64,000 nucleotides of DNA, taken from Chitinophaga filiformis. GTDB lineage: Bacteria; Bacteroidota; Bacteroidia; Chitinophagales; Chitinophagaceae. The stretch is taken from contig NZ_CP095855.1 of the NCBI RefSeq assembly GCF_023100805.1, positions 806,001 to 870,000 on the forward strand. Direction: 5' to 3'. Below, piece after piece: positions 1-64,000 of the stretch. Under the pieces are notes generated by a model. The model worked only from the letters and a program-made list of their open reading frames with translations, searched no databases and had not been told where the DNA came from. Both the position numbers and the translations under genes were made by a program. The number at the start of each line of letters is the position of its first letter. The stretch's first letter is position 1.

Positions 1-209
1 GGGAAGAACTGAAACCTCATAATATCAAAGTAACATCCCTGAGCCCCGGGCCAACCCTGACAGCTTCCTGGGAGGGTTTTGACGCTCCCCCGGGCAGAAT
101 GATGGAGCCGGAAGACGTAGCAGATCTCCTATGGGGTGCATATACCTTGTCAAAACAGGCCGTTGTGGAGGAAGTTATCATGCGGCCAATGCTGGGCGAT
201 ATTGCATAA
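1..209 (+). CDS. SDR-family oxidoreductase, C-terminal fragment
   Basis: This is the last 68 codons of a gene whose start lies before the window, with a TAA stop at 207-209. The visible text contains NIKVTSLSPGPTLTASW, RMMEPEDVADLLWGAY and VVEEVIMRP. This is the typical tail of classical short-chain dehydrogenases: the SPG turn, the flexible substrate loop, and the R/M-x-PEDVA helix followed by VVEE. The catalytic Tyr-Lys and the nucleotide-binding glycines are outside the window, so substrate and cofactor cannot be inferred. It reads in the same direction as batD, about 110 bases upstream of it. Confidence 0.8.
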   Translation, partial: EELKPHNIKVTSLSPGPTLTASWEGFDAPPGRMMEPEDVADLLWGAYTLSKQAVVEEVIMRPMLGDIA

Positions 210-302
210 ACCCTTTACCAGCAAGCACTTCCACGATTATATTGATTATTTTTTTAACTAACTTTTAACTGGCTATTCAGCACCAACAGGGCTGGCTTTG
301 GC

Positions 303-310
303 TAAATTTG
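303..310 (+). promoter_or_regulatory. candidate -7 box of batD
   Basis: TAAATTTG fits the Bacteroidota TAnnTTTG -7 consensus and sits 9 bases before the ATG at 320. No clear TTG -33 element at 19-20 bases was found, so this is suggestive only. Confidence 0.35.
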
Positions 311-319
311 TTTTGCATT

Positions 320-2302
320 ATGAATGTCACTACTGTTAGTATAAAGAAGTTTGTATTATCCCTGCTCTTTTGCCTGGGCGCAGTTGCCTGCATACAGGCA
401 CAGGAATTCAGGTTCACTACCTCTGTCAGCAATAACAGGGTAGCGCTGGACGAGCCGTTCCAGATACAGTTCATGCTGGAAAATGCGCCTAATGTTACCA
501 GTTTTACGCCTCCGTCATTTAATGACTTTGAAATACTGCAAGGGCCATCCCAGATGCAGGGTCAATCCATTATGAATGGCCGGCGCTCGGAATATATAGC
601 CCTTATTTATGTGATACAGCCTAAAAGGGTGGGTAACTTTACCATTGCCGGCGCCACTGCGCGTTCAAACGGGAATGTTGTCCGTTCCAACCCTGTTACC
701 ATAGAAGTTGTAAAGGCTAACCGTGGCGGGTATCAGCAAACACCTCAGCAGTCAACGCCGCAGAGCGGCTTTCCGCCATCCCGTTCACAACGTCAGCAAC
801 AGCAGGATGAAATGGAAGGTGTATTGAGGAATGGGGAAGACGTGAATGCCAAACTGCGTAAAAATATTTTCGTAAAAGTAGATGTGGATAAAACCACTTT
901 ATATGAAGGTGAGCAGCTGACTGCTACTTATAAACTATACACCCGCCTTCCCACTAACTCCAGCGTTACCAAGGTGCCGGCATTCAAAGGCTTTTCCGCG
1001 AAAGATATTGAGCTGCCCAATCCTCCGCAGGCGTCTGAAGAAATAGTGAACGGCGTACGTTTCAAGGTGTTCACCATCCGTAAAACGCTGTTGTTCCCTT
1101 TACAGTCAGGCACCCTGGAGCTCGATCCGGTGGAAGTGGATAACCACGTAAAACTGGTTAAACTCGTTAAGAACGGTAATAACAAGAAGGCACGCGATCC
1201 TTTTGCGGACCTGTTCAATGATCCGGGCTTTAAAGATCCTTTCGATGATCCTTTCTTTGACGACTTTTTCAATCGCCCGGAAGTAACCTACGAAGATGTT
1301 CCCTACAAAGTCCAGACAGCGCCACTGAAAGTAACCGTTAAGCCGCTGCCTGTGGATAGTCGCCCGGCCAGTTTTACCGGCGCTGTGGGTAAATTCAACA
1401 TGACGGCAAGCATCGACAAGCGGAATCTCACCACAGACGATGCCCTTACGCTGAAGGTTGTAGTGTCCGGCCAGGGTAATGTGAACCTGCTGAACGGGCC
1501 CAAAGTGGATATACCTGCCGGTTTTGAAAAATATGATCCTAAAGTGACTGACAATATCGAGAAGAACAGCAATCCGCTGTCCGGCTCACGTCAGTTCGAA
1601 TATGCGCTGATGCCCCTGGAAGCAGGCGATCAGACCATTCCGGCTGTGGAGTTTTCTTACTTCGATGTAGCCTCCAACAGCTATAAATCGATCCGTTCAG
1701 CACCTTTTTCCGTGCATGTCACTCCGGGAAAACAGACGAAACGCGATAAAGAAGACTTCAGCGTAAACAGGAATACTATTACCTCCAATTACAACGGAGT
1801 GCTCAACTGGGTGAAGGAAGGCAGGTTCCTGCTGGTCAGCCCGTTATTCTACATCCTTTTGCTTGTGCCAGTTCTTTTACTGGCAGGCGCCCTGGTATAT
1901 CGCCGCAGGCTGAACTATCAGCAAAATAATGCAGCGTTCCTCAAACACCGTTATGCTAATAAAGTGGCACTGAAACGACTGGAACTGGCGGCGCGTTATC
2001 TGAAGGAAGGAAAAGACAAGGCTTTCTATGAAGAGACTTCCCGTGCTATATGGGGTTATCTCAGTAATAAATTGCATGTTCCTTTTGCAGACCTCAGCAA
2101 ACAGCTTATACAGGATAAACTGACCCGGCAGCAGGTGAGCGTACAATATACGGCCCAGCTGTTTGACCTGCTGGACGATTGCGAGATGGCGCTATATACA
2201 CCAATGCATAACAACGATAAAATGCAGGGTACTTATCAGCAGGCCGTATCAGTGATCAGCCATCTGGAAGATGAACTGCAAGGTGTAAAAAGTGTTGTGT
2301 AA
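320..2302 (+). CDS. batD: BatD family protein (aerotolerance/oxygen tolerance)
   Basis: A roughly 660-residue protein with an N-terminal signal peptide (about residues 1-28, ending near IQAQ), a long periplasmic region of Ig-like beta domains, an Asp/Phe-rich stretch (DPFDDPFFDDFFN), and one membrane segment near residues 500-525 followed by a basic cytoplasmic tail. This is the BatD layout. Bat proteins in Bacteroidota support stress and oxygen tolerance together with MoxR and the VWA proteins BatA/BatB. The precise biochemical role is not established. A TTG start 12 bases upstream is open, but the ATG at 320 gives a cleaner signal peptide. batE follows after 19 bases. BatA and BatB are not upstream: the preceding gene is a dehydrogenase. 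Confidence 0.88.
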   Translation: MNVTTVSIKKFVLSLLFCLGAVACIQAQEFRFTTSVSNNRVALDEPFQIQFMLENAPNVTSFTPPSFNDFEILQGPSQMQGQSIMNGRRSEYIALIYVIQPKRVGNFTIAGATARSNGNVVRSNPVTIEVVKANRGGYQQTPQQSTPQSGFPPSRSQRQQQQDEMEGVLRNGEDVNAKLRKNIFVKVDVDKTTLYEGEQLTATYKLYTRLPTNSSVTKVPAFKGFSAKDIELPNPPQASEEIVNGVRFKVFTIRKTLLFPLQSGTLELDPVEVDNHVKLVKLVKNGNNKKARDPFADLFNDPGFKDPFDDPFFDDFFNRPEVTYEDVPYKVQTAPLKVTVKPLPVDSRPASFTGAVGKFNMTASIDKRNLTTDDALTLKVVVSGQGNVNLLNGPKVDIPAGFEKYDPKVTDNIEKNSNPLSGSRQFEYALMPLEAGDQTIPAVEFSYFDVASNSYKSIRSAPFSVHVTPGKQTKRDKEDFSVNRNTITSNYNGVLNWVKEGRFLLVSPLFYILLLVPVLLLAGALVYRRRLNYQQNNAAFLKHRYANKVALKRLELAARYLKEGKDKAFYEETSRAIWGYLSNKLHVPFADLSKQLIQDKLTRQQVSVQYTAQLFDLLDDCEMALYTPMHNNDKMQGTYQQAVSVISHLEDELQGVKSVV

Positions 2303-2321
2303 ACTCAGGTAACTATAACGG

Positions 2322-3083
2322 ATGAAAAGAACATTAACAGCTATCTGTGCTTTCTTTGTGCTGGTATACAACGTTTCAGCTGCTGCTCCGGAACAGCAAC
2401 AGCAGTTTGAAAAGGCCAACCAGCTTTATAAACAGAAACAATACACTGAAGCCGCCGGTATCTATCAGCAACTGATTGACGAAGGCTATCACCAGCCGCA
2501 ATTGTTCCTTAACGCCGGCAATGCCTGGTATAAAGCCAATAAAACCGGCCTGGCAATATATAACTATGAGAAAGCGCTCGGAAAGGATCCTTTCAATAAA
2601 TCCGCCCAACATAACCTGTCCGTTGCCAATCAAAGGGTAGAAGGATATGTAAATGACCTCCCCCTGTTGTTCTTTCAACAGTGGTGGCTGCAGCTGCAAC
2701 ATTTCCATAGTCCCAATGGCTGGGCCACCGGCGCCGTTATTTTCTTCTGGGTGCTGATAGCGGGCATTATTGCTATGCTGATCGCTCCATCTGTTAAACC
2801 CTCATTGCTGCGGTGGGGGACAGGGGCGGCATCGCTGCTGTTCTTCCTTTACCTTACAATGGGCATCAGCACCTACGTCACTGCCAATGCACACGACGAA
2901 GGCATTATCATGGGTGCTGCTGTGAAAGTGAAAGCGGCTCCGGACCAGGGAAGTAAAGATATATTCGAACTGCACGAAGGCGTAAAAGTGCAGGTAACCG
3001 ATGCTACACAGGAATATTGTAAAATATTGCTGCCGGATGGCAAGACCGGCTGGCTGGCTTGTGCAGAGATTAAGAGGTTGTAG
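2322..3083 (+). CDS. batE: TPR and SH3-domain membrane protein BatE-like
   Basis: 253 residues. A signal peptide (ends near VSAAA) is followed by TPR repeats at about 25-110 (ANQLYKQKQYTEAAGIYQ; LFLNAGNAWYKANKTGLAIY). Two membrane helices follow at about 133-157 and 163-187, and then a C-terminal bacterial SH3-like domain (about 195-250) with the usual DGKTGWL turn. This order matches BatE proteins that close bat operons in Bacteroidota. It starts 19 bases after batD, so the two are almost certainly co-transcribed. It probably acts at the inner membrane with its TPR domain in the periplasm. The role in aerotolerance is inferred from the family. Confidence 0.82.
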   Translation: MKRTLTAICAFFVLVYNVSAAAPEQQQQFEKANQLYKQKQYTEAAGIYQQLIDEGYHQPQLFLNAGNAWYKANKTGLAIYNYEKALGKDPFNKSAQHNLSVANQRVEGYVNDLPLLFFQQWWLQLQHFHSPNGWATGAVIFFWVLIAGIIAMLIAPSVKPSLLRWGTGAASLLFFLYLTMGISTYVTANAHDEGIIMGAAVKVKAAPDQGSKDIFELHEGVKVQVTDATQEYCKILLPDGKTGWLACAEIKRL

Positions 3084-3087
3084 AGAG

Positions 3088-3151
3088 GCTGCAAACTATA
3101 GGCTACAGGCACGTAGGGCAACCTCTTCTCCTGAAGCCCGTAGTTTGCGGC
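3088..3151. terminator. stem-loop between convergent batE and LytTR genes
   Basis: Bases 3088-3104 pair with 3135-3151 (core GCAAACTA/TAGTTTGC, with G-T wobbles outside). It fills the 67-base gap between two convergent genes and touches the regulator's stop codon. There is no clear T tract, so a bidirectional terminator role is inferred from position. Confidence 0.45.
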
Positions 3152-3903
3152 TAAAGCTTTTCGATCCTTTCCATAAACTCCTGCTTGCGCTGACGGGAAA
3201 CGGGTATACAACTACCGTCAGTCATAATGATATCTCCTCCATCGCCCTTGATATACCTGTCCATATAGTTCAGATTGACCAGGTAACTGTGATGCACCCT
3301 GAAGAAGCCTTTGTTCTTCAGCAATCCTTCCACTTCTTTTAAAGAGCGGCATACAAATGAAGGTTCGGCGCCATTTATCAGGTGAATACAAGTGCTTTCC
3401 CCTTCGGCTACGCAATAAAGGATGTCTTTTACCAGCAGCATTCTCAGGCCTTCGGGGCTTGGAAGTGCCAATCTTTCGCCGGGGTAAAGATGCTGATGCA
3501 GGAATTCCATCAGGGAATCTGTTTTTTCCTCTGACTGTCCCTTTTGCCTTTGCCGCATCATTGCCTTATCAACGGCGTCTACCAGGTCTTCCCTGATAAT
3601 TGGCTTGAGCAGATAGTCCAAGGCATTATGGCGGATCGCGTCCAGGGCATAATGATCATATGAAGTGGTAACAATAACGGAAAACGAAGCCTCCCTGCAT
3701 TCCTGCAGGACTTCAAATCCATTCAATCCCGGCATTTCTACATCCAGGAAAACCAGATCCGGTTGATATTTTTCTATTGCCTCCAGTGCAGAGATCCCAT
3801 CAGCGCAAACGGCCACTATATCTACTGCAGGGCAATGTTTCTCCAGCAAAAGCTTTAATACACTTCTGCTAAGTTTTTCATCATCCACGATAATGGTGCG
3901 CAT
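3151..3903 (-). CDS. LytTR-family response regulator
   Basis: 250 residues. The receiver domain spans residues 1-120 with acidic pocket DDE at 7-9, phospho-acceptor Asp54 (LVFLDVEMPG) and the conserved Lys in LLKP. A LytTR DNA-binding domain follows at about 150-250, with EGESTCIHL, FFRVHHSYLVNL and DGSCIPVSRQRKQEF. LytTR regulators in Bacteroidota pair with LytS-type kinases and usually control nearby or envelope genes. The cognate kinase is presumably the next upstream gene on this strand (4039-4833), 135 bases away. Its receiver looks intact, in contrast to that kinase. Targets cannot be told from the sequence. Confidence 0.92.
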   Translation of the reverse strand: MRTIIVDDEKLSRSVLKLLLEKHCPAVDIVAVCADGISALEAIEKYQPDLVFLDVEMPGLNGFEVLQECREASFSVIVTTSYDHYALDAIRHNALDYLLKPIIREDLVDAVDKAMMRQRQKGQSEEKTDSLMEFLHQHLYPGERLALPSPEGLRMLLVKDILYCVAEGESTCIHLINGAEPSFVCRSLKEVEGLLKNKGFFRVHHSYLVNLNYMDRYIKGDGGDIIMTDGSCIPVSRQRKQEFMERIEKL

Positions 3904-4038
3904 GTTTTTCTAATTCTTGTCCCCAAAAGACTCTCCCTCAGTCAGCATAAGAAAAGCACAGGCGAGAGTCTGATATAATATACAATATTCCGTGTAAAGA
4001 TGTGAAAGTTTATTTTAGGCAGATGCCGTTTTTATGTC

Positions 4039-4833
4039 TTACATTACGGCCTCTCTGGCAGCGATTTGCTGCATACTAATAATAACAAGATGACCGCTTG
4101 GTTGTTGCATTTCATTGTAAAGTTCCTGCTCTGTTATACCCGCACGCATATTATACCGCTCGTTAATAGCTTCCAGTCTGGCTGCAGCGATCGTGATTCC
4201 CTGGGAAAGATGGGCATCATCGCCGGAGGGGGCCTGATGGATACCATTATCTTCGATCCGAACGGAAAGCATTTCATTTTCCCTGCTTATACTGATCCGC
4301 AGGCAACCTCCCGTCTTGGCCGGGCGTAACAACAACCTGCGCCAGATGGCTTCCTGGATGTAAGGCTGAATAATGAGAGGAGGTACAAATGTGACCTGCT
4401 GGAAGACGTCGGGAGCGATTTGCAGCTCATAGTCGAACTGGGGGCCAAAGCGGAGCTGCTCCAGCTGTAAATACAGTTCCAGCGCCTCAATGTCCTCTTC
4501 TAGGTTTATCCATTCCCGGTTACAGTTACGGATAATAAGGCGCATCAGGCGCGCAAAGCGGGTCAGGTAGAGGGAAGCCAGATCTGTACTGGTAGTAAGG
4601 ATGTAGTGATGTATAGCGTTCAGGCTATTGAAGATAAAATGAGGATCCATCTGCGCCTGGAATGCGTGCATTTCCAGGTGTATCAGCTGCTGCCTGCTTA
4701 TCTCTTTTGTTGAAGCCTGCTTTATATGCTTCTCGCGTATATAAAACACACAGCAGATCATGATCAAACTCAACAGAAAAAACACCCAGTACGGCCAACC
4801 TACTGCATTGAGTATGTTAGAGCAAAAGACCAA
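4039..4833 (-). CDS. LytS-like (His_kinase family) sensor, truncated and degenerate
   Basis: 264 codons counted from a TTG. There is no ATG near the N-terminus and an in-frame stop lies 12 bases upstream. Only one membrane helix is present (about residues 14-31), whereas relatives usually have several. The phospho-acceptor region is intact (QMDPHFIFNSLNAI, His65). The ATP-binding N-box, normally QPxVENAIxHG, reads QPYIQEAIWRRLL: the metal-binding Asn is Glu161 and the His is Arg. The first G-box DNG is present, but the second reads GITIAAARL and lacks the usual GxGL. It lies 135 bases upstream of its likely partner regulator. It may be a decaying kinase, a pseudokinase, or N-terminally misread because of an upstream lesion. 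Confidence 0.75.
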   Translation of the reverse strand: MVFCSNILNAVGWPYWVFFLLSLIMICCVFYIREKHIKQASTKEISRQQLIHLEMHAFQAQMDPHFIFNSLNAIHHYILTTSTDLASLYLTRFARLMRLIIRNCNREWINLEEDIEALELYLQLEQLRFGPQFDYELQIAPDVFQQVTFVPPLIIQPYIQEAIWRRLLLRPAKTGGCLRISISRENEMLSVRIEDNGIHQAPSGDDAHLSQGITIAAARLEAINERYNMRAGITEQELYNEMQQPSGHLVIISMQQIAAREAVM

Positions 4834-5030
4834 ATTTGAAAAGGTTTACGAAAGGATACAAATTATAAGCACCTCACAAAGTCGCACATTCCTTATAGCA
4901 CGATACTAAATACGGAGTTAAGACCGTGCTAAATATCCATCAAATCTGGTTCCCGGGAAAGGGGCAATTAATACAAGGCAGCATTTGCAGAACAACCGGG
5001 GGAAAACGAAGGGTAAGTGGCGGTAAATGG

Positions 5031-5738
5031 CTATTCCGTGAACTTGTATCCCACCCCTCTTACTGAGTGAAAGTACCTGGAATTCCGGCTATCCTCTTCA
5101 AAATATTTACGGAAATTGAGAATAAAGTTATCAATTGTACGGGTGGTAGGGTAAACATTATAACCCCATACTACCTGCAGGATCTTTTCACGGGTTACTA
5201 CCTCGCCCTTATTTTCGATGAGCAATTTCAGTAACATCGTTTCTTTCTTGCTTAGTTCATAGTGTTTTCCGTCTTTACCGATGCATTCCTGTGCGGCAAA
5301 GTCGATCTCGTTGCTTCCGAAACGATATACGGTGGATACACTGTCCTTATCCTGTATGCGTTTATTTTTGACGATCAGCTTTTCCACGCGCAGTAGCAGC
5401 TCTTCCAGGTTAAAGGGCTTGGTCATATAATCGTCCCCGCCCTTCTTCAGGCCCAGTACACGGTCTGCGCTGCTGTTCTTCGCACTGAGGAACAGGATGG
5501 GGACTTCATTATTCTGGATACGGATGTTCTCACAAACGGCAATACCGTCCATTTCCGGCAGCATGATATCCAGGATGATCAGGTCAAAATATTCGTTCTT
5601 TACCGCCTTTAAAGCGGCGGTGCCATTATCTACAGCTGTTACTTCATATCCCTCCAGCTCCAGGTTCAGTTTCAGGGCCTCCTGGAGGTTTTCTTCGTCC
5701 TCTACCAGTAGTATGGATGCCTTAGTAGCTTCCTTCAT
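5031..5738 (-). CDS. OmpR/PhoB-family response regulator
   Basis: 235 residues from the ATG at 5738; a TTG five codons upstream is less likely. The receiver domain has acidic residues in VEDEE, phospho-acceptor Asp57 (LIILDIMLPEMDG) and Lys107 (YMTKPF). The winged-helix C-terminus carries LSKKETMLLKLLIENKGEVVTREKIL and the terminal RGVGYKF signature. It resembles RprY-type regulators of Bacteroidota. It follows its histidine kinase by 23 bases, and both lie downstream of gldH in the same direction. The regulated genes are not evident. Confidence 0.93.
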   Translation of the reverse strand: MKEATKASILLVEDEENLQEALKLNLELEGYEVTAVDNGTAALKAVKNEYFDLIILDIMLPEMDGIAVCENIRIQNNEVPILFLSAKNSSADRVLGLKKGGDDYMTKPFNLEELLLRVEKLIVKNKRIQDKDSVSTVYRFGSNEIDFAAQECIGKDGKHYELSKKETMLLKLLIENKGEVVTREKILQVVWGYNVYPTTRTIDNFILNFRKYFEEDSRNSRYFHSVRGVGYKFTE

Positions 5739-5761
5739 AGTTAATAATTGCAATCGCTAAT

Positions 5762-6781
5762 TTACACTCTTTGAATGGAATATACGGGCCAGGTTATCTC
5801 AAAACTGGCGCCCGCAGGTACGTTATCTTTCACGACAATCGCACCTCCATGCTGCTGTACGATCTTTCTGCTGAGGAACAATCCGAGCCCGGACCCTTTT
5901 GCTTTACGCGTATTTTCATTGCCTATACGATAAAACTTGAGAAAGATCCTGTCCCGCTCATCCACCGGGATGCCAGGCCCCTCGTCTGTTACCTTCAGTT
6001 TCAACATGCTTCCGCTGCATTCTTCCAGCGTTACATCGATCACAGTATGTCTGGGAGCATATTTAACAGCGTTTTCGACCAGGTTGCTCAGCAGGATCTG
6101 CAGCATGAATTTATCTCCATTGATCCACACATCTGGCAAAATATGTGCCTGTATCGTATGTGTCGAAATGCGTGATTGCATTTCCCTGATCCCCGTTTCC
6201 AGCAGATCGGAGAAATTAATGTCCTCACGGAACAGCTGATATCGTTGCGCTTCCATCTGGGAAGCCAGCAGAATATTGTTGCAAAGCTGGTCCAGACGGT
6301 TGGTCTCCCGGATGGTGTTATCCAGTAGCTTTAGTCGCTTTTCCTCATCCAGCTTGTGTTTACGGAGCGTTTCCAGGTTTAGTTTTGCGGCAGCGATGGG
6401 CGATTTCAGTTCATGTGTGACCGCCATCATGAAATTCTGCTGCTGCTGGGATAAGCGCATCTGCTTCCAGATAGAGCGGTATACGAAGAATCCTCCCAGC
6501 AAAATAATAGCCAGAAAGATAATACCTTCTCCAAAGAACATGACAGAACGTCTCTCTTCGGTGGTCTGTATACGGTCTGATTCCTGGTGAAATTCCACCG
6601 GATGTGCAATACTGTCAGTCCGGAGCATCAGGTTCTGCATTTCAAAGCGGGTGATCTGTTCACTCTGGTTGAACAGGAGTACCCCCCACCATACCAGCGC
6701 GAGGATGGTATATGCCAGTACAAAAAGATATACGAAGTGGATACCACTTCTTCCCTCCATTTTACGGAATAGCCTTTTCAT
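5762..6781 (-). CDS. sensor histidine kinase (HisKA/HATPase), two membrane helices
   Basis: About 339 residues from the ATG at 6781, overlapping the end of gldH by 20 bases. Transmembrane helices lie at about 17-37 and 81-101 and enclose a short periplasmic sensor of roughly 45 residues. HisKA follows with the H-box MAVTHELKSP (His123), then HATPase_c with the N-box LSNLVENAVKYAP, DEGPGIP, and GSGLGLFL. All catalytic boxes are intact. It is translated just ahead of the OmpR-type regulator, its evident partner. The overlap with gldH suggests translational coupling and perhaps a link between this system and gliding or lipoprotein export, though that link is inferred only from position. Confidence 0.93.
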   Translation of the reverse strand: MKRLFRKMEGRSGIHFVYLFVLAYTILALVWWGVLLFNQSEQITRFEMQNLMLRTDSIAHPVEFHQESDRIQTTEERRSVMFFGEGIIFLAIILLGGFFVYRSIWKQMRLSQQQQNFMMAVTHELKSPIAAAKLNLETLRKHKLDEEKRLKLLDNTIRETNRLDQLCNNILLASQMEAQRYQLFREDINFSDLLETGIREMQSRISTHTIQAHILPDVWINGDKFMLQILLSNLVENAVKYAPRHTVIDVTLEECSGSMLKLKVTDEGPGIPVDERDRIFLKFYRIGNENTRKAKGSGLGLFLSRKIVQQHGGAIVVKDNVPAGASFEITWPVYSIQRV

Positions 6782-7268
6782 TTTTTCGCAACCCGGCTTT
6801 CTCAATCCGCAGGCCTACATTCATGATGTCCGGCAACGGATTTTGCCGCATGTTTTGTTCAAAAGTAAACTTGTATGTACCCGGCTTGTTCAGGATGGCA
6901 TTCTGCTGGATGGGGATCTTATGCTCATAAATGTCATCCAGCCCGCTACCCAGCCATTTGCCGCTCATATCTGCCAAAGGTAGTTCTACCCTTTGTGTTA
7001 CCGGTTTTTCTCCCGGGAACTGGGTATGTACCTGCAACCATATATTGCTGAAAGGGTAGGAGTCTTTATGCCGTACATTTACATAGATATTGTAAAGGTA
7101 TGCCGTGTCCTGAGGCTGCACGGTAACCTCAAAAACAGGTTTATAGGCATAGGACCATTCATGCCCCGGAATATCCAGGTTCTTTTCATAGGTGTCCATC
7201 TTCAGTGGCTGACAGGCCGCTGTTACCAGCATTCCCGCTGCCACAATAATCCGGCAGAGTTTATTCAT
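6762..7268 (-). CDS. gldH: gliding motility lipoprotein GldH
   Basis: 168 residues with a lipoprotein signal (MLVTAAC, Cys19). The mature region begins with a GldH-type stretch (YEKNLDIPGHEW..YKPVFEV) and contains the conserved beta-rich blocks NIYVNVRH, YPFSNIWL and GSGLDDIYEHKIPIQQ. GldH is a lipoprotein needed for Bacteroidota gliding and linked to SprB and type IX secretion-dependent movement. Its exact contact partners are unknown. It is the first gene of a three-gene unit gldH-kinase-regulator and follows yicC by 48 bases on the same strand. Confidence 0.88.
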   Translation of the reverse strand: MNKLCRIIVAAGMLVTAACQPLKMDTYEKNLDIPGHEWSYAYKPVFEVTVQPQDTAYLYNIYVNVRHKDSYPFSNIWLQVHTQFPGEKPVTQRVELPLADMSGKWLGSGLDDIYEHKIPIQQNAILNKPGTYKFTFEQNMRQNPLPDIMNVGLRIEKAGLRKNEKAIP

Positions 7269-7316
7269 ATTTTATCGCAATACGTTTTATATCTGAGGAA
7301 CCATATCGTTGCCTGA

Positions 7317-8192
7317 TCACAGTACATTCAGCACCTGTTCTTTTGCCTTTTCCAGTTCATCTTTCATGAGCACCACCCATTGCTGAATGTTGGCATCATT
7401 CGCTTTGGAACCGGTCGTATTGATCTCGCGTCCAACTTCCTGGAGCACGAAGCCCAGTTTCTTTCCCTTTGAAGGATCTGCCTCTGCCAGGATCTCCTTG
7501 AAATAACGGCAGTGGTTTTCCAGCCTGATAAGTTCTTCGGAAATATCGAGTTTCTCCAGGTAAAAGATCAATTCCTGTTCCAGGCGGTTCTCATCCACAT
7601 TTTCCTTCCCCACATGTTCTGCCAGCAGGGCTTCCAGTCGCTGACGCACCCTGTCTTTACGCAGCGGATCCAGTTCTCGGACCTTTATACAGTAGGATTC
7701 TATGTTTTCTATACGCAGCAGCAGGTCTGCCGACAGCATCTGTCCTTCATCCAGGCGATGGGCATCCAGGTCGGTAACTGCCAGATGGATCACCTTTTCC
7801 ACCTCCAGCCATTCTTCTTCAGAGATCTGTTCTGTAGCCGGCGATACCACTTCGGGCAGCTTCATCAGTACATTCAGCATGTCTTCCTGGGGAAGATTCA
7901 GTTCTGTAGCCAGAGAAGTAATAGTGCTATGGTAATATTTAGCCAGATCAGTATTAATGACCACCGGACGGGTAGCCCCGTTTTGCCTTATATTTACCGT
8001 CGCATCCAGGGTACCGCGCAAGAGGGTTTGCTGCAGCTTGTTACGGATATCAAACTCATAAGGCTTCAACAGCGGGGAAATCTTCAGGTTTACCTCAAAT
8101 TGCTTACCATTGAGCGATTTTACTTCAACCACTATTGTGGTCTCGCCCTTGGTAGTTTCCGCCCTTCCAAAGCCGGTCATTGATTTCAGCAT
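7317..8192 (-). CDS. yicC: YicC family endoribonuclease-like protein
   Basis: 291 residues, a full-length YicC/YloC family member. It opens with the invariant MLKSMTGFGRAE, has VVEVKSLNGKQFEVNLKISPLL in the N-domain, and ends with the conserved C-domain (ENRLEQELIFYLEKLDISEELIRLENH, GKKLGFVLQEVGREINTTGSKA). E. coli YicC is an RNase that acts on small RNAs; the acidic and His residues of the C-domain are retained here. A strong Bacteroidota promoter lies just upstream (8212-8242), so yicC probably heads the transcript that continues into gldH. Confidence 0.92.
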   Translation of the reverse strand: MLKSMTGFGRAETTKGETTIVVEVKSLNGKQFEVNLKISPLLKPYEFDIRNKLQQTLLRGTLDATVNIRQNGATRPVVINTDLAKYYHSTITSLATELNLPQEDMLNVLMKLPEVVSPATEQISEEEWLEVEKVIHLAVTDLDAHRLDEGQMLSADLLLRIENIESYCIKVRELDPLRKDRVRQRLEALLAEHVGKENVDENRLEQELIFYLEKLDISEELIRLENHCRYFKEILAEADPSKGKKLGFVLQEVGREINTTGSKANDANIQQWVVLMKDELEKAKEQVLNVL

Positions 8193-8211
8193 AATAGAGA
8201 TTTGTAGGCAA

Positions 8212-8242
8212 CAAACCTACCTAAATTAGCCCAAAGCACAAA
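8212..8242 (-). promoter_or_regulatory. promoter of yicC (-33 TTTG, -7 TAGGTTTG)
   Basis: On the minus strand TAGGTTTG (8212-8219) matches TAnnTTTG, and a TTTG (8239-8242) lies 19 bases upstream, which is the Bacteroidota spacing. The ATG is 19 bases downstream of the -7 box. Confidence 0.65.
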
Positions 8243-8317
8243 GAATAGGTGCAAGCAAACAACAGCAGGACACCATATAATGCGCCGGGAAACCACGTCG
8301 GGGCATCTCCGTAAAAG

Positions 8318-8905
8318 TTACCTGAAGAGCATATCATAGAGTTCCTTTTGCCCCATTTCCCGCATCTGTCCTGGCTCCAGCCCATCTACAGTGACGCGGC
8401 CTATCCGGTAACGGATAAGTCTCAACGTAGGAAAACCCACAGCCGCTGTCATCTTTCTGACCTGCCGGTTTTTACCCTCGCCGAGCACTAACCTGATCCA
8501 GGGAGCAGGGATAAGCTTACGGAAACGGATAGGTGGATTACGTTCCGGTACAACAGGATCGGTTTCAAATAAAGCGGCCTGGCAACGCCGGGTTAAATAT
8601 TGCTTGCCGTCTACGGCGATCTTTACCCCTTGTTTCAGTTGTTGCACTGCTTCGGGTGTCACCGCACCATCTACCTGGACCCAATATTCCCTTTCGTGGG
8701 CAAATTTCGGATCCAGCAACCTGTTTGTCAGCGACTTATCGTTGGTAAGAATGAGCAGGCCCTCACTGTCATAGTCGAGCCTGCCAACCGGATAAACATC
8801 CGAAGGAACTTTAAAGTAATCCGCCAGGCTCTCCTTTCCTTCCTCCTTCCCGAAACGGGTCAGCACCTGGAAAGGCTTATATATAATAAAGTATTTAAGT
8901 GACAT
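8318..8905 (-). CDS. rluE: 23S rRNA pseudouridine synthase, RluE type
   Basis: 195 residues, RsuA/RluE family without an S4 domain. It shows YIIYKPF-like KPFQVLTRF, the catalytic block VGRLDYDSEGLLILTND with the nucleophilic Asp, a middle motif EREYWVQVDG, and the C-terminal block EGKNRQVRKMTAAVGFPTLRLIRYRIG. RluE makes pseudouridine in a single stem-loop of 23S rRNA. The assignment to RluE rather than RsuA/RluB rests on length and lack of an S4 domain. It stands alone on the minus strand and is divergent from the FNR-type regulator. Confidence 0.88.
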   Translation of the reverse strand: MSLKYFIIYKPFQVLTRFGKEEGKESLADYFKVPSDVYPVGRLDYDSEGLLILTNDKSLTNRLLDPKFAHEREYWVQVDGAVTPEAVQQLKQGVKIAVDGKQYLTRRCQAALFETDPVVPERNPPIRFRKLIPAPWIRLVLGEGKNRQVRKMTAAVGFPTLRLIRYRIGRVTVDGLEPGQMREMGQKELYDMLFR

Positions 8906-8951
8906 GCTTGAAGTAGTAAGGGAACGTACGCTTATTTTGGCTGTAAATTAG

Positions 8952-8959
8952 TAATTTTG
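8952..8959 (+). promoter_or_regulatory. candidate -7 box of the FNR-type gene
   Basis: TAATTTTG fits TAnnTTTG, 12 bases before the ATG at 8972. The nearest TTG upstream (8937-8939) is too close for a normal -33, so activator dependence or a weak promoter is possible. Confidence 0.4.
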
Positions 8960-8971
8960 CAGACTGAAACT

Positions 8972-9682
8972 ATGTGTACGCCTTTCCATAACGCTTCATG
9001 TACGAATTGCCAGGACCGCTTTGGATCAATTTTATTCAAAGCGGAGAAGTGCAATCTGGAAGAGATCGAATCTGCCAAGGTGTGTACTATGTACAAAAAA
9101 GGCCAGATCGTATTCCAGGAAGGCGCATACCCCTTCGGCATTTACTGCGTGAACACCGGCAAGATTAAACTGTCACATTGTGGCGATGATGGCCGGGAAC
9201 AGATCGTGCGTCTATGTAAACCAGGCGACATTATCGGCTATAAGGCGCTCCTCAGTGCAGAACGTTACACCGCTTCTGCGATTGCCCTCGACGATTCTTC
9301 CGTATGTTTCATTCCCAAAGACCTTTTTATGAGCGTATTGCAGAAAGATGCCAGCCTTTCCCTCGAAATGATGCGCATCCTGGCCAGTGAGCTCAGAAAA
9401 GCAGAGATGAAGATCACCCACCTGGCCCAGAAACCCGTACGTGAGCGCCTGGCAGAAACCCTGCTTTTCATAAAAGAAACCTATGGCGTGGAACAGGATG
9501 GTTATACGCTCAACGTCCGCCTCTCCCGCGAGGAAATCGCCAACCTGGTAGGTACCGCTACAGAATCGGCCATACGCCTGCTTTCCGAGTTCAAAAAAGA
9601 TGGGCTGATCGAATTGCAGGGTAAAAAGATCCGCCTCCTGAACCCTGAAGAGCTGACCCGTACAGCCAACCTGCAGGATTGA
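8972..9682 (+). CDS. Crp/Fnr-family regulator, probable FNR-type oxygen sensor
   Basis: 236 residues from the ATG at 8972. A cyclic-nucleotide-like beta barrel (about 35-130) is followed by a long dimer helix and a winged helix with LSREEIANLVGTATESAIRLL; the Glu and Arg of the FNR recognition helix are kept. The N-terminus is cysteine rich (Cys2, Cys10, Cys13, Cys27), and Cys112 in SSVCFIP aligns with E. coli FNR Cys122. A [4Fe-4S] cluster is therefore plausible, although the CX2C spacing differs from E. coli. It lies directly upstream of the cbb3 oxidase locus. FNR-like boxes there (10050-10063, 12543-12556) suggest it controls that operon. Confidence 0.85.
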   Translation: MCTPFHNASCTNCQDRFGSILFKAEKCNLEEIESAKVCTMYKKGQIVFQEGAYPFGIYCVNTGKIKLSHCGDDGREQIVRLCKPGDIIGYKALLSAERYTASAIALDDSSVCFIPKDLFMSVLQKDASLSLEMMRILASELRKAEMKITHLAQKPVRERLAETLLFIKETYGVEQDGYTLNVRLSREEIANLVGTATESAIRLLSEFKKDGLIELQGKKIRLLNPEELTRTANLQD

Positions 9683-9919
9683 GTCCACTTCGGGTCCGCT
9701 CAGATCCACATTAAGCCCGGGTCCAAGTCGCTTCGAACGCTGCATTCATTCCACCCGTAGCTAATTCAAAACCCTGCCGAAACAGCTTCACAAACCTCTC
9801 TTTCAATCTGCTTTACTGTAAAGCAAATAATGAATTTACAATAACACCTGTAAAGTAAATTCTGAAGCTCCGCACAAAAATGTAAAGTTTTTCTGTACTA
9901 AGACATAGGCCAATAAATA

Positions 9920-10021
9920 CCGTCCTGATACCGCTTTGATACCGCTAATCTTACGTTAAAGTTACGTTCAGGGACGTAAGATTAACGTAAGATTAGCGGT
10001 ATCAAAGCGGTATCTGGACGG
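9920..10021. repeat. ~100 bp near-perfect palindrome
   Basis: Bases 9920-9959 pair with 9982-10021 with one mismatch (T-T at 9926/10015), and the centre adds a further ACGT-rich pairing (9962-9967 with 9974-9979). Inside it are tandem GATACCGCT units and four ACGTAA/TTACGT units. It occupies the non-coding gap between the FNR-type gene and ccoI (9683-10130); the rest of that gap has no open frame I trust. It could fold as a cruciform or an RNA hairpin, or be a copy of an interspersed palindromic element. Confidence 0.85.
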
Positions 10022-10033
10022 CATCTGGACGGG
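10013..10033 (+). repeat. tandem TCTGGACGG repeat at the edge of the palindrome
   Basis: TCTGGACGG and then CATCTGGACGG occur back to back; the first copy belongs to the right arm of the palindrome. The left arm outside 9920 lacks the duplication. Confidence 0.55.
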
Positions 10034-10049
10034 GAAAAAGCACAAAATG

Positions 10050-10063
10050 TTGATAAGGATCAG
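10050..10063 (+). promoter_or_regulatory. FNR-like operator upstream of ccoI
   Basis: TTGATAAGGATCAG matches TTGAT-N4-ATCAA at 9 of 10 defined positions. Its centre lies about 60-65 bases before the start point expected from the -7 box at 10108, which is compatible with a class I activator position. Confidence 0.6.
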
Positions 10064-10084
10064 TTCCGCTTTTGACACCCATCA

Positions 10085-10115
10085 TTGTCCTCCCGCAACG
10101 ATGCAGGTAGTTTTG
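10085..10115 (+). promoter_or_regulatory. promoter of ccoI (TTG-N20-TAGTTTTG)
   Basis: TTG at 10085-10087 and TAGTTTTG at 10108-10115 are 20 bases apart, a good Bacteroidota promoter. It lies 15 bases before the chosen ATG at 10131 and supports that start over the ATG at 10047. Confidence 0.65.
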
Positions 10116-10130
10116 CAAAAATCCTTTATC

Positions 10131-12524
10131 ATGGCAACAATAGCTGTCGCGCCCGATACCAAACTGAAATGTGCTCACTGTGGGGAAGACTGCCCGGACG
10201 GGAAAATACTACTGGACGACAAGCATTTTTGCTGTGAGGGATGTAAACTCGTATACGAGATCCTGAACGAAAACGGTCTCTGCGACTACTATACACTTAA
10301 TAACAATCCTGGCCAGTCGCAACGGATCCCCGTCAGAAAAGATAAATTCGCCTTCCTGGACGATAACAAAATACAGCAACAACTGATTCAGTTCCAGGAT
10401 GATACCCAGACACATGTCACTTTCTATATTCCGCATATCCACTGTAGCTCCTGCCTGTGGCTACTCGAAAACCTGCACCATCTCGATGCCGGCGTTCAAA
10501 GGGTGAATGTCAATTTTGCCAAAAAAGAGGCAATGATCGTATTCCGGCAGCAGGAAACCTCGCTCAGGCATATCGCAGAAACCCTGACCAGCATTGGTTA
10601 TGAGCCATATATCAGCCTGCAGGACCTCCGGCAGCAAAAACCCCGTATACAGCGCGATCTGGTCTACAGGCTGGGGGTGGCCGGATTCTGTTTCGGCAAT
10701 ATCATGTTGCTTAGTTTCCCGGAATACTTTTCCCACTACGGGTATGCGGACGTAAAAATGAACCACATCTTCCGCTGGCTCAACCTCACACTATCGCTAC
10801 CCGTCTTCTTTTACAGCGCGCAGGTATTCTTCCGCTCCGCCTGGGGCGGTCTGAAAAGCGGCTTTCTGAATATCGACCTGCCCATCGTGCTGGCAATCAT
10901 CGTCACCTTTGTCCGCAGCCTGACAGACGTTCTTACAGACAGTGGCGGCGGGTATTTCGACTCTATGACGGGCATCGTTTTCTTCATGCTCGTAGGGCGT
11001 ATCCTGCAGGATAAAACCTACCAGGGCCTGTCTTTCGACCGTGATTATACCGCCTATTTCCCTATTGCCATTACCGTACTGAAAGACAAACAACAGATCC
11101 CGACCGCACTGCCGGACATCAAAACCAACGATACTTTACTGATCCATAACCAGGAACTGATCCCTGCTGACGGGATCCTGCTAAAGGGCAATGCCATTAT
11201 AGATTACAGCTTTGTAACAGGAGAAGCCGTTCCCGTACAGAAAAGCACCGGAGAGATCGTGTATGCGGGAGGCAAACAGCTGGAGGGAAATATTGAAATT
11301 CTTACCATCAAAGAGGTTGCACAAAGTTACCTTACCAGTCTTTGGAACAGGGAAGAGCTCAAAAGGCCGCGGGAGAAAAAACCATCTTTTATTCACCTGC
11401 TGAGCCGCTATTTTACCTGGGTAGTACTGACCATCGCGATTATTACAGCTACATACTGGTGGGCGTACGATCCATCACGTATATGGCCTGCAGTAACCGC
11501 AGTGCTGATCGTTGCATGCCCCTGTGCCTTGTTGCTGGCGGCATCTTTCACCAATGGGCATATCCTCCGCATACTGAGCAGGCATCATTTATATCTCCGG
11601 AATGCCGATGCAATAGAAAGGCTCGCAGACGTAGACCACATTGTGTTTGACAAAACAGGCACCTTAACCGGCAAAGCCACTTCCAGCGTGTCTTACCAGG
11701 GCATGCCGCTCACTAAGGAAAAACTATGGGCCATTGGTACGCTGGCAGCACAATCCACACATCCGCTCAGTAAAATGATCGCATCTTTTTGTGGCAAGGA
11801 TGAAAATCTGCCGGTGAGGAACTTCAGGTCAGTAGCAGCAAACGGTATCAGCGGCTGGGTACAGTATAATTTCATTCAACTGGGCAATGCAGCATTCACA
11901 GGCACAACCAGTAAAATAGAGACAGACGGCAGCACCGTGTATATTACTATCGACGGGCAACAGACCGGTTGCTTTATCATCCGCCATCACTACAGAGAAG
12001 GTATACCTGCACTGCTGCAACACCTGCAGAAGAAATATGCATTATCATTATTGTCCGGCGATAATGATGCTGAAGCAGCCTATCTGCAGGAAATGATGGG
12101 ATCTTCTGCCAGCCTGCATTTCGCGCAGAAGCCGGCAGACAAGCTCGGCTATGTGTTATCTCTCCAGAAACAAGGCCATCGCGTACTCATGATCGGGGAC
12201 GGGCTCAATGACGCAGGCGCATTGAAGCAAAGCGATGTAGGCATATCACTGACGGAAAACAGCAATAATTTCACGCCTGCCAGTGACGGCATTCTCGAAG
12301 CTGATCAGTTGATACAGCTGCCTCGTTTCATCAGGACCTGCAAGAACAACAAACGTATTATAGTCGCCACTTTCATCATCTCTCTCTTATACAATTTCAT
12401 CGGCTTATTCTTTGCCGTACAGGGCATCCTCTCTCCGTTAACAGCTGCCATACTCATGCCTGCAAGCTCCATCAGCATTGTGCTGCTTACCTATGGCCTG
12501 AGCGAATGGCTGGACAGACCATGA
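10131..12524 (+). CDS. ccoI: copper-type P1B ATPase for cbb3 oxidase assembly
   Basis: 797 residues from the ATG at 10131, chosen because promoter elements lie upstream and because the Cys-rich domain begins just after it; the ATG at 10047 would include the promoter. An N-terminal metal-binding domain (CAHCGEDC..FCCEGC) precedes an HMA-like segment with CSSC. The P-type ATPase core follows with the CPC membrane motif (VACPCALLLAAS), the phosphorylation site DKTGTLTG and GDGLNDAGALKQSD. CcoI exports or delivers copper for the CcoN active site. It starts the cco locus and its promoter carries an FNR-like box. Confidence 0.93.
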   Translation: MATIAVAPDTKLKCAHCGEDCPDGKILLDDKHFCCEGCKLVYEILNENGLCDYYTLNNNPGQSQRIPVRKDKFAFLDDNKIQQQLIQFQDDTQTHVTFYIPHIHCSSCLWLLENLHHLDAGVQRVNVNFAKKEAMIVFRQQETSLRHIAETLTSIGYEPYISLQDLRQQKPRIQRDLVYRLGVAGFCFGNIMLLSFPEYFSHYGYADVKMNHIFRWLNLTLSLPVFFYSAQVFFRSAWGGLKSGFLNIDLPIVLAIIVTFVRSLTDVLTDSGGGYFDSMTGIVFFMLVGRILQDKTYQGLSFDRDYTAYFPIAITVLKDKQQIPTALPDIKTNDTLLIHNQELIPADGILLKGNAIIDYSFVTGEAVPVQKSTGEIVYAGGKQLEGNIEILTIKEVAQSYLTSLWNREELKRPREKKPSFIHLLSRYFTWVVLTIAIITATYWWAYDPSRIWPAVTAVLIVACPCALLLAASFTNGHILRILSRHHLYLRNADAIERLADVDHIVFDKTGTLTGKATSSVSYQGMPLTKEKLWAIGTLAAQSTHPLSKMIASFCGKDENLPVRNFRSVAANGISGWVQYNFIQLGNAAFTGTTSKIETDGSTVYITIDGQQTGCFIIRHHYREGIPALLQHLQKKYALSLLSGDNDAEAAYLQEMMGSSASLHFAQKPADKLGYVLSLQKQGHRVLMIGDGLNDAGALKQSDVGISLTENSNNFTPASDGILEADQLIQLPRFIRTCKNNKRIIVATFIISLLYNFIGLFFAVQGILSPLTAAILMPASSISIVLLTYGLSEWLDRP

Positions 12525-12542
12525 TATGAATCAGTGTCCCGA

Positions 12543-12586
12543 TTGAGCGGCATCATCGTATCCGCATACGCGACATGCTAGCTTTG
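12543..12586 (+). promoter_or_regulatory. FNR-like box and -7 element ahead of ccoS
   Basis: TTGAGCGGCATCAT (12543-12556) matches TTGAT-N4-ATCAA at 8 of 10 positions. TAGCTTTG (12579-12586) fits the -7 consensus with no -33 TTG in place. The box centre is about 41 bases before the expected start point, the class II position. It may drive ccoS-ccoNO-onward separately from ccoI. Confidence 0.5.
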
Positions 12587-12611
12587 CTCATGTAATTTAA
12601 ACCCACATACT

Positions 12612-12827
12612 ATGAGCGTGATCATCATACTTCTCGGAGCCAGCCTGTTGGTGGCAATCTTCTTCCTCGCTGCATTTATATGGTCAGTCAGGAACGGACA
12701 ATTTGAGGATGATTTTTCCCCTGCACACCGTGTGCTGTTCGACACAAAGCCAGCTGAAAGCGGCTGCAAATCGGGGAATGCATGCAGTAACAAGGACTGC
12801 AAGTCACGCATCTGCAATCATAATTGA
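12612..12827 (+). CDS. ccoS: cbb3 oxidase assembly protein CcoS
   Basis: 71 residues: one N-terminal membrane helix (IIILLGASLLVAIFFLAAFIW) followed by the CcoS signature SVRNGQFEDDFSPAHRVLFD, then a Cys-rich tail (CKSGNACSNKDCKSRIC). CcoS is needed for insertion of cofactors into the cbb3 oxidase. The six-cysteine C-terminal extension is longer than in proteobacterial CcoS and could bind metal; that is inference. It lies 87 bases after ccoI and 52 before the fused ccoNO gene. Confidence 0.93.
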   Translation: MSVIIILLGASLLVAIFFLAAFIWSVRNGQFEDDFSPAHRVLFDTKPAESGCKSGNACSNKDCKSRICNHN

Positions 12828-12879
12828 TTCTCCTTTCTATACTATCAACTCATCTCTTATCATTCGTAATTGAACAAAC

Positions 12880-15006
12880 ATGTCTCTCGAAAAGTTTTCG
12901 TACGATAACCGTACCGTGAAATGGTTTGCATACGCCTGTATCGGCTGGGGGCTGATCGGTATGCTGGCCGGGTTGTGGGCTGCGCTGGCGCTGGTGTTGC
13001 CCGACCTTAACCTGGGTTATGCACCTACAACATTTGGTCGTCTAAGACCCGTACACACCAATGCTGTCATTTTCGCCTTTGTAGGTAATGGCATCTTTAT
13101 GGGTGTGTATTATTCATTACAACGCCTGTGTAAAACACGCATGTTCAGCGATGTACTGAGTAAGATACATTTCTGGGGATGGCAAGCCATCATTGCCGGA
13201 GGCGCTATCACATTATTCATGGGCTGCACTACCGGTAAGGAATATGCAGAGCTGGAATGGCCTTTCGACATCGCCATTACACTGGTCTGGGTCGTGTTTG
13301 GAGCGAATATGCTCGGTACCATCCTCCGCCGTCGTGAAGCGCATCTGTATGTGGCTATCTGGTTCTACATCGGCACATGGGTGGCTATTGCCATGCTGCA
13401 CATCGTGAACTCGTTCGAGATGCCGGTATCTTTCCTGAAAAGCTATTCCTGGTATGCAGGCGTGCAGGATGCACTGGTACAATGGTGGTATGGACATAAT
13501 GCGGTGGCATTCTTTCTGACCACTCCTTACCTCGGACTGATGTACTACTTCGTACCGAAGGCTGCCAACAGACCGGTGTATTCGTATCGCTGGTCCATCA
13601 TTCACTTCTGGGCACTGATCTTTATCTACATCTGGGCGGGACCTCACCACCTTTTATATACAGCCTTACCTGAGTGGGCGCAATCCCTGGGCACTGTATT
13701 CTCTATTATGCTGATCGCACCATCCTGGGGCGGTATGCTGAATGGCTTGCTTACACTGCGTGGTGCGTGGGACCGCGTAAGGGAAGACGCCATCCTGAAA
13801 TTCTTTGTAGTAGCGCTGACCTGTTATGGTATGGCTACATTCGAAGGACCGATGCTGTCACTGAAGAATGTGAACGCCATCAGTCACTATACCGACTGGA
13901 CCATCGCACACGTACACGTAGGTGCCTTGGGCTGGAACGGATTCCTGACATTCGGTATCCTGTACTGGTTATTACCTCGTCTTTTCACTACTGAACTATA
14001 TTCCCGTAAATGGGCCAATACGCACTTCTGGCTGGGCACACTGGGTATCATTTTCTATGTGATCCCATTGTACTGGGCTGCGTTCACACAAAGCATGATG
14101 TGGAAACAGTTCACACCGGAAGGACAGCTGAAATTCCAGTTCCTCGAAACAGTGAATACCATCATTCCGATGTATGCGCTGCGCGGCCTGGGTGGTATAT
14201 TGTATATCAGCGGTGTGATACTGATGATCGTGAACCTCGCCAAGACCGTACGCCGTGGCTCTTTTGTAGCAAATGAACCTGCTGAAGCAGCGCCATTGCC
14301 AAAAGTGATTCAGACACATGGCAAAGCTCACTGGCATAACTGGATCGAGCGCAGGCCTATACAGCTGGCCGTTTTCAGCCTGGTAGTAGTAGCAATAGGA
14401 GGTATTCTCGAACTGATCCCTACCTTCCTTGTAAGAAGCAATATTCCTACCATCACCAGCGTAAAACCATATACACCGCTTGAACTGCATGGCCGCGATG
14501 TATATATCCGCGAGGGTTGCTATACCTGCCACTCACAGATGATCCGTCCTTTCCGCGATGAAGTAGCGCGTTATGGTGAATATTCCAAAGCTGGTGAATT
14601 CATTTATGACCATCCTTTCCAGTGGGGTTCAAAAAGAACTGGTCCGGACCTGGCCAGGATAGGAGGAAAGTACCCGGATTCATGGCACTACAACCACATG
14701 CTGGATCCTACGTCTATGTCTCCCGGCTCTATTATGCCACAATATCCCTGGTTGTTCGATGATAAAACAGACAAGGCAAAGACACCTGCTATGATCAACG
14801 CTATGCGCAAGCTGGGCGTACCATATCCTGCAGGATATGAATTGCAGGCCAATGCAGATATGGCTAAACAGGCACAGGAAATAAGCGCCGCATTAAAGAA
14901 GGACAAGCTGGAAGTAGCGCCGGATAAAGAGATCGTTGCGCTTATTGCTTACCTGCAACGCCTGGGCGCCGATATCAAAAATCCTGTGGTGGCAGAGAAA
15001 AAATAA
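12880..15006 (+). CDS. ccoNO: cbb3-type cytochrome c oxidase, fused subunits I and II
   Basis: 708 residues. Residues 1 to about 470 are the polytopic haem-copper subunit CcoN with about 12 helices (YAPTTFGRLRPVHTNAVIF near the start; WTIAHVHVGALGWNGFL later). After a linker there is one helix (residues about 490-510) and a CcoO domain with a single haem c site CYTCH, then RTGPDLARIGGKYPDSWHYNHM and DPTSMSPGSIMPQYPWL. The NO fusion is normal in Bacteroidota. The complex reduces oxygen at low concentrations. It sits in the middle of the operon with the ccoQ-like gene immediately after it. Confidence 0.96.
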   Translation: MSLEKFSYDNRTVKWFAYACIGWGLIGMLAGLWAALALVLPDLNLGYAPTTFGRLRPVHTNAVIFAFVGNGIFMGVYYSLQRLCKTRMFSDVLSKIHFWGWQAIIAGGAITLFMGCTTGKEYAELEWPFDIAITLVWVVFGANMLGTILRRREAHLYVAIWFYIGTWVAIAMLHIVNSFEMPVSFLKSYSWYAGVQDALVQWWYGHNAVAFFLTTPYLGLMYYFVPKAANRPVYSYRWSIIHFWALIFIYIWAGPHHLLYTALPEWAQSLGTVFSIMLIAPSWGGMLNGLLTLRGAWDRVREDAILKFFVVALTCYGMATFEGPMLSLKNVNAISHYTDWTIAHVHVGALGWNGFLTFGILYWLLPRLFTTELYSRKWANTHFWLGTLGIIFYVIPLYWAAFTQSMMWKQFTPEGQLKFQFLETVNTIIPMYALRGLGGILYISGVILMIVNLAKTVRRGSFVANEPAEAAPLPKVIQTHGKAHWHNWIERRPIQLAVFSLVVVAIGGILELIPTFLVRSNIPTITSVKPYTPLELHGRDVYIREGCYTCHSQMIRPFRDEVARYGEYSKAGEFIYDHPFQWGSKRTGPDLARIGGKYPDSWHYNHMLDPTSMSPGSIMPQYPWLFDDKTDKAKTPAMINAMRKLGVPYPAGYELQANADMAKQAQEISAALKKDKLEVAPDKEIVALIAYLQRLGADIKNPVVAEKK

Positions 15007-15034
15007 TGTGATCAAACAGTAAATCTTACGAGAT

Positions 15035-15199
15035 ATGAAATTCATCAATTACCTGCAATCTATAACAGGTGTAAGTATATACCCGCTGGCATCTTTGTGC
15101 ATATTCACCCTGTTCTTTGTGGTGGCCGCATTCTGGGCATTGAAGGCTGATAAAGGCATGATAGACCATATACGGAACATTCCGCTGGATGACCGCTGA
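15035..15199 (+). CDS. ccoQ: small membrane protein, CcoQ/FixQ-like
   Basis: 54 residues. It begins MKFINYLQSITGVSIYPLAS, has a single membrane helix (about 15-41) and ends with a short polar tail containing ALKADKGMIDHIRNIP. Size, position between ccoNO and ccoP, and the one-helix plan match the CcoQ-like subunit of Bacteroidota cbb3 operons. CcoQ stabilises the oxidase complex in other bacteria. The gap to ccoNO is 28 bases and to ccoP 40 bases. The sequence is too short for firm homology by eye, so the name rests mainly on context. Confidence 0.8.
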   Translation: MKFINYLQSITGVSIYPLASLCIFTLFFVVAAFWALKADKGMIDHIRNIPLDDR

Positions 15200-15239
15200 T
15201 CACAGCATGCTTATTTTATCATCTCCTAATCGCAACATT

Positions 15240-16334
15240 ATGAACAAGAAATCAATCACTATAACCGGCTTATCCCTTTTTACCCTATGCCTGCTGCACA
15301 GTATGCCGGCAGCAGCACAATACAAGCCTACCCCACCATCAGAGCTGGGGCATCCGGTAGCTATTGTACTGCTGACGGTTATTGTCGGCCTGCTGATCGT
15401 CATCGCTATCCTGGGCAGTGCTGTGCTTAACGCCATGGACGTTTACAGGGAAAGAGTAAAAAGCGAAAAAAGTAAAGCGATCGTTTCCATCGCGATCCTG
15501 GTGGCAGGTATCCTTTCTTCCAACAGCCTGCTGGCGCAGGAAGCTGCGGAAACAGCCAAACCCGTTGCTACTAATATTATCAGCGGATTGTCCGACACGT
15601 CTTTTTATATACTGGCGTCTGTCATCTCACTGGAGATCCTGATCATTATATCCCTTTTGTATACGCTGCGCGTGCTGTTGGGTATAGAAAGGAAAAAGAA
15701 GGTGGCGGCTCCCGGCAAGCCGGTTATACACTGGCTTGAAAAGCTCAACAAGACCAGAACACTGGATGCTGCTTCAGAAATGGAGGAAGATATGGGCCAT
15801 GATTATGATGGCATCCGTGAGCTGAACAACCCTACACCTCCCTGGTGGAGATGGGGTTTCTACTTCAGTATTGTGTTTGCCGTTGTTTATGTATGGCGCT
15901 TTCAGATAGCACATTCCGCTCCATCGCAGGTTGAGGAACTGGCCATTGCAGAAGCTGCAGCAGCGGAGGCAAAAGCAGAATATCTTAAAAATGCGGCCAA
16001 CAATATCGATGAAAACAGTGTGACACTGCTGACAGGTGCTGATGATATTGCTTCCGGACAAAAGATCTTCTCTACCAGCTGTGCACCATGTCACGGTCCC
16101 CAGGCGCAGGGTGTGGTAGGTCCCAACCTGACGGATGACTACTGGTTGCACGGAGGACAGGTGAAGAACGTATTCACCACTATTAAGTATGGCGTGCCTG
16201 AGAAAGGGATGAAGTCCTGGAAAGACGATTTCTCTCCCAAACAACTGGCACAACTGACCAGCTATATCAAGAGCATACGTGGTTCAAATCCACCTAATCC
16301 AAAAGAGCCGCAGGGCACATTAGAAAAAGAGTAG
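15240..16334 (+). CDS. ccoP: cbb3 oxidase subunit III, mono-haem cytochrome c
   Basis: 364 residues from ATG 15240. A signal peptide (to about residue 27, AAAQ) is followed by a membrane helix near 38-60, a second hydrophobic stretch near 80-98, a helix near 120-145 and the CcoP block NNPTPPWWRWGFYFSIVF (about 200-220). One cytochrome c domain follows with CAPCH and a downstream MKSW axial Met region. Proteobacterial CcoP has two haem c sites; only one is visible here. CcoP passes electrons to CcoO and CcoN. The internal SNSLLAQ after the second helix resembles a second signal-peptide end and may reflect a domain added in this phylum. Confidence 0.92.
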   Translation: MNKKSITITGLSLFTLCLLHSMPAAAQYKPTPPSELGHPVAIVLLTVIVGLLIVIAILGSAVLNAMDVYRERVKSEKSKAIVSIAILVAGILSSNSLLAQEAAETAKPVATNIISGLSDTSFYILASVISLEILIIISLLYTLRVLLGIERKKKVAAPGKPVIHWLEKLNKTRTLDAASEMEEDMGHDYDGIRELNNPTPPWWRWGFYFSIVFAVVYVWRFQIAHSAPSQVEELAIAEAAAAEAKAEYLKNAANNIDENSVTLLTGADDIASGQKIFSTSCAPCHGPQAQGVVGPNLTDDYWLHGGQVKNVFTTIKYGVPEKGMKSWKDDFSPKQLAQLTSYIKSIRGSNPPNPKEPQGTLEKE

Positions 16335-16358
16335 ACAGATCAAGTAAACATATTCGTG

Positions 16359-17741
16359 ATGGAAGAATCGTTCAGAGACAGCCTGGCGACTGTTGACAAG
16401 CAAGGAAAACGCAGCTGGATATACAGCCAGAAGCCGAAAGGTAAACTCTATAACGCGAGGAGTGTGCTAAGCTTCCTTTATTTCCTTGCGTTTTTTGCCG
16501 GCCCATTCATTCAAGTGAATGGCCGGCCCTTGTTTTTGTTTAATGTAGTTGAAGGCAGGTTCATATTGTTCGGCGCCATATTCTGGCCGCAGGACTTCTT
16601 TATATTCGGCTTAGCCATGGTGGCTTTTATCCTCTTCATTGTAGTATTCACCATGGCCTTCGGCCGCCTGTTCTGCGGATGGGCATGTCCACAGACCATC
16701 TTCATGGAAATGCTCTTCCGCAAAATAGAATACTGGATAGAAGGTGATGCATCTGCCCAGAAACTTTTGAACAAAGCGCCATGGAACACGGACAAGATCG
16801 TGAAAAAGACCAGCAAGCATATCCTCTTTTACATGCTGTCTTTCCTGATCGCCAATACGTTCCTGGCTTATGTAATCGGCATAAACAGTTTGCTTGAAAT
16901 AATAACCGGTCCGGTTACAGAACATACAGGTGGTCTTGCCGCAATGATCATTTTTGCAGGCGTGTTCTATGGCGTATTTGCCTTCTTCAGGGAGCAGGTA
17001 TGCACGGTAGTATGTCCTTACGGCCGCCTTCAGGGTGTGTTGCTGGACAGGGACTCTGTGGTGGTAGCATACGATTATACCAGGGGAGAGCCCCGCGGGC
17101 ATTTTAAAAAACAGGCAGACAACAACCTGGGCGATTGTATCGATTGCCTTCAATGTGTAAAGGTATGTCCAACCGGCATAGACATCCGCAATGGTACACA
17201 GTTAGAGTGCGTGAACTGTACCGCCTGTATTGATGCCTGCAACTTCATGATGGAAAAAACAGGACGCCCCCTGCATCTCATCCGCTATGCATCAGAGAAC
17301 GGGATCGCCAACAAACAGCCCTTACACTTTACCACAAGGATCAAATTATATAGTTCCGTGCTGGTGATACTGCTCACCGCCATCACCTGGATGCTGGTAA
17401 GCCGGAAACCGGTAAGTGGAACGATCATCCGGACAGCAGGCATGTTGTACCAGGAAAGAGGTGCTGACAGTATCTCCAATCTTTACCGGATTAAGCTGGT
17501 CAACAAAACAGCCAGCGATATTCCACTCAGCCTCCGGCTGGAAGATGCACCAGGCAAAATAGAACTGCTTGGTCATCAGCAGGTAACTGTAAAAGGGGAG
17601 CAACAGGGCGAGGGTATCTTCTTCGTTATATTGCCCCGTACCGCCATCAAAAAGCGTAAAACAACCTTACATATCACGCTGTATACAGGCAACAATAAGG
17701 AGGGCACCATCGGCACCACCTTCCTGGGACCTGCGCAGTAA
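16359..17741 (+). CDS. ccoG: cytochrome c oxidase accessory protein CcoG
   Basis: 460 residues from ATG 16359, preceded by an in-frame GTG. It has membrane helices near 28-50, 68-90, 155-175, 190-210 and 325-345. The CGWACPQTIFMEML and VCTVVCPYGRLQ motifs are followed by two 4Fe-4S ferredoxin-type clusters, CIDCLQCVKVCP and CVNCTACIDAC, and a C-terminal Ig-like periplasmic domain. This is the complete RdxA/FixG layout. CcoG reduces Cu(II) for delivery to the oxidase. It lies 24 bases after ccoP and 31 before ccoH. Confidence 0.95.
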   Translation: MEESFRDSLATVDKQGKRSWIYSQKPKGKLYNARSVLSFLYFLAFFAGPFIQVNGRPLFLFNVVEGRFILFGAIFWPQDFFIFGLAMVAFILFIVVFTMAFGRLFCGWACPQTIFMEMLFRKIEYWIEGDASAQKLLNKAPWNTDKIVKKTSKHILFYMLSFLIANTFLAYVIGINSLLEIITGPVTEHTGGLAAMIIFAGVFYGVFAFFREQVCTVVCPYGRLQGVLLDRDSVVVAYDYTRGEPRGHFKKQADNNLGDCIDCLQCVKVCPTGIDIRNGTQLECVNCTACIDACNFMMEKTGRPLHLIRYASENGIANKQPLHFTTRIKLYSSVLVILLTAITWMLVSRKPVSGTIIRTAGMLYQERGADSISNLYRIKLVNKTASDIPLSLRLEDAPGKIELLGHQQVTVKGEQQGEGIFFVILPRTAIKKRKTTLHITLYTGNNKEGTIGTTFLGPAQ

Positions 17742-17772
17742 TTGTTATATCCTTCATCAAAATATCCGAATC

Positions 17773-18210
17773 ATGAACTGGGGTCATAAAATCATTATCG
17801 TATTCATTCTTTTTGCAGCGGGCATCCTCACGCTGGTAACCAAAAGTATGCGCACCCGCATAGACATGGTTACGCCTAATTATTACGCAGAAGAGCTGAA
17901 ATATCAGCAGGTGATCGACGGCAGGAGAGAAGCCCTTTCCCTTTCTGCGCCTGTCAGCATCAATCAGTCAGAGAAGTCAGTTGGTATTCTTTTTCCCGCT
18001 GAAATGCAGGGCGTTCCTCTTGAGGGCAACGTGTTGTTCTACCGTGCCTCAGATTCCCGCCAGGACGTCTCTCTCCCTTTACAGCCTGATGAGAACGGGC
18101 TGGTGCTGGTTAGCAAGAAACGATTTCAGAAAGGCAATTACCGGGTACAATTACAATGGGAGGCAAAGGGAAAATCTTATTACCAGGAAAGTTTTGTAAC
18201 CGTTAACTGA
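17773..18210 (+). CDS. ccoH: FixH/CcoH family protein
   Basis: 145 residues. A single N-terminal membrane helix (KIIIVFILFAAGILTLVTKSM) is followed by the FixH signature VTPNYYAEELKYQQVIDG and a periplasmic Ig-like domain ending NYRVQLQWEAKGKSYYQE. CcoH is an assembly factor that binds the cbb3 complex. It is packed between ccoG (31 bases) and the TauE/SafE-like gene (8 bases), so it is certainly in the same transcript. Confidence 0.93.
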   Translation: MNWGHKIIIVFILFAAGILTLVTKSMRTRIDMVTPNYYAEELKYQQVIDGRREALSLSAPVSINQSEKSVGILFPAEMQGVPLEGNVLFYRASDSRQDVSLPLQPDENGLVLVSKKRFQKGNYRVQLQWEAKGKSYYQESFVTVN

Positions 18211-18218
18211 TACAGATC

Positions 18219-18935
18219 ATGCTCCTGACGTTTTTATATGCCTTGTCGCTGGGCTTCATCGGCAGCTTTCACTGTATCGGCATGTGCGGGCCCATTGCGC
18301 TCACCCTCCCGGTGCAACACCTGGACGGCGTCCGTAAGCAGGTGGGCATTCTGTTGTACAATGCAGGAAGGGTTACTGCCTATGCCGGCTTAGGCCTTGC
18401 TTCCGGATGGCTGGGCAGACAATTCTTCCTGGGAGGCCTGCAGCAGTGGTTGTCTATTCTGCTTGGAACTGGCATGTTGCTGCTGATAGTGCTGCAATAT
18501 GGTTTCCGCCGGCACCGCTTCCAGCTGAATACGGGCTTTTATACACGTCATATCAAAACAATGCTGGGCAACCTGCTTCGTCGTCAGCAACAGCATACCC
18601 TGTATGCGATCGGCTTCCTGAACGGCCTATTGCCCTGTGGCCTGGTATGGTTTGCCATTACCGGGGCTGTAGCCACCGGCAGCTCCCTGCAGGGCGCCCT
18701 TTTCATGGCAGCCTTTGGTACAGGTACACTACCTGCTATGATAGCGCTAAGCTGGTTCAACGATCTTATCAGTATCCGCCTGCGTAACCGTTTACGCAGC
18801 TGCATCCCATATGTTCTCACCGTTATGGCCATTCTGCTCATCATGCGCGGGCTTAATCTGAATATTCCATACGTCAGCCCCGCATTGACTGCACCGGGCG
18901 AAAAAGTCTCATTACACTGCCTTAAACCATCCTGA
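18219..18935 (+). CDS. TauE/SafE-like membrane protein of cbb3 loci
   Basis: 238 residues with about six membrane helices. The conserved start (ALSLGFIGSFHCIGMCGPIA) and NGLLPCGLVWFAI belong to the subfamily annotated as sulfite exporter TauE/SafE that recurs in cbb3 operons. The HCxGMCGP and LPCG motifs hold conserved Cys and His and suggest a metal (copper) or thiol role rather than sulfite export; that is inference from context. It sits 8 bases after ccoH and 2 bases before hemN. Confidence 0.87.
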   Translation: MLLTFLYALSLGFIGSFHCIGMCGPIALTLPVQHLDGVRKQVGILLYNAGRVTAYAGLGLASGWLGRQFFLGGLQQWLSILLGTGMLLLIVLQYGFRRHRFQLNTGFYTRHIKTMLGNLLRRQQQHTLYAIGFLNGLLPCGLVWFAITGAVATGSSLQGALFMAAFGTGTLPAMIALSWFNDLISIRLRNRLRSCIPYVLTVMAILLIMRGLNLNIPYVSPALTAPGEKVSLHCLKPS

Positions 18936-18937
18936 TC

Positions 18938-20296
18938 ATGCAACTCATTAGAAAATATAACACCGCTGCTCCCCGCTATACAAGTTACCCGACCGTTCCT
19001 TACTGGGATGAGCAGCAGTTTGATATCGATACCTGGAAGCAGGCTTTACTGCAATCTTTCCGCGCCACCAACCACACGGAAGGGATCAGTATCTATATCC
19101 ATCTGCCTTATTGTGAACAATTGTGCACTTACTGTGGATGCAATAAACATATTACCGTCAACCATGGCGTAGAAGCCCCCTATATACAGTCTATACTCAA
19201 TGAATGGGAGCTGTATCTGCAGCTGTTCAAAGAACGTCCGCGCATCAGGGAGATCCATCTTGGCGGAGGCACACCAACATTTTTCAGTCCACAGAACCTG
19301 CACAACTTACTTTCCCGTATATATCTGCATGCCGATCTGTTGCCTGATGCCACACTTAGTTTCGAAGGCCATCCAAACAACACGACAAAGGCGCATATGC
19401 TGACGCTGTATAATCTTGGCTTCCGCCGTATGAGCCTGGGTATTCAGGACTTCGATCCGCGCGTGCAGGACATCATCAACCGGATACAACCCTATGAGAC
19501 GGTGGCAGAAGTCACCGCCACTGCAAGAGCTATCGGTTATACCTCCATCAACTATGACCTGGTATATGGCTTACCCCTTCAAACCATGGAAAGCGTAGGA
19601 GATACGATTAATAAAGTAATGCAGCTAAGGCCGGACAGGATCTCTTTCTATAGCTATGCGCATGTACCCTGGGTAAAAGGTGTTGGTCAACGGCGTTATT
19701 CTGAGGCAGATCTTCCAAAGGATGAAGAGAAGAGAGCGCTCTATGAGCTGGGTAAAACACTGTTCGCTGAGAACGGGTATACAGAGATCGGGATGGACCA
19801 CTTTGCGTTGCCTCATGACAGCCTGTATCATGCCTGCAATCAGGGATCATTACACAGGAACTTTATGGGATATACCGATCACCATACATCGCTTATGGTG
19901 GGCCTGGGTGCGTCTTCTATAGGAGACAGCTGGTATGCATATGCACAGAATGAAAAGCGGATCGCTATATGGCAGCAGCTTGTGAACAGCGGACAGTTCC
20001 CTGTAGTACGTGGTCACATCCTGGATGCGGAAGACCTCCGGTTGCGTCGCCATATTCATGACCTTATGTGTAGTTTTAAGACAGCCCTGAGTGAGGCAGA
20101 CAGGAGAAGCCCCGTTATTGCAGAAAGCCTCGAAAGGCTTGAGGAGCTTGAGAAAGACGGGCTGGTAGACATAACGGAAAATGCAGTATCTGTTACCGGG
20201 AAAGGCGGGCCTTTTATCCGCAATATCTGTATGGCTTTTGATGCCCGCTTATGGAGAAAGCTGCCACAATCTCAACTGTTCAGTACTGCCATCTGA
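18938..20296 (+). CDS. hemN: oxygen-independent coproporphyrinogen III oxidase
   Basis: 452 residues, a radical SAM enzyme. The N-terminus has YNTAAPRYTSYPTVPYW, then the cluster motif HLPYCEQLCTYCGCNKH (CX3CX2C), the GGGTP motif (LGGGTPTFF), and SFEGHPNNTTKAHM. The C-terminal HemN domain has DHFALPHD and NFMGYTDHHTSLMVGLGASSIG. It converts coproporphyrinogen III to protoporphyrinogen IX without oxygen, supplying haem for the oxidase under low oxygen. Length and N-terminal box fit true HemN rather than HemW. It is the last gene of the cco transcript. Confidence 0.95.
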   Translation: MQLIRKYNTAAPRYTSYPTVPYWDEQQFDIDTWKQALLQSFRATNHTEGISIYIHLPYCEQLCTYCGCNKHITVNHGVEAPYIQSILNEWELYLQLFKERPRIREIHLGGGTPTFFSPQNLHNLLSRIYLHADLLPDATLSFEGHPNNTTKAHMLTLYNLGFRRMSLGIQDFDPRVQDIINRIQPYETVAEVTATARAIGYTSINYDLVYGLPLQTMESVGDTINKVMQLRPDRISFYSYAHVPWVKGVGQRRYSEADLPKDEEKRALYELGKTLFAENGYTEIGMDHFALPHDSLYHACNQGSLHRNFMGYTDHHTSLMVGLGASSIGDSWYAYAQNEKRIAIWQQLVNSGQFPVVRGHILDAEDLRLRRHIHDLMCSFKTALSEADRRSPVIAESLERLEELEKDGLVDITENAVSVTGKGGPFIRNICMAFDARLWRKLPQSQLFSTAI

Positions 20297-20508
20297 GTTC
20301 TTCCGCAGCTTATTCACTTCATTCTTATCACTTTATACCCTTTGAAATTATGTTACTGAAAGGCAGTGTGCTTTTCCAGAAATTGGAATTTAGAAAGGTC
20401 CGGTATACAGGGTGATAAAAAGTAGTTCCCTGTTCATATCTGAAGAGATAAAACCAGGCTTGAAAGATCAGCGGAAACACTTGCGGGGAAAGGATTTCAC
20501 AGGGCATT

Positions 20509-20544
20509 AAAAAAGTCTGACCGTGTTTACAATCAGACTTTCTT
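20509..20544 (+). terminator. hairpin terminator downstream of the cco-hemN operon
   Basis: AAAGTCTGA (20512-20520) pairs perfectly with TCAGACTTT (20533-20541), preceded by an A run and followed by a T-rich stretch. It lies about 215 bases past hemN. Confidence 0.6.
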
Positions 20545-20751
20545 GTTATGTGAATGGGTTAGTAAGTACAGGGAACAAAAATTCCCTACACAATATTAAA
20601 AAGAATTTCATCACAAAAGAAAAAAAATGCAAACTTTTTTATTCACACACTAAAAAAAATGTGGATAACAACAGTTACAAAGAAGCGTTAAAACTTCATT
20701 TCTCTTCTTGATGAAACAAAAACGGGTGAACAATCGTATCGTATTCTCTAC

Positions 20752-20759
20752 TACCTTTG
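20752..20759 (+). promoter_or_regulatory. -7 box of lpxD
   Basis: TACCTTTG matches TAnnTTTG and ends 21 bases before the lpxD ATG. No clear -33 TTG was found. Confidence 0.45.
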
Positions 20760-20780
20760 CTCCACTAAACAACAGAAAAC

Positions 20781-21725
20781 ATGAAGTTTAATGAACCGAT
20801 CGCGGTAACGGAAATAGCGGCATTCATAGGCGCAGAGCTGGAAGGCGACGATACGCTGATGGCCACCGGCATCAATGAGATCCATAAGGTAGAACCGGGT
20901 GACATCTCGTTTGTGGACTTCGCAAAGTACTATGATGCCTGCCTGAGATCAGCAGCTACGATTATCATCATTAATAAAAAAGTGACTTGCCCTCCGGGAA
21001 AAGTATTGCTCGTAACAGACGATCCGTTCAGTGCTTATGTGAAACTGGTAAAACGCTTCCGTCCTTTCGAACCAGCCACCAACCCCATCAGCGATTCTGC
21101 TGTGATAGGCGAGGGGACTATCATACAGCCGAATGTATTCGTTGGTAATCATGTTACTATCGGTACCAATTGTATCATTCATCCCAACGTAACTATTTAC
21201 GACAATTCCATCATCGGGAATAACGTGATCATCCATGCAGGCACTGTTATCGGTGCGGATGCCTTCTATTTTAAGAAACGGGCCGACAGGGAGGTGATGT
21301 ACGATAAACTGGAAAGCTGCGGAAGGGTGATCATTGAAGATGACGTGGAAATAGGCGCTGGCTGTACCATTGACAAGGGTGTAAGTGGCGATACCATCAT
21401 CGGCCGTGGCACGAAATTCGATAACATGATCCACATAGGACATGGCACTGTCATCGGCCGTAATTGCCTCTTTGCCGGTCAGGTAGGTGTAGGCGGTAAA
21501 GCACATATAGAAGACAACGTGATCCTCTGGGGCCAGGTAGGTGTTTCAAAAGACCTTACTATCGGGAAAGGTGCTGTTGTGCTGGCGCAAAGCGGTGTAC
21601 CTTCTTCACTGGAAGGAGGTAAGGTATACTTTGGCTCTCCTGTTGAAGATGCCAAGGTTAAGATGAAGGAAATAAACTGGATTAAACGTATTCCTGAGAT
21701 CTGGCAAAAACTGTATGGCCATTGA
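20781..21725 (+). CDS. lpxD: UDP-3-O-acylglucosamine N-acyltransferase-like (LpxD)
   Basis: 314 residues. The N-terminal LpxD domain (TEIAAFIGAELEG; VEPGDISFVD) is followed by a left-handed beta-helix of hexapeptide repeats from about residue 105 (VIGEGTIIQPNVFVGNHVTI) and a C-terminal helix. The region DNMIHIGHGTVIG corresponds to the catalytic His loop. LpxD transfers the second acyl chain in lipid A synthesis. No other lpx gene is nearby, so it may be an additional LpxD-like copy; Bacteroidota often carry more than one. It is followed by a strong terminator and is probably transcribed alone. Confidence 0.85.
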   Translation: MKFNEPIAVTEIAAFIGAELEGDDTLMATGINEIHKVEPGDISFVDFAKYYDACLRSAATIIIINKKVTCPPGKVLLVTDDPFSAYVKLVKRFRPFEPATNPISDSAVIGEGTIIQPNVFVGNHVTIGTNCIIHPNVTIYDNSIIGNNVIIHAGTVIGADAFYFKKRADREVMYDKLESCGRVIIEDDVEIGAGCTIDKGVSGDTIIGRGTKFDNMIHIGHGTVIGRNCLFAGQVGVGGKAHIEDNVILWGQVGVSKDLTIGKGAVVLAQSGVPSSLEGGKVYFGSPVEDAKVKMKEINWIKRIPEIWQKLYGH

Positions 21726-21739
21726 TATATTATTTCACA

Positions 21740-21768
21740 GGCTCCATGCAAACCATGGAGCCTTTTTG
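21740..21768 (+). terminator. rho-independent terminator of lpxD
   Basis: GGCTCCATG (21740-21748) pairs perfectly with CATGGAGCC (21754-21762) and is followed by TTTTTG. Confidence 0.85.
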
Positions 21769-21783
21769 TTTAAAAGTCTCTCT

Positions 21784-22458
21784 ATGCCCCGGCATTTTCT
21801 TACACTTATATTTCTGATCACCTTCAGTAACCTTGCTTTCGCCCAGGACGGTCTTTATACCTCCACGCAGGAATGGCCCGTCAGCATCAGTGACGGATGG
21901 TTTACAGCAAAAACCATCTCCTTCGGCCAGTACACCACCTCCTCCCGGAAAAACGGGATAGCCGATGCGGCAGCGGTCAGCTTCATCAAAGATCCTGTAA
22001 ACCCATTCAATATCCGGGTTAGCGGCAGGGAGGAGAACATACTCACACAAGTCATACAGGCTGCACATATTGCTTTTTCCGGGCATTCCCTGCCCTCATT
22101 TCTGGACAATATGCCGGCAACTGCACTCTTCTCCTACATATTGATCAACGGGACCAAAAATGAGCCCCTAAAACGATGGGAGATGATCCTGAAAGATGTG
22201 AATTACCTGGAATTGAATGAAAATAAACCGGCAGGCATCCTGCGCTCGGCAGACGATGAGGTGCGTGTTACAGCCCATAACCGCTTCGGCACTAAAAACT
22301 CTTATGAGAATATCTGTTATGAATTTCACATCCGCCGGCAGGTAGTGGCGGCTGTTGTTACAGGAGCCCATCCAAGGGTATGGATGAGCGCGGAGATGGA
22401 AGGAAAGCCGCTCCTGCCGGTATTAGCAGCGGCCATAGGAGCGCTCCTTGTCAGGTAA
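21784..22458 (+). CDS. exported protein of unknown function
   Basis: 224 residues from ATG 21784. A signal peptide (LTLIFLITFSNLAFAQ) precedes a mixed alpha/beta region with no motif I recognise. Features include ISDGWFTAKTISFGQYTTSSRKNG, a long middle helix region (ILTQVIQAAHIAF) and a C-terminal hydrophobic stretch (LPVLAAAIGALLVR) that may be a membrane anchor. The start is 15 bases after the lpxD terminator, so its transcription probably depends on read-through or a promoter inside that region. It converges on the epimerase gene with a 3-base gap. I give no function. Confidence 0.65.
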   Translation: MPRHFLTLIFLITFSNLAFAQDGLYTSTQEWPVSISDGWFTAKTISFGQYTTSSRKNGIADAAAVSFIKDPVNPFNIRVSGREENILTQVIQAAHIAFSGHSLPSFLDNMPATALFSYILINGTKNEPLKRWEMILKDVNYLELNENKPAGILRSADDEVRVTAHNRFGTKNSYENICYEFHIRRQVVAAVVTGAHPRVWMSAEMEGKPLLPVLAAAIGALLVR

Positions 22459-22461
22459 GCG

Positions 22462-23448
22462 TTATCCCTGGCGGCGCTTCTCCTCCAGGAAAACCCGGCA
22501 CATATCGGCAATTGTTGTTTGTAAGGGTGTAAAAGAGAATCCCGGCAATGCTTTCAGGATCTTTTCATTGCTGTAGTATACTTTCAGCTGTGCGGTCCGG
22601 GACGTTTCCTTGGTCAGCAATGCCTTTTTACCGGATAGCTTGCTTTTTATTGCCTCCAGTCTCCATACGATTTCCGCCATCCAGGGCTTTACAGCAATAT
22701 GAGGTGGCTTTTTTCCCAGTTGATGTGCCATTTCTTTAAACAGGTCGTAGTACTTCCAGTTATCGGTTGTCAGCACGAAACGTTCCCCTTCTATATCGCT
22801 TTCCATCAGCCTGAACATGACTTCTGCCACATCGCGTACATCTGTGAAACCGTTGATGCCTTCTGTATAATATGGAAATTCTTTCCAGGCGTTTTTTATC
22901 AGCATACCGGAGCTATCCTCCCAATATCCGGCGCCCAGTATAATACCCGGGTTAACAATGACAACATCCAGGCCTTCTGCCATACCTCTCCAGGCTTCCA
23001 TCTCTCCCAGGTGTTTACTGACACTATACCTGGAATTATTACTGCCATCCCGCCATTCACTTGATTCATCAAGCACGCCGTCTACCCTTGCCCTGCCCAG
23101 TGCTGCGGTGGAACTAACATGCACCAGCTTTCTGACACCTGCATCAATAGCAAGATTAACTACGTTGGCAGTTCCCTCTACATTCACTTTCATTATCCGG
23201 TCCTGCTCACCGGGACTGAACGATACCACGCCTGCACAATGATAGACTTTATCTACGCCCTGCATAGCGTCTTCCAATGCGCTGACATCCAGCACGTCGC
23301 CCTGTACCCATTCTATCTTATGCCGTATATCTTCTACCTGAGGAGGAATTGCTGTGCGGTACAAAGCCCGTACCGGCTGTCCGACATTCACCAGTTTACG
23401 TAATAAATGACTGCCTAAAAAACCTGTGCCGCCCGTAACTAAATTCAT
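22462..23448 (-). CDS. NAD(P)-dependent epimerase/dehydratase (extended SDR)
   Basis: 328 residues from ATG 23448; the open frame extends 22 codons further but the Rossmann motif begins right at this Met (MNLVTGGTGFLGSHLLRKL). Further signs are YHCAGVVSF, the catalytic Ser in HVSSTAALG, and Tyr-x3-Lys in SRYSVSKHLGE. The family is close to dihydroflavonol-4-reductase-like enzymes acting on nucleotide sugars, ketones or sterol-like substrates; the substrate is not evident. It follows the 3-hydroxyacyl-CoA dehydrogenase by 19 bases on the same strand. Confidence 0.87.
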   Translation of the reverse strand: MNLVTGGTGFLGSHLLRKLVNVGQPVRALYRTAIPPQVEDIRHKIEWVQGDVLDVSALEDAMQGVDKVYHCAGVVSFSPGEQDRIMKVNVEGTANVVNLAIDAGVRKLVHVSSTAALGRARVDGVLDESSEWRDGSNNSRYSVSKHLGEMEAWRGMAEGLDVVIVNPGIILGAGYWEDSSGMLIKNAWKEFPYYTEGINGFTDVRDVAEVMFRLMESDIEGERFVLTTDNWKYYDLFKEMAHQLGKKPPHIAVKPWMAEIVWRLEAIKSKLSGKKALLTKETSRTAQLKVYYSNEKILKALPGFSFTPLQTTIADMCRVFLEEKRRQG

Positions 23449-23467
23449 GAAATAAGTCCCGTTTGCG

Positions 23468-24328
23468 TCAAAGATAATTATAAAATCCCTTCCCGCTTTT
23501 CTTCCCCAATGCACCTTCCTCCACCTTTGCTATCTGTAAGGGGCTGGGAGCGAAGCGGGGCGCCCCGTTGTATGCGTCATAAAGGGAGCGCGTCACCGCC
23601 AGGTTAACATCGTTGCCGATCAGGTCCATCAATGCAAAAGGCCCCATACGGAACCCCGCGCTTTCCAGCAGGCGGTCTATGCTTTTGTATCCTGCAACCC
23701 CTTCTGCGGCTATCTGCATCGCTTCCAGGTAGTAGTGCCGGGCCACCCTGTTGACGATAAATCCGGGGGTATCCTGCACCATTACAGGCGTTTTTCCCAG
23801 CCTTTGGGATAGTGTGTATAAGAGCGCTGCAACATACGGTGCTGTATCTTTTCCTTTAACGATCTCCACCAGTTTCATTACAGGCGCCGGATTAAAAAAG
23901 TGCATCCCGGCCACCCTCTCCGGGTGATCTATGCCGGCAGCAATACCGCTCACCGGCAGGGATGAAGTATTGCTGGCAAGTATGGTAGCGGGCGTATTGA
24001 TGGCCGCCAGCTGATTGAACAGCGCCGTCTTTATCTCCAGCTTTTCAACAATCGCTTCTATGACCAATTCCGCCCGGCAGTCTTCCACATGAGCGGTAAA
24101 AGTGATCCGCTCAAGCATCGCGTCTTTCTCTTCAATGGTCATCTTCGCTTTCTTTACGGCATTGTCCAGCTGCAACGTGATCTGTTGCTGCGCTTTTTCA
24201 AGCATGGACGCCTGTACATCAAACAATATGGTACGGTAACCGCTTGCTGCTGCTACTTGTGCAATACCGGCGCCCATTGTGCCGGCGCCACATACAGCAA
24301 TCGTTTTGATCTGGTCAGCTGTGATCAT
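23468..24328 (-). CDS. 3-hydroxyacyl-CoA (3-hydroxybutyryl-CoA) dehydrogenase
   Basis: 286 residues. N-terminal NAD-binding domain with VCGAGTMGAGIAQVAAASGY, then LVIEAIVEKLEIK, SNTSSLPVS, and the catalytic His block HPERVAGMHFFNPAPVMKLVE. The C-terminal domain has DTPGFIVNRVARHYYLEAM and GFRMGPFALMDLIGNDVNL. Length and the single NAD domain point to the stand-alone short-chain type (Hbd/PaaH) rather than the multifunctional FadB. It oxidises 3-hydroxyacyl-CoA to 3-ketoacyl-CoA. A terminator lies between it and pheS upstream, so it probably has its own promoter. Confidence 0.92.
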   Translation of the reverse strand: MITADQIKTIAVCGAGTMGAGIAQVAAASGYRTILFDVQASMLEKAQQQITLQLDNAVKKAKMTIEEKDAMLERITFTAHVEDCRAELVIEAIVEKLEIKTALFNQLAAINTPATILASNTSSLPVSGIAAGIDHPERVAGMHFFNPAPVMKLVEIVKGKDTAPYVAALLYTLSQRLGKTPVMVQDTPGFIVNRVARHYYLEAMQIAAEGVAGYKSIDRLLESAGFRMGPFALMDLIGNDVNLAVTRSLYDAYNGAPRFAPSPLQIAKVEEGALGKKSGKGFYNYL

Positions 24329-24349
24329 ACGGGGAATTTATCGGGGTAA

Positions 24350-24400
24350 AAAAGACAAAGGAGAAAGCGGCGGTGATACAAACGCACGTTTTCTCCTTTG
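24350..24400 (-). terminator. terminator of pheS
   Basis: CAAAGGAGAAA (24356-24366) pairs perfectly with TTTCTCCTTTG (24390-24400). On the minus strand the stem is followed by a TCTTTTTT tract. Confidence 0.7.
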
Positions 24401-24421
24401 CAACTATCTTATTTTAAGTCG

Positions 24422-25450
24422 TCAGAGCGCTCCTTCAAACTGCTCCAGGAACCGGGTATCGTTCTCAGAGAACAGTCTCAGGTCCTTGATCTGGTAATTC
24501 AGCATGGTAATACGCTCTATACCCATTCCGAAAGCGAAACCGGTATATTTTTCAGGATCGATCCCACAATTCTCCAGCACTTTCGGATGCACCATACCAC
24601 AACCCAGGATCTCTACCCAGCCGGTATGCTTACATACATTACATCCTGAACCGCCACAGATCTGGCAGGATATATCCATTTCAGCACTTGGTTCAGTGAA
24701 AGGGAAGTAGGAAGGGCGGAAACGGATACGGGTGGTGTCTCCGAACAGTTCCTTCACGAAGTGGTACAGTGTCTGTTTCAGATCAGCAAATGATACATTC
24801 TCATCAATGTACAGCCCTTCCACCTGGTGGAAGAAGCAATGCGCCCTGGCGGAGATCGTTTCATTACGGTATACACGGCCCGGACAGATGATGCGGATAG
24901 GCAGCTTACCTGCTTCCATGGCTCTTACCTGTACGGAAGAGGTGTGGGTGCGCAGCAGCCAGTCCGGATGCTTACTGATGTAGAACGTATCCTGCATATC
25001 CCTTGCAGGGTGATTTTCCGGCAGGTTCAGTGCCGTAAAGTTATGCCAGTCGTCTTCTATTTCCGGTCCTTCTGCAATGGCAAAACCCAGACGTTCAAAT
25101 ATGCTGATGATCTTATTTCTGACAACGCTGATAGGATGGCGGGTACCCAGCCGGTGTGGTTCCGCCGGCAGTGTGAGGTCTGCATCGGAGGTAGCGGCGG
25201 CATTGCCGTCTTTCAGGTGCTCGAACTGAGTATACCTTTCTTCCGCCAGTTGTTTAAACCCGTTCAGTACCTGTCCAAACTCTTTTTTACGCTCGTTTGG
25301 CACCTGTTTCATTTCGCCAAACATAGCCTTTACGATTCCTTTTGTTCCAAGGAATTTAATGCGGTATTGTTCAAGATCCGCGGCCGTAGCTGGCTCGAAT
25401 GCTAATATTTCCTGTTTGTAGGCAGCTATTTGCTGTTCTATCTGATCCAT
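24422..25450 (-). CDS. pheS: phenylalanyl-tRNA synthetase alpha subunit
   Basis: 342 residues from ATG 25450. An N-terminal coiled-coil arm (about 1-90) is followed by the class II catalytic core: HPISVVRNKIISIF, motif 2 region with RIRFRPSYFPFTEPSAEMDI, and motif 3 GFAFGMGIERITML. A four-Cys segment (CQICGGSGCNVCKHTGW) is seen in many PheS proteins. It charges tRNA-Phe together with PheT, which is not adjacent. It is followed by a hairpin terminator and lies 15 bases downstream of an OmpR-type regulator gene on the same strand. Confidence 0.97.
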   Translation of the reverse strand: MDQIEQQIAAYKQEILAFEPATAADLEQYRIKFLGTKGIVKAMFGEMKQVPNERKKEFGQVLNGFKQLAEERYTQFEHLKDGNAAATSDADLTLPAEPHRLGTRHPISVVRNKIISIFERLGFAIAEGPEIEDDWHNFTALNLPENHPARDMQDTFYISKHPDWLLRTHTSSVQVRAMEAGKLPIRIICPGRVYRNETISARAHCFFHQVEGLYIDENVSFADLKQTLYHFVKELFGDTTRIRFRPSYFPFTEPSAEMDISCQICGGSGCNVCKHTGWVEILGCGMVHPKVLENCGIDPEKYTGFAFGMGIERITMLNYQIKDLRLFSENDTRFLEQFEGAL

Positions 25451-25456
25451 AGTCAG

Positions 25457-25464
25457 CAAAGATA
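25457..25464 (-). promoter_or_regulatory. -7 box abutting the pheS start codon
   Basis: Minus strand TATCTTTG, 6 bases before the ATG at 25450. If used, the transcript would be leaderless or nearly so. It lies in the 15-base gap after the regulator gene. Confidence 0.4.
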
Positions 25465-25465
25465 A

Positions 25466-26158
25466 TTAAAAGATCAGTTTATACCCTACCCCCCTTATAT
25501 TCACGATCTGTACCCGCGGATCATCTTTCAGGTACCTTCTCAGCTTGGTGATAAACACGTCCATGCTGCGGGCATTGAAGAAGCTGTCATCTCCCCACAG
25601 ATCGAGCAGTACGGTCTTTCTTTCCATTACCTGGTTCAGGTTTTCCGACAGGCGCCGCAGTATCTCTGCTTCCCGATGGGAAAGGAACTCCGTGTTATTG
25701 TTCCGGGTAAGGGTCTGTTTCGTATAATTGAACATATACTGCCCGATCTGTATGACGTCAGCGCCCGCCTGAGAGGGTTCAGATGCCGGCATTTCTTTGA
25801 ACCGTTGCAGCAGGGCCTTTATACGCACGATCAGCTCATCCATGCTGAAGGGTTTTTTCAGGTAGTCGTTCCCTCCCAGTTCGAACCCTTTTACCACATC
25901 AGTGGTCTGGGATTTTGCTGTCAAAAAGATAATAGGCGTGGTCTTATCCTGCCGCCGGATCTCTGTCGTGACCGTAAAACCGTCCATATTAGGCATCATG
26001 ATGTCCAGCACGACTACATCCGGTTTATGTTCCTGGTATAAACGAAGCCCTTCTTTGCCGTCGGCGGCATAAAGCATTTCGAATCCCCTCATTTCCAGGC
26101 TGTCTTTCACTATCTGTCCCAGTTGCCATTCGTCCTCTATCAGTAATACTTTTGACAT
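25466..26158 (-). CDS. OmpR/PhoB-family response regulator
   Basis: 230 residues from ATG 26158. The receiver domain has IEDE at 7-10, phospho-acceptor Asp52 (VVVLDIMMPNMDG) and Lys102 (YLKKPF). The winged-helix domain has LSHREAEILRRLSENLNQVMERKTVLLDLWG and the terminal NIRGVGYKLIF. It starts 10 bases after its kinase. The pair is divergent from the GLPGLI/outer-membrane gene pair at 27754-31450, which is the natural candidate target. Confidence 0.94.
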   Translation of the reverse strand: MSKVLLIEDEWQLGQIVKDSLEMRGFEMLYAADGKEGLRLYQEHKPDVVVLDIMMPNMDGFTVTTEIRRQDKTTPIIFLTAKSQTTDVVKGFELGGNDYLKKPFSMDELIVRIKALLQRFKEMPASEPSQAGADVIQIGQYMFNYTKQTLTRNNNTEFLSHREAEILRRLSENLNQVMERKTVLLDLWGDDSFFNARSMDVFITKLRRYLKDDPRVQIVNIRGVGYKLIF

Positions 26159-26168
26159 TGTGCAGGTG

Positions 26169-27578
26169 TTAAACGGGTATTTGTATAATAAATTCACTTC
26201 CTTTTTCCGGTTCGCTGTGCACTTTGATGGTACCGCCGTGCAGCGCCACGATCTTTTTTACATAACTAAGGCCCAGGCCGAATCCCTTTACATTATGCAG
26301 GTTGCCGGTGGGCACCCTGAAGAATGTATCAAAGATGTTCTCCTGGTATATTTTCGGTATCCCGATCCCATTATCCTTTACCCGGATGATGAGCTTTCCG
26401 CTTTCCAGCATGGTTTTGATGTATACGGACGGATGATCTCCGGAGTACTTGATCGCATTGTCTACCAGGTTGCTGATCGCGTTGGACAGGTGGGTCTTGT
26501 CTACATCCACAGATTGCTCTCCCAACAGGTTATCATAGCGGAATTGAACAGGGCGGCCGGCTTTCAGCTGGTGATTGGTAATGATACTGTCTATAACCTC
26601 TCCGATATCTGTATCTTCTTTGAACAATTCGATCTCTTCTCTTTCCTCTGCCGCGATCTGCAGTACTTTTTCCACCAGGTCGGACAGTCTTTGCAACTCC
26701 TGCTTTGAAATGTCGAGATAGGTCTGCGTCTTGCGCTGGTCGTTCAGGGCGTTGAAATTCTGCATAGCCTCCACCGCTGCAGATACAGTAGCGATAGGTG
26801 TTTTCAGCTCATGCGTCATGTTATTGATAAAGTCATTCTTCACTTCAGAAAGCCTTTTCTGCTTCAGAATGGTACGAAGCATATATACAAAACAGATGGT
26901 GGTGAGTACCAGCAGCAACAATGAACCCGCCAGCGTCCACATCATCTTCGCCAGGATATATTGCAGCGGCGACTCAAATTTGGCCTGCACAAAGAGATTG
27001 CTGGCCGGGTTGAATGGTATTTTAGCCGTTTGTAAAGGTGGCCTTTTCCTCAGGCTGTCCCTGAACCCTTCCCGGTTGTACCCGTTAAAGCTGATATGAA
27101 AAGTATCCAGCTGGTAGGGTGTCAGTATCTGGCGGGAATGCAATTCGGCAGTGAATACAGAATCCAGTTTGATCAGTTTCACACTGTCGCTGGTCAGGTT
27201 GTTCAGCAGGATGAGGTCAGAGATCTGCCTGGCCAGTGTATCGGCATACTCATTACCAGCGTGCAGTTCGCGCCTGCGTTTAATCGTATCTGTTAATGTT
27301 CCTTCGCGCATGCCGGCTCCGCCATGTGCCCTGGCCGTATCGCCCGGCGGAGGCATTTCGCGGGGAATTCTGAATGAATCGCGGTCTCTGCGGAAAAAGC
27401 GGCGCACATCAGCAAACTGCTTATTGAAAACAGCTGTTCGTAAAGACTCGTTGATGTCTTTATTGAACTGATCGAGTTGTATGTGGTAGGAATTGTACAG
27501 CCAGTATCCCTGGAAGAAATAGATGCCAAGTATACATACACACATTAGTATCAGGATGTTGCGGATCCGCTGACGCAT
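26169..27578 (-). CDS. sensor histidine kinase with a large periplasmic domain
   Basis: 469 residues from ATG 27578. Helices near 8-26 and 211-235 enclose a periplasmic domain of about 185 residues that starts with a basic/aromatic stretch (FFRRDRDSFRIPREMPPPG). The HisKA H-box is FINNMTHELKTP (His256). HATPase_c has ISNLVDNAIKYSG, DNGIGIP and GFGLGLSYVKKIV. All catalytic boxes are intact. It overlaps nothing and is 10 bases before its regulator. The start region faces the GLPGLI gene across 175 bases, so a shared regulatory region is likely. Confidence 0.94.
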   Translation of the reverse strand: MRQRIRNILILMCVCILGIYFFQGYWLYNSYHIQLDQFNKDINESLRTAVFNKQFADVRRFFRRDRDSFRIPREMPPPGDTARAHGGAGMREGTLTDTIKRRRELHAGNEYADTLARQISDLILLNNLTSDSVKLIKLDSVFTAELHSRQILTPYQLDTFHISFNGYNREGFRDSLRKRPPLQTAKIPFNPASNLFVQAKFESPLQYILAKMMWTLAGSLLLLVLTTICFVYMLRTILKQKRLSEVKNDFINNMTHELKTPIATVSAAVEAMQNFNALNDQRKTQTYLDISKQELQRLSDLVEKVLQIAAEEREEIELFKEDTDIGEVIDSIITNHQLKAGRPVQFRYDNLLGEQSVDVDKTHLSNAISNLVDNAIKYSGDHPSVYIKTMLESGKLIIRVKDNGIGIPKIYQENIFDTFFRVPTGNLHNVKGFGLGLSYVKKIVALHGGTIKVHSEPEKGSEFIIQIPV

Positions 27579-27753
27579 AAATTGCCGGTTTTTCGCTGTT
27601 AAGTACGCTCCCGCCGGGGAGGTATGGTACAAAGCTATTGGTTCCTTCCGTACCCGCCCTAAGCCCTTAACAATAATTAACAGTAAATAAAGCTATTTAA
27701 CCAACAAATGAGCACCGAATAATGACTTTTGTATCAGAAAAAACTCAGAGCAT

Positions 27754-28527
27754 ATGAAGAACTTTTCAAAAACACTCCTTAGCCTTGCCCTGGTTACCTT
27801 CTCGGGTATGACGGCCTTTGCGCAGGATAAGAATACCGGCGTGATCGATTATGAAATAAATGCAAAAATGCCTCAGCGTGGCGGTAATGAAGGTGATGGG
27901 GAAGAACAGGTCATTACATTCAATCAACACTTCTACTTCACTGGCGGTAAGGGCAAGCTGGAGACAGACCGCCCTGATTTTGGCGGTCGTGGTTTCGGCG
28001 GCGGACGTCCTGAGGGCTCACCTGGTGGTGATGGCAATGGTGGTGGCCGCGGCGGTCGTTTTGGTGGTCGTATGCGTGGTAATTTCGGTGGCGGATATGT
28101 AGACCTGAGCGGCAAGAAATACCTGCAGGTATTCTCAAAGCCCGACGATAGCACCAAAACTTACTATGCAGAAGAAGCATACGCTTCTGCAAAAGACGCG
28201 AAACTGGGCGACAAGACTAAAAAGATCGCCGGTTACAATTGTAAAAAAGCAACTGTTACCGTACGTAATGAAGAATACACCGTATGGTATACACAGGACC
28301 TGCCTTTCAGCTACAGCCCTGTCAATGGCCTCCTGCCTGATGGCAATGGCGTGGTGCTCTCTGCAGAAAGCAGCAGACGTTCCTTTACTGCTACCAAAGT
28401 GGACTTCAAACCGGTAACTACCAACGTTTCATTACCGGCAAATGCAGAAAAAGTAACGGAAGATCAGTTGCGCGACATGCGCCGTGAAGCGATGCAAAAA
28501 TTCCGTGAACGGCAAAACGGGAATTAA
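27754..28527 (+). CDS. GLPGLI-family exported protein with a glycine-rich insert
   Basis: 257 residues. A signal peptide (SLALVTFSGMTAFAQ) is followed by the GLPGLI-family opening (TGVIDYEINAKM). A glycine/arginine-rich insert lies at about 69-116 (GGRGFGGGRPEG, GGGRGGRFGGRM). Then comes the family core GDKTKKIAGYNCKKATVTV..EYTVWYTQDLPFSY..VNGLLPDGNGVVL. The name-giving GLPGLI motif is here NGLLPDGNGVVL. The family is common in Bacteroidota and of unknown function. It is followed 46 bases later by an outer-membrane barrel gene. The insert is not part of the usual family core. Confidence 0.87.
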   Translation: MKNFSKTLLSLALVTFSGMTAFAQDKNTGVIDYEINAKMPQRGGNEGDGEEQVITFNQHFYFTGGKGKLETDRPDFGGRGFGGGRPEGSPGGDGNGGGRGGRFGGRMRGNFGGGYVDLSGKKYLQVFSKPDDSTKTYYAEEAYASAKDAKLGDKTKKIAGYNCKKATVTVRNEEYTVWYTQDLPFSYSPVNGLLPDGNGVVLSAESSRRSFTATKVDFKPVTTNVSLPANAEKVTEDQLRDMRREAMQKFRERQNGN

Positions 28528-28573
28528 TTAACAGACTAACTTGCATCGTTTCCTCCTTACCAATTCCCTTTTC

Positions 28574-31450
28574 ATGAAAAGATTTACCCTTGTTGCCACT
28601 TTACTGTTCCTGTTTGCGCTCTCCACACAAGCGCAGCAGGGGCAGATCAAAGGATTACTGACCGACTCTTCTGCAACACATCCTTTACCGGATGCAACCG
28701 TAGCCCTGCTGAACGGCAGGGATTCTTCCCTCGCGGCCACCACTTTTACCGATAAAAAAGGGGCATTCTCGTTCACCGGTGTTGCCCTGGGCAACTACAG
28801 GGTGTACATCACTTTCCTGGGCTACCAGCCGGTTTTTAAAAGCGTCACGATTTCCGCAACCCAGCCAGTACTGGATATGGGCGCCATACATCTGAAAGGT
28901 AAAGGCCTGCTGTTGAACGAGGTGGAAATTATCCAGGAAGTGCCGCCCGTTGTGGTAAAGCTGGATACACTGGAATTCAATGCGGGTTCTTTTAAAACAA
29001 GAGAGAACGCAGTAGTGGAAGACCTGCTGAAAAAGCTACCGGGCGTATCAGTAGATAAAGACGGCGTGATCACAGCACAGGGGGAAACCGTGAAAAGGGT
29101 ATTGGTAGATGGTAAACCTTTTTTCAGCGACGATCCTAAACTGGCCACTAAGAACCTGCCGGCAGATATCATCGACAAGATTCAGCTGATAGACCGTAAG
29201 TCTGACCAGGCACAGTTCACCGGCATTGACGACGGCAACACAGAGAAAGCGATCAACATCACGATTAAAAAAGACAAGAAAAAAGGCTTCTTCGGCAGAG
29301 CTTCTGCCGGTTATGGCGATAATGACCGCTTTGCAGTCAATACAAGCCTGAACAGTTTTCGCGATAACAAACAGTTGTCCTTCCTGGGAAGTGGCAATAA
29401 TGTGAATAATCTTGGTTATACCTTCAACGACGTCTTCAACTTCAACGGCAACACCGGGGGAGGAGGAGGCGGTGGTGGTGGCCGCGCCGGCGGAGGCGGA
29501 CGCGGTGCGGCACAATCCACCATCAGCAGTCTTGGCGGCAACAATACCACGGGTATCACCCGTAACTGGAATGCCGGGTTTAACTACAACCAGGACTTTG
29601 GTTCGAAGCTGAAAATAAATGGCAGCTACTTTATCAACGATACACGGACCGAAACAAACAGGCGCAGCAACAAGCAGACCTTTCTGACTGACACCACCTA
29701 CTATTATGACCAGCAGTCTGGTTCCCTTACCGACAACAAGAATCACCGGCTGAATATGCGGGTTGAATACCAGATAGACTCTATGCATTCATTGATTGTT
29801 ACCCCCAGTTTCAGTTATTCCAACGGCTCTACCAACACGCTCAATCAATATGAATCACGGGACGAGAATAAGGTGCCAACAATAGACGGAGAATCCAGGA
29901 ACAGCAGTCATGCTACTTCTCCCAACTTCTCCACTACTGCCCTGTTCAGAAAGAAGTTTAACAAGATCGGCCGCACACTCAGCGCCAATTTCAGCTTTGG
30001 TTACAATACGACGGACAGGCAGAACTTCTTTAAAACGACAGACATTCACCTGGCAACAGCTACGACAGATTCCTTCAGCACCGGCTACGACAGGATGACC
30101 AATGCGGATAATATGGGCCGCAATATGGGCGTACGACTGACTTATACCGAGCCGCTGATGAAAGACCGTTTCCTCGAGCTGTCTTATGCATGGAATAATA
30201 ACTATAGCGATTCCAGGAACCTCACTTATGATGTCAATGGCACCAGTGGTAAATACGATAAACTGAATGATAGTCTGACCAACATATTTGAGAACACATT
30301 TACCACACAACAGGCAGGCATAGACATCCGTACGCAGAAATTAAAGTATGATTATACGTTTGGATTAAACGTACAGTTCAGCAGCCTGCTGAACGACAAC
30401 GTCAGCAGAAAAACACGCATTGATCAGCATACTGTCAATTTCTATCCATCAGCGTCATTTAACTATAATTTCCAGAGAGGCAAAAGGCTGCGTTTCCGTT
30501 ATAATGGCAGCACCGCCCAGCCTACAGTCACGCAGTTGCAGCCATTGCCAGACCTGACCAGTTCATTGTATGTTCAGCAAGGTAATCCTGATCTGAAGCC
30601 ATCCTTTTCACACAGTATCAACATGGGCTATAACGTATTTAACAACAGCACGTTCCGTGGCTTCTTTACCAACGTGAACGCCAGCTTTACAACTAATAAG
30701 ATCGTAAATGCCAACCGTGTTGATACATCAGGCAAACAGTATACGAAACCGGTAAACGCCAATGGTGCATACAATCTCAATGCCTTTGCCGTAAATACCA
30801 TTCCCATCAAAAAGCTGAAGACCTCCCTGAATCTGAACACCAATCTGAACTACAGCCGGGATGTAAGTTTCACAGGCACTCAAACAGGCTTTACAAAGCT
30901 GCTGAGAAATTATACCAGGAACTTTGGCATTACACAGGGATTCAACTTTAATTATACACACAAAGAGTTGTTTGATATCTCTGCAGGTGCCAGTGTTAAC
31001 TATAGTGGTGCACGATATGATATTCAGCCAATAAACAACACAGACTATTTTAATTATGCATTCTCGTTTGATTATAACGTCAACCTGCCACATGGTTTCA
31101 TAATAGGAAGCGACATTACTTATACCCTGAATGCGGGCAGGGCTGAAGGTTACAACGTTGACGTAACTATGCTGAATGCGTTTATTTCGAAAAGCGTATT
31201 CAAGGATAAAAGAGGTTTGATAAAACTGAGCGGCTATGACCTCTTACATCAGAATGTAAGCGTGGGACGTAATACAGGCGAGAACTATATTGAAGACGTG
31301 AACAACATGGTATTACAGCGGTATTTCATGATCAGCTTCACTTACTTCATCAACAAATTTGCGGGTAGCAACAACAATAATGGCGAACGCCGCAGAATGG
31401 GCAATCCGGGAATGCGGATGGGCAATCCGGGATTTATGAGGGGAGGTTGA
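28574..31450 (+). CDS. outer-membrane beta-barrel protein, TonB-dependent receptor type
   Basis: 958 residues from ATG 28574. A signal peptide (LLFLFALSTQAQ) is followed by a carboxypeptidase-regulatory-like beta domain (about 22-105; TFTDKKGAFSFTGVALGNYRVYITFLGY). A plug-like region comes next (NAVVEDLLKKLPGVSVDKDG, GKPFFSDDPKLATKNLPADI), then a long Asn/aromatic-rich barrel typical of OMP_b-brl_3. A glycine-rich loop is present near residue 297-312 (GGGGGGGGGRAGGGGRG). The C-terminus is a repeated GNPG(M/F)RM-like tail rather than a closing aromatic strand. It is probably co-transcribed with the GLPGLI gene. The substrate is unknown. Confidence 0.9.
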   Translation: MKRFTLVATLLFLFALSTQAQQGQIKGLLTDSSATHPLPDATVALLNGRDSSLAATTFTDKKGAFSFTGVALGNYRVYITFLGYQPVFKSVTISATQPVLDMGAIHLKGKGLLLNEVEIIQEVPPVVVKLDTLEFNAGSFKTRENAVVEDLLKKLPGVSVDKDGVITAQGETVKRVLVDGKPFFSDDPKLATKNLPADIIDKIQLIDRKSDQAQFTGIDDGNTEKAINITIKKDKKKGFFGRASAGYGDNDRFAVNTSLNSFRDNKQLSFLGSGNNVNNLGYTFNDVFNFNGNTGGGGGGGGGRAGGGGRGAAQSTISSLGGNNTTGITRNWNAGFNYNQDFGSKLKINGSYFINDTRTETNRRSNKQTFLTDTTYYYDQQSGSLTDNKNHRLNMRVEYQIDSMHSLIVTPSFSYSNGSTNTLNQYESRDENKVPTIDGESRNSSHATSPNFSTTALFRKKFNKIGRTLSANFSFGYNTTDRQNFFKTTDIHLATATTDSFSTGYDRMTNADNMGRNMGVRLTYTEPLMKDRFLELSYAWNNNYSDSRNLTYDVNGTSGKYDKLNDSLTNIFENTFTTQQAGIDIRTQKLKYDYTFGLNVQFSSLLNDNVSRKTRIDQHTVNFYPSASFNYNFQRGKRLRFRYNGSTAQPTVTQLQPLPDLTSSLYVQQGNPDLKPSFSHSINMGYNVFNNSTFRGFFTNVNASFTTNKIVNANRVDTSGKQYTKPVNANGAYNLNAFAVNTIPIKKLKTSLNLNTNLNYSRDVSFTGTQTGFTKLLRNYTRNFGITQGFNFNYTHKELFDISAGASVNYSGARYDIQPINNTDYFNYAFSFDYNVNLPHGFIIGSDITYTLNAGRAEGYNVDVTMLNAFISKSVFKDKRGLIKLSGYDLLHQNVSVGRNTGENYIEDVNNMVLQRYFMISFTYFINKFAGSNNNNGERRRMGNPGMRMGNPGFMRGG

Positions 31451-31470
31451 CAACATAATACTCAAATACA

Positions 31471-31502
31471 AAAGGTCTCACATGTTGTGAGACCTTTTTT
31501 TA
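31471..31502 (+). terminator. rho-independent terminator after the barrel gene
   Basis: AAAGGTCTCAC (31471-31481) pairs with GTGAGACCTTT (31487-31497) across a 5-base loop, followed by a T run. Confidence 0.85.
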
Positions 31503-31643
31503 TTGATAAATGTAAAATGACTCCGGATCCGATAATTTCTTGAAAGGTTGAAAGGATAACAAAGGTGGAGACGTACTTCCTCCTTCATGCCTCCAGCTTT
31601 GAAACCTTACAACCTTAGTATTTTTCTGCTGATGCTTATGGCA

Positions 31644-31961
31644 CTATAGCCCGGCTACTTTGTATCTGCGTACTTTCTGAGCCGTCTTGCGTTCCCTGAT
31701 GCTCTGTGTCACTTTTCTTACTACCCAGCTCAGTGTAAATGTTGGGATAAAATCCAGACCAGGAAATAGTTCTTCCATGAAGTTGAAAACACTTCCGAAA
31801 GCGCCCAGGCTACTGCCAAACATCCGGTAGAATATAATGGCAGAAATGGGGGCCCAGATCACATCACTTACTTCTCCTAAAACCGGCACAGTATAACTTG
31901 CACATCCAATCAGGTCCATTACAACACAAGTCCATAATGCAGGGGTAAATCTTCTTTCCAT
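31644..31961 (-). CDS. small hydrophobic protein of unknown function
   Basis: 105 residues with two or three hydrophobic stretches (WTCVVMDLIGCASYTVPVLG, VIWAPISAIIFYRMFG, FIPTFTLSWVV) and a basic tail (RERKTAQKVRRYKV). It looks like a small inner-membrane protein that occurs as a conserved hypothetical in Bacteroidota. No catalytic motif is visible. It stands alone on the minus strand, convergent with the barrel gene, and the 193 bases between them hold only the terminator. Confidence 0.65.
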   Translation of the reverse strand: MERRFTPALWTCVVMDLIGCASYTVPVLGEVSDVIWAPISAIIFYRMFGSSLGAFGSVFNFMEELFPGLDFIPTFTLSWVVRKVTQSIRERKTAQKVRRYKVAGL

Positions 31962-32270
31962 GCAGACCTCCGCTTTAAATGTTATCTAAGTATAATCAAA
32001 TAGCTTACCAATTTCAATTACGGTTGAGCGGTATGGGAATTACGATGCGGCGTTGTGGCGTTTTTTTATAATAAATATCTGTAACACAATCTCTTAAAAA
32101 AATGCTGATTTACTGGTCTGTATATTCGTAATTCTGTTAATCAAACATAACTGTCCTCTAAATATTAGAACGTATTGGCGCACTATAAAGTTACGAACTA
32201 TTTAAGGTAACAGCTGTACGCAAATTTTAAAATGCGTAGTTTCACGGTCAACAGTAAACAATTTACCAAC
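31962..32270. other. intergenic region without a gene
   Basis: The 309 bases between the divergent small membrane protein and the Tat-exported isomerase gene are AT-rich. I see no open frame, hairpin or clear promoter apart from general AT richness. Confidence 0.5.
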
Positions 32271-33164
32271 ATGCTTAACCAAAATTCCCGCCGCGATATG
32301 ATCAAAAAAGCCGCTGCTATGGCGTTTGCGTCTACTTCTCTGGCCTCTCTTTCCACCCGTGTAATGGCTCACGAGGGGAAAATGGATGAAAAACTGAAAG
32401 GCCAGATCAATCACTCCGTATGCGCCTGGTGCTACAACGATATTCCACTGGAAGAACTGTGCAAGGCAGCTAACAGGATCGGCCTCCAGTCTATAGACCT
32501 CCTGGATCCGAAAGATTTTGCGACTGCAAAGAAATACGACCTCACCTGCGCCATGGTGGCCTCTATCAATAAAGACTGGAATATTTCCCGCGGCTGGAAC
32601 AGGGAAGCGCATCATGATCAGCTCGTTACTTACTATGAACACCTGATAGATGAGACATCGAAAGCCGGCTTTACAAACCTGATCTGCTTTTCCGGCAACA
32701 GGGACGGGCTTGACGACCAGGCGGGCATTGAGAATTGTGCAAAAGGCCTGAAGCGTATTATGAGCTATGCCGAAAAGAAAAAGGTGACTATAGTAATGGA
32801 ACTGCTGAATAGTAAAGTGAACCATCCAGATTATCAGTGCGACCACACAAACTGGGGGGTTGAATTGTGTAAATCTATTGGCTCAGAGCGTTTTAAACTT
32901 CTTTACGACATTTATCACATGCAGATCATGGAGGGAGACGTGATCCAGACCATTCGTAATAACCACCCATATTTCGCGCACTATCATACCGGTGGTGTTC
33001 CGGGCAGGAATGAGATAGATGAGACACAGGAGCTATATTATCCTGCTATCATGAAGGCTATTCATGAAACAGGTTTCAAGGGTTTTGTGGCGCAGGAATT
33101 CGTGCCTAAACGCGCTGACAAGCTGGCCTCCCTGAAACAGGGCGTAGAGATCTGCGATATTTAA
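32271..33164 (+). CDS. Tat-exported TIM-barrel sugar isomerase-like protein
   Basis: 297 residues from ATG 32271; an in-frame ATG at 32232 would only lengthen the N-terminus before a twin-arginine signal (NSRRDMIKKAAAMAFASTSLAS). The AP endonuclease 2/xylose-isomerase-like barrel resembles hydroxypyruvate isomerase (Hyi). Metal-ligand candidates are Glu in VMELLNSKVNH, Asp/His in YDIYHMQIMEGD, His in AHYHTGGVPGRNEID and Glu in VAQEFVP. A periplasmic location is unusual for Hyi and suggests a sugar or sugar-acid isomerase/epimerase acting on imported or degraded carbohydrate. Its stop overlaps the stop of the convergent GNAT gene by 4 bases. Confidence 0.85.
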   Translation: MLNQNSRRDMIKKAAAMAFASTSLASLSTRVMAHEGKMDEKLKGQINHSVCAWCYNDIPLEELCKAANRIGLQSIDLLDPKDFATAKKYDLTCAMVASINKDWNISRGWNREAHHDQLVTYYEHLIDETSKAGFTNLICFSGNRDGLDDQAGIENCAKGLKRIMSYAEKKKVTIVMELLNSKVNHPDYQCDHTNWGVELCKSIGSERFKLLYDIYHMQIMEGDVIQTIRNNHPYFAHYHTGGVPGRNEIDETQELYYPAIMKAIHETGFKGFVAQEFVPKRADKLASLKQGVEICDI

Positions 33165-33703
33165 TATTTCCAGTCCTGCCTTAAGATCCCCATCACCACT
33201 GTGTCTGCATACTGACCATGGAGTTTGGCGCTGTGGCGGAGAATACCCTCTTTGGCAAAGCCCAGGCGGATGGGGATCTGGGCACTCTCAATATTCTGCA
33301 AAGCAAAACGTACTTCTATCTTATTCAGTTTCAGTGTCTGAAACGCAAAAGAGACCAGTGCTTTACAGGCGCTTACTGCAATGCCCTTACTGCGGAATTG
33401 CTCCCCCAGCCAGTACCCGATCTCTGCTTTGTCCAGCTGATGATCCCAGCAATGCAGGTCTATTACTCCACACAATTGCGCCTGGTACCAGATGCCAAAT
33501 GCGATGGCTTCCTGGTCTTCCGCCTTCCTCAACATCATTTCAATAAAACGTAGTGTATGTTCCTCATTGGTATTGTAGTCTACCCAGGGTAGGAACCGAC
33601 GCAGGCTCCTCCGTGAAGCATCCAGCTGGTTAAAGAGGGTTGGCGCATCCCCAGGCTGCAATTGCCTGAGGGTAATTGTTTCATTAACAGGTAATTCCAG
33701 CAT
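33161..33703 (-). CDS. GNAT acetyltransferase, RimJ/RimL type
   Basis: 180 residues. It begins ITLRQLQPGDAPTLFNQLDASRR, and has GVIDLHCWDHQLDKAEIGYWLGEQFRSKGIAVSACKALV with the acetyl-CoA loop (Q/R-x-x-G at QFRSKGI) and the C-terminal KIEVRFALQNIESAQIPIRLGF. This is the RimJ/RimL-like class, which acetylates N-terminal amines or small molecules; the substrate is unknown. The ATG follows directly on the T tract of a terminator hairpin belonging to the upstream lipoprotein gene (33711-33737), so expression may depend on read-through. Confidence 0.87.
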   Translation of the reverse strand: MLELPVNETITLRQLQPGDAPTLFNQLDASRRSLRRFLPWVDYNTNEEHTLRFIEMMLRKAEDQEAIAFGIWYQAQLCGVIDLHCWDHQLDKAEIGYWLGEQFRSKGIAVSACKALVSFAFQTLKLNKIEVRFALQNIESAQIPIRLGFAKEGILRHSAKLHGQYADTVVMGILRQDWKY

Positions 33704-33737
33704 AAAAAAATGAGGTTTGGCGAAATGCCAAACCTCA
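33704..33737 (-). terminator. terminator hairpin of the upstream lipoprotein gene, touching the GNAT ATG
   Basis: TGAGGTTTGGC (33711-33721) pairs perfectly with GCCAAACCTCA (33727-33737). On the minus strand the stem is followed by seven Ts and then immediately by ATG of the GNAT gene. Confidence 0.85.
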
Positions 33738-33751
33738 AAAGTAACAAAATC

Positions 33752-34384
33752 CTAATTTTTTGCTATCAGCTGCTGCTTCTGCATATCCTTTACGATCTGC
33801 TTTGCAAACAGATAGGCCTGCCTGTATGCGGTTGGAGGGTCTACCGAATCTGTCTGTGCATTATAGATCAGTTTCTTTTCTTTCAGGTCATACAGGTTAG
33901 TATCCCACTGATACTTTGTATTTACCTGGTAATAACCGGGATCGTACATACGTCCGTACCACCCCCTGTAATAAGGCCAGAAACCGCCATAATACGGATA
34001 TCCGTAAGGACCATAGTTAGGCACATAGGTCTTCTCACGGGACTTGTCCACCATTGCGATCGTCATCACCTGCGCCACATCGCTGTTCCGGAATTTCCTG
34101 AGGGCTGCTTTTTCATCGCCTTTACCCAACTCGTCGTCCGGCCCATAGGTAGCATAAGCAGAGACTGCATTGTAGCCTTCTTTCTTCAGTTCGGAAACCA
34201 GATTATTCTCCATCTGTATACGCAGATTGCGTTCCTTCGCAGGCACCAGCGCTATCACCATGATCTTATTGTCCTGCTGTAACCGGGCTTCCGGCGTTTT
34301 CCAGGACGAAGTCAGCTTAGTACTGGTACACGCTGTCACCGACAGCAGTCCAAGGGCCATCAAAAATAATCCTAACTTTTTCAT
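33752..34384 (-). CDS. DUF4136-like lipoprotein
   Basis: 210 residues. A lipoprotein signal ends LSVTAC (Cys19), followed by TSTKLTSSWKTPE as in DUF4136-type envelope lipoproteins. The core has KIMVIALVPAKERNLRIQMENNLVSELKKEGYNAV and a Tyr/Gly-rich loop at about 122-150 (NYGPYGYPYYGGFWPYYRGW). The C-terminus has YDLKEKKLIYNAQTDSVDPPT and a helix. The protein is probably anchored to the outer membrane. Its function is unknown. It is closed by a strong terminator hairpin and has two TTCC/GGAA palindromes about 100-140 bases upstream. Confidence 0.8.
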   Translation of the reverse strand: MKKLGLFLMALGLLSVTACTSTKLTSSWKTPEARLQQDNKIMVIALVPAKERNLRIQMENNLVSELKKEGYNAVSAYATYGPDDELGKGDEKAALRKFRNSDVAQVMTIAMVDKSREKTYVPNYGPYGYPYYGGFWPYYRGWYGRMYDPGYYQVNTKYQWDTNLYDLKEKKLIYNAQTDSVDPPTAYRQAYLFAKQIVKDMQKQQLIAKN

Positions 34385-34480
34385 ATTTCCTCCTTTTAAC
34401 TACCTGTTAGACGGCGGCAGGAGGGAAGAGTTACATGAGAAGAATAAATTAACATTTCTTTGATCCTCAGGCAGTAGTGC

Positions 34481-34528
34481 AATTCCAGATCCTGGAATTT
34501 TTGTCCGGATACTGGAATGTTATATTCC
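34481..34528. promoter_or_regulatory. paired TTCC/GGAA inverted repeats upstream of the lipoprotein gene
   Basis: AATTCCAG-ATC-CTGGAATT (34481-34499) is a perfect palindrome, and GGAAT-GTTAT-ATTCC (34514-34528) is a second one with the opposite order. They lie about 100-145 bases before the lipoprotein ATG. They could be an operator or RNA structure. Confidence 0.4.
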
Positions 34529-34547
34529 TGGTTCAGGGGTGCTTCGT

Positions 34548-34586
34548 AAAAAACAAGGCCCGGAAATCATGCGATCTCCGGGCCTT
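34548..34586 (-). terminator. terminator of mqnC
   Basis: AAGGCCCGG (34555-34563) pairs with CCGGGCCTT (34578-34586). On the minus strand the stem is followed by GTTTTTTACG. It lies 20 bases past the mqnC stop. Confidence 0.8.
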
Positions 34587-34606
34587 ATTTATGTTGATAT
34601 GTCAGA

Positions 34607-35731
34607 TTAGTAATTGATGACCTGCTCCTGTATTCCCTGCGGGATGTCGCGGAACTCGTACAGCTGGGTACGCAGTTGTGGCTCGAATCCTGCCTCGCGG
34701 ATGGCCTCCTGCATAGAGCGGTAAGTAAACCTGTGCGGAGCGCCGGCAGCACTTACCACATTCTCCTCGATCATGATGGAGCCAAAATCGTTCGCACCTG
34801 CGTGCAGACAGATCTGGGCAACCTGCTTGCCTACTGTCAGCCAGGAAGCCTGGATGTTCTTGATGTTAGGAAGCATGATGCGGCTCATTGCGATCATACG
34901 GATATACTCTTCTGACGTGGTCATATTGTGTACGCCACGGATGCGGGACAGCAGCGTATCTACATCCTGGAACGTCCATGGAATGAATGCCGTGAAACCG
35001 TAGTGGCCTTCCGGCTTTTCACTCTGTACCTGCCGGATATCGGCAAAATGCTGGAAACGTTCCATTAATGTTTCCACATGGCCAAACATCATAGTAGCTG
35101 AAGACGGAATATTCAGCTTATGGGCGGCCCTCATCACATCCAGCCATTCCTGCGCACCACATTTTCCTTTGGAGATCAGCCTGCGCACGCGGTCATTCAA
35201 TATTTCCGCTCCTGCGCCGGGCAGACTTGCCATACCTGCTTCTTTCAAAGCAGTCAGCACTTCAATGTGGGTGCTCTTTTCCAGTTTGGTGATGTGCGCT
35301 ACTTCGGGGGGCCCGAGTGCATGCAGCTTAACGTTCGGGTATAACTGCTTCAGCTGCCGGAAGGTATCTACATAAAATTTCAAGCCCAGCTCCGGGTGGT
35401 GACCACCCTGCAGCAGCAGCTGGTCTCCGCCAAACTTCAGCGTTTCTTCTATCTTCTTTTTATATTCGTCGATGGTGGTAATGTAGGCTTCTGCGTGACC
35501 AGGTACCCGGTAGAAATTGCAGAATTTACAATTAGCCGTACACACGTTGGTGGTGTTCACATTACGATCTATCTGCCAGGTCACCTTTCCATGTGGCACC
35601 TGTTGCTTACGCAGCTCATTCGCAATGTCCATCAGTTCTGCAAGCGGAGCCCTCTCAAATAGATAAATCCCTTCTTCCGGTGTAAGCCACTCGAAGTTTA
35701 ATGCTTTCCTGTATAGATCTTTCAGTTCCAT
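34607..35731 (-). CDS. mqnC: cyclic dehypoxanthinyl futalosine synthase (menaquinone synthesis)
   Basis: 374 residues from ATG 35731; a TTG three codons upstream is open. Radical SAM enzyme with WQIDRNVNTTNVCTANCKFCNFYR (CX3CX2C), LLQGGHHPELGLKFY, SLPGAGAEILNDRVR and SATMMFGHVET, all typical of MqnC. It cyclises dehypoxanthine futalosine in the futalosine route to menaquinone. Related MqnE lacks the QGGxHP block in this form. Menaquinone made by this route would serve the respiratory chain that also holds the cbb3 oxidase. It is transcribed alone and has its own terminator. A -7 box ends 6 bases before the ATG. Confidence 0.9.
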   Translation of the reverse strand: MELKDLYRKALNFEWLTPEEGIYLFERAPLAELMDIANELRKQQVPHGKVTWQIDRNVNTTNVCTANCKFCNFYRVPGHAEAYITTIDEYKKKIEETLKFGGDQLLLQGGHHPELGLKFYVDTFRQLKQLYPNVKLHALGPPEVAHITKLEKSTHIEVLTALKEAGMASLPGAGAEILNDRVRRLISKGKCGAQEWLDVMRAAHKLNIPSSATMMFGHVETLMERFQHFADIRQVQSEKPEGHYGFTAFIPWTFQDVDTLLSRIRGVHNMTTSEEYIRMIAMSRIMLPNIKNIQASWLTVGKQVAQICLHAGANDFGSIMIEENVVSAAGAPHRFTYRSMQEAIREAGFEPQLRTQLYEFRDIPQGIQEQVINY

Positions 35732-35737
35732 GATGGA

Positions 35738-35745
35738 CAAAGGTA
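35738..35745 (-). promoter_or_regulatory. -7 box abutting the mqnC start codon
   Basis: Minus strand TACCTTTG, 6 bases before the ATG at 35731; a leaderless transcript would result. No -33 TTG seen at the ideal distance. Confidence 0.45.
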
Positions 35746-35793
35746 GGAATAATGTTAAATTTATAGCATCGTTATTCTGTCACGCATAACTGT

Positions 35794-37026
35794 ATGCAAA
35801 AATCTACGCTGTTGAAGCACTGTTGGCTTATAATAATTGCCATTACTTGTTTATTCCACGTTGCCGCCGCGCAAACGCCACCTACAATTGCCAGCCCCCG
35901 GAAGCCAGGGGAATTGATCACCCGTTTCCCCTTCAAACAATACTATGGAGGAGTCGTTGTAATACGCGCCTGCCTGGCGGGCATCCCCGATACCCTGCAG
36001 TTCATTCTCGATACCGGCAGCGCCGGTATTTCCCTGGACACGAATACCTGTGTCCAATTGGGCATCCATCTGACGCCGACCGACAGGATCGTTCGCGGGG
36101 TAGGAGGGTCCAAAACTGTTGCTTTTGCCATGGACAGGACCTTGCAGTTGCCTGGTTTACAGGTAGATAGTCTTGATTTTCATGTCAATGACTATGAGTT
36201 GATCAGCCAGGTGTATGGGTTACAGGTGGATGGCATTGTCGGTTACAGCCTGCTGAGCAAATTCATTGTAGAGGTGGATTATGATACCGAGATGATCTCC
36301 ATTTACGAAAAAGGGCCTTTTTCCTATCCCAAAGGCGGGCACCTGATGCGCCCTTCACTAACCCTGATCCCTATTGTGAATGCCTTCCTGAAGAATGGCA
36401 AAGCGCAGCATTATAACCGTTATTATTTTGATACCGGCGCCGGTATGTGCCTGCTGCTTTCCCAGCAGTTTGTAAAAGACAGCGCAATCCTCTCCTCCCG
36501 GAAAAGGCAGCGTAAAGTGATACAGACAGAAGCACAGGGACTTGGCGGAAAAATGACCATGGACATCACCACCATACAGGAGTTTAAACTGGGTAGCTAT
36601 GCCTTCCGGAACGTGCCTGTCTATATCTTCGATGACGTCACCAACGTCACCGCTTATCCCTTCCTTGGCGGTATGGTGGGCAACGATCTGTTACGCAGGT
36701 TCAACCTCATCCTGAATTATGGCAAAAAGGAGATCTACATGATGCCTAATTCTCATTACAAAGATCCCTTTGACTATTCCTATACAGGATTGATTATTTA
36801 CCTGATAGATGGCAGGATCGAGATCACCGATATCATTAAAGGCTCTCCCGCTGAAAAAGCCGGCCTGCAAAAGGGTGATGTCATTATTGCCGTCAACAAT
36901 ATTTTCTCCAACAATCTTCAACAGTACCGCGACATTCTCAAAAATGTGGGCACGCGTCCCAGCTTATTGATAATGCGCAATAAGGAACTGATGATAAAAA
37001 AAATCCAGATCAAAAGCATATTATAA
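35794..37026 (+). CDS. secreted retropepsin-like aspartyl protease with PDZ domain
   Basis: 410 residues. A signal peptide (CLFHVAAAQ) is followed by two retropepsin-like lobes. The first has FILDTGSAGISLD (Asp73) with the partner VDGIVGYSLLSKF. The second has YYFDTGAGMCLLL (Asp213) with LGGMVGNDLLRRFNLILNY. A C-terminal PDZ domain follows (about 330-405; DIIKGSPAEKAGLQKGDVIIAVNN). Both catalytic aspartates are present, so a monomeric pepsin-like arrangement of two lobes is likely. It is probably periplasmic or outer-membrane associated. A related but degenerate paralogue follows 84 bases downstream. Confidence 0.9.
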   Translation: MQKSTLLKHCWLIIIAITCLFHVAAAQTPPTIASPRKPGELITRFPFKQYYGGVVVIRACLAGIPDTLQFILDTGSAGISLDTNTCVQLGIHLTPTDRIVRGVGGSKTVAFAMDRTLQLPGLQVDSLDFHVNDYELISQVYGLQVDGIVGYSLLSKFIVEVDYDTEMISIYEKGPFSYPKGGHLMRPSLTLIPIVNAFLKNGKAQHYNRYYFDTGAGMCLLLSQQFVKDSAILSSRKRQRKVIQTEAQGLGGKMTMDITTIQEFKLGSYAFRNVPVYIFDDVTNVTAYPFLGGMVGNDLLRRFNLILNYGKKEIYMMPNSHYKDPFDYSYTGLIIYLIDGRIEITDIIKGSPAEKAGLQKGDVIIAVNNIFSNNLQQYRDILKNVGTRPSLLIMRNKELMIKKIQIKSIL

Positions 37027-37110
37027 CTGCCTGAAATAATACATTGCACAATCCTCCGTTAGAAACAGGGAGGAGGGAAATCCCCGTCCGGGAGACTTTA
37101 TAAGGAGACA

Positions 37111-38043
37111 ATGTTTATCGTGAGACAGTATTTTATTGCCATACTTGTTTGCCTGCCGGCAATTCTTCAGGCGCAGGATGCCGCCAGCCAGAAAGCGGTT
37201 GCTACGTTGCCATTCCATCTGTACGACAGGTATATGGTCATCAGTACCACCCTTTCAGGCACTACACCTTCCGGGTTGCCCCCGGACAGCCTTCATTTCA
37301 TCTTCGACACCGGGGCCGAAGTAACTACGCTGAAACAACAAACTGCCGATCAGCTGGGCTTAGAGGTCAAGGATAACGGAGGACTGAGTGGTACGGACGC
37401 CGTGGTGGTAAGGGTGCCAACAGCCACCCTCAATGTATTGTTCCTGGATAAAACCCGCTTACCCTTCGTGAAGGTATACATCGAGCCGCTGGATGAATTC
37501 CAGGACCTGAGTATAAAAATAGACGGCATTATCGGGGTGGACCTCCTGAAATCCTTCATTGTGAAGATAGATTACGAAAAACAGGTGTTGCAGCTGTTCC
37601 GTTCAAATAAAACGCCGGCCAATACTCCCGGCCAGCGTCTGCCCCTGAGCATGAACTTCAAGACCCCGGTGATAGAGGGCACAATAAACTTACCTGACGG
37701 CCAATCACTTAGCAGCCGTTTCCACTTCATTTCCGGAGGGGAATACGGTATTCTGTTCAACTTCCCGTTTGTGGAAAAACACCGGCTCAATACCCGGTTG
37801 CCTGTGCTGAGCACGGATATCGTCAAGGATCTTTACAAAGAATTAACTTATACCAATACCAGCCTGCCCAGCCTTGACCTTGGCACCATACACCTGGACC
37901 TGGTGGCTGCCAGTTACTGTAAAGATGTGAATGATGCCGGCTCTGTGCATGAAATGGCCGGATCTATCGGGTTCATGGTCTGGAGACAATTCCGTAGTAT
38001 TACCATCAATTATAGCGGGCGCGAGCTGTTTCTCGAAAAATAA
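37111..38043 (+). CDS. retropepsin-like paralogue with degenerate second lobe
   Basis: 310 residues with a signal peptide (ILVCLPAILQAQ). Lobe one has FIFDTGAEVTTL (Asp66) and IDGIIGVDLLKSFIVKIDY. In lobe two the DTG is replaced by ISG (FHFISGGEYGILF, Ile207), so only one catalytic Asp is present. The PDZ domain of the upstream paralogue is absent. A clear AAGGAG lies 3 bases before the ATG, unusual for this phylum, where strong ribosome sites are rare. It could dimerise with its own copy, pair with the neighbour, or be a binding protein or inhibitor. It is in the same orientation and probably in the same transcript as 35794. Confidence 0.85.
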   Translation: MFIVRQYFIAILVCLPAILQAQDAASQKAVATLPFHLYDRYMVISTTLSGTTPSGLPPDSLHFIFDTGAEVTTLKQQTADQLGLEVKDNGGLSGTDAVVVRVPTATLNVLFLDKTRLPFVKVYIEPLDEFQDLSIKIDGIIGVDLLKSFIVKIDYEKQVLQLFRSNKTPANTPGQRLPLSMNFKTPVIEGTINLPDGQSLSSRFHFISGGEYGILFNFPFVEKHRLNTRLPVLSTDIVKDLYKELTYTNTSLPSLDLGTIHLDLVAASYCKDVNDAGSVHEMAGSIGFMVWRQFRSITINYSGRELFLEK

Positions 38044-38100
38044 GACCCCGCCTATTCTCCCATTCTTTTAGTTAAATTGCATCTTTCATAAACAGGAAAT

Positions 38101-39336
38101 ATGATTCATTACAATAAATTCACCTTAGCCAACGGATTGCGCGTGATTGTGCATGAAGACCATACCACTCCTATGGCAGTGGTAAACGTGATGTACGATG
38201 TAGGCGCGCGCGATGAAGATGCCAGCAAGACCGGTTTTGCTCACCTGTTCGAACACCTGATGTTTGGAGGCTCTGTCAATATCCCGGAATATGACGAGCC
38301 ATTGCAAATGGCCGGCGGCGAAAACAATGCTTTCACCACCAGCGACCTCACCAACTACTATATTCAATTACCTGCTGAAAATATAGAGACTGCCTTCTGG
38401 CTGGAAAGTGACCGTATGTTGTCCCTGGCATTCAGCGAAAAGAGCCTGGACGTACAGCGGAAAGTAGTGTGCGAAGAGTTTAAAGAACACTATATCAACA
38501 AGCCCTATGGCGATGTATGGCACAAAATGAGAGAACTGGCTTATGCCGTACATCCCTATAAATGGATGACTATCGGCAAGGAACTTTCCCATATTGAGAA
38601 TGCACGCCTGGAAGATGTGAAGGAGTTCTTTTTCAAATATTACCGTCCTGCCAACGCGATACTGGTAGTAGGGGGCCATGTCACCACTGCACAGGTAAAG
38701 GCACTGGCCGAAAAATGGTTTGGCGATATTCCTTCCGGCCAGCGCGTACAACGCAAACTGCCGGTAGAGCCACCACAGACCGCCGCTCACAAACTTGAAG
38801 TGAAAGCGAATGTCCCGCTGGATGCATTATACAAATGCTATCATATGCCCGGACGCACAACGAAAGAATATTACGCCATAGACCTGATCTCAGACATCCT
38901 GGGGGGTGGCGCTTCTTCCCGTTTGAACCAGGTGCTGGTAAAAGAGAAAAAACTGTTCAGTAATATTGACTGTTATCACTTCGGAACACTGGATGCCGGC
39001 CTGCTTACCATTGAAGGTAAGCTCGTCAAAGGCGTGAAAATGAAGGACGCAGAAAAGGCTGTTCAGGAAGAAATAGATAAAATACAGCAAACTGCTATTC
39101 CTGAACGGGAATTGCAGAAGGTGAAAAACAGGGTAGAAAGTATGCTGGCCTTTGAAGATATGGGACTGCTTAACCGTGCGAATAACCTGGCATTTTATGA
39201 GCTGATCGGAGATGCGGCATTAATGAATGAAGAATTCAGCCACTATGAAGCGGTGACTTCAGCTGATATGCACCGCGAAGCGCAGCATCTTTTTGACGAG
39301 AAAAATTCCAATACGATTTACTATTACGCTGGATAA
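38101..39336 (+). CDS. M16 family zinc metallopeptidase (catalytic partner)
   Basis: 411 residues. The inverted zinc motif HLFEH (His48, Glu51, His52) is in GFAHLFEHLMFGGS, with the downstream acidic ligand region (KVVCEEFKEH). The N- and C-terminal halves are both M16 domains (ILVVGGHVTTAQVKALAEKWFG; ILGGGASSRLNQVLVKEKKL). No signal peptide is visible, so it is cytoplasmic or exported by another route. It is followed 59 bases later by a second M16 protein without the zinc motif, as in the known M16B heterodimers where one subunit is catalytic. Confidence 0.92.
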   Translation: MIHYNKFTLANGLRVIVHEDHTTPMAVVNVMYDVGARDEDASKTGFAHLFEHLMFGGSVNIPEYDEPLQMAGGENNAFTTSDLTNYYIQLPAENIETAFWLESDRMLSLAFSEKSLDVQRKVVCEEFKEHYINKPYGDVWHKMRELAYAVHPYKWMTIGKELSHIENARLEDVKEFFFKYYRPANAILVVGGHVTTAQVKALAEKWFGDIPSGQRVQRKLPVEPPQTAAHKLEVKANVPLDALYKCYHMPGRTTKEYYAIDLISDILGGGASSRLNQVLVKEKKLFSNIDCYHFGTLDAGLLTIEGKLVKGVKMKDAEKAVQEEIDKIQQTAIPERELQKVKNRVESMLAFEDMGLLNRANNLAFYELIGDAALMNEEFSHYEAVTSADMHREAQHLFDEKNSNTIYYYAG

Positions 39337-39395
39337 CGCTGTCCGCCTGAATTACAGACAGTTCTTCCTTTGTAAATAAATATGATTTAAGATTG

Positions 39396-40679
39396 ATGAT
39401 AAACCGGAAAATTGCCCCTAAGATAAAAGATGCCACCGAGTTCGATATCACGTTGAAACCTTATGAAAAGGTTACACTGGACAATGGCATCCCAGTATAT
39501 ATCATAAAGTCTGATGAACAGGATACCCTGCAGCTGGAACTTGTGTTCCCGGGCGGCAGCTGGTATGAAACCGAGAACCTGGTAGCTTCCGCAACGAACT
39601 TTCTGATGAAGAACGGCAGCAGCAAACATACTGCGCTTGAGATCAATGAAAGTATCGACTATTATGGCGCTTACCTGAACCGTAACAGTCATCATGAATA
39701 TGCTACTTACACACTGCATTGCCTCACCAAACACTTCGGGGCTTTAGTGCCTGTATTGCAGGAGGTGATCCTGGATCCGGCATTCCCTGAAGAGGAACTG
39801 GCTATCTTCCGGCAGAATATGAAGCAGCGCCTGGCGGTGAACCTCCAGAAATGTGACTTTGTTGCCAACCGGCATATTGACAAATATCTCTTTGGAGAAT
39901 TCCATCCATATGGAAGGGTGAGCAGTATGGACGCCTACGATGCATTGCAGACATCTACGCTCCAGGCCTTCTATAAACAGCATTATACTTACAACAACTG
40001 TAAGATCTTCGTAGCCGGCCACTTGCCAGCCAATCTTATTGAGTTGCTGAACCAGGCTTTCGGCAAGGAAAAATGGAACGGAGAAACTTCCATCATCCGG
40101 CCAGAAATGACAATACTGGCGGCAGAGGAAAAGAAATTCCGCATCTTCAATGATGAAAATGGCGTACAGGGCGCCGTACGTGTAGCACGTCCCTTCCCGA
40201 ACCGCTACCATCCCGACTTCCCTAAGATGCTCGTGCTCAACACCATTCTGGGTGGATACTTCGGCTCCCGCCTGATGAGCAACATCCGCGAAGAAAAAGG
40301 ATATACCTACGGTATTCATTCCCAGTTGTATAATTTCCGGCAAAGCAGTGCCATCAATATTCAGACAGAAGCGGGCAGAGATGTGTGCGAAGCTACAATA
40401 GAAGAGATCTACAAGGAATTGCGCACCCTGCAACAGGAACCGGTTCCCGAAGAGGAACTGCACCTGGTCCGCAACTTTATGATCGGCTCCATCCTGGGCG
40501 ACCTCGATGGCGCCTTTGAAGTAATCCAGCGCTGGAAGAACCTGATCCTGAACGGACTGGATGAAAATTATTTTTACAACAACATTAAGGTCATCAAGAC
40601 AATTACCGCCGGAGAGCTCCAGGAACTGGCACAGGAATATTTCACTCCTGAAGATTTCTATGAGCTGGTTGTAATCTGA
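39396..40679 (+). CDS. M16 family protein, non-catalytic partner
   Basis: 427 residues from ATG 39396; a TTG one codon upstream is open. It has the M16 fold (VTLDNGIPVYIIKSDEQDTLQLELVFPGGSWYE; LLNTILGGYFG-like VLNTILGGYFGSRLMSNIREEKGYTYGIHS) but where HXXEH should be it has SATNFLMKNGSSKHT, so no zinc site. The glycine-rich R/Y region of the C-terminal half (RLMSNIREEKGYTYG) is intact and normally binds substrate. It is the expected partner of the upstream M16 peptidase. A strong terminator follows. Confidence 0.9.
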   Translation: MINRKIAPKIKDATEFDITLKPYEKVTLDNGIPVYIIKSDEQDTLQLELVFPGGSWYETENLVASATNFLMKNGSSKHTALEINESIDYYGAYLNRNSHHEYATYTLHCLTKHFGALVPVLQEVILDPAFPEEELAIFRQNMKQRLAVNLQKCDFVANRHIDKYLFGEFHPYGRVSSMDAYDALQTSTLQAFYKQHYTYNNCKIFVAGHLPANLIELLNQAFGKEKWNGETSIIRPEMTILAAEEKKFRIFNDENGVQGAVRVARPFPNRYHPDFPKMLVLNTILGGYFGSRLMSNIREEKGYTYGIHSQLYNFRQSSAINIQTEAGRDVCEATIEEIYKELRTLQQEPVPEEELHLVRNFMIGSILGDLDGAFEVIQRWKNLILNGLDENYFYNNIKVIKTITAGELQELAQEYFTPEDFYELVVI

Positions 40680-40705
40680 TAACGCTTAAAAAACAGATAA
40701 AAAAG

Positions 40706-40738
40706 AAAGGGTTCTGCAATCAGAACCCTTTCTTTTTA
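40706..40738 (+). terminator. rho-independent terminator after the M16 pair
   Basis: AAAGGGTTCTG (40706-40716) pairs with CAGAACCCTTT (40721-40731) around a 4-base loop, followed by CTTTTT. Confidence 0.88.
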
Positions 40739-40765
40739 TTTATACATCACATATTATTATTTTAC

Positions 40766-40773
40766 TATATTTG
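40766..40773 (+). promoter_or_regulatory. -7 box of the LprI-like gene
   Basis: TATATTTG matches TAnnTTTG and ends 21 bases before the ATG at 40795. Confidence 0.5.
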
Positions 40774-40794
40774 CGACCCTAATTGTTCAATCCT

Positions 40795-41205
40795 ATGAAA
40801 CGTTTTATCCTATGCTTGCCATTGTGCATATGCATGAATGTTTTCGCACAAACCAGTAAATCTGCTGTCGACTCTCTGGAGAAGCGTTACCAGCTTTGCC
40901 TGGCAGAAGGTAAAAGCCAATATAACTGCGCGCTTCAATATTATACCCAAATGGACAGCCTGCTGAATACAGTGTATCGCCAGCTGTACGATAACCTGGA
41001 CAACAATCGCCGTGCAACTTTACAGATCTCCCAGACCCAATGGGAAGAAAGGAGACAAACATATTTTAAAGACATTGATCTCCGCGTTGAAAAGAAGCGG
41101 CCACAAACGCTGGCTGGTCTCGATGATGATATGATCGTGACCGACAATAAAGCCGCTTTCCTGAAAACACGGGTAATGGAACTTTTGGCAAGCAAACATT
41201 CCTGA
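40795..41205 (+). CDS. exported LprI/DUF1311-like protein
   Basis: 136 residues from ATG 40795. A signal peptide (ILCLPLCICMNVFAQ) precedes a helical domain with paired cysteines (YQLCLAEGKSQYNCALQYY) and Q-x-x-W (SQTQWEERRQTYF), the pattern of the lysozyme-inhibitor LprI / DUF1311 family. The aromatic Trp and the spacing of the cysteines fit that family. Lysozyme inhibition is known for the mycobacterial member only; here the role is open. It is a single-gene unit between two terminator-like hairpins. Confidence 0.75.
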   Translation: MKRFILCLPLCICMNVFAQTSKSAVDSLEKRYQLCLAEGKSQYNCALQYYTQMDSLLNTVYRQLYDNLDNNRRATLQISQTQWEERRQTYFKDIDLRVEKKRPQTLAGLDDDMIVTDNKAAFLKTRVMELLASKHS

Positions 41206-41234
41206 TACTGAAGAAGGAAAGGAATGGTATATAA

Positions 41235-41259
41235 GGCAACATACACTTAGTATGTTGCC
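41235..41259. terminator. hairpin between convergent LprI-like and YitT genes
   Basis: GGCAACATAC (41235-41244) pairs perfectly with GTATGTTGCC (41250-41259). There is no T tract. Probably a bidirectional end signal. Confidence 0.55.
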
Positions 41260-41363
41260 GACGTATATCTTGCAGGAAGCATGCGGGAGATTATACATGA
41301 TAGCAGCAGGAAAACAAGGGGTGTGAACGGGCAGGCGAAATTAGCCAGGCAATAAGGCAGGTG

Positions 41364-42254
41364 TTAGTGATGTGTGACCCTGCGTTTGATCATACCGCCC
41401 TTCGTATCGTTGATATTGTGTTGCACGATGAAGGCCTTTTCATCTATTTTTTCTATTTCATCAATGATCTTGTGGACTTCCAGGCGGGTCACTACTGTGT
41501 AAATGATGTCAATATCCTTATCTACCGCGCCCCGTTTGCCAAAGCCGCTTTGCCCTTTGAACACGGTCACACCTTTCTTTAAAGATAGTGTCAGTGTCTT
41601 TCTTATTAGTTCACTTTCGTTGGAGATAATGGTCAATGCTATATATTCTTCAAAACCCTGTATTACAAAGTCAACCGTTTTTGATGCGGAGAGATAAGTG
41701 AGCATTGCATACAACGCTGTTTCAACATTGATCAATACTGCGGCAATACTGAATATCACGATGTTGAAATACATGATCACTTCCCCCATAGACAACACTG
41801 TTTTCCGGTTAATGTAGAGTGCCAGTACTTCAGTGCCATCCAATACAGCACCTCCTCTTACAGAAAGACCGATACCGCCGCCCAGGAACAATCCGCCAAA
41901 AACGGCGATCAATAATTTGTCGCTGGTGATAGTTGGCACCTCAATAAACAGCAATGCGGCGGCGAGCCCAAGGATAGCGCAAAGCGCCTTCACGGTAAAA
42001 TTGAAAGATAACTGCCTGTATGCCAGCAGGATGAATGGACTATTGATCACGATCAGCAACACAGAGATAGACCAGCCTGTGAGCCGGTTAATAAGGAGGG
42101 AGATCCCGGTAACACCGCCATCCAGGAAACCATTTGGCAATAAAAAACCTTTCAGCCCTACTGCGGCCAATAAAACACCTGCGACTATCAGCACGATATC
42201 CTGCACATTCTGGATAAATCCAATGCGGGCGCGTGTCTTCCTTGTCTGTGACAT
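41364..42254 (-). CDS. YitT family membrane protein (DUF161/DUF2179)
   Basis: 296 residues. About five or six membrane helices occupy the first 200 residues (DIVLIVAGVLLAAVGLKGFLLPNGFLDGG, GLFLGGGIGLSVRGGAVLDGTEVLALYIN). A C-terminal cytoplasmic DUF2179 domain has ALTIISNESELIRKTL, GVTVFKGQSGFGKRG and IYTVVTRLEVHKIIDEIEKID. The family is widespread and of unknown function; transport or sensing is suggested by its architecture only. It starts 16 bases after the ureohydrolase gene on the same strand. Confidence 0.93.
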   Translation of the reverse strand: MSQTRKTRARIGFIQNVQDIVLIVAGVLLAAVGLKGFLLPNGFLDGGVTGISLLINRLTGWSISVLLIVINSPFILLAYRQLSFNFTVKALCAILGLAAALLFIEVPTITSDKLLIAVFGGLFLGGGIGLSVRGGAVLDGTEVLALYINRKTVLSMGEVIMYFNIVIFSIAAVLINVETALYAMLTYLSASKTVDFVIQGFEEYIALTIISNESELIRKTLTLSLKKGVTVFKGQSGFGKRGAVDKDIDIIYTVVTRLEVHKIIDEIEKIDEKAFIVQHNINDTKGGMIKRRVTHH

Positions 42255-42270
42255 ATAATTTTACTATAAG

Positions 42271-43416
42271 CTACATTCTCTCCTGGTGTCTCAACCACCT
42301 TTCAGGAATCTCATTATTGCTTGCGGTTACATAATCGCTATAGGTGCAGGGAACGAAGTCTTTTCCTTTACCAGGCAACTGCATCCACCAGCGGCCCGTT
42401 TTTTTACTCTTAAGGAATACGGTATCAATATCTGCACAAACAATATTGAACTCATAAAAGGCTTCCCTTTCATTCAACAGAGCCTCCTTGTTCTTTACAG
42501 AACAGCCATCCACAAAATACCACAACATTTGCGCAATCTGTCTCGCTGTCAGGAAATCTTTATCTTTTTCCGGACGGTATCCGTAAATGCCATAGGTACT
42601 AAGCCTTCCGCTCATACCGGCATAGCGGGAGAGGGCGCAGGCTTCATCACCTCCCAGTCCGTTAGGGGAAAGTGTATTGGCCGGTGCGTCATTATGTTTG
42701 ATGATGTTGATATCAAGGCTCAACAGGTCTGTGTTCCTCAATACCGGCTCGATCTCTTCCAGATTTTCTCTCACTTTACCTAAGCGGTAGCAATCAAAGC
42801 GAAGTTTATCCAGCGTTTCCAACATGCGCGGATGTACGAAATAACTCTGGAATGCAAGGTGGTTGTAATGACGGATATAGTTAGGCTGTTCCGTCAGCAT
42901 ATCCATCAGAAAGCTATCCGCCGGAATAGGGGATTCTTCTTTCAGATCTATCAAAGCATCTGCAACAGTCACTTCGATCACATATTTCTGCGCAGCATAC
43001 GCTCTGTATTGCGCATAGGTAAGGTCATGCGAGCCGCCGAGGATGATGATGGTCTTGTTTGAGTTGATCAGTTCTGCCAGCACCGTTCTCAAAGCGGCAT
43101 ATGTATCTGCCAGTGAAACGCCTTTACGCAGGTTTCCCATGTCGGCGATCTTTACATCTTTATGCCAGTAAAATAAACTGTAAAATTCTCTTCTTACAAT
43201 ATCCGCTGCATCGGGGCCTTTTTTACCGGGACCATAACCGCGGTCTTCATTCACGCCCAGCAGGATTATATCTGCGATATCGAGATTAGGTGTATATCCT
43301 TCTTCATACAGATCTACGATTCCCCCAATCTGGAATTCATCGTATTCCTGATCATCATTCAGACTTGCTTTGGAAATAGGAAGGAGGTAATCATGGAGGA
43401 GTGTAAAGTCTGCCAT
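42271..43416 (-). CDS. arginase/formimidoylglutamase-family protein with altered metal site
   Basis: 381 residues from ATG 43416. The ureohydrolase fold is recognisable from LLGVNEDRGYGPGKKGPDAADIVRREFYSL, IIILGGSHDLTYAQYRAYAA, LLSLDINIIKHNDAP and GGDEACALSRYAGMS. Canonical enzymes bind two Mn with GGDH, DAHxD and SxDxDxxDP. Here GGDH reads GGSH, DAHxD reads DALID, and the third reads SLDINIIKHNDAP, so several Mn ligands are changed. Similar proteins in Bacteroidota are annotated as formimidoylglutamase. Whether this one is an enzyme with a different metal requirement or a non-catalytic relative is open. It is upstream of yitT in the same direction. Confidence 0.85.
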   Translation of the reverse strand: MADFTLLHDYLLPISKASLNDDQEYDEFQIGGIVDLYEEGYTPNLDIADIILLGVNEDRGYGPGKKGPDAADIVRREFYSLFYWHKDVKIADMGNLRKGVSLADTYAALRTVLAELINSNKTIIILGGSHDLTYAQYRAYAAQKYVIEVTVADALIDLKEESPIPADSFLMDMLTEQPNYIRHYNHLAFQSYFVHPRMLETLDKLRFDCYRLGKVRENLEEIEPVLRNTDLLSLDINIIKHNDAPANTLSPNGLGGDEACALSRYAGMSGRLSTYGIYGYRPEKDKDFLTARQIAQMLWYFVDGCSVKNKEALLNEREAFYEFNIVCADIDTVFLKSKKTGRWWMQLPGKGKDFVPCTYSDYVTASNNEIPERWLRHQERM

Positions 43417-43438
43417 CACAAGTGTTTTTGTTTGCCGG

Positions 43439-43446
43439 CAAACCTA
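43439..43446 (-). promoter_or_regulatory. -7 box of the ureohydrolase gene
   Basis: Minus strand TAGGTTTG, 22 bases before the ATG at 43416. Confidence 0.45.
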
Positions 43447-43566
43447 CGAATCAATTGCGAAATATGTTGTTTCGGGAAGAGATGAATTACGGATTAATAT
43501 TTCTTTTATGCATCAGGATGCCGCATGATCAATTGCTGGTCATGGATAAGCGGCCTTGCTTAGCTG

Positions 43567-43815
43567 TTAGTTCTTGTGAACAATGAATTCGAATGCTTTA
43601 TGCTCCTTCCTGGAAAATGCCCGCTGTAGTACAGATCTCTTGCTTGTGACACGGTTTTTGTTGCAATCAGCAACTTCCATAACATTACATAGGTACTCCA
43701 TGGTCTCCACCATTGTAAGCATATCGCTGATCTGCTTTACTGCATACTGGATCTGTTGTTCGCTATACCGATCTTCATGCAGTAAGATCAATAAATCCCT
43801 CTCTACCTGTTTCAT
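43567..43815 (-). CDS. small hypothetical protein
   Basis: 82 residues, mostly helical and charged (MKQVERDLLILLHEDRYSEQQIQYAVKQISDM in its first third) with two Cys and a basic C-terminal half (NRVTSKRSVLQRAFSRKEHK). No signal peptide or membrane segment. I do not recognise a family. The codon pattern and ATG start look genuine but the evidence is weak. It lies alone, about 150 bases from the small lipoprotein ORF upstream. Confidence 0.5.
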   Translation of the reverse strand: MKQVERDLLILLHEDRYSEQQIQYAVKQISDMLTMVETMEYLCNVMEVADCNKNRVTSKRSVLQRAFSRKEHKAFEFIVHKN

Positions 43816-43967
43816 TTGAATAATTTGACTGTTCCCTTAAATTTGTTAAAGGTGTTCTCATATAGGAGTAAGCGGCTTGGCGTGTATTCAACAACTGGAT
43901 GTTACAAGTAGTAATGTTTATCCTTCTTTCTTTCGGGAACTCAACGGCTAAAAAACCGGTACTTAAT

Positions 43968-44096
43968 TTAGTGCATCCGTTTTTTATTCATGGTAGGGCA
44001 CCCGCAATCGTTCTTCTTCAAAATCTTACAACCCTGACTCATAATGCTTAGGCTACTGCACACTAATAAAATAGTCAGCCATTTTCTTGTTATCAT
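43968..44096 (-). CDS. very small lipoprotein-like ORF
   Basis: 42 codons from ATG (44094-44096) to TAA (43968-43970). It has a short basic start (MITRKW), a hydrophobic core (LTILLVCSSLSIMSQG), a Cys at a plausible lipidation position, and a short tail KILKKNDCGCPTMNKKRMH. Short Bacteroidota lipoproteins with a terminal DCGCP motif have this layout. The lipobox (SQGC) is not canonical. No promoter was identified. The rest of the 390-base gap (43816-44205) has nothing else I can support. Confidence 0.55.
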   Translation of the reverse strand: MITRKWLTILLVCSSLSIMSQGCKILKKNDCGCPTMNKKRMH

Positions 44097-44205
44097 ACTC
44101 TTAAGTTCTGTTCGCTTTTGATAGATGCCTGTCTGTACGAGAGTTTACCTTTTCTTAACAGTGCGCATTTCTAAATTAAGCTAATTTCGTAAAAATTTCA
44201 AATAT

Positions 44206-45303
44206 TTGTCCACAATTTCTACGCGCAAAACGATTCTGATAGTCCCGCTCGACTGGGGATTAGGACATGCCACCCGCGACATCCCGCTTATCCATGAACT
44301 ATTAAACGCTGGCTGTAAGGTAGTTATTGCAGCAGAGGGCAAACATGCTTCACTTTTACAGCAGGAATTTCCCGAACTGACCATGCTGTCCCTGCCTGGT
44401 TACCGTATCCAGTATACACAAAAGGGCTGGCTGTTTGGCTGGAAGATCATTCAGCAGATCCCCAAGATCCTGAATGCTATTAAGTATGAACAACAATGGC
44501 TGCAGCAGGTAGTAAAAGAGCACCAGATCGACGCCGTTATTTCAGACAACCGCTTCGGGCTTTATCATAGTACAATCCCTACCGTTTTTATATCTCATCA
44601 GCTACTGATCAAAACGCCTTTTGGTGGTATCATCGAAAAGAGCCTGCAGTGGCTGAACTATCGCTATATACGTCGTTATGGCGCCTGCTGGATCCCCGAT
44701 TACGCAGATGCCAACAACCTCTCGGGTATATTGGGCCATCCTTCCGTATTGCCACCCAATACGACTTATCTGGGTTGCCTCAGCCGCTTTGAAGACCGGC
44801 CTGGTACACCACAACAATACGACCTGCTGGTGCTTATATCCGGTCCGGAACCGCAGCGCTCCAACCTGGAAAAGATCGTGCTGGACCAGATCAAGTCCCT
44901 GCCTATCAGCGCACTGATCGTCAGCGGTAAACCCGGCACACCGGAAATGCAACAGATCACTCCCCGGGTACAGCAGGTGAACCACCTCAATGCGAAAGAC
45001 CTCAACGAAGCGCTGCTGGCATCAAAAATGGTATTAAGCCGTTCCGGCTATACCACGTTGATGGACCTGGTGAAGCTGAACAAAAAGGCAATCCTGATCC
45101 CAACTCCCGGACAGTCGGAACAGGAATACCTGGGTAAGTTCCTCATGAAGAAGGGCTATTTTTATAATATATCCCAGCATGTATTTAATCTGAAGGAAGC
45201 ACTGGACGCTGCAGAGAAATTCGAATTCAAATCATTCGAACACGAACAGGATATGGAGCAGTACAAAGGAGTGGTGAGGACGTTTGTGGAAAGCCTCGGC
45301 TAA
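44206..45303 (+). CDS. MurG-like glycosyltransferase family protein
   Basis: 365 residues counted from TTG 44206. There is no ATG in the N-terminal part, and a stop lies 24 bases upstream in frame, so TTG (or a nearby ATT) must be used. It resembles the two-domain GT-B glycosyltransferase fold: ILIVPLDWGLGHATRDIPLIHELLNAG is the UDP-sugar N-domain opening, ISDNRFGLYHSTIPTVFISHQ follows, and the C-domain has SGPEPQRSNLEKIVLDQI and SRSGYTTLMDLVKLNKKAILIPTPGQSEQEYLGKFL. Proteins of this group are annotated as glycosyltransferase family 28 C-terminal. Acceptor and donor are unknown. Confidence 0.83.
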   Translation: MSTISTRKTILIVPLDWGLGHATRDIPLIHELLNAGCKVVIAAEGKHASLLQQEFPELTMLSLPGYRIQYTQKGWLFGWKIIQQIPKILNAIKYEQQWLQQVVKEHQIDAVISDNRFGLYHSTIPTVFISHQLLIKTPFGGIIEKSLQWLNYRYIRRYGACWIPDYADANNLSGILGHPSVLPPNTTYLGCLSRFEDRPGTPQQYDLLVLISGPEPQRSNLEKIVLDQIKSLPISALIVSGKPGTPEMQQITPRVQQVNHLNAKDLNEALLASKMVLSRSGYTTLMDLVKLNKKAILIPTPGQSEQEYLGKFLMKKGYFYNISQHVFNLKEALDAAEKFEFKSFEHEQDMEQYKGVVRTFVESLG

Positions 45304-45660
45304 CTACTTATCCGCAGCTGCCAGCAATCCTTCTACCGTTTTTTTATCGCTGCCCACGAAGATCTGCTTTCCGACAATTGCCACCGGCCTTTTCAGAAAG
45401 GTATATTCCTCCAGGATCAGGTCGCGGTAGTCTTTTTCCGTGAGCTCCTTTTCGTGTAAACCCATAGGGCGGTATTTCTGTGACCGGCGACTGAAAAGCG
45501 CCTCATAACTTCCTGCCAGTTTGTGCATTTCATCGAGTTGGGCCGGCGTAATCTTTTCGGTCTTAATGTCCTGCAGTACAAATCCGTTCTCTTTAGCGTT
45601 TATTTCCTCCAGGATGCGTTTGCAGGTACTGCAGGTAGATAAATGATATATTTTCTTCAT
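45304..45660 (-). CDS. ArsC/Spx-family thioredoxin-like protein
   Basis: 118 residues from ATG 45660; the open frame upstream has no supporting features. The active-site CSTC (YHLSTCSTCKRILEEI) is followed by the ArsC-family block (PAQLDEMHKLAGSYEALFSRRSQKYRPMG) and the cis-Pro motif LKRPVAIVGKQIFVG. The family includes arsenate reductase and Spx; members with CXXC and no arsenate triad often act as oxidoreductases or regulators. Its stop adjoins the stop of the convergent glycosyltransferase with no gap. Confidence 0.87.
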   Translation of the reverse strand: MKKIYHLSTCSTCKRILEEINAKENGFVLQDIKTEKITPAQLDEMHKLAGSYEALFSRRSQKYRPMGLHEKELTEKDYRDLILEEYTFLKRPVAIVGKQIFVGSDKKTVEGLLAAADK

Positions 45661-45792
45661 GTTATACACTTTCGACGCAAATATCCGCCGGCGGAAGGAA
45701 CTTCCAAAATATCGGGCCGTCATTCTCCCGCAAGCGATCTTATCCAGGAGAGATAATCTGCATTTGTTTATGCGTAATTCATCATTCATAAT

Positions 45793-45800
45793 TACTTTTG
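45793..45800 (+). promoter_or_regulatory. -7 box abutting the polA start codon
   Basis: TACTTTTG ends 4 bases before the ATG at 45805, which would give a leaderless polA transcript. A TTG lies 26 bases upstream, longer than ideal. Confidence 0.35.
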
Positions 45801-45804
45801 GCGG

Positions 45805-48627
45805 ATGCAAAAGAAATTGTTTTTACTGGATGCAATGGCGCTCATCTATCGCGCCTATTATGCATTGATCAGAAATCCACGCCTCACCAGCACCGGGAGG
45901 AATACCAACGCGCAGTTTGGGTTTACTTCTACCTTGCTGGACCTTATCAATAAAGAAAAACCCACCCATATGGCAGTGGCGTTCGACACGCACGCGCCTA
46001 CAGAAAGGCATTCCACCTTTGTCGATTATAAGGCTAACCGAATGGATGCTCCGGAAGACATTCTGGACTCCCTCGACGATATCAAACGTATTATCACCGG
46101 GTTCAATATTCCCGTCGTAGAGCTGGACGGCTATGAAGCAGATGACGTGATCGGCACCCTTGCCTGGCAGGCAGCAGATGCCGGTTACAGTGTTTACATG
46201 GTAACGCCGGATAAAGACTACGGGCAGCTGGTAAGGGAAAATGTTTTCATCTATAAACCGCCCTACATGGGTAACAAGGAAGAGATCCTTGGCCCTAAAG
46301 AGGTGTGTGAAAAATGGCAGATCACGGATGTACACCAGGTTATAGATATATTGGGCCTGATGGGAGATGCGGTGGATAACATCCCCGGCATTCCCGGCGT
46401 AGGAGAGAAGACCGCCATGAAACTGCTTTCCCAGTACGGCTCTGTAGAAGGAGTGATCGAGAATGCTGACAAGATTGGTGGAAAGATGGCGGAAAAGATC
46501 AAAGCCGGCGCAGAAAGCGCTATCCTTTCCAAACAGCTGGCCACCATTATCACCAATGTACCGGTTAGCTTCCATGAGGAAGATTTCTGCATCAAGCCAG
46601 CCAATAAGGAGCAATTGTCAGAAGTATTTACTGAACTGGAATTTAAAACCCTCGGGAAACGTATACTCGGAGATGGCTTTGCTACCGCAGCCACTATGGA
46701 ACCGGCCTCTCCGGCCAAAGCACAGCTGGACCTGTTTGGCAATGAGATCCAGGGCGCCGCGCCGCCTCCTTCTGAGGAAGCCCAGGAAACACCTGTAAGC
46801 GTGCTGGTTGCGGAAAAAAACATCAACAATACGCCGCATAACTATCTGCTGGCCGATACGCCGGAAAAAAGGAAGGAACTGCTGGAACTGCTGTTACAAC
46901 AGCAGGAGGTCTCTTTCGATACGGAAACGACAGGTACTGATGCCAATGCGGTTGAACTGGTCGGTATGAGCTTTTCCGTCAAAGCAGGAGAAGGCTGGTA
47001 TATACCCGTACCATCAGATAGGGCACAGGCACAGGAAATAGTAGATAGTTTCCGTCCGCTGTTCGACACCACGCATATCCTCTTCATCGGTCAGAATATC
47101 AAATACGATATGATCGTGCTGAAATGGTATGGTGTTGAAATAAAGGGCCCTGTCTTCGATACCATGCTGGCCCACTATCTCATAGAGCCGGAAGGCCGCC
47201 GTGGAATGGACCTGCTCAGCGCTCAGTACCTGCAATACGAGCCGGTGTCTATCGAGACGCTGATCGGCAAGAAAGGAAAGGGGCAGGGTAATATGCGGGA
47301 TGTGGAAATCGAAAAGATCAAGGACTATGCAGCAGAAGATGCCGACATTACCCTGCAGCTGAAGGAGAAATTCGCGCCATTACTGCCCTTGAAAGCGGTG
47401 GAAAAAGTGTTCTATGAAGTAGAAAATCCGCTGGTGAAAGTGCTGACCGATATGGAATATGAGGGTATTGCCCTCGATATACAGGCACTTTCCGATTACT
47501 CGCGCGAGCTCGAAAAAGAGATCAGGCGTGCAGAAGAAAGCGTTTATACACAAGCCGGGGTTCGTTTCAACCTGGCCTCACCGAAACAATTGGGAGAGGT
47601 ACTGTTTGAAAAACTGATGCTCGATCCTAAAGCCAAAAAGACCAGAACAGGACAGTATGCCACCGGTGAAGATGTGCTGGCGAAATTATCCTCCAAGCAT
47701 CAGATCGTAGAAGACATCCTGGTATTCCGTGAATTGAGCAAGCTGAAATCAACTTATGTGGATGCGCTTCCGCTGATGCTGAACAAGCGGACCAACCGCG
47801 TGCATACCTCCTACAACCAGGCGGTAGCTGTAACCGGGCGTCTCAGTTCCAACAACCCTAACCTGCAGAACATTCCCATCCGTACCGACAGAGGCAGGGA
47901 AGTGCGTAGAGCTTTCGTTGCACGGAATGAGGAATATGTATTACTGTCTGCCGATTACTCCCAGATCGAGCTGCGTATTATTGCCGCCATCAGCGAAGAT
48001 GTACACATGATCGAGGCCTTTCAGCAAGGGCTCGATATTCACGCGGCTACCGCCGCAAAGGTATACGGTGTGGAGCTGACGGACGTAACACCGGAAATGC
48101 GGCGTAACGCCAAGAGCGTAAACTTCGGTATCATCTATGGTGTAAGTGCCTTCGGGCTTTCCGAAAACCTGGGCATCGCCAGGGGAGAGGCTAAAACACT
48201 GATAGATAACTACTTTGCACAGTATCCGTCCATAAAACAATATATGGACAACCAGATAAAGTCTGCACAACTGAATGGTTATGTAGAAACATTGCTGGGC
48301 CGCAAGCGCTGGCTGAAGGATATCAATTCCTCCAATGCCGTAGTCAGGGGCTATGCAGAACGAAATGCCATCAACATGCCGATACAGGGTACCGCTGCCG
48401 ACATGATCAAACTTGCCATGATCGCCATCCATAAAAGGCTGAAACAGGAAAATCTCCGCTCCCGCATGATCCTGCAGGTGCATGATGAGCTGGTCTTCGA
48501 TGTGTACAAAGATGAACTGGAACTGATCAAGCCATTAATAGCAGAAGGTATGCGCAACGCCCTGCCACTGGCGGTACCTGTCGAAGTTGAAATAGGTACT
48601 GGCATCAACTGGCTGGAAGCGCATTAA
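45805..48627 (+). CDS. polA: DNA polymerase I
   Basis: 940 residues with all three domains. The 5' nuclease (about 1-290) opens LFLLDAMALIYRAYYALI and has VTPDKDYGQLV and GDAVDNIPGIPGVGEKTA. The 3'-5' exonuclease is active-type (SFDTETTGTDA with Asp and Glu, IGQNIKYDMIVL, YAAEDADITLQL). The polymerase domain has TGRLSSNNPNLQNIP, SADYSQIELRIIA, RRNAKSVNFGIIYG and LQVHDELVFD. A Pro/Glu linker (about residues 295-330) joins the first two domains. It is full length for Bacteroidota PolA. It is a single-gene unit with a strong terminator. Confidence 0.98.
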   Translation: MQKKLFLLDAMALIYRAYYALIRNPRLTSTGRNTNAQFGFTSTLLDLINKEKPTHMAVAFDTHAPTERHSTFVDYKANRMDAPEDILDSLDDIKRIITGFNIPVVELDGYEADDVIGTLAWQAADAGYSVYMVTPDKDYGQLVRENVFIYKPPYMGNKEEILGPKEVCEKWQITDVHQVIDILGLMGDAVDNIPGIPGVGEKTAMKLLSQYGSVEGVIENADKIGGKMAEKIKAGAESAILSKQLATIITNVPVSFHEEDFCIKPANKEQLSEVFTELEFKTLGKRILGDGFATAATMEPASPAKAQLDLFGNEIQGAAPPPSEEAQETPVSVLVAEKNINNTPHNYLLADTPEKRKELLELLLQQQEVSFDTETTGTDANAVELVGMSFSVKAGEGWYIPVPSDRAQAQEIVDSFRPLFDTTHILFIGQNIKYDMIVLKWYGVEIKGPVFDTMLAHYLIEPEGRRGMDLLSAQYLQYEPVSIETLIGKKGKGQGNMRDVEIEKIKDYAAEDADITLQLKEKFAPLLPLKAVEKVFYEVENPLVKVLTDMEYEGIALDIQALSDYSRELEKEIRRAEESVYTQAGVRFNLASPKQLGEVLFEKLMLDPKAKKTRTGQYATGEDVLAKLSSKHQIVEDILVFRELSKLKSTYVDALPLMLNKRTNRVHTSYNQAVAVTGRLSSNNPNLQNIPIRTDRGREVRRAFVARNEEYVLLSADYSQIELRIIAAISEDVHMIEAFQQGLDIHAATAAKVYGVELTDVTPEMRRNAKSVNFGIIYGVSAFGLSENLGIARGEAKTLIDNYFAQYPSIKQYMDNQIKSAQLNGYVETLLGRKRWLKDINSSNAVVRGYAERNAINMPIQGTAADMIKLAMIAIHKRLKQENLRSRMILQVHDELVFDVYKDELELIKPLIAEGMRNALPLAVPVEVEIGTGINWLEAH

Positions 48628-48651
48628 CGCAACCAGTGCCTTAAATAATTA

Positions 48652-48709
48652 AAAACCAGGGACTAACGCGCACAAGCATGCATCAATGTGTGCGTTAGTT
48701 CCTGGTTTC
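48652..48709 (+). terminator. long hairpin terminator after polA
   Basis: AACCAGGGACTAACGCGCAC (48654-48673) pairs over 20 bases, with two G-T wobbles, with 48687-48706. It is followed by TTTCTT. Confidence 0.7.
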
Positions 48710-48865
48710 TTACTGTTTATCCAGCTTCATGGCCGCCTCTTGAAAAGTTCATATCGAATCCCCCCGGTAACTCCATTGCAGCTACTGTTTTTCCCGCCGA
48801 TAATTGGTGCTTTTTCCCTTGTTCCCCCTATTGTGTTTTCCAAAATCCTTTACTAGTTTTCGCCC

Positions 48866-49387
48866 ATGATCCTGACGCCTCGCCTTCAATTATTACCATG
48901 TACCCTGCAGTATTTCGAAGCACTGTTACAGGGAGAAGAGGTATTGGGTGAATTGCTAAACATCCATATCCCCGAATCCTGGACAGAGTTTCCGGAAGTG
49001 ATACTTGTAGCATACGACAAACTCCGTAATGACCCCTCCATGCTTGGCTGGTTCTTTTACCTGGTGATACACCAGGAAGACAAACGCCTCATGGGCGCCG
49101 GAGGTTTTAAAGGCCGCCCCGACCGGGCAGGAACCGTAGAAATAGGGTATGAGATCTCATCTCCCTACCGAGAGCAGGGATATGGCACAGAACTGACACA
49201 GGCGCTGGTCCGCTTTGCATTTAACCATTCCTACGTCAACAAGGTGATTGCCCATACGGAAGAAGAATATAATGCTGCCGTGAAAGTGCTTCAAAAATCG
49301 GGCATGCACTTCGTAGGGGAAGCCCCTGAACAACTGTGGAGATGGGAGATATCCCGGGAGGAATATCTTGTTCACTGTGTAAAATGA
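48866..49387 (+). CDS. GNAT acetyltransferase
   Basis: 173 residues: MILTPRLQLLPC start, GWFFYLVIHQEDKRLMGAGGFKGRPDRAGTVEIGYEISSPYREQGYGTELTQALVRFAF with the acetyl-CoA signature (EQGYGTE), then KVIAHTEEEYNAAVKVLQKSGM and EYLVHC at the end. This is the RimJ/RimL-like class; the substrate is unknown. A TAGTTTTC near-consensus -7 box ends 4 bases before the ATG. The gene is separate from polA by the terminator. Confidence 0.88.
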   Translation: MILTPRLQLLPCTLQYFEALLQGEEVLGELLNIHIPESWTEFPEVILVAYDKLRNDPSMLGWFFYLVIHQEDKRLMGAGGFKGRPDRAGTVEIGYEISSPYREQGYGTELTQALVRFAFNHSYVNKVIAHTEEEYNAAVKVLQKSGMHFVGEAPEQLWRWEISREEYLVHCVK

Positions 49388-49557
49388 TGCTCCTGCTTTC
49401 CCCCGGGACCGCAGGTTCCGGTACTGCCGGAAGATTGTTTTAACGGCAGCCTGCAATCTATTGCAACTCCCACTCATCATTCTTTATTCATTAAGAGTGC
49501 CTGTTTTAACTTAGATTCGGCCACTATTTTTTTAAATCTCCGAAAAACATCATTACA

Positions 49558-50700
49558 ATGAAGACATGGGCGCTATGCCTTGCCGCTTTTTTTTCCACAG
49601 CGGCTATCGCACAAACAACCAATAAGGAAGGCAGTAACTATAAGTTCACTGTTATAAAAAACCTCGACGCAGGTGATGTAGAAAACCAGGGCAATACCGG
49701 TACATGCTGGTCCTTCTCCGGACTTTCCTTCTTTCAGGCCGAAGCGCTTCGCATCGGAAAAGGCAAGAATGTTAACCTCAGCGAGATGTATGTAGTTAGA
49801 AAAATGTATCCCCTGAAAGCATCTAACTATGTTCGTATGCACGGTAAAGCCAATTTCGGAGAGGGCGGCGGATTTCCTGACGACCTGCTCTGCCTCCGTG
49901 AATATGGCCTTGTACCACAAAGCGTATACGACGGCAATCGCGTAAAAACTTACAACCATGCCGAAATGACATCCATCCTGGAAGGAATGGTGAAGAAGAT
50001 CGGTGCTACCGAATCTACCATCAACCCTAACTGGAGCAAAGCTTTTGATGGTGTATTGAACGCCTATATCGGAGATGCCCCTGAAAAATTTGAGTATAAC
50101 GGCAAGAGCTATACCCCCAAAACTTTCGTCAAGGAACTGGGATTGGATGCGGATGATTACGTGTTTATCACCTCTTTCACTCACCATCCTTACTATCAAC
50201 AGTTTGTACTGGAAGTCCCCGACAACTGGAACTGGGATAAAATGTACAATGTTCCTCTCAATGACCTCACAGCCATCACAGAGAATGCTATCCAGAATGG
50301 CTATACTGTTGCCTGGGCTTCTGACGTAAGCGAGAAAGGCTTCAATTTCGGACAGGGCCTGGCTATCGTTCCCGACGTTGCAAGCCTTACACCTGATCAG
50401 CTAAGCAAAGCCTTCACTGAACCGGTACAGGAATTAACCATCACTCCCGAGCTTCGTCAGCAGGCTTTTGATAATTACGAAACACAGGACGATCATGGTA
50501 TGCACATCGTTGGTATGGCGAAAGACCAGAACGGAAAAGTTTTCTTCCGTGTGAAGAATTCCTGGGGAACTGCTAATCCCGGCAACGGCTATTTCTATGC
50601 TTCCGAACCTTTCTTTGCGTACAAAACGACCAGCATTATGCTGAACAAAAAAGCAATTCCGGCGGACATTGCGAAGAAGTTAGGGATCAAACAGTCTTAA
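49558..50700 (+). CDS. secreted C1-family cysteine peptidase (aminopeptidase C/bleomycin hydrolase-like)
   Basis: 380 residues with a signal peptide (CLAAFFSTAAIAQ). The papain-like catalytic site is complete: Cys50 in QGNTGTCWSFSGLSFFQAE, His316 in DDHGMHIVGMAKDQNG, and Asn334 in RVKNSWG. The order and EAEALR-like helix resemble the PepC/bleomycin hydrolase group, but a signal peptide is unusual for cytoplasmic PepC, suggesting a periplasmic or secreted role. A perfect hairpin terminator follows. Confidence 0.9.
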   Translation: MKTWALCLAAFFSTAAIAQTTNKEGSNYKFTVIKNLDAGDVENQGNTGTCWSFSGLSFFQAEALRIGKGKNVNLSEMYVVRKMYPLKASNYVRMHGKANFGEGGGFPDDLLCLREYGLVPQSVYDGNRVKTYNHAEMTSILEGMVKKIGATESTINPNWSKAFDGVLNAYIGDAPEKFEYNGKSYTPKTFVKELGLDADDYVFITSFTHHPYYQQFVLEVPDNWNWDKMYNVPLNDLTAITENAIQNGYTVAWASDVSEKGFNFGQGLAIVPDVASLTPDQLSKAFTEPVQELTITPELRQQAFDNYETQDDHGMHIVGMAKDQNGKVFFRVKNSWGTANPGNGYFYASEPFFAYKTTSIMLNKKAIPADIAKKLGIKQS

Positions 50701-50723
50701 TTATCTCTCTATTTCATAGTGTG

Positions 50724-50757
50724 CGGCTGTCTCGTTTGAGACAGCCGTTCTTGTTTT
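50724..50757 (+). terminator. rho-independent terminator after the C1 peptidase
   Basis: CGGCTGTCTC (50724-50733) pairs with GAGACAGCCG (50738-50747), followed by TTCTTGTTTTC. Confidence 0.8.
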
Positions 50758-50762
50758 CAGAT

Positions 50763-51124
50763 GAGTGTTCCATAAAGTCTAGAGCGTACATCTTTTTTGG
50801 CGTTGGGGATACCGCGCGGTTTCAGGCTGGGATTACTGCCCATAATTTCGCGCCGCGAAACATTTTTAACCTTCAGAATTGAGTTTGTTCCATAAGTCAA
50901 AAGCGTACATCTTTTTAGGGTGGGGGATACTGCGCAGTTTCAGGCTGGGATCACTGGCTATAATTCTTTGAAGCTGCGCAAGATGAAGCATCGGGAATCG
51001 TATTTAGCTTTGGATTTTCTATTAAACCCCCATTAAGCGTACCGGCCGGCTTCAAATAATTAAGGCCAGTGATTCCCACCTGAAAACCCGTCGTATCCCT
51101 ACACCAAAACATATTTGACAAAGT
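50763..51124. repeat. three diverged ~90 bp repeats, the third inverted
   Basis: R1 50763-50848 and R2 50881-50979 are direct repeats sharing GTTCCATAA, AGCGTACATCTTTTT, GGGGATAC and TTTCAGGCTGGGAT blocks. R3 (51044-51124) is an inverted relative of R2, sharing GGGATAC, TTTTCAGG, TCACTGGC and TTTGAAGC blocks on the minus strand. R2 and R3 thus flank about 65 bases as an imperfect inverted repeat. The whole 50701-51329 region has no gene I can support. It may be a MITE-like or decayed mobile element. Confidence 0.7.
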
Positions 51125-51285
51125 CAATCATCACAGCATGACGCGGCCCATTTCGATGCGGAAATGATGAGAATAAAAGCCTCACCTGGAAACAAAAAAC
51201 GGGAAATACCAGATTCCAAAAAAGGAGCGATTTTCCGCTCCAATATTTATTTGACAAAGGCAATTAATTTAATTGACTACGTCAT
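51115..51285. promoter_or_regulatory. cluster of TTGAC-N3-GTCAA palindromes
   Basis: TTGACAAAGTCAA (51115-51127) is perfect; TTGACAAAGGCAA (51251-51263) and TTGACTACGTCAT (51273-51285) each have one mismatch and lie 22 bases apart centre to centre. Another perfect one, TTGACTTAGTCAA (51572-51584), lies in the following coding region. The pattern fits an operator for a dimeric regulator. Confidence 0.4.
51217..51241 (-). terminator. terminator of the Sua5/exported-protein transcript
   Basis: GGAGCG (51224-51229) pairs with CGCTCC (51236-51241). On the minus strand the stem is followed by a T run, about 90 bases past the stop at 51330. Confidence 0.55.
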
Positions 51286-51329
51286 TTATATTTAACCAAA
51301 CTCAATACTACGGCACCTTAGAAAGAACA

Positions 51330-51680
51330 TCACCACTTACCTTCCAGCCGTTGCGCCTCCTGGTAACTCCCCAATCGCACCTTCACCGGCAACTGCGTCT
51401 GCTTCTCCCAATTCCACTCCTTTTTACAGAAAAAACCGAAATGTTGCTGGTAGTAATCATTTGGCGCAAATGGTGCTTTTGCCCCCGGCATCTCCTTGTT
51501 ATCCGCAACCTGGAAAGAGGATAAATAAACCGGCGCAAGGACCTTCTTTGGAGCCGCCATCCACAAGTTACTTGACTTAGTCAAAGGATAAAGCGGCGCT
51601 ACTGCAATCCTGCTCTGGGCAGATAAATGCGACAGGCAAGTAAATGTAAGCAATCCTGCTATGGACAACAGTTTCTTCAT
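51330..51680 (-). CDS. small exported hypothetical protein
   Basis: 116 residues from ATG 51680; the longer frame upstream overlaps the Sua5-like gene and is not used. A signal peptide (LLSIAGLLTFTCLSHLSAQ) is followed by a compact region (RIAVAPLYPLTKSSNLWMAAPKKVLAPVYLSSFQ) and a C-terminus rich in Trp, Lys and Gln. I recognise no family. It starts 11 bases after the Sua5-like gene on the same strand, so they share a transcript. Confidence 0.7.
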   Translation of the reverse strand: MKKLLSIAGLLTFTCLSHLSAQSRIAVAPLYPLTKSSNLWMAAPKKVLAPVYLSSFQVADNKEMPGAKAPFAPNDYYQQHFGFFCKKEWNWEKQTQLPVKVRLGSYQEAQRLEGKW

Positions 51681-51691
51681 AATCAACTCAT

Positions 51692-52309
51692 TTATACGAG
51701 GGCCTCCCAGCTGCCGGCGCCTTCTCTGATCAGCTCCGGTTCGTCGCCGGTACAATCTACGACAGTAGAAAAGGTGAGCCCACCAATTCCACCATCCACT
51801 ACGATATCCACAATTTTACCAAACTTCTCATGAATGATCTCCGGGTCTGTGTATTCCTCTACGTATTGCTCTATCGGAAGGGAGGTACTCATTACAGGAT
51901 TACCCAACTCTTTCACGATGGCCCTGCATATATTATTGTCCGGAACACGGATACCAACAGTATCTTTCTTTGCCTTTAACATGCGCGGCACCGCCCGGCT
52001 GGCAGGGAGGATGAATGTGTAAGGACCCGGTAAGGCCTTTTTCAGCATGCGGAAAGTTGGCGTATCCACACTCTTGGCATAGTCTGACAGATGGCTCAGG
52101 TCATAACAGATAAAGGAAAACTGGGCTTTCGCCGGGTTAATATGTTTGATCTGGCAGATCTTTTCTACAGCCTTATGCTGACAGATATCACAGCCCATAC
52201 CATACACGGTATCGGTAGGATAGATGATCACACCGCCGTCTTTCAAACATTCCACAATCGTTTTTAAGTGACGTGGGTTCGGATTGTCCGGATGTAAGGT
52301 TAAGAGCAT
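51692..52309 (-). CDS. Sua5/YciO/YrdC-family protein
   Basis: 205 residues from ATG 52309. The family core is clear: DGGVIIYPTDTVYGMGCD, KAQFSFICYDLSHLSDYA, LPGPYTFILPASRAVPR, DTVGIRVPDNNICRAIVKELGNPVMSTSLP. True TsaC/YrdC makes threonylcarbamoyl-AMP for tRNA t6A; the YciO branch is similar but its role is less clear. The sequence resembles the YciO/Sua5 group seen as a second copy in Bacteroidota, so I keep the family name only. Confidence 0.87.
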   Translation of the reverse strand: MLLTLHPDNPNPRHLKTIVECLKDGGVIIYPTDTVYGMGCDICQHKAVEKICQIKHINPAKAQFSFICYDLSHLSDYAKSVDTPTFRMLKKALPGPYTFILPASRAVPRMLKAKKDTVGIRVPDNNICRAIVKELGNPVMSTSLPIEQYVEEYTDPEIIHEKFGKIVDIVVDGGIGGLTFSTVVDCTGDEPELIREGAGSWEALV

Positions 52310-52314
52310 ATGTA

Positions 52315-52322
52315 CAAATTTA
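52315..52322 (-). promoter_or_regulatory. -7 box abutting the Sua5-like start codon
   Basis: Minus strand TAAATTTG, 5 bases before the ATG at 52309; leaderless transcription is possible. Confidence 0.4.
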
Positions 52323-52421
52323 CGAAAGTACTTCCGGATGCTGTCCCAATTTCCAGGCCAACGCATTTTCCACATTAAATAATCTTACTATCTTTCCAGC
52401 CAATTTGCAAAACCGATCTGG

Positions 52422-53135
52422 ATGAATTTAAAAGGGATTGTTCCGAGAACCTGGAGAAGGCTGAAGAAGATTGCACTCATTCTATTCATTGCTCAATTTG
52501 TTTACATCATCATATTAAAATGGGTCAATCCACCGATCACCCTTACCATGATATCCTCCTGGTTTAGCCTCATTGGAACAGATAAGCATTTCCATAAAAC
52601 CTGGGCAGACTATGATGAGATCTCTCAACATGCCAAGCTGGCAGTACTAGCCAGTGAGGACCAGCTCTTCCCTGATCATAACGGATTTGATTTTAAATCC
52701 ATCGAGAAGGCGATGAAGCACAACCAGAAAAGTAAAAAGATCCGTGGCGCCAGTACCATCAGTCAGCAAGTGGCAAAAAATGTATTCCTCTGGCAGGGAC
52801 GCAGCTGGGTGCGTAAAGGGCTGGAGGTCTATTTTACTTTCATGATCGAAAAGATATGGGGCAAAGAACGGATACTTGAAATGTATCTGAATGTGGCACA
52901 GACAGGCGATGGCATTTTCGGAGTGGAAGCTGCTGCACAGCAATATTACCACAAAAGTGCGGCCAGCCTCAATCGCGAACAGGCTGCCATGATCGCTGCC
53001 TGTCTGCCGAATCCTATAAAATATACCGTAACGCCGCCGGCGCGTATCACTTCTTACCGCCAGCGAAAAATCTTACAGCAGATGCGGTTTATCGCTCCGG
53101 ATCCGGACATCGCTGAACTGGTGAGCAGTAAATAA
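52422..53135 (+). CDS. mtgA: monofunctional peptidoglycan transglycosylase
   Basis: 237 residues. One N-terminal membrane helix (IALILFIAQFVYIIIL) is followed by a GT51 domain with ASEDQLFPDHNGFD (catalytic Glu in the first motif), RGASTISQQVAKNVFLW, KGLEVYFTFMIEKIWGKERILEMYLNVAQTG and FGVEAAAQQYYHKSA. There is no transpeptidase domain. It polymerises lipid II into glycan strands at the inner membrane face. It converges on the kinase gene downstream with a 7-base gap. Confidence 0.95.
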   Translation: MNLKGIVPRTWRRLKKIALILFIAQFVYIIILKWVNPPITLTMISSWFSLIGTDKHFHKTWADYDEISQHAKLAVLASEDQLFPDHNGFDFKSIEKAMKHNQKSKKIRGASTISQQVAKNVFLWQGRSWVRKGLEVYFTFMIEKIWGKERILEMYLNVAQTGDGIFGVEAAAQQYYHKSAASLNREQAAMIAACLPNPIKYTVTPPARITSYRQRKILQQMRFIAPDPDIAELVSSK

Positions 53136-53142
53136 TATCAGC

Positions 53143-53667
53143 TTATTGTTTTTCCAGCAGTTTATCCACAGCTGTTACCGCCAACAATTTCCTTTCTTCA
53201 AAATTGCCTTTGATCTCCACCCAGGGTACACCTGACGCGGCAACAAGGTCTCTATAGATATTGTAAAAATACTCCCGCATGGCAGGATCAGGATATTCCC
53301 GCTGCGGATCTTCCTCCCAGGGAATGTCGATATAGGTTAACAGGTACAGATCATAGGGGCGCTTAGCTATCTGCGCTAAGATATGAGGGTCGCATGTCCC
53401 ATACTTATACTCACTCCATACCTTGATAACATGCAGGTCTGTATCGCAGATCAACAGCCTGTTGGCGGCCGCTGCCAGATCATCTTCCAATGCCAGTTGT
53501 CCTTCTGCAATGGTGAGCAGGTCGTGTTGTTCATAGGACCGGGGCAACGCTTCCAGGTACTGGCGTGCATACTCCGGCACCCATACCGTTTGATAATGTG
53601 CCGCCAGCTGCTCACTCAACGTACTCTTTCCGGTAGACTCCGGCCCTATAACAACTACTTTCAACAT
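53143..53667 (-). CDS. NadR-like nicotinamide riboside kinase
   Basis: 174 residues. The P-loop VIGPESTGKST is followed by WVPEYARQYLE, LLICDTDLHVIKVWSEYKYG and LYLLTYIDIPWEEDPQREYPD, which match the C-terminal ribosylnicotinamide kinase domain of NadR. The adenylyltransferase half is absent. It would phosphorylate nicotinamide riboside to NMN. It lies 9 bases after pnuC, which supplies the substrate. Confidence 0.9.
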   Translation of the reverse strand: MLKVVVIGPESTGKSTLSEQLAAHYQTVWVPEYARQYLEALPRSYEQHDLLTIAEGQLALEDDLAAAANRLLICDTDLHVIKVWSEYKYGTCDPHILAQIAKRPYDLYLLTYIDIPWEEDPQREYPDPAMREYFYNIYRDLVAASGVPWVEIKGNFEERKLLAVTAVDKLLEKQ

Positions 53668-53676
53668 ATATTATAA

Positions 53677-54312
53677 TTACTTTGCCATTCCCGCAGTGTG
53701 TTGTTCCCGCCAGATCCTTCTCCAGCTGAAATAGCCCAACACAGCAACAATGAACAGGAATATTGTCAATATTGCCGTTGGCAACAAGTGTTTGTGAAAC
53801 AATAAGGGGATCGCGACAAGGTTAGACACATTGAGCACCAGCCAGTTCTCTATCTTTCGCTTCGCCAGCAGCCACATACCGCCGCAGGCCGTAGCAGATA
53901 CAAATGCATCTATTAATGGTACGTCAGAGTTGGAATAATTACTGAGCAGGTATGCAAAAACGCCCCAGCCGATTACGGTTATCGACACCGTAACGATCCA
54001 TTCCCGGCGATTGGCCCATTCCACCGGCGTTTCCGGTTCGCTGCCCGCTTTTTTGGCCCAGTGATACCAGCCATATACGCTCATCACAAAATAGTAAACA
54101 TTCAGGGTGGCTTCCGCATACAGGCGGAACTGCTCCCTTGACAGGAGATATGCATAGATACCTGTGCTCACCAATCCCGTCGGATACAACCAGATGCTGT
54201 TCTGTTTACTGCAGATCACACTGATGGCGCCAAACAGGGCCGCCACTATTTCCAGCCAGCTCATTGCCCGTATTCCTTCCTGTAATCCCTGATATAGTGC
54301 GTCAAAATTCAT
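53677..54312 (-). CDS. pnuC: nicotinamide riboside transporter PnuC
   Basis: 211 residues with about seven membrane helices. The PnuC signature is seen in LEIVAALFGAISVICSKQNSIWLYPTGLVSTGIYAYLLS, YYFVMSVYGWYHWAKK and GMWLLAKRKIENWLVLNVSNLVAIPL. It facilitates uptake of nicotinamide riboside across the inner membrane, held inside by the downstream kinase. It starts 18 bases after the GLPGLI/PNGase F-like gene, so these three genes form one unit on the minus strand. Confidence 0.95.
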   Translation of the reverse strand: MNFDALYQGLQEGIRAMSWLEIVAALFGAISVICSKQNSIWLYPTGLVSTGIYAYLLSREQFRLYAEATLNVYYFVMSVYGWYHWAKKAGSEPETPVEWANRREWIVTVSITVIGWGVFAYLLSNYSNSDVPLIDAFVSATACGGMWLLAKRKIENWLVLNVSNLVAIPLLFHKHLLPTAILTIFLFIVAVLGYFSWRRIWREQHTAGMAK

Positions 54313-54330
54313 GTCCTAAAGTTATGCCCC

Positions 54331-56004
54331 TTATTTTTCCCCTATTAAACAGCCCGAAACGTTCCAGGCGCTGAAGCTATTTCCTTCGCGCTCTCCCAGT
54401 GGGATCGCCACCTTAAAGGTATGTTCTCCCGGTGTGAGATCGGGTAGGGGAATAGTGATCGGTTCTGTCACTCCTCCCGGACACCAGTTAGACCGGCTCA
54501 GATCTGAAGATGCCAGACCATTCACAAAATTGGCTGTTGCCGGGTTTGACAAACGGAAGTTGCTGCAGTCTGTACGCCATGGAATAAAATGATATACCCT
54601 TTTTCCATCTACGAAGATCTCGTTCAGCTTCTGATTGAACTCATCTCCACCTCCCCAGCCACCATGGCCGGTTGCAGTATAACGTAAGCGGAGGTTCTTT
54701 AATCCTTCCGGTATGTTCACAGTAACGGTTAGCGAATCCTTTCCGAACATGGTACCATATTCCTGTTCCGCCATTTCCATGAGGTTGGTGGTATTAAAGA
54801 CAGGCATTATCCAATGCTCCTCCTTTGTTCCTTTCTGGTCGCTGTCTGCAGGGTAGTATTTCAGACGAAGGCTTACCTTATGGCCGCCCTTGTCATAGTT
54901 ACCAATGTACATGCCCAACCATACTTCTCCCTGTAAGCGCGGTAGTAATTCCGTAATATCCTGGCGATAGACGGCGGAATCAGCCCATTGGTAGCCTTTT
55001 ATTTTCACCTTCTCATTATAATAATTGATACCGAAGGGAGTGAAAAAACGCATCAGCTCCATGGTGGGCAGATAGTTATCTGTCGCTACCACTCCACGAT
55101 ACTTCTCATGATATACAGGCAGTTCCTTTACTCCCTTTTTCAAACCGTCCAGGAAAGATGTCTTTTTATCTACGGGTACCATAAATACCGAACCCGTACG
55201 GTCGTAGGAGTCGCCGTTGGAATACTCCGCAACTTCTGCAAACAACGTCACTTCGGTCGTCTTTGGCAACTTTACTTTCTTAAGGATAACGGTTCCTCCG
55301 GCATAGTGGTAAGTGACGTTTTCCTGCTCATCTGCCGGGTCATTGAATTTATTTCCCCAGCTGATCTGCTCCTGGTTAAAGACATGCAGGGTCGTGAACC
55401 GGTTCTCGATAACCTGTCGCAGGTAGGTGGCATCGTCTACCATCGATCCCATGGTAACCGGCCATTTTAGTTCTTCGTCTTTAATATCACGCAGGTCTAC
55501 TTTTGTTGCGATGTATTCGGAGGTGCCATTACGCAATGTTCTCAGTATCAGGCCCAGCCCCGGAGCAAAGTTCAGCACCGGCGTTCCTTTCATTGGCAGG
55601 GCATCGGTATACCAGATCTCAATAGTATTGGAGCGGACCTTTACTTTCGCCTTCTTGCAGGCATACCCCAGCACAGTATCGATACCCGGCAACAGCTCGG
55701 GCTGGTCATAATTGCTGAATGGCTTTTTGAATGTCAGCAGTTCCCCTTCTTTGTTGGTGATCATCTGGTAGGTGGCCTTTCCTTTGTTGTCGAGGAACTG
55801 CCGTTCTTTCTGTGCAACAGCATCCAGCGGCTGGTAGCTGGCCCTGTTCCCCTGGATGATCAGTTTCAGATTTCCTTCAGGGACGTCCTTGCCATTATAT
55901 CGAAAGCCGTAGGTGATCTCGGCCCCTGGCTTTTCTTTCCCTGATTGTGCCTGTATTCCCCCTGTTATCAATAGGGCGATCCACAGCAATGAGTGTTTTT
56001 TCAT
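54331..56004 (-). CDS. secreted GLPGLI/PNGase F-like fusion protein
   Basis: 557 residues from ATG 56004. A signal peptide (LLWIALLITGGIQAQ) precedes an N-terminal GLPGLI-like domain (about 22-190) with VLGYACKKAKVKVRSNTIEIWYTDALP and a variant motif APGLGLIL. PNGase F-like domains follow: VTLFAEVAEYSNGDSYDRTGSVFMVP (the Asp in YDR matches the PNGase F catalytic Asp region), LQGEVWLGMYIGNYDKGGHKV, and a C-domain with HGGWGGGDEFNQKLNEIFVDG, IPWRTDCSNFRLSNP and SRSNWCPGGVTEPI. PNGase F releases N-glycans from asparagine. Activity here is inferred. It leads the pnuC-kinase unit. Confidence 0.85.
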   Translation of the reverse strand: MKKHSLLWIALLITGGIQAQSGKEKPGAEITYGFRYNGKDVPEGNLKLIIQGNRASYQPLDAVAQKERQFLDNKGKATYQMITNKEGELLTFKKPFSNYDQPELLPGIDTVLGYACKKAKVKVRSNTIEIWYTDALPMKGTPVLNFAPGLGLILRTLRNGTSEYIATKVDLRDIKDEELKWPVTMGSMVDDATYLRQVIENRFTTLHVFNQEQISWGNKFNDPADEQENVTYHYAGGTVILKKVKLPKTTEVTLFAEVAEYSNGDSYDRTGSVFMVPVDKKTSFLDGLKKGVKELPVYHEKYRGVVATDNYLPTMELMRFFTPFGINYYNEKVKIKGYQWADSAVYRQDITELLPRLQGEVWLGMYIGNYDKGGHKVSLRLKYYPADSDQKGTKEEHWIMPVFNTTNLMEMAEQEYGTMFGKDSLTVTVNIPEGLKNLRLRYTATGHGGWGGGDEFNQKLNEIFVDGKRVYHFIPWRTDCSNFRLSNPATANFVNGLASSDLSRSNWCPGGVTEPITIPLPDLTPGEHTFKVAIPLGEREGNSFSAWNVSGCLIGEK

Positions 56005-56052
56005 AAGTATAAAATGTTTCCGAATAAGGGCTAAAGATATACCAGGGGACAA

Positions 56053-56088
56053 TAAAAAAGCACAGTCAAAAGACTGCGCTCTTTTTTT
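56053..56088. terminator. bidirectional terminator between nfuA-like and PNGase F-like genes
   Basis: AGCACAGTC (56059-56067) pairs with GACTGCGCT (56072-56080) with one mismatch; A and T runs lie on both sides. On the minus strand it ends the nfuA-like transcript. Confidence 0.7.
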
Positions 56089-56114
56089 AACACTATCATT
56101 CTCTCAACTATGGC

Positions 56115-56711
56115 TTATTCTGCTTCTGCCACCACTTCCTTCACTTCAGGGATCATACGCTTCATCATGCCTTCAATGCCGGCTTTCAGCGTGATCATGG
56201 AAGATGGGCAACCTGAACAGGAACCCTGCAACATCAACGTCACAGTACCGTCGTCGTAATCTTTGAATTGAATTGCTCCGCCATCCATCTCTACTGCCGG
56301 TTTCACGTAGTTCTCAAGTAATTCCTTGATACGTTTTACCACATCAGTGTCATCTGCACTTACTTCATTGCTGGCGGCAGCTTTAGTCACCACTATTTCC
56401 TCTTCGTTGATAACGGGACGGTTGTCTTCCAGATATTCCTTCAGGAAGGCTTTTATAGTAGGTATAATATCGTTCCAGTCAGTGTCCGGGGTCTTTGTCA
56501 GCGTAATGAAATTAGCCATAACAAAAACACCCCTTATGAACGGGAAGCTGAACAGCTCGACTGCCAGGGGAGACGGCTTAGCGCTGGCCTCATCCGGGAA
56601 ATCGATGTGCTTACCTGGATACAACAGCTTGTTAGCCACAAACTTCATTGTTTCCGGGTTCGGCGTCATTTCCGTATATATGCTGATAATAGGATTGCCT
56701 GTTTTAATCAT
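56115..56711 (-). CDS. NfuA-type iron-sulfur cluster carrier
   Basis: 198 residues. An N-terminal Nfu domain (EMTPNPETMKFVANKLLYPG, FSFPFIRGVFVMANFITLTK) is joined by a linker to a C-terminal NifU-type domain with the CXXC cluster ligands (GSCSGCPSSMITLKAGIEGMMKRMIPEV) and VEMDGGAIQFKDYDDGTVTL. Two molecules would hold a [4Fe-4S] cluster for delivery to client enzymes; candidates nearby include HemN and MqnC, though that link is inference. It has its own promoter-like box and a bidirectional terminator. Confidence 0.92.
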   Translation of the reverse strand: MIKTGNPIISIYTEMTPNPETMKFVANKLLYPGKHIDFPDEASAKPSPLAVELFSFPFIRGVFVMANFITLTKTPDTDWNDIIPTIKAFLKEYLEDNRPVINEEEIVVTKAAASNEVSADDTDVVKRIKELLENYVKPAVEMDGGAIQFKDYDDGTVTLMLQGSCSGCPSSMITLKAGIEGMMKRMIPEVKEVVAEAE

Positions 56712-56735
56712 GGTACTCTAAACTTTTTGATGCAA

Positions 56736-56743
56736 CAAAGGTA
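56736..56743 (-). promoter_or_regulatory. -7 box of the nfuA-like gene
   Basis: Minus strand TACCTTTG, 24 bases before the ATG at 56711. Confidence 0.5.
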
Positions 56744-56971
56744 GCAACTTTCGTCCACATACCCAGTGGAATCAGCCGCTTTCCATATCGAATTTTACAA
56801 TGGGGATATAGAGATTTTTTAACTCACATGTTTTTTTTATCTTGTTTATCCCCATTCCGGCACCGTTTGTGATGCATTATCAACTTCATGGCCGGCAGTC
56901 TGTTACTCCGGGTTGCTTAAATGAATGGTTTTGTTATTTTCGCAGTTTTTCAGGTCTTAACCTACATCTAG

Positions 56972-58528
56972 ATGGTCAAGTATTTATTGGGAGTTGCGCT
57001 AATGCTTACCGGTGTTTTTAACCAGGTAAAAGCACAATTGCCACCCAAGAGGGAATTTCGTGCAGTATGGATTGCCACGGTGGAAAATATTGACTGGCCT
57101 TCCAGGAAAGGATTGCCGGTTGAAATACAGAAACAGGAATTTATTAACCTCCTCGATAAGCAACAACGTAACGGCATGAACGCCGTTATTGTTCAGATCC
57201 GTCCGGTTGCTGACGCCTTTTATGATTCTCCTTTCGAGCCATGGTCTGAATACCTGAGCGGTGTACAGGGACAGGCGCCCAATCCTTATTATGATCCTCT
57301 CCGCTTTATGCTGGAAGAGACCCATAAACGGGGCATGGAATTCCATGCCTGGTTCAACCCTTACCGCGCCGCTATCAGCACAGGCAGAAATAATGTCACG
57401 GCCAACCACATTACCCGCATGCGGCCGCAGTGGTTCGTTAATTTTGACGGAAAAAAATATTTCGATCCCGGTATTCCGGAAGTACGTGAATACGTCACCC
57501 AGATCATCCGGGACGTTGTACGTCGCTATGACATTGACGCCGTACACTTCGATGATTATTTCTATCCATACCCTGTGTCCGGTAAGGACTTCCCCGACTT
57601 TAACTCCTATCGCCAGTATGGCCGTAACATGCAGAAAGATGACTGGCGCCGCTGGAATGTAGATACCATTATCCAGATGGTGAGCAAAATGATCAAGGAG
57701 GAAAAGCCATGGGTGAAGTTCGGGATCAGTCCCTTCGGCATCTGGCGGAATAAAAATAAGGACCAGGATGGTTCCTATACTACAGGACTTGCCAATTATG
57801 ACGACCTGTACGCGGATGTACGCAAATGGCTGAAGAACGGGTGGATTGACTACGTAGCTCCTCAGCTATACTGGGAACGTGGGCACCGCGCAGCCAACTA
57901 TGAGTTACTACTTAACTGGTGGGCGCAGCACGGCTATGGCCGCAATGTATATATAGGCCATGGAGCATACCGCCTCCGCAGTAATGCCGCCTGGAGCGTT
58001 CCGACAGAGCTGCCCATACAAATCACAGAGGCCAGGACGCTTAACACTATCCAGGGCAGCGCGTTTTACAGCGCTAAATCATTCAATGGCAACCCTTTAG
58101 GACTGGAAGACACCCTGCGAAATTATTTTTACCGCTATCCCGCGCTACGGCCGGCAATGCCCTGGATAAACCTGCCCGCACCATTACCTCCTTATTTTAT
58201 AGACGCTTTTGAAAGAGCTGATGGTCTGCACCTTCATTGGGCTGATGACGATACATCAGGCCGCACAAAACAATACGTATTATACCGTTTCAACGCCAGT
58301 GAATCTATTAATCTCAATGACCCTACCAAGATCCTGGCCATCATACAACAGATGCCAGATCCGCAGTTCATAGATTATTCCTATGTAAAGGGAAACCTTT
58401 ACACGTATGTAGTTACGGCATTGAACCGCCTGCAAACTGAGAGCCTGGCAAGTGATCCCTTATACATGAGGAAAAACGGAAGGAAGACTTTATTTATGTT
58501 CGATCCTGAACCGGCCAGCAGGTATTAG
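56972..58528 (+). CDS. secreted GHL10 (DUF187) family hydrolase
   Basis: 518 residues. A signal peptide (ALMLTGVFNQVKAQ) is followed by a TIM-barrel of the GHL10 type: KREFRAVWIATVENIDWPSR, GMNAVIVQIRPVADAFYDSPFEPWSEYLSG, GMEFHAWFNPYRA, DIDAVHFDDYFYPYP with acidic residues, WVKFGISPFGIWRN and WIDYVAPQLYWERGH. The last about 110 residues form a fibronectin III-like domain. Members act on glycans, probably peptidoglycan or related, but characterised substrates are few. It is a single gene ending at a long hairpin. Confidence 0.9.
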   Translation: MVKYLLGVALMLTGVFNQVKAQLPPKREFRAVWIATVENIDWPSRKGLPVEIQKQEFINLLDKQQRNGMNAVIVQIRPVADAFYDSPFEPWSEYLSGVQGQAPNPYYDPLRFMLEETHKRGMEFHAWFNPYRAAISTGRNNVTANHITRMRPQWFVNFDGKKYFDPGIPEVREYVTQIIRDVVRRYDIDAVHFDDYFYPYPVSGKDFPDFNSYRQYGRNMQKDDWRRWNVDTIIQMVSKMIKEEKPWVKFGISPFGIWRNKNKDQDGSYTTGLANYDDLYADVRKWLKNGWIDYVAPQLYWERGHRAANYELLLNWWAQHGYGRNVYIGHGAYRLRSNAAWSVPTELPIQITEARTLNTIQGSAFYSAKSFNGNPLGLEDTLRNYFYRYPALRPAMPWINLPAPLPPYFIDAFERADGLHLHWADDDTSGRTKQYVLYRFNASESINLNDPTKILAIIQQMPDPQFIDYSYVKGNLYTYVVTALNRLQTESLASDPLYMRKNGRKTLFMFDPEPASRY

Positions 58529-58550
58529 TGACATACCGGGTTTAAAGAAA

Positions 58551-58621
58551 CGGCTGCTCAATACTTAAAGCGCCCCAACAAGTGTCTAACTTGTTGGGGC
58601 GCTTTAAGTATTGAGCAGCCG
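58551..58621. repeat. perfect 33-bp inverted repeat with a 5-base loop
   Basis: Bases 58551-58583 are the exact reverse complement of 58589-58621. It lies between the convergent GHL10 and PafA genes (58529-58711). Flanks are only weakly T-rich (CTTTTC after it; TTTCTTT after it on the minus strand), so it may be a bidirectional terminator, but the arm length is far beyond what termination needs. Confidence 0.9.
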
Positions 58622-58711
58622 CTTTTCATTCGGTACCTTAAAGTCAGGCTTCGTTAAAGACCTGCTAAAGACATTTTTTATTACTGAGACCTCTTCTTTT
58701 GATGAGATCAA

Positions 58712-60349
58712 TTATTTATACACCGCCTGCACCGGTTTACCCACGGCGCCGTTAGGCATCTGGATACGCAGCATAGCCGCAATGGTTGGTGCGATATCAG
58801 CCATACTTACCATATCGTTGCTCGTTCCGTGTTTCACATGCCAGCCCATGAATACCAGCGGCAGGTGCGTATCGTAGGGGTTCCAGTTGCCATGAGTGGT
58901 GCCCTTGTCCGATCCGGAATACCAGCCTGGCTCGGGAATGATCGCGACCGAACCGCAACGCTTGGGGTTGTACCCGTTGGCGATCATCGTCCTTATTGGC
59001 TCCGGTATAGCACTGTTTCCCAGGTTATCCACATCTGCAGCAAACTGTACGCCCGGCAGCTTTTGCAGGTATTGTACTGTCGCCTTCCTGATCGCGTCAT
59101 AATCCAGTTTTTGTGCAGAGATCATTTTGAGGTCAAAGCTGATATGATAATTCTCTGTGCTCAATGCCAGTTTATCCACACCAAAACGTTCTTTCAATGC
59201 CGCATTCAACCCGCTTAACATTCTCCCGTCGGGCAGGCCCGCAGGGATCTGATGCTCTTCCATAAAGGCTACGGAATTGGCAGCGCCATGGTCGGCAGAC
59301 AGGAACACCAGGTAATTGCCCTTGCCTAAACGCTGGTCCAAATAACGGAAGAAGGCCGACAGGTCTTTGTCCAGCCGCAGATAAGTATCTTCTACCTCGA
59401 TAGCATTGGGTCCATATCTATGTCCCACATAATCTGTTGATGCACAGTTGATAGTAAGGAAATCCGTCACTGTATTGCTGCCCAGTTGATATCCTTCAAT
59501 GGCCGCTTTGGCAAATTCCAGGGTAAGGGTGTTACCGGAAGGCGTGGAGCGCAGGCTGCCTTTGTCTTTCTGGTAGATGTCCGGCATGTTATGCGGAAAT
59601 GTAGCCTTTGTCTCCCCAATGAAAGTGCCTTCCCATTTCATATCATCCGCTGTACTCTGGATGTAGGTATTGATGGGATATAGTGTTTCCCAGGGCTTCG
59701 ACATTAATTGCGCCGGCAATTGCCGGGCGTTAAACGCCTTTACCCATTCCGGCAGGTCCTGCATATAAAAGGTACTGGTCACAAAGCTACCATTACTATC
59801 GTCCAGCCAAAAGGCGCCGTTCGCTGCATGTCCGGCCGGCAGGATGGACGCCCTGTCTTTCAGGGACACGCCCACCACCTTTGAGCGGAAGTTGGTGGCT
59901 ATTTTCAGCTCGTCGGTGATCGTAGAGGCCAGCAGGTTACGGGGCGACATTCTGCCGGCATCACTGCTTGTACCCACAGGTTGAACTGTAGTATCTTCCG
60001 TGCAATACCAATGACGGCCGGTCACCTGGTCAGTCCAGTCATTGCCGGTAATACCGTGGATGGCAGGTACAGATCCGGTGTAGATCGTACTATGCCCTAC
60101 TGCTGTAAAAGAAGGTAAATGGGTAATAAAGGTGTTTTCGCAGGAAAAGCCTTCAGACAACATTCTCCTGAATCCGCCATTTTCGTAGCGGTCATAATAC
60201 CGGTACAGATAATCCCAGCGCATCTGGTCAACAACAATACCTACAACCAATTTCGGATGGTCTACGGGCTTCTGGGCAGAAACGGCAACTGTCTGCAACA
60301 TGGCGCCGGCGAGCACCAGTGCAGACAGTGATTGACATTTTTTTCTCAT
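58712..60349 (-). CDS. pafA: PafA-type alkaline phosphatase
   Basis: 545 residues from ATG 60349. A signal peptide (LAGAMLQTVAVSAQ) precedes the alkaline phosphatase fold with all expected residues: Asp41 in VVDQMRWDYL, nucleophile Thr82 in LPSFTAVGHSTIYTG, Lys/Arg in SLKDRASILPAGH, Asp/His in STDYVGHRYGP, Asp-His in SADHGAA, and His in GTTHGNWNPYDTH. Those are the PafA metal and substrate ligands. PafA is the main periplasmic phosphomonoesterase of Bacteroidota and is not strongly repressed by phosphate. It is near the glycerol genes but on a separate transcript. Confidence 0.93.
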   Translation of the reverse strand: MRKKCQSLSALVLAGAMLQTVAVSAQKPVDHPKLVVGIVVDQMRWDYLYRYYDRYENGGFRRMLSEGFSCENTFITHLPSFTAVGHSTIYTGSVPAIHGITGNDWTDQVTGRHWYCTEDTTVQPVGTSSDAGRMSPRNLLASTITDELKIATNFRSKVVGVSLKDRASILPAGHAANGAFWLDDSNGSFVTSTFYMQDLPEWVKAFNARQLPAQLMSKPWETLYPINTYIQSTADDMKWEGTFIGETKATFPHNMPDIYQKDKGSLRSTPSGNTLTLEFAKAAIEGYQLGSNTVTDFLTINCASTDYVGHRYGPNAIEVEDTYLRLDKDLSAFFRYLDQRLGKGNYLVFLSADHGAANSVAFMEEHQIPAGLPDGRMLSGLNAALKERFGVDKLALSTENYHISFDLKMISAQKLDYDAIRKATVQYLQKLPGVQFAADVDNLGNSAIPEPIRTMIANGYNPKRCGSVAIIPEPGWYSGSDKGTTHGNWNPYDTHLPLVFMGWHVKHGTSNDMVSMADIAPTIAAMLRIQMPNGAVGKPVQAVYK

Positions 60350-60556
60350 GAAAGATAGTTTGGATAACAAATAAGACCTGATTATTAACGCTTTCGGCTA
60401 TTTAAGGTTGTTAAATTATCTATCCTTTCAAAATTTGAATTGTACAAATATTACCAACGGGAATATAACAGGATAAACACCCGGCTTCTTGTCGCCGGCT
60501 TCTCTGCTTATTCTCTCAGACAGGTGCGGCCTCCCGGGTGCCTTTTAAACTGATCA

Positions 60557-61297
60557 TTACTTTATAGCCGGTTGCAGGCATAAGTATAATACTGCGGCAA
60601 TAGCCGCCCCGATAAATGGGCCAGCCACGGGAATCCAGGCATAGTCCCATCCGTTGCCGGCCTTCCCTTTTACCGGCAGGATAGCATGCATAATACGGGG
60701 TCCCAGGTCCCTGGCAGGATTAATAGCATAACCGGTAGTGCCTCCCAGCGAGAGCCCTATTGCCAAGACCAGCAGGGCCACCGGTAAGGCGCCCAGGGAG
60801 CCCATTCCCACCGGCGTTTTCTCTTCCCCCAGTTCAGCCCCGGTAAAATAAAAGATGGTGAACAACAATACGAAGGTGCCGATCACTTCACTGCCGAGAT
60901 TGCGACCGTTGTTCCTGATAGCAGGAGCTGTACAGTAACAGGCTTGTATCAGGCCAGGGTCTCCGGTAATATCCATATGATCTTTATAATAGAACCATAC
61001 CAGGAAGGCCCCGGTCATTGCCCCCAGCAACTGAGCAAGGATAAACAGGGGAACAGATGCCCAGGCGAATTTTCCGGCTATAGCCAGTGCCAGTGTCACA
61101 GCAGGATTCAGATGTGCGCCGCTGTAAGGGCCGGCTACCACTACACCTACAAATACGGCAAGCGCCCAGCCGGTCGTGATCACGATCCAGCCGCCGCCAT
61201 TGCCTTTTGTTTTATTGAGAATAACATTGGCTACTACGCCATTGCCCAGCAGTATCAGTAACATGGTTCCCAGGAACTCTGCTAATAAAGGGTGCAT
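60557..61297 (-). CDS. glpF: glycerol facilitator (aquaglyceroporin)
   Basis: 246 residues with six helices and the two NPA loops: GAHLNPAVTLALA and GYAINPARDLGPRIMHAIL. The Asp after the second NPAR marks the glycerol-conducting type rather than a water-only channel. The GlpF-type LGGTTGYA and GPRIMHA segments are present. It brings glycerol to GlpK. It is the last gene of the cluster glpD-glpK-glpF, 72 bases after glpK. Confidence 0.94.
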   Translation of the reverse strand: MHPLLAEFLGTMLLILLGNGVVANVILNKTKGNGGGWIVITTGWALAVFVGVVVAGPYSGAHLNPAVTLALAIAGKFAWASVPLFILAQLLGAMTGAFLVWFYYKDHMDITGDPGLIQACYCTAPAIRNNGRNLGSEVIGTFVLLFTIFYFTGAELGEEKTPVGMGSLGALPVALLVLAIGLSLGGTTGYAINPARDLGPRIMHAILPVKGKAGNGWDYAWIPVAGPFIGAAIAAVLYLCLQPAIK

Positions 61298-61369
61298 TGA
61301 AGATTATTTTTATCAGTTAGTCATTAAGTCGTGGCGCGGAAATGATCCTTCAGATCATCCGCAGGTATA

Positions 61370-62908
61370 TTACTGGCTTACAACAGCGTCTTCCTGTGCC
61401 GAAAGTTTTGCCCAGGCTTTCACTGCCTTTACCGCATGGCTCCATCCCCTGATCCATTTGTGCACCTGCTCTTCCTTACCGGCCGGAGTAAACAAGTGAT
61501 CCACCTGCCACTGGCGGGCAATTTCTTCCTGGTCTTTCCAGAAACCTGTTGCCAGCCCCGCCAGATAGGCAGCTCCCATTGCAGTGGTTTCTGTGATCTT
61601 GGGGCGTATTACCTGTGTACCCAGGATGTCGGCCTGGAACTGCATCAGTAAATTATTGTTGGTAGCGCCGCCATCCACCCGCAATTCCTTGATGCTGATA
61701 CCGGCATCTGCCTCCATGGCACGCAGCACCTCCATAGTCTGGTAAGCAATACTTTCAAGCGCCGCCCTTGCTATATGCGCCGACGTTGTTCCCCTTGTCA
61801 TGCCGACAAGTGTTCCTCTCGCATGCTGGTCCCAATGTGGAGCGCCCAGACCGGCGAAGGCGGGTACCAGGTACACGCCATCATTGTGAGGCGCTTTGGC
61901 TGCCAGGCTTTCCACTTCAGCAGAGGACCTGATAATACCCAGGCCATCTCTCAGCCATTGCACCACGGCGCCGGCAATGAAAATGCTGCCCTCCAGGGCA
62001 TATTCCACCTTCCCGTTTATTTTCCATGCAATAGTAGTAACCAGGTTGTTTTGAGAAATGATCGGATGTTCGCCGATATTCATCAGCATAAAACATCCTG
62101 TACCATAGGTATTCTTTACCATTCCGGGAGATGTGCACATCTGTCCGAATAAAGCGGCATGCTGGTCGCCCGCAATACCGGCAATAGGAATCGTCACAGA
62201 GAAAATAGACGGTGTTGTTTCGGCTATCAGCTCACTGGACTGTTTTACTTCCGGCAGCATGGCAGCGGGAATATCGAAAAGGGACAACAGTTCTTCGTCC
62301 CAGCTTTGGGTATGTATATTAAATAACATCGTCCGCGATGCATTCGTAATATCGGTCGCATGCGTTTTTCCGTCAGTAAGGTTCCATACCAGCCAGGCAT
62401 CGACTGTCCCGAAGGCCAGTAGTCCCCTGGCCGCCTTTTCCCTTGCTCCAGCAACATTGTCCAGGATCCATTTCACTTTTGTTGCGGAGAAGTAGGCATC
62501 AATTACGAGACCGGTCTTTTCGCGGATCATTTGTCCGTGGCCCGCCGCTTTGAGCTCGTCACAGTAGGCGGCCGTACGTCTGTCCTGCCAAACGATGGCG
62601 TTATGAACAGGCTTTCCCGTATGGCGGTCCCACACAATGGTCGTCTCCCGTTGATTAGTGATCCCGATCGCCGCGATATCTGTTCCTCTCAATCCGGCTT
62701 TGGCTACTGCTTCTGCAGCAACGCCCAGCTGACTGGACCAGATCTCGCTGGCATCATGTTCTACCCGTCCGGGGGAAGGGAAGATCTGCCTGAATTCTTT
62801 CTGGGCTACAGAAACGATAGCGCCGGCTTTATCAAAGATGATCGCCCTTGAACTGGTGGTACCCTGATCCAATGCCAGGACGTACCGGGTTATTTCCTTT
62901 TCCTTCAT
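61370..62908 (-). CDS. glpK: glycerol kinase
   Basis: 512 residues, a FGGY-family kinase. It has [15 protein letters not shown] at the start, [98 protein letters not shown] and [18 protein letters not shown] near the end. These are diagnostic of GlpK. It phosphorylates glycerol that enters through GlpF and supplies GlpD. It lies 59 bases after glpD. Confidence 0.97.
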
Positions 62909-62967
62909 AAAACTTACACGTGAAATTTAAGGGATGTGGAACGATGGTTTATGCTGTTGATGGTTTA

Positions 62968-64000
62968 TTAATGCAGTAGATAATGTGCTGCTATGGCGGT
63001 AAAGGCTTTCACCTGCTCATCTTCCCAGGCCTTGTCTTTTCCCAGCTCCGTTGCCAGTATATTGGCAACGGCAGGCGCCATTTCCACAGCGGCCCTGGCA
63101 TCGAGCAGAAGGGCGCGTAGTCTTCTCGACAAGACATCGTCTACCGTGCGGGCCATTTCCTGGCGTACCGCCCAGACCACCTGCGCCTTAATATACGGCA
63201 ACCGTGGGTGCAGCTGTTCTCCCAGATCGGGATTGGCTGTTATCAGGGCACTGATCTCTGCAGCATCACTGCCATATACGTCCAGCGGGGCGGGAGCGGC
63301 GGCAGCCGTCGTATAGCCATGGATATGCAGGCTTTGTGTAGCACAGGGCACAACGGCCAATCCTCCTGTAGCGATGGCCGTATCCACCGTATCTTCTGCC
63401 ATCTTACGGAAGGTGGTCCACTTACCGCCAGTGATGGTAATAAGCCCCGAAGCGGCTGTGATGACCTTATGGCTACGGGATATTTCCTTGGTGCTATCGG
63501 TATCTTTCTGCGGCGCGGCCAGGGGTCGCAGGCCCGCATATACGCTCAGTACATCCGCACGGGTAGGTGCTTTTTGCAGGTAGCTACCGGCAGTCTGCAG
63601 AATGAAATTGATCTCTGTTTCAAGCGCCTGGGGTTCCAGGCTATGGTCGTTAAGTGGCGTATCGGTTGTGCCCACAAGCACTTTTCCGTGCCAGGGCAGG
63701 GCGAACAAGACACGCCCGTCAGCGGTTTTCGGGATCATCAGGGCGCTGCTGCTGTTCAGGAAGCTGGCGTCCAGTACCAGGTGTACTCCCTGACTGGGAC
63801 GGATAGTAGGCCTGGCGCCCGGTTTATCCATCTGCAGCACTTCGTCGGCAAATACGCCCGTCGCGTTGATCACCGTTTTGGCCTGCAGGTCATATGTTTC
63901 TCCTCCTTCCAGGTCTTTTGCTGTCACGCCATTGATCTTTCCGTTTGCATCTTTCCGGAGGCTGGTCACTTTGAAATAGTTCAGCAGCACCGCGCCCTTT
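62968..64000 (-). CDS. glpD: glycerol-3-phosphate dehydrogenase, 5' end outside the window
   Basis: About 340 C-terminal residues; the N-terminal FAD-binding start is beyond base 64000. The visible part has TVINATGVFADEVLQMDKPGARPTIRPSQGVHLVLD, VLFALPWHGKVLVGTTDTPLND, VLSVYAGLRPLAAP, GLITITGGKWTTFRKMAED and a C-terminal helical domain (VVWAVRQEMARTVDDVLSRRLRALLLDARAA). This is the aerobic GlpD type. It oxidises glycerol 3-phosphate and feeds electrons to quinone. It leads the glpD-glpK-glpF run. Confidence 0.93.
   Translation of the reverse strand, partial: KGAVLLNYFKVTSLRKDANGKINGVTAKDLEGGETYDLQAKTVINATGVFADEVLQMDKPGARPTIRPSQGVHLVLDASFLNSSSALMIPKTADGRVLFALPWHGKVLVGTTDTPLNDHSLEPQALETEINFILQTAGSYLQKAPTRADVLSVYAGLRPLAAPQKDTDSTKEISRSHKVITAASGLITITGGKWTTFRKMAEDTVDTAIATGGLAVVPCATQSLHIHGYTTAAAAPAPLDVYGSDAAEISALITANPDLGEQLHPRLPYIKAQVVWAVRQEMARTVDDVLSRRLRALLLDARAAVEMAPAVANILATELGKDKAWEDEQVKAFTAIAAHYLLH

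Follow-up and report, generated by a model that had tools for sequence, protein, structure and literature searches.

Two peptide-N-glycosidases (PNGases) of solved structure are the closest described systems: PNGF-II (EMTypeII) of Elizabethkingia meningoseptica (PDB 4r4x and 4r4z) and the PNGase B035DRAFT_03341 of Bacteroides massiliensis (7zgn), which was deposited in the PDB under the name "Glpgli family protein". Both join an N-domain, NBL (N-terminal bowl-like domain), to two PNGase domains. A paper of 2022 (PMC9522356) attributes "11 beta-sheets" to NBL and regards it as unique to these two enzymes; it calls the N-domain structurally unique and leaves its function unexplained.

We report on a gene found in a window of Chitinophaga filiformis DNA, by which we mean the whole stretch of 64,000 nucleotides that was analysed (Table 1). 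The open reading frame runs on the minus strand from an ATG at 56004 to a stop codon at 54331-54333, as the earlier note had placed it. In a sequence search of the PDB, the best solved relatives are 7zgn and PNGF-II, each at about 4e-138, the alignment with 7zgn (E 4e-138) covering aa 23-554. The fusion architecture is already known, being that of PNGF-II and 7zgn, and the window gene encodes another predicted enzyme of this kind. The whole architecture is like that of PNGF-II; the N-domain diverges, since a single-sequence phmmer search aligns the two proteins only from aa 110 onward, whereas a profile of 25 rows aligns from near the start.

In Pfam, the protein matches PNGase_F-II_N (PF22252) at aa 65-194 (2e-22, 80.1 bits for a cut-off of 27.6), N-glycanase_N (PF09112) at aa 205-383 (2e-53, 181.2 bits for 22.4) and N-glycanase_C (PF09113) at aa 415-553 (6e-46, 156.1 bits for 25). 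The GLPGLI model TIGR01200 of NCBIfam matches aa 65-178 at 4e-9 with 36.5 bits, which is under its curated cut-off of 50, so that by NCBI's rule alone the N-domain would be only GLPGLI-like. Read by eye and without a prediction program, the N-terminus MKKHSLLWIALLITGGIQA-QSG resembles a signal peptide with a predicted cut before Gln20, and no lipobox Cys was seen in it. A Gln after the predicted cleavage site agrees with the Bacteroidetes Q-rule (PMC5837995). The PNGase is probably exported and periplasmic.

Table 1. Coordinates of the features discussed, as positions of the window.
Feature	Position	Strand	Basis
Gene of the predicted type II PNGase (557 aa), with an NBL/GLPGLI-type domain followed by the two PNGase F domains, N and C	54331..56004	(-)	ORF, Pfam, PDB matches
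Predicted signal peptide (aa 1-19), with the cut expected ahead of Gln20	55948..56004	(-)	read by eye from sequence
NBL/GLPGLI-type domain, aa 20-204, LolA-like fold in model	55393..55947	(-)	Pfam, NCBIfam, model, profile comparison
PNGase F N-terminal domain, aa 205-383	54856..55392	(-)	PF09112
PNGase F C-terminal domain, aa 415-553	54346..54762	(-)	PF09113
Codon of Asp268, taken as PNGase F catalytic Asp	55201..55203	(-)	25/25 rows
Codon of Glu455	54640..54642	(-)	25/25 rows
Codon of Gly368, at the position that marks type II (PNGase F has Glu118 there, group 1 has Asp)	54901..54903	(-)	alignment and PMC9522356
Codon of Glu410, in 22/22 NBL-bearing rows	54775..54777	(-)	alignment
Standalone GLPGLI gene, homologue of the PNGase N-domain	27754..28527	(+)	TIGR01200 73.7 bits (cut-off 50) and PF22252, both exceeded
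Outer-membrane barrel protein, CarboxypepD_reg + OMP_b-brl_3	28574..31450	(+)	directly downstream of GLPGLI gene 27754..28527

Occurrence and surroundings of the gene

Among 395 genomes of the phylum, PF09112 was found at E <= 0.001 in 31 and with a strong match (E < 1e-40) in 21. The 21 strong PNGases lie in frames of 559-590 aa (18 of them) or of 394-423 aa (3). PF22252 was found in 96 of the same 395 genomes, and in 70 of them it exceeds its cut-off. Its match list is headed by the 18 long PNGases (E 1e-72 to 6e-16), and the other frames, among the matches listed, are mostly of about 200-330 aa, which is the size of standalone GLPGLI proteins. The source genome itself has one PNGase and four PF22252 matches, three of which are standalone genes, two of these being above the cut-off. 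We also noticed a distant PNGase-like group in other genomes of the same family (L014-L021), whose frames, 456-1141 aa long, give weaker PNGase F-like matches at E 3e-13 to 4e-4.

The gene of 7zgn adjoins that of a GH92 mannosidase (PMC9522356), whereas the nearest neighbours of the window PNGase gene are those of an NMN transporter, an NfuA-like protein and GHL10. The genes examined between 51692 and 62908 further include TsaC-type, monofunctional transglycosylase, AAA_28, PafA phosphatase, MIP channel and GlpK. We rejected the idea that the PNGase gene sits in an N-glycan gene cluster, as there are no such genes among the neighbours examined over this range. On the minus strand at 58712-62908, the PafA-type alkaline phosphatase, the MIP channel and the glycerol kinase stand in a row and may form a phosphate and glycerol salvage set.

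Catalytic residues and type of the enzyme

We aligned the window protein with 24 relatives, namely every match at E < 1e-40 in 195 genomes of the family and 395 of the phylum. Of the 25 rows of this alignment, 22 have the N-domain and 3 lack it. Two residues, Asp268 and Glu455, are invariant (25/25 rows); we take them, from the alignment rather than from a structural superposition, to correspond to the residues that are catalytic in PNGase F. Thus the Asp and Glu on which the earlier note had made its reading depend are present.

The position which distinguishes the types of enzyme, Glu118 of PNGase F, is defined in PMC9522356. Here it is occupied by Gly (Gly368 of the window protein) in all 22 NBL-bearing rows and by Asp in the 3 rows without NBL. 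PNGF-II shares with the window PNGase the Asp of YDRTG, the Glu of GDEF and the Gly at the Glu118 position, and 7zgn has the same Gly; Cys116 of the window PNGase is Val in PNGF-II. Another residue, Glu410, is present in 22/22 NBL-bearing rows and is Tyr in the same column of the 3 others; to judge from the alignment, it could perhaps substitute for Glu118. That Glu410 corresponds to Glu418 of EMTypeII is a tentative assignment, because the residue count is off by one.

The homologue 7zgn was measured to release glycans from plant glycoproteins (PMC9522356). From this activity and from the type II residues, we predict that the window protein, too, is a PNGase of type II. We consider it very probable that it is a type II peptide-N-glycosidase whose N-domain is homologous to GLPGLI proteins, these two statements being taken jointly. 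We infer its activity and specificity, the catalytic domains being judged from their sequence. The window protein might also be a PNGase-like binding protein, catalytically dead or of different specificity. This is very improbable, for Asp268, Glu455, Cys480 and Cys508 are all intact in 25/25 rows and the profile scores are far above the Pfam cut-offs; a dead enzyme was rejected on the invariance of Asp268 and Glu455. As a type II PNGase, the protein would hydrolyse the GlcNAc-Asn bond of N-glycans with its two jelly-roll domains, Asp268 and Glu455 being catalytic. Gly368 would give space for core alpha-1,3-fucose, and it can therefore be expected that plant- and insect-type glycopeptides are substrates. 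At most, the enzyme would be useful as a new source of deglycosylation enzyme; the N-domain is the more important lead.

Kinship and modelled fold of the N-domain

We compared a profile of the NBL domains (22 rows) with a profile of standalone GLPGLI proteins (62 rows). They match in hhalign with probability 99.5 and E 3.4e-22 over 192 columns. This is far beyond chance and hence settles the homology of the N-domain with the GLPGLI proteins; a chance likeness of the GLPGLI motif was rejected on the same E value. Together with the Pfam domains, the comparison bears out the earlier note, which had read the gene as a GLPGLI-type domain fused to a complete PNGase F. In a search of the PDB with a profile of nine standalone GLPGLI proteins, the only matches better than 0.3 are the N-domain of 4r4z/4r4x (3e-13) and 7zgn (3e-7). 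Four of the first six standalone proteins exceed the PF22252 cut-off and score PF22252 above Porph_ging; L074 is over both cut-offs with Porph_ging scoring better than PF22252, and L004, at 24.8 bits, is short of the PF22252 cut-off. PF22252 is found at E <= 0.05 in 57 of the 62 standalone rows. The Porph_ging matches in 62/62 of them are largely circular, because 61 rows were chosen by the Porph_ging motif.

The GLPGLI family (TIGR01200 / Porph_ging PF09697) has in common with the N-domain the block Cys-x-x-Ala ... Trp-Tyr/Phe-Thr ... Gly-Leu; it differs in that the PNGase N-domain is fused to an enzyme, stays under the NCBI cut-off and has a worn GLPGLI motif. A quick tree was built from 69 rows; it has long branches and no outside root, and it includes 34 rows drawn at random from the 61 GLPGLI rows fetched. 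In it, a single branch (SH-aLRT 98) separates the 22 NBL domains from all other rows. The NBL group stands beside three standalone proteins, the window's own among them (SH-aLRT 95), a placement which is unsure because the branches are long. Most simply, the N-domain was joined to the PNGase once. Elsewhere, a frame of 474 aa (L213:1457-2881) combines a PF22252-type N-domain, at 27.9 bits barely above the cut-off, with six WG-repeat stretches, and two further long PF22252 frames look like usual GLPGLI proteins whose frame has been extended upstream.

Two structures were modelled with AlphaFold2 without templates: the window N-domain (aa 20-204; 36 rows, pLDDT 74.5, pTM 0.67), whose model is poor at residues 47-60 and 68-80 (pLDDT under 50), and the standalone GLPGLI protein L166 of Chryseobacterium lathyri (62 rows, pLDDT 79.5, pTM 0.75). 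With both models, Foldseek places six chains of PNGF-II and 7zgn first (8e-8 to 9e-7). After these, the window N-domain matches LolA (from 3e-5) and RseB (from 2e-4), and L166 matches LolA (from 6e-4), VioE (from 1e-3) and RseB (9e-3). For both models, Foldseek gives low TM-scores, mostly 0.3-0.5, to the chains of LolA, RseB and VioE. In VIA-align, the window N-domain matches 4r4x with Z 14.7 (4.0 A, 164 residues), MucB 6jau with 10.0 (4.4 A, 125), VioE with 9.1, RseB with 8.5 and LolA with 8.3; the values for L166 are 16.4 for 4r4x (3.5 A, 175 residues), 10.0 for LolA 2w7q (3.7 A, 140), 10.7 for VioE, 9.9 for EPDR1 and 9.7 for RseB. We assume that 4r4x was probably in the AlphaFold2 training set, which means that the match of the models to it is not fully independent.

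Chains of LolA, RseB/MucB, VioE and EPDR1 make up most of the listed VIA-align matches of each model, at Z 8-11 over 119-148 residues, and ranks 4-40 of L166 are nearly all titled LolA, RseB/MucB, VioE or EPDR. These Z values are somewhat above the 7-8 often reached by models without a clear match (a Z under 8 can reflect a common strand arrangement), and the identity to members of the superfamily is just 4-16% among the matches listed. LolA, RseB, VioE and EPDR1 form one superfamily with an 11-stranded core which binds hydrophobic ligands (PMC6363788); the text of that paper contains no word that begins with PNG. From the comparison of the models, rather than of the solved 4r4x, it is likely that the N-domain has a LolA-like beta-clam fold, an RseB-like half-barrel. 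In the literature searched, a LolA likeness of NBL is not stated; GLPGLI is mentioned there in three papers, none of which treats it together with PNGase or, in the passages covered, gives it a fold or function. Among the papers listed on LolA-like folds in Bacteroidetes, none is a work on GLPGLI. The main new lead from these models is that the N-domain would tie the GLPGLI proteins to a LolA-like fold, hence to candidate roles: the solved PNGase structures would already contain the fold of the large GLPGLI family.

Barrel genes and possible roles of the N-domain

The standalone GLPGLI gene of the window is followed by the gene of a barrel protein which we take to be TonB-receptor-like; this pair (27754-31450) lies about 23 kb away from the PNGase gene. 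We obtained 79 GLPGLI loci by a profile scan of genome contigs (the best 80 of 194 confirmed), with a closer set of five proteins because an alignment of nine divergent ones was too varied for the scan. A homologue of the window barrel lies somewhere in 65 of the 79 loci and in none of the other 14; six other window proteins match 0/79, and the two-component kinase and regulator of the window match 4 and 5. For the positions of the two genes we used 71 loci (the 79 less eight without a called ORF, with several near-copies that include six Saprospiraceae-type rows). In 59 of them, the GLPGLI gene is followed downstream by the barrel gene, of OMP_b-brl_3 type, on the same strand, a count which applies to the typical GLPGLI subgroup, because the loci were chosen by the motif patterns of that subgroup. 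The two genes are within about 200 bases in 47 of these; the barrel gene is upstream on the same strand in 3/71 loci, and in 1 it lies on the opposite strand. Owing to this pairing, standalone GLPGLI proteins look like partners of these barrels, and may have a role in carrying, holding or assembly. The likeness to LolA and RseB and the pairing with barrels turn the function of GLPGLI into questions of binding and pull-down.

The pairing says little about the copy fused to the PNGase, because no barrel gene was found in any of the 20 PNGase loci examined, each spanning 14 kb (all the NBL-bearing ones but G451 and the window itself). This argues against the reading in which the enzyme is directed by its N-domain to a transporter or the outer membrane, as a standalone GLPGLI protein would dock to the neighbouring barrel. 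The 59/71 loci favour such a steering, and the window too has a GLPGLI gene followed by a barrel gene; we regard it as unlikely.

Most likely, the N-domain would be an accessory module on the enzyme. It may grip a hydrophobic ligand or an unfolded peptide; alternatively, it may tether the enzyme near an outer-membrane protein, on the pattern of the gene pairing of its standalone relatives. Such a role in holding a ligand or in docking is possible, at somewhat less than an even chance. The earlier note had suggested that the GLPGLI domain might be a carrier for the enzyme, and this idea gains indirect support, because the N-domain models as a LolA-like fold. Its other suggestion, the binding of secreted glycoproteins, found no support: EMTypeII deprived of its N-domain is reported to keep its activity and specificity in vitro (PMC9522356, citing earlier work).

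The same experiment is consistent with an N-domain that has neither ligand nor partner and serves only as a spacer or to help folding; its LolA likeness would then reflect a common strand arrangement, and the enzyme would act alone. The N-domain is absent from the group 1 enzymes and from one group 2 sequence (PMC9522356) and from 3 of our 25 aligned rows, and the TM-scores to LolA-type chains are low, all of which fits a spacer. Yet the N-domain is present in 22/22 Gly-type enzymes of the sample, and in two separately aligned models the top matches after the PNGases belong mostly to one superfamily. We hold the spacer for a serious reading, if a doubtful one. More widely, the GLPGLI family, a large set of Bacteroidota envelope proteins, could be a LolA/RseB-like branch of carriers, periplasmic partners of the outer-membrane barrels encoded beside them, and the N-domain of the type II PNGases a module captured once. 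When a glycopeptide is imported, the captured module would then hold its hydrophobic or unfolded part, or dock the enzyme at the site of import. This wider scheme is rather improbable as a whole.

Of the three standalone GLPGLI genes in the source genome, two adjoin a barrel gene, with the order reversed in one case; the third has no barrel match in its 15 kb. The second GLPGLI/barrel pair of this genome (L208:8745-11864) has both genes on the same strand with their order reversed. At L214:671-3445, a GLPGLI gene lies tail to tail with a frame which, by eye, resembles a barrel of the same kind, so the pair may occur in convergent order too.
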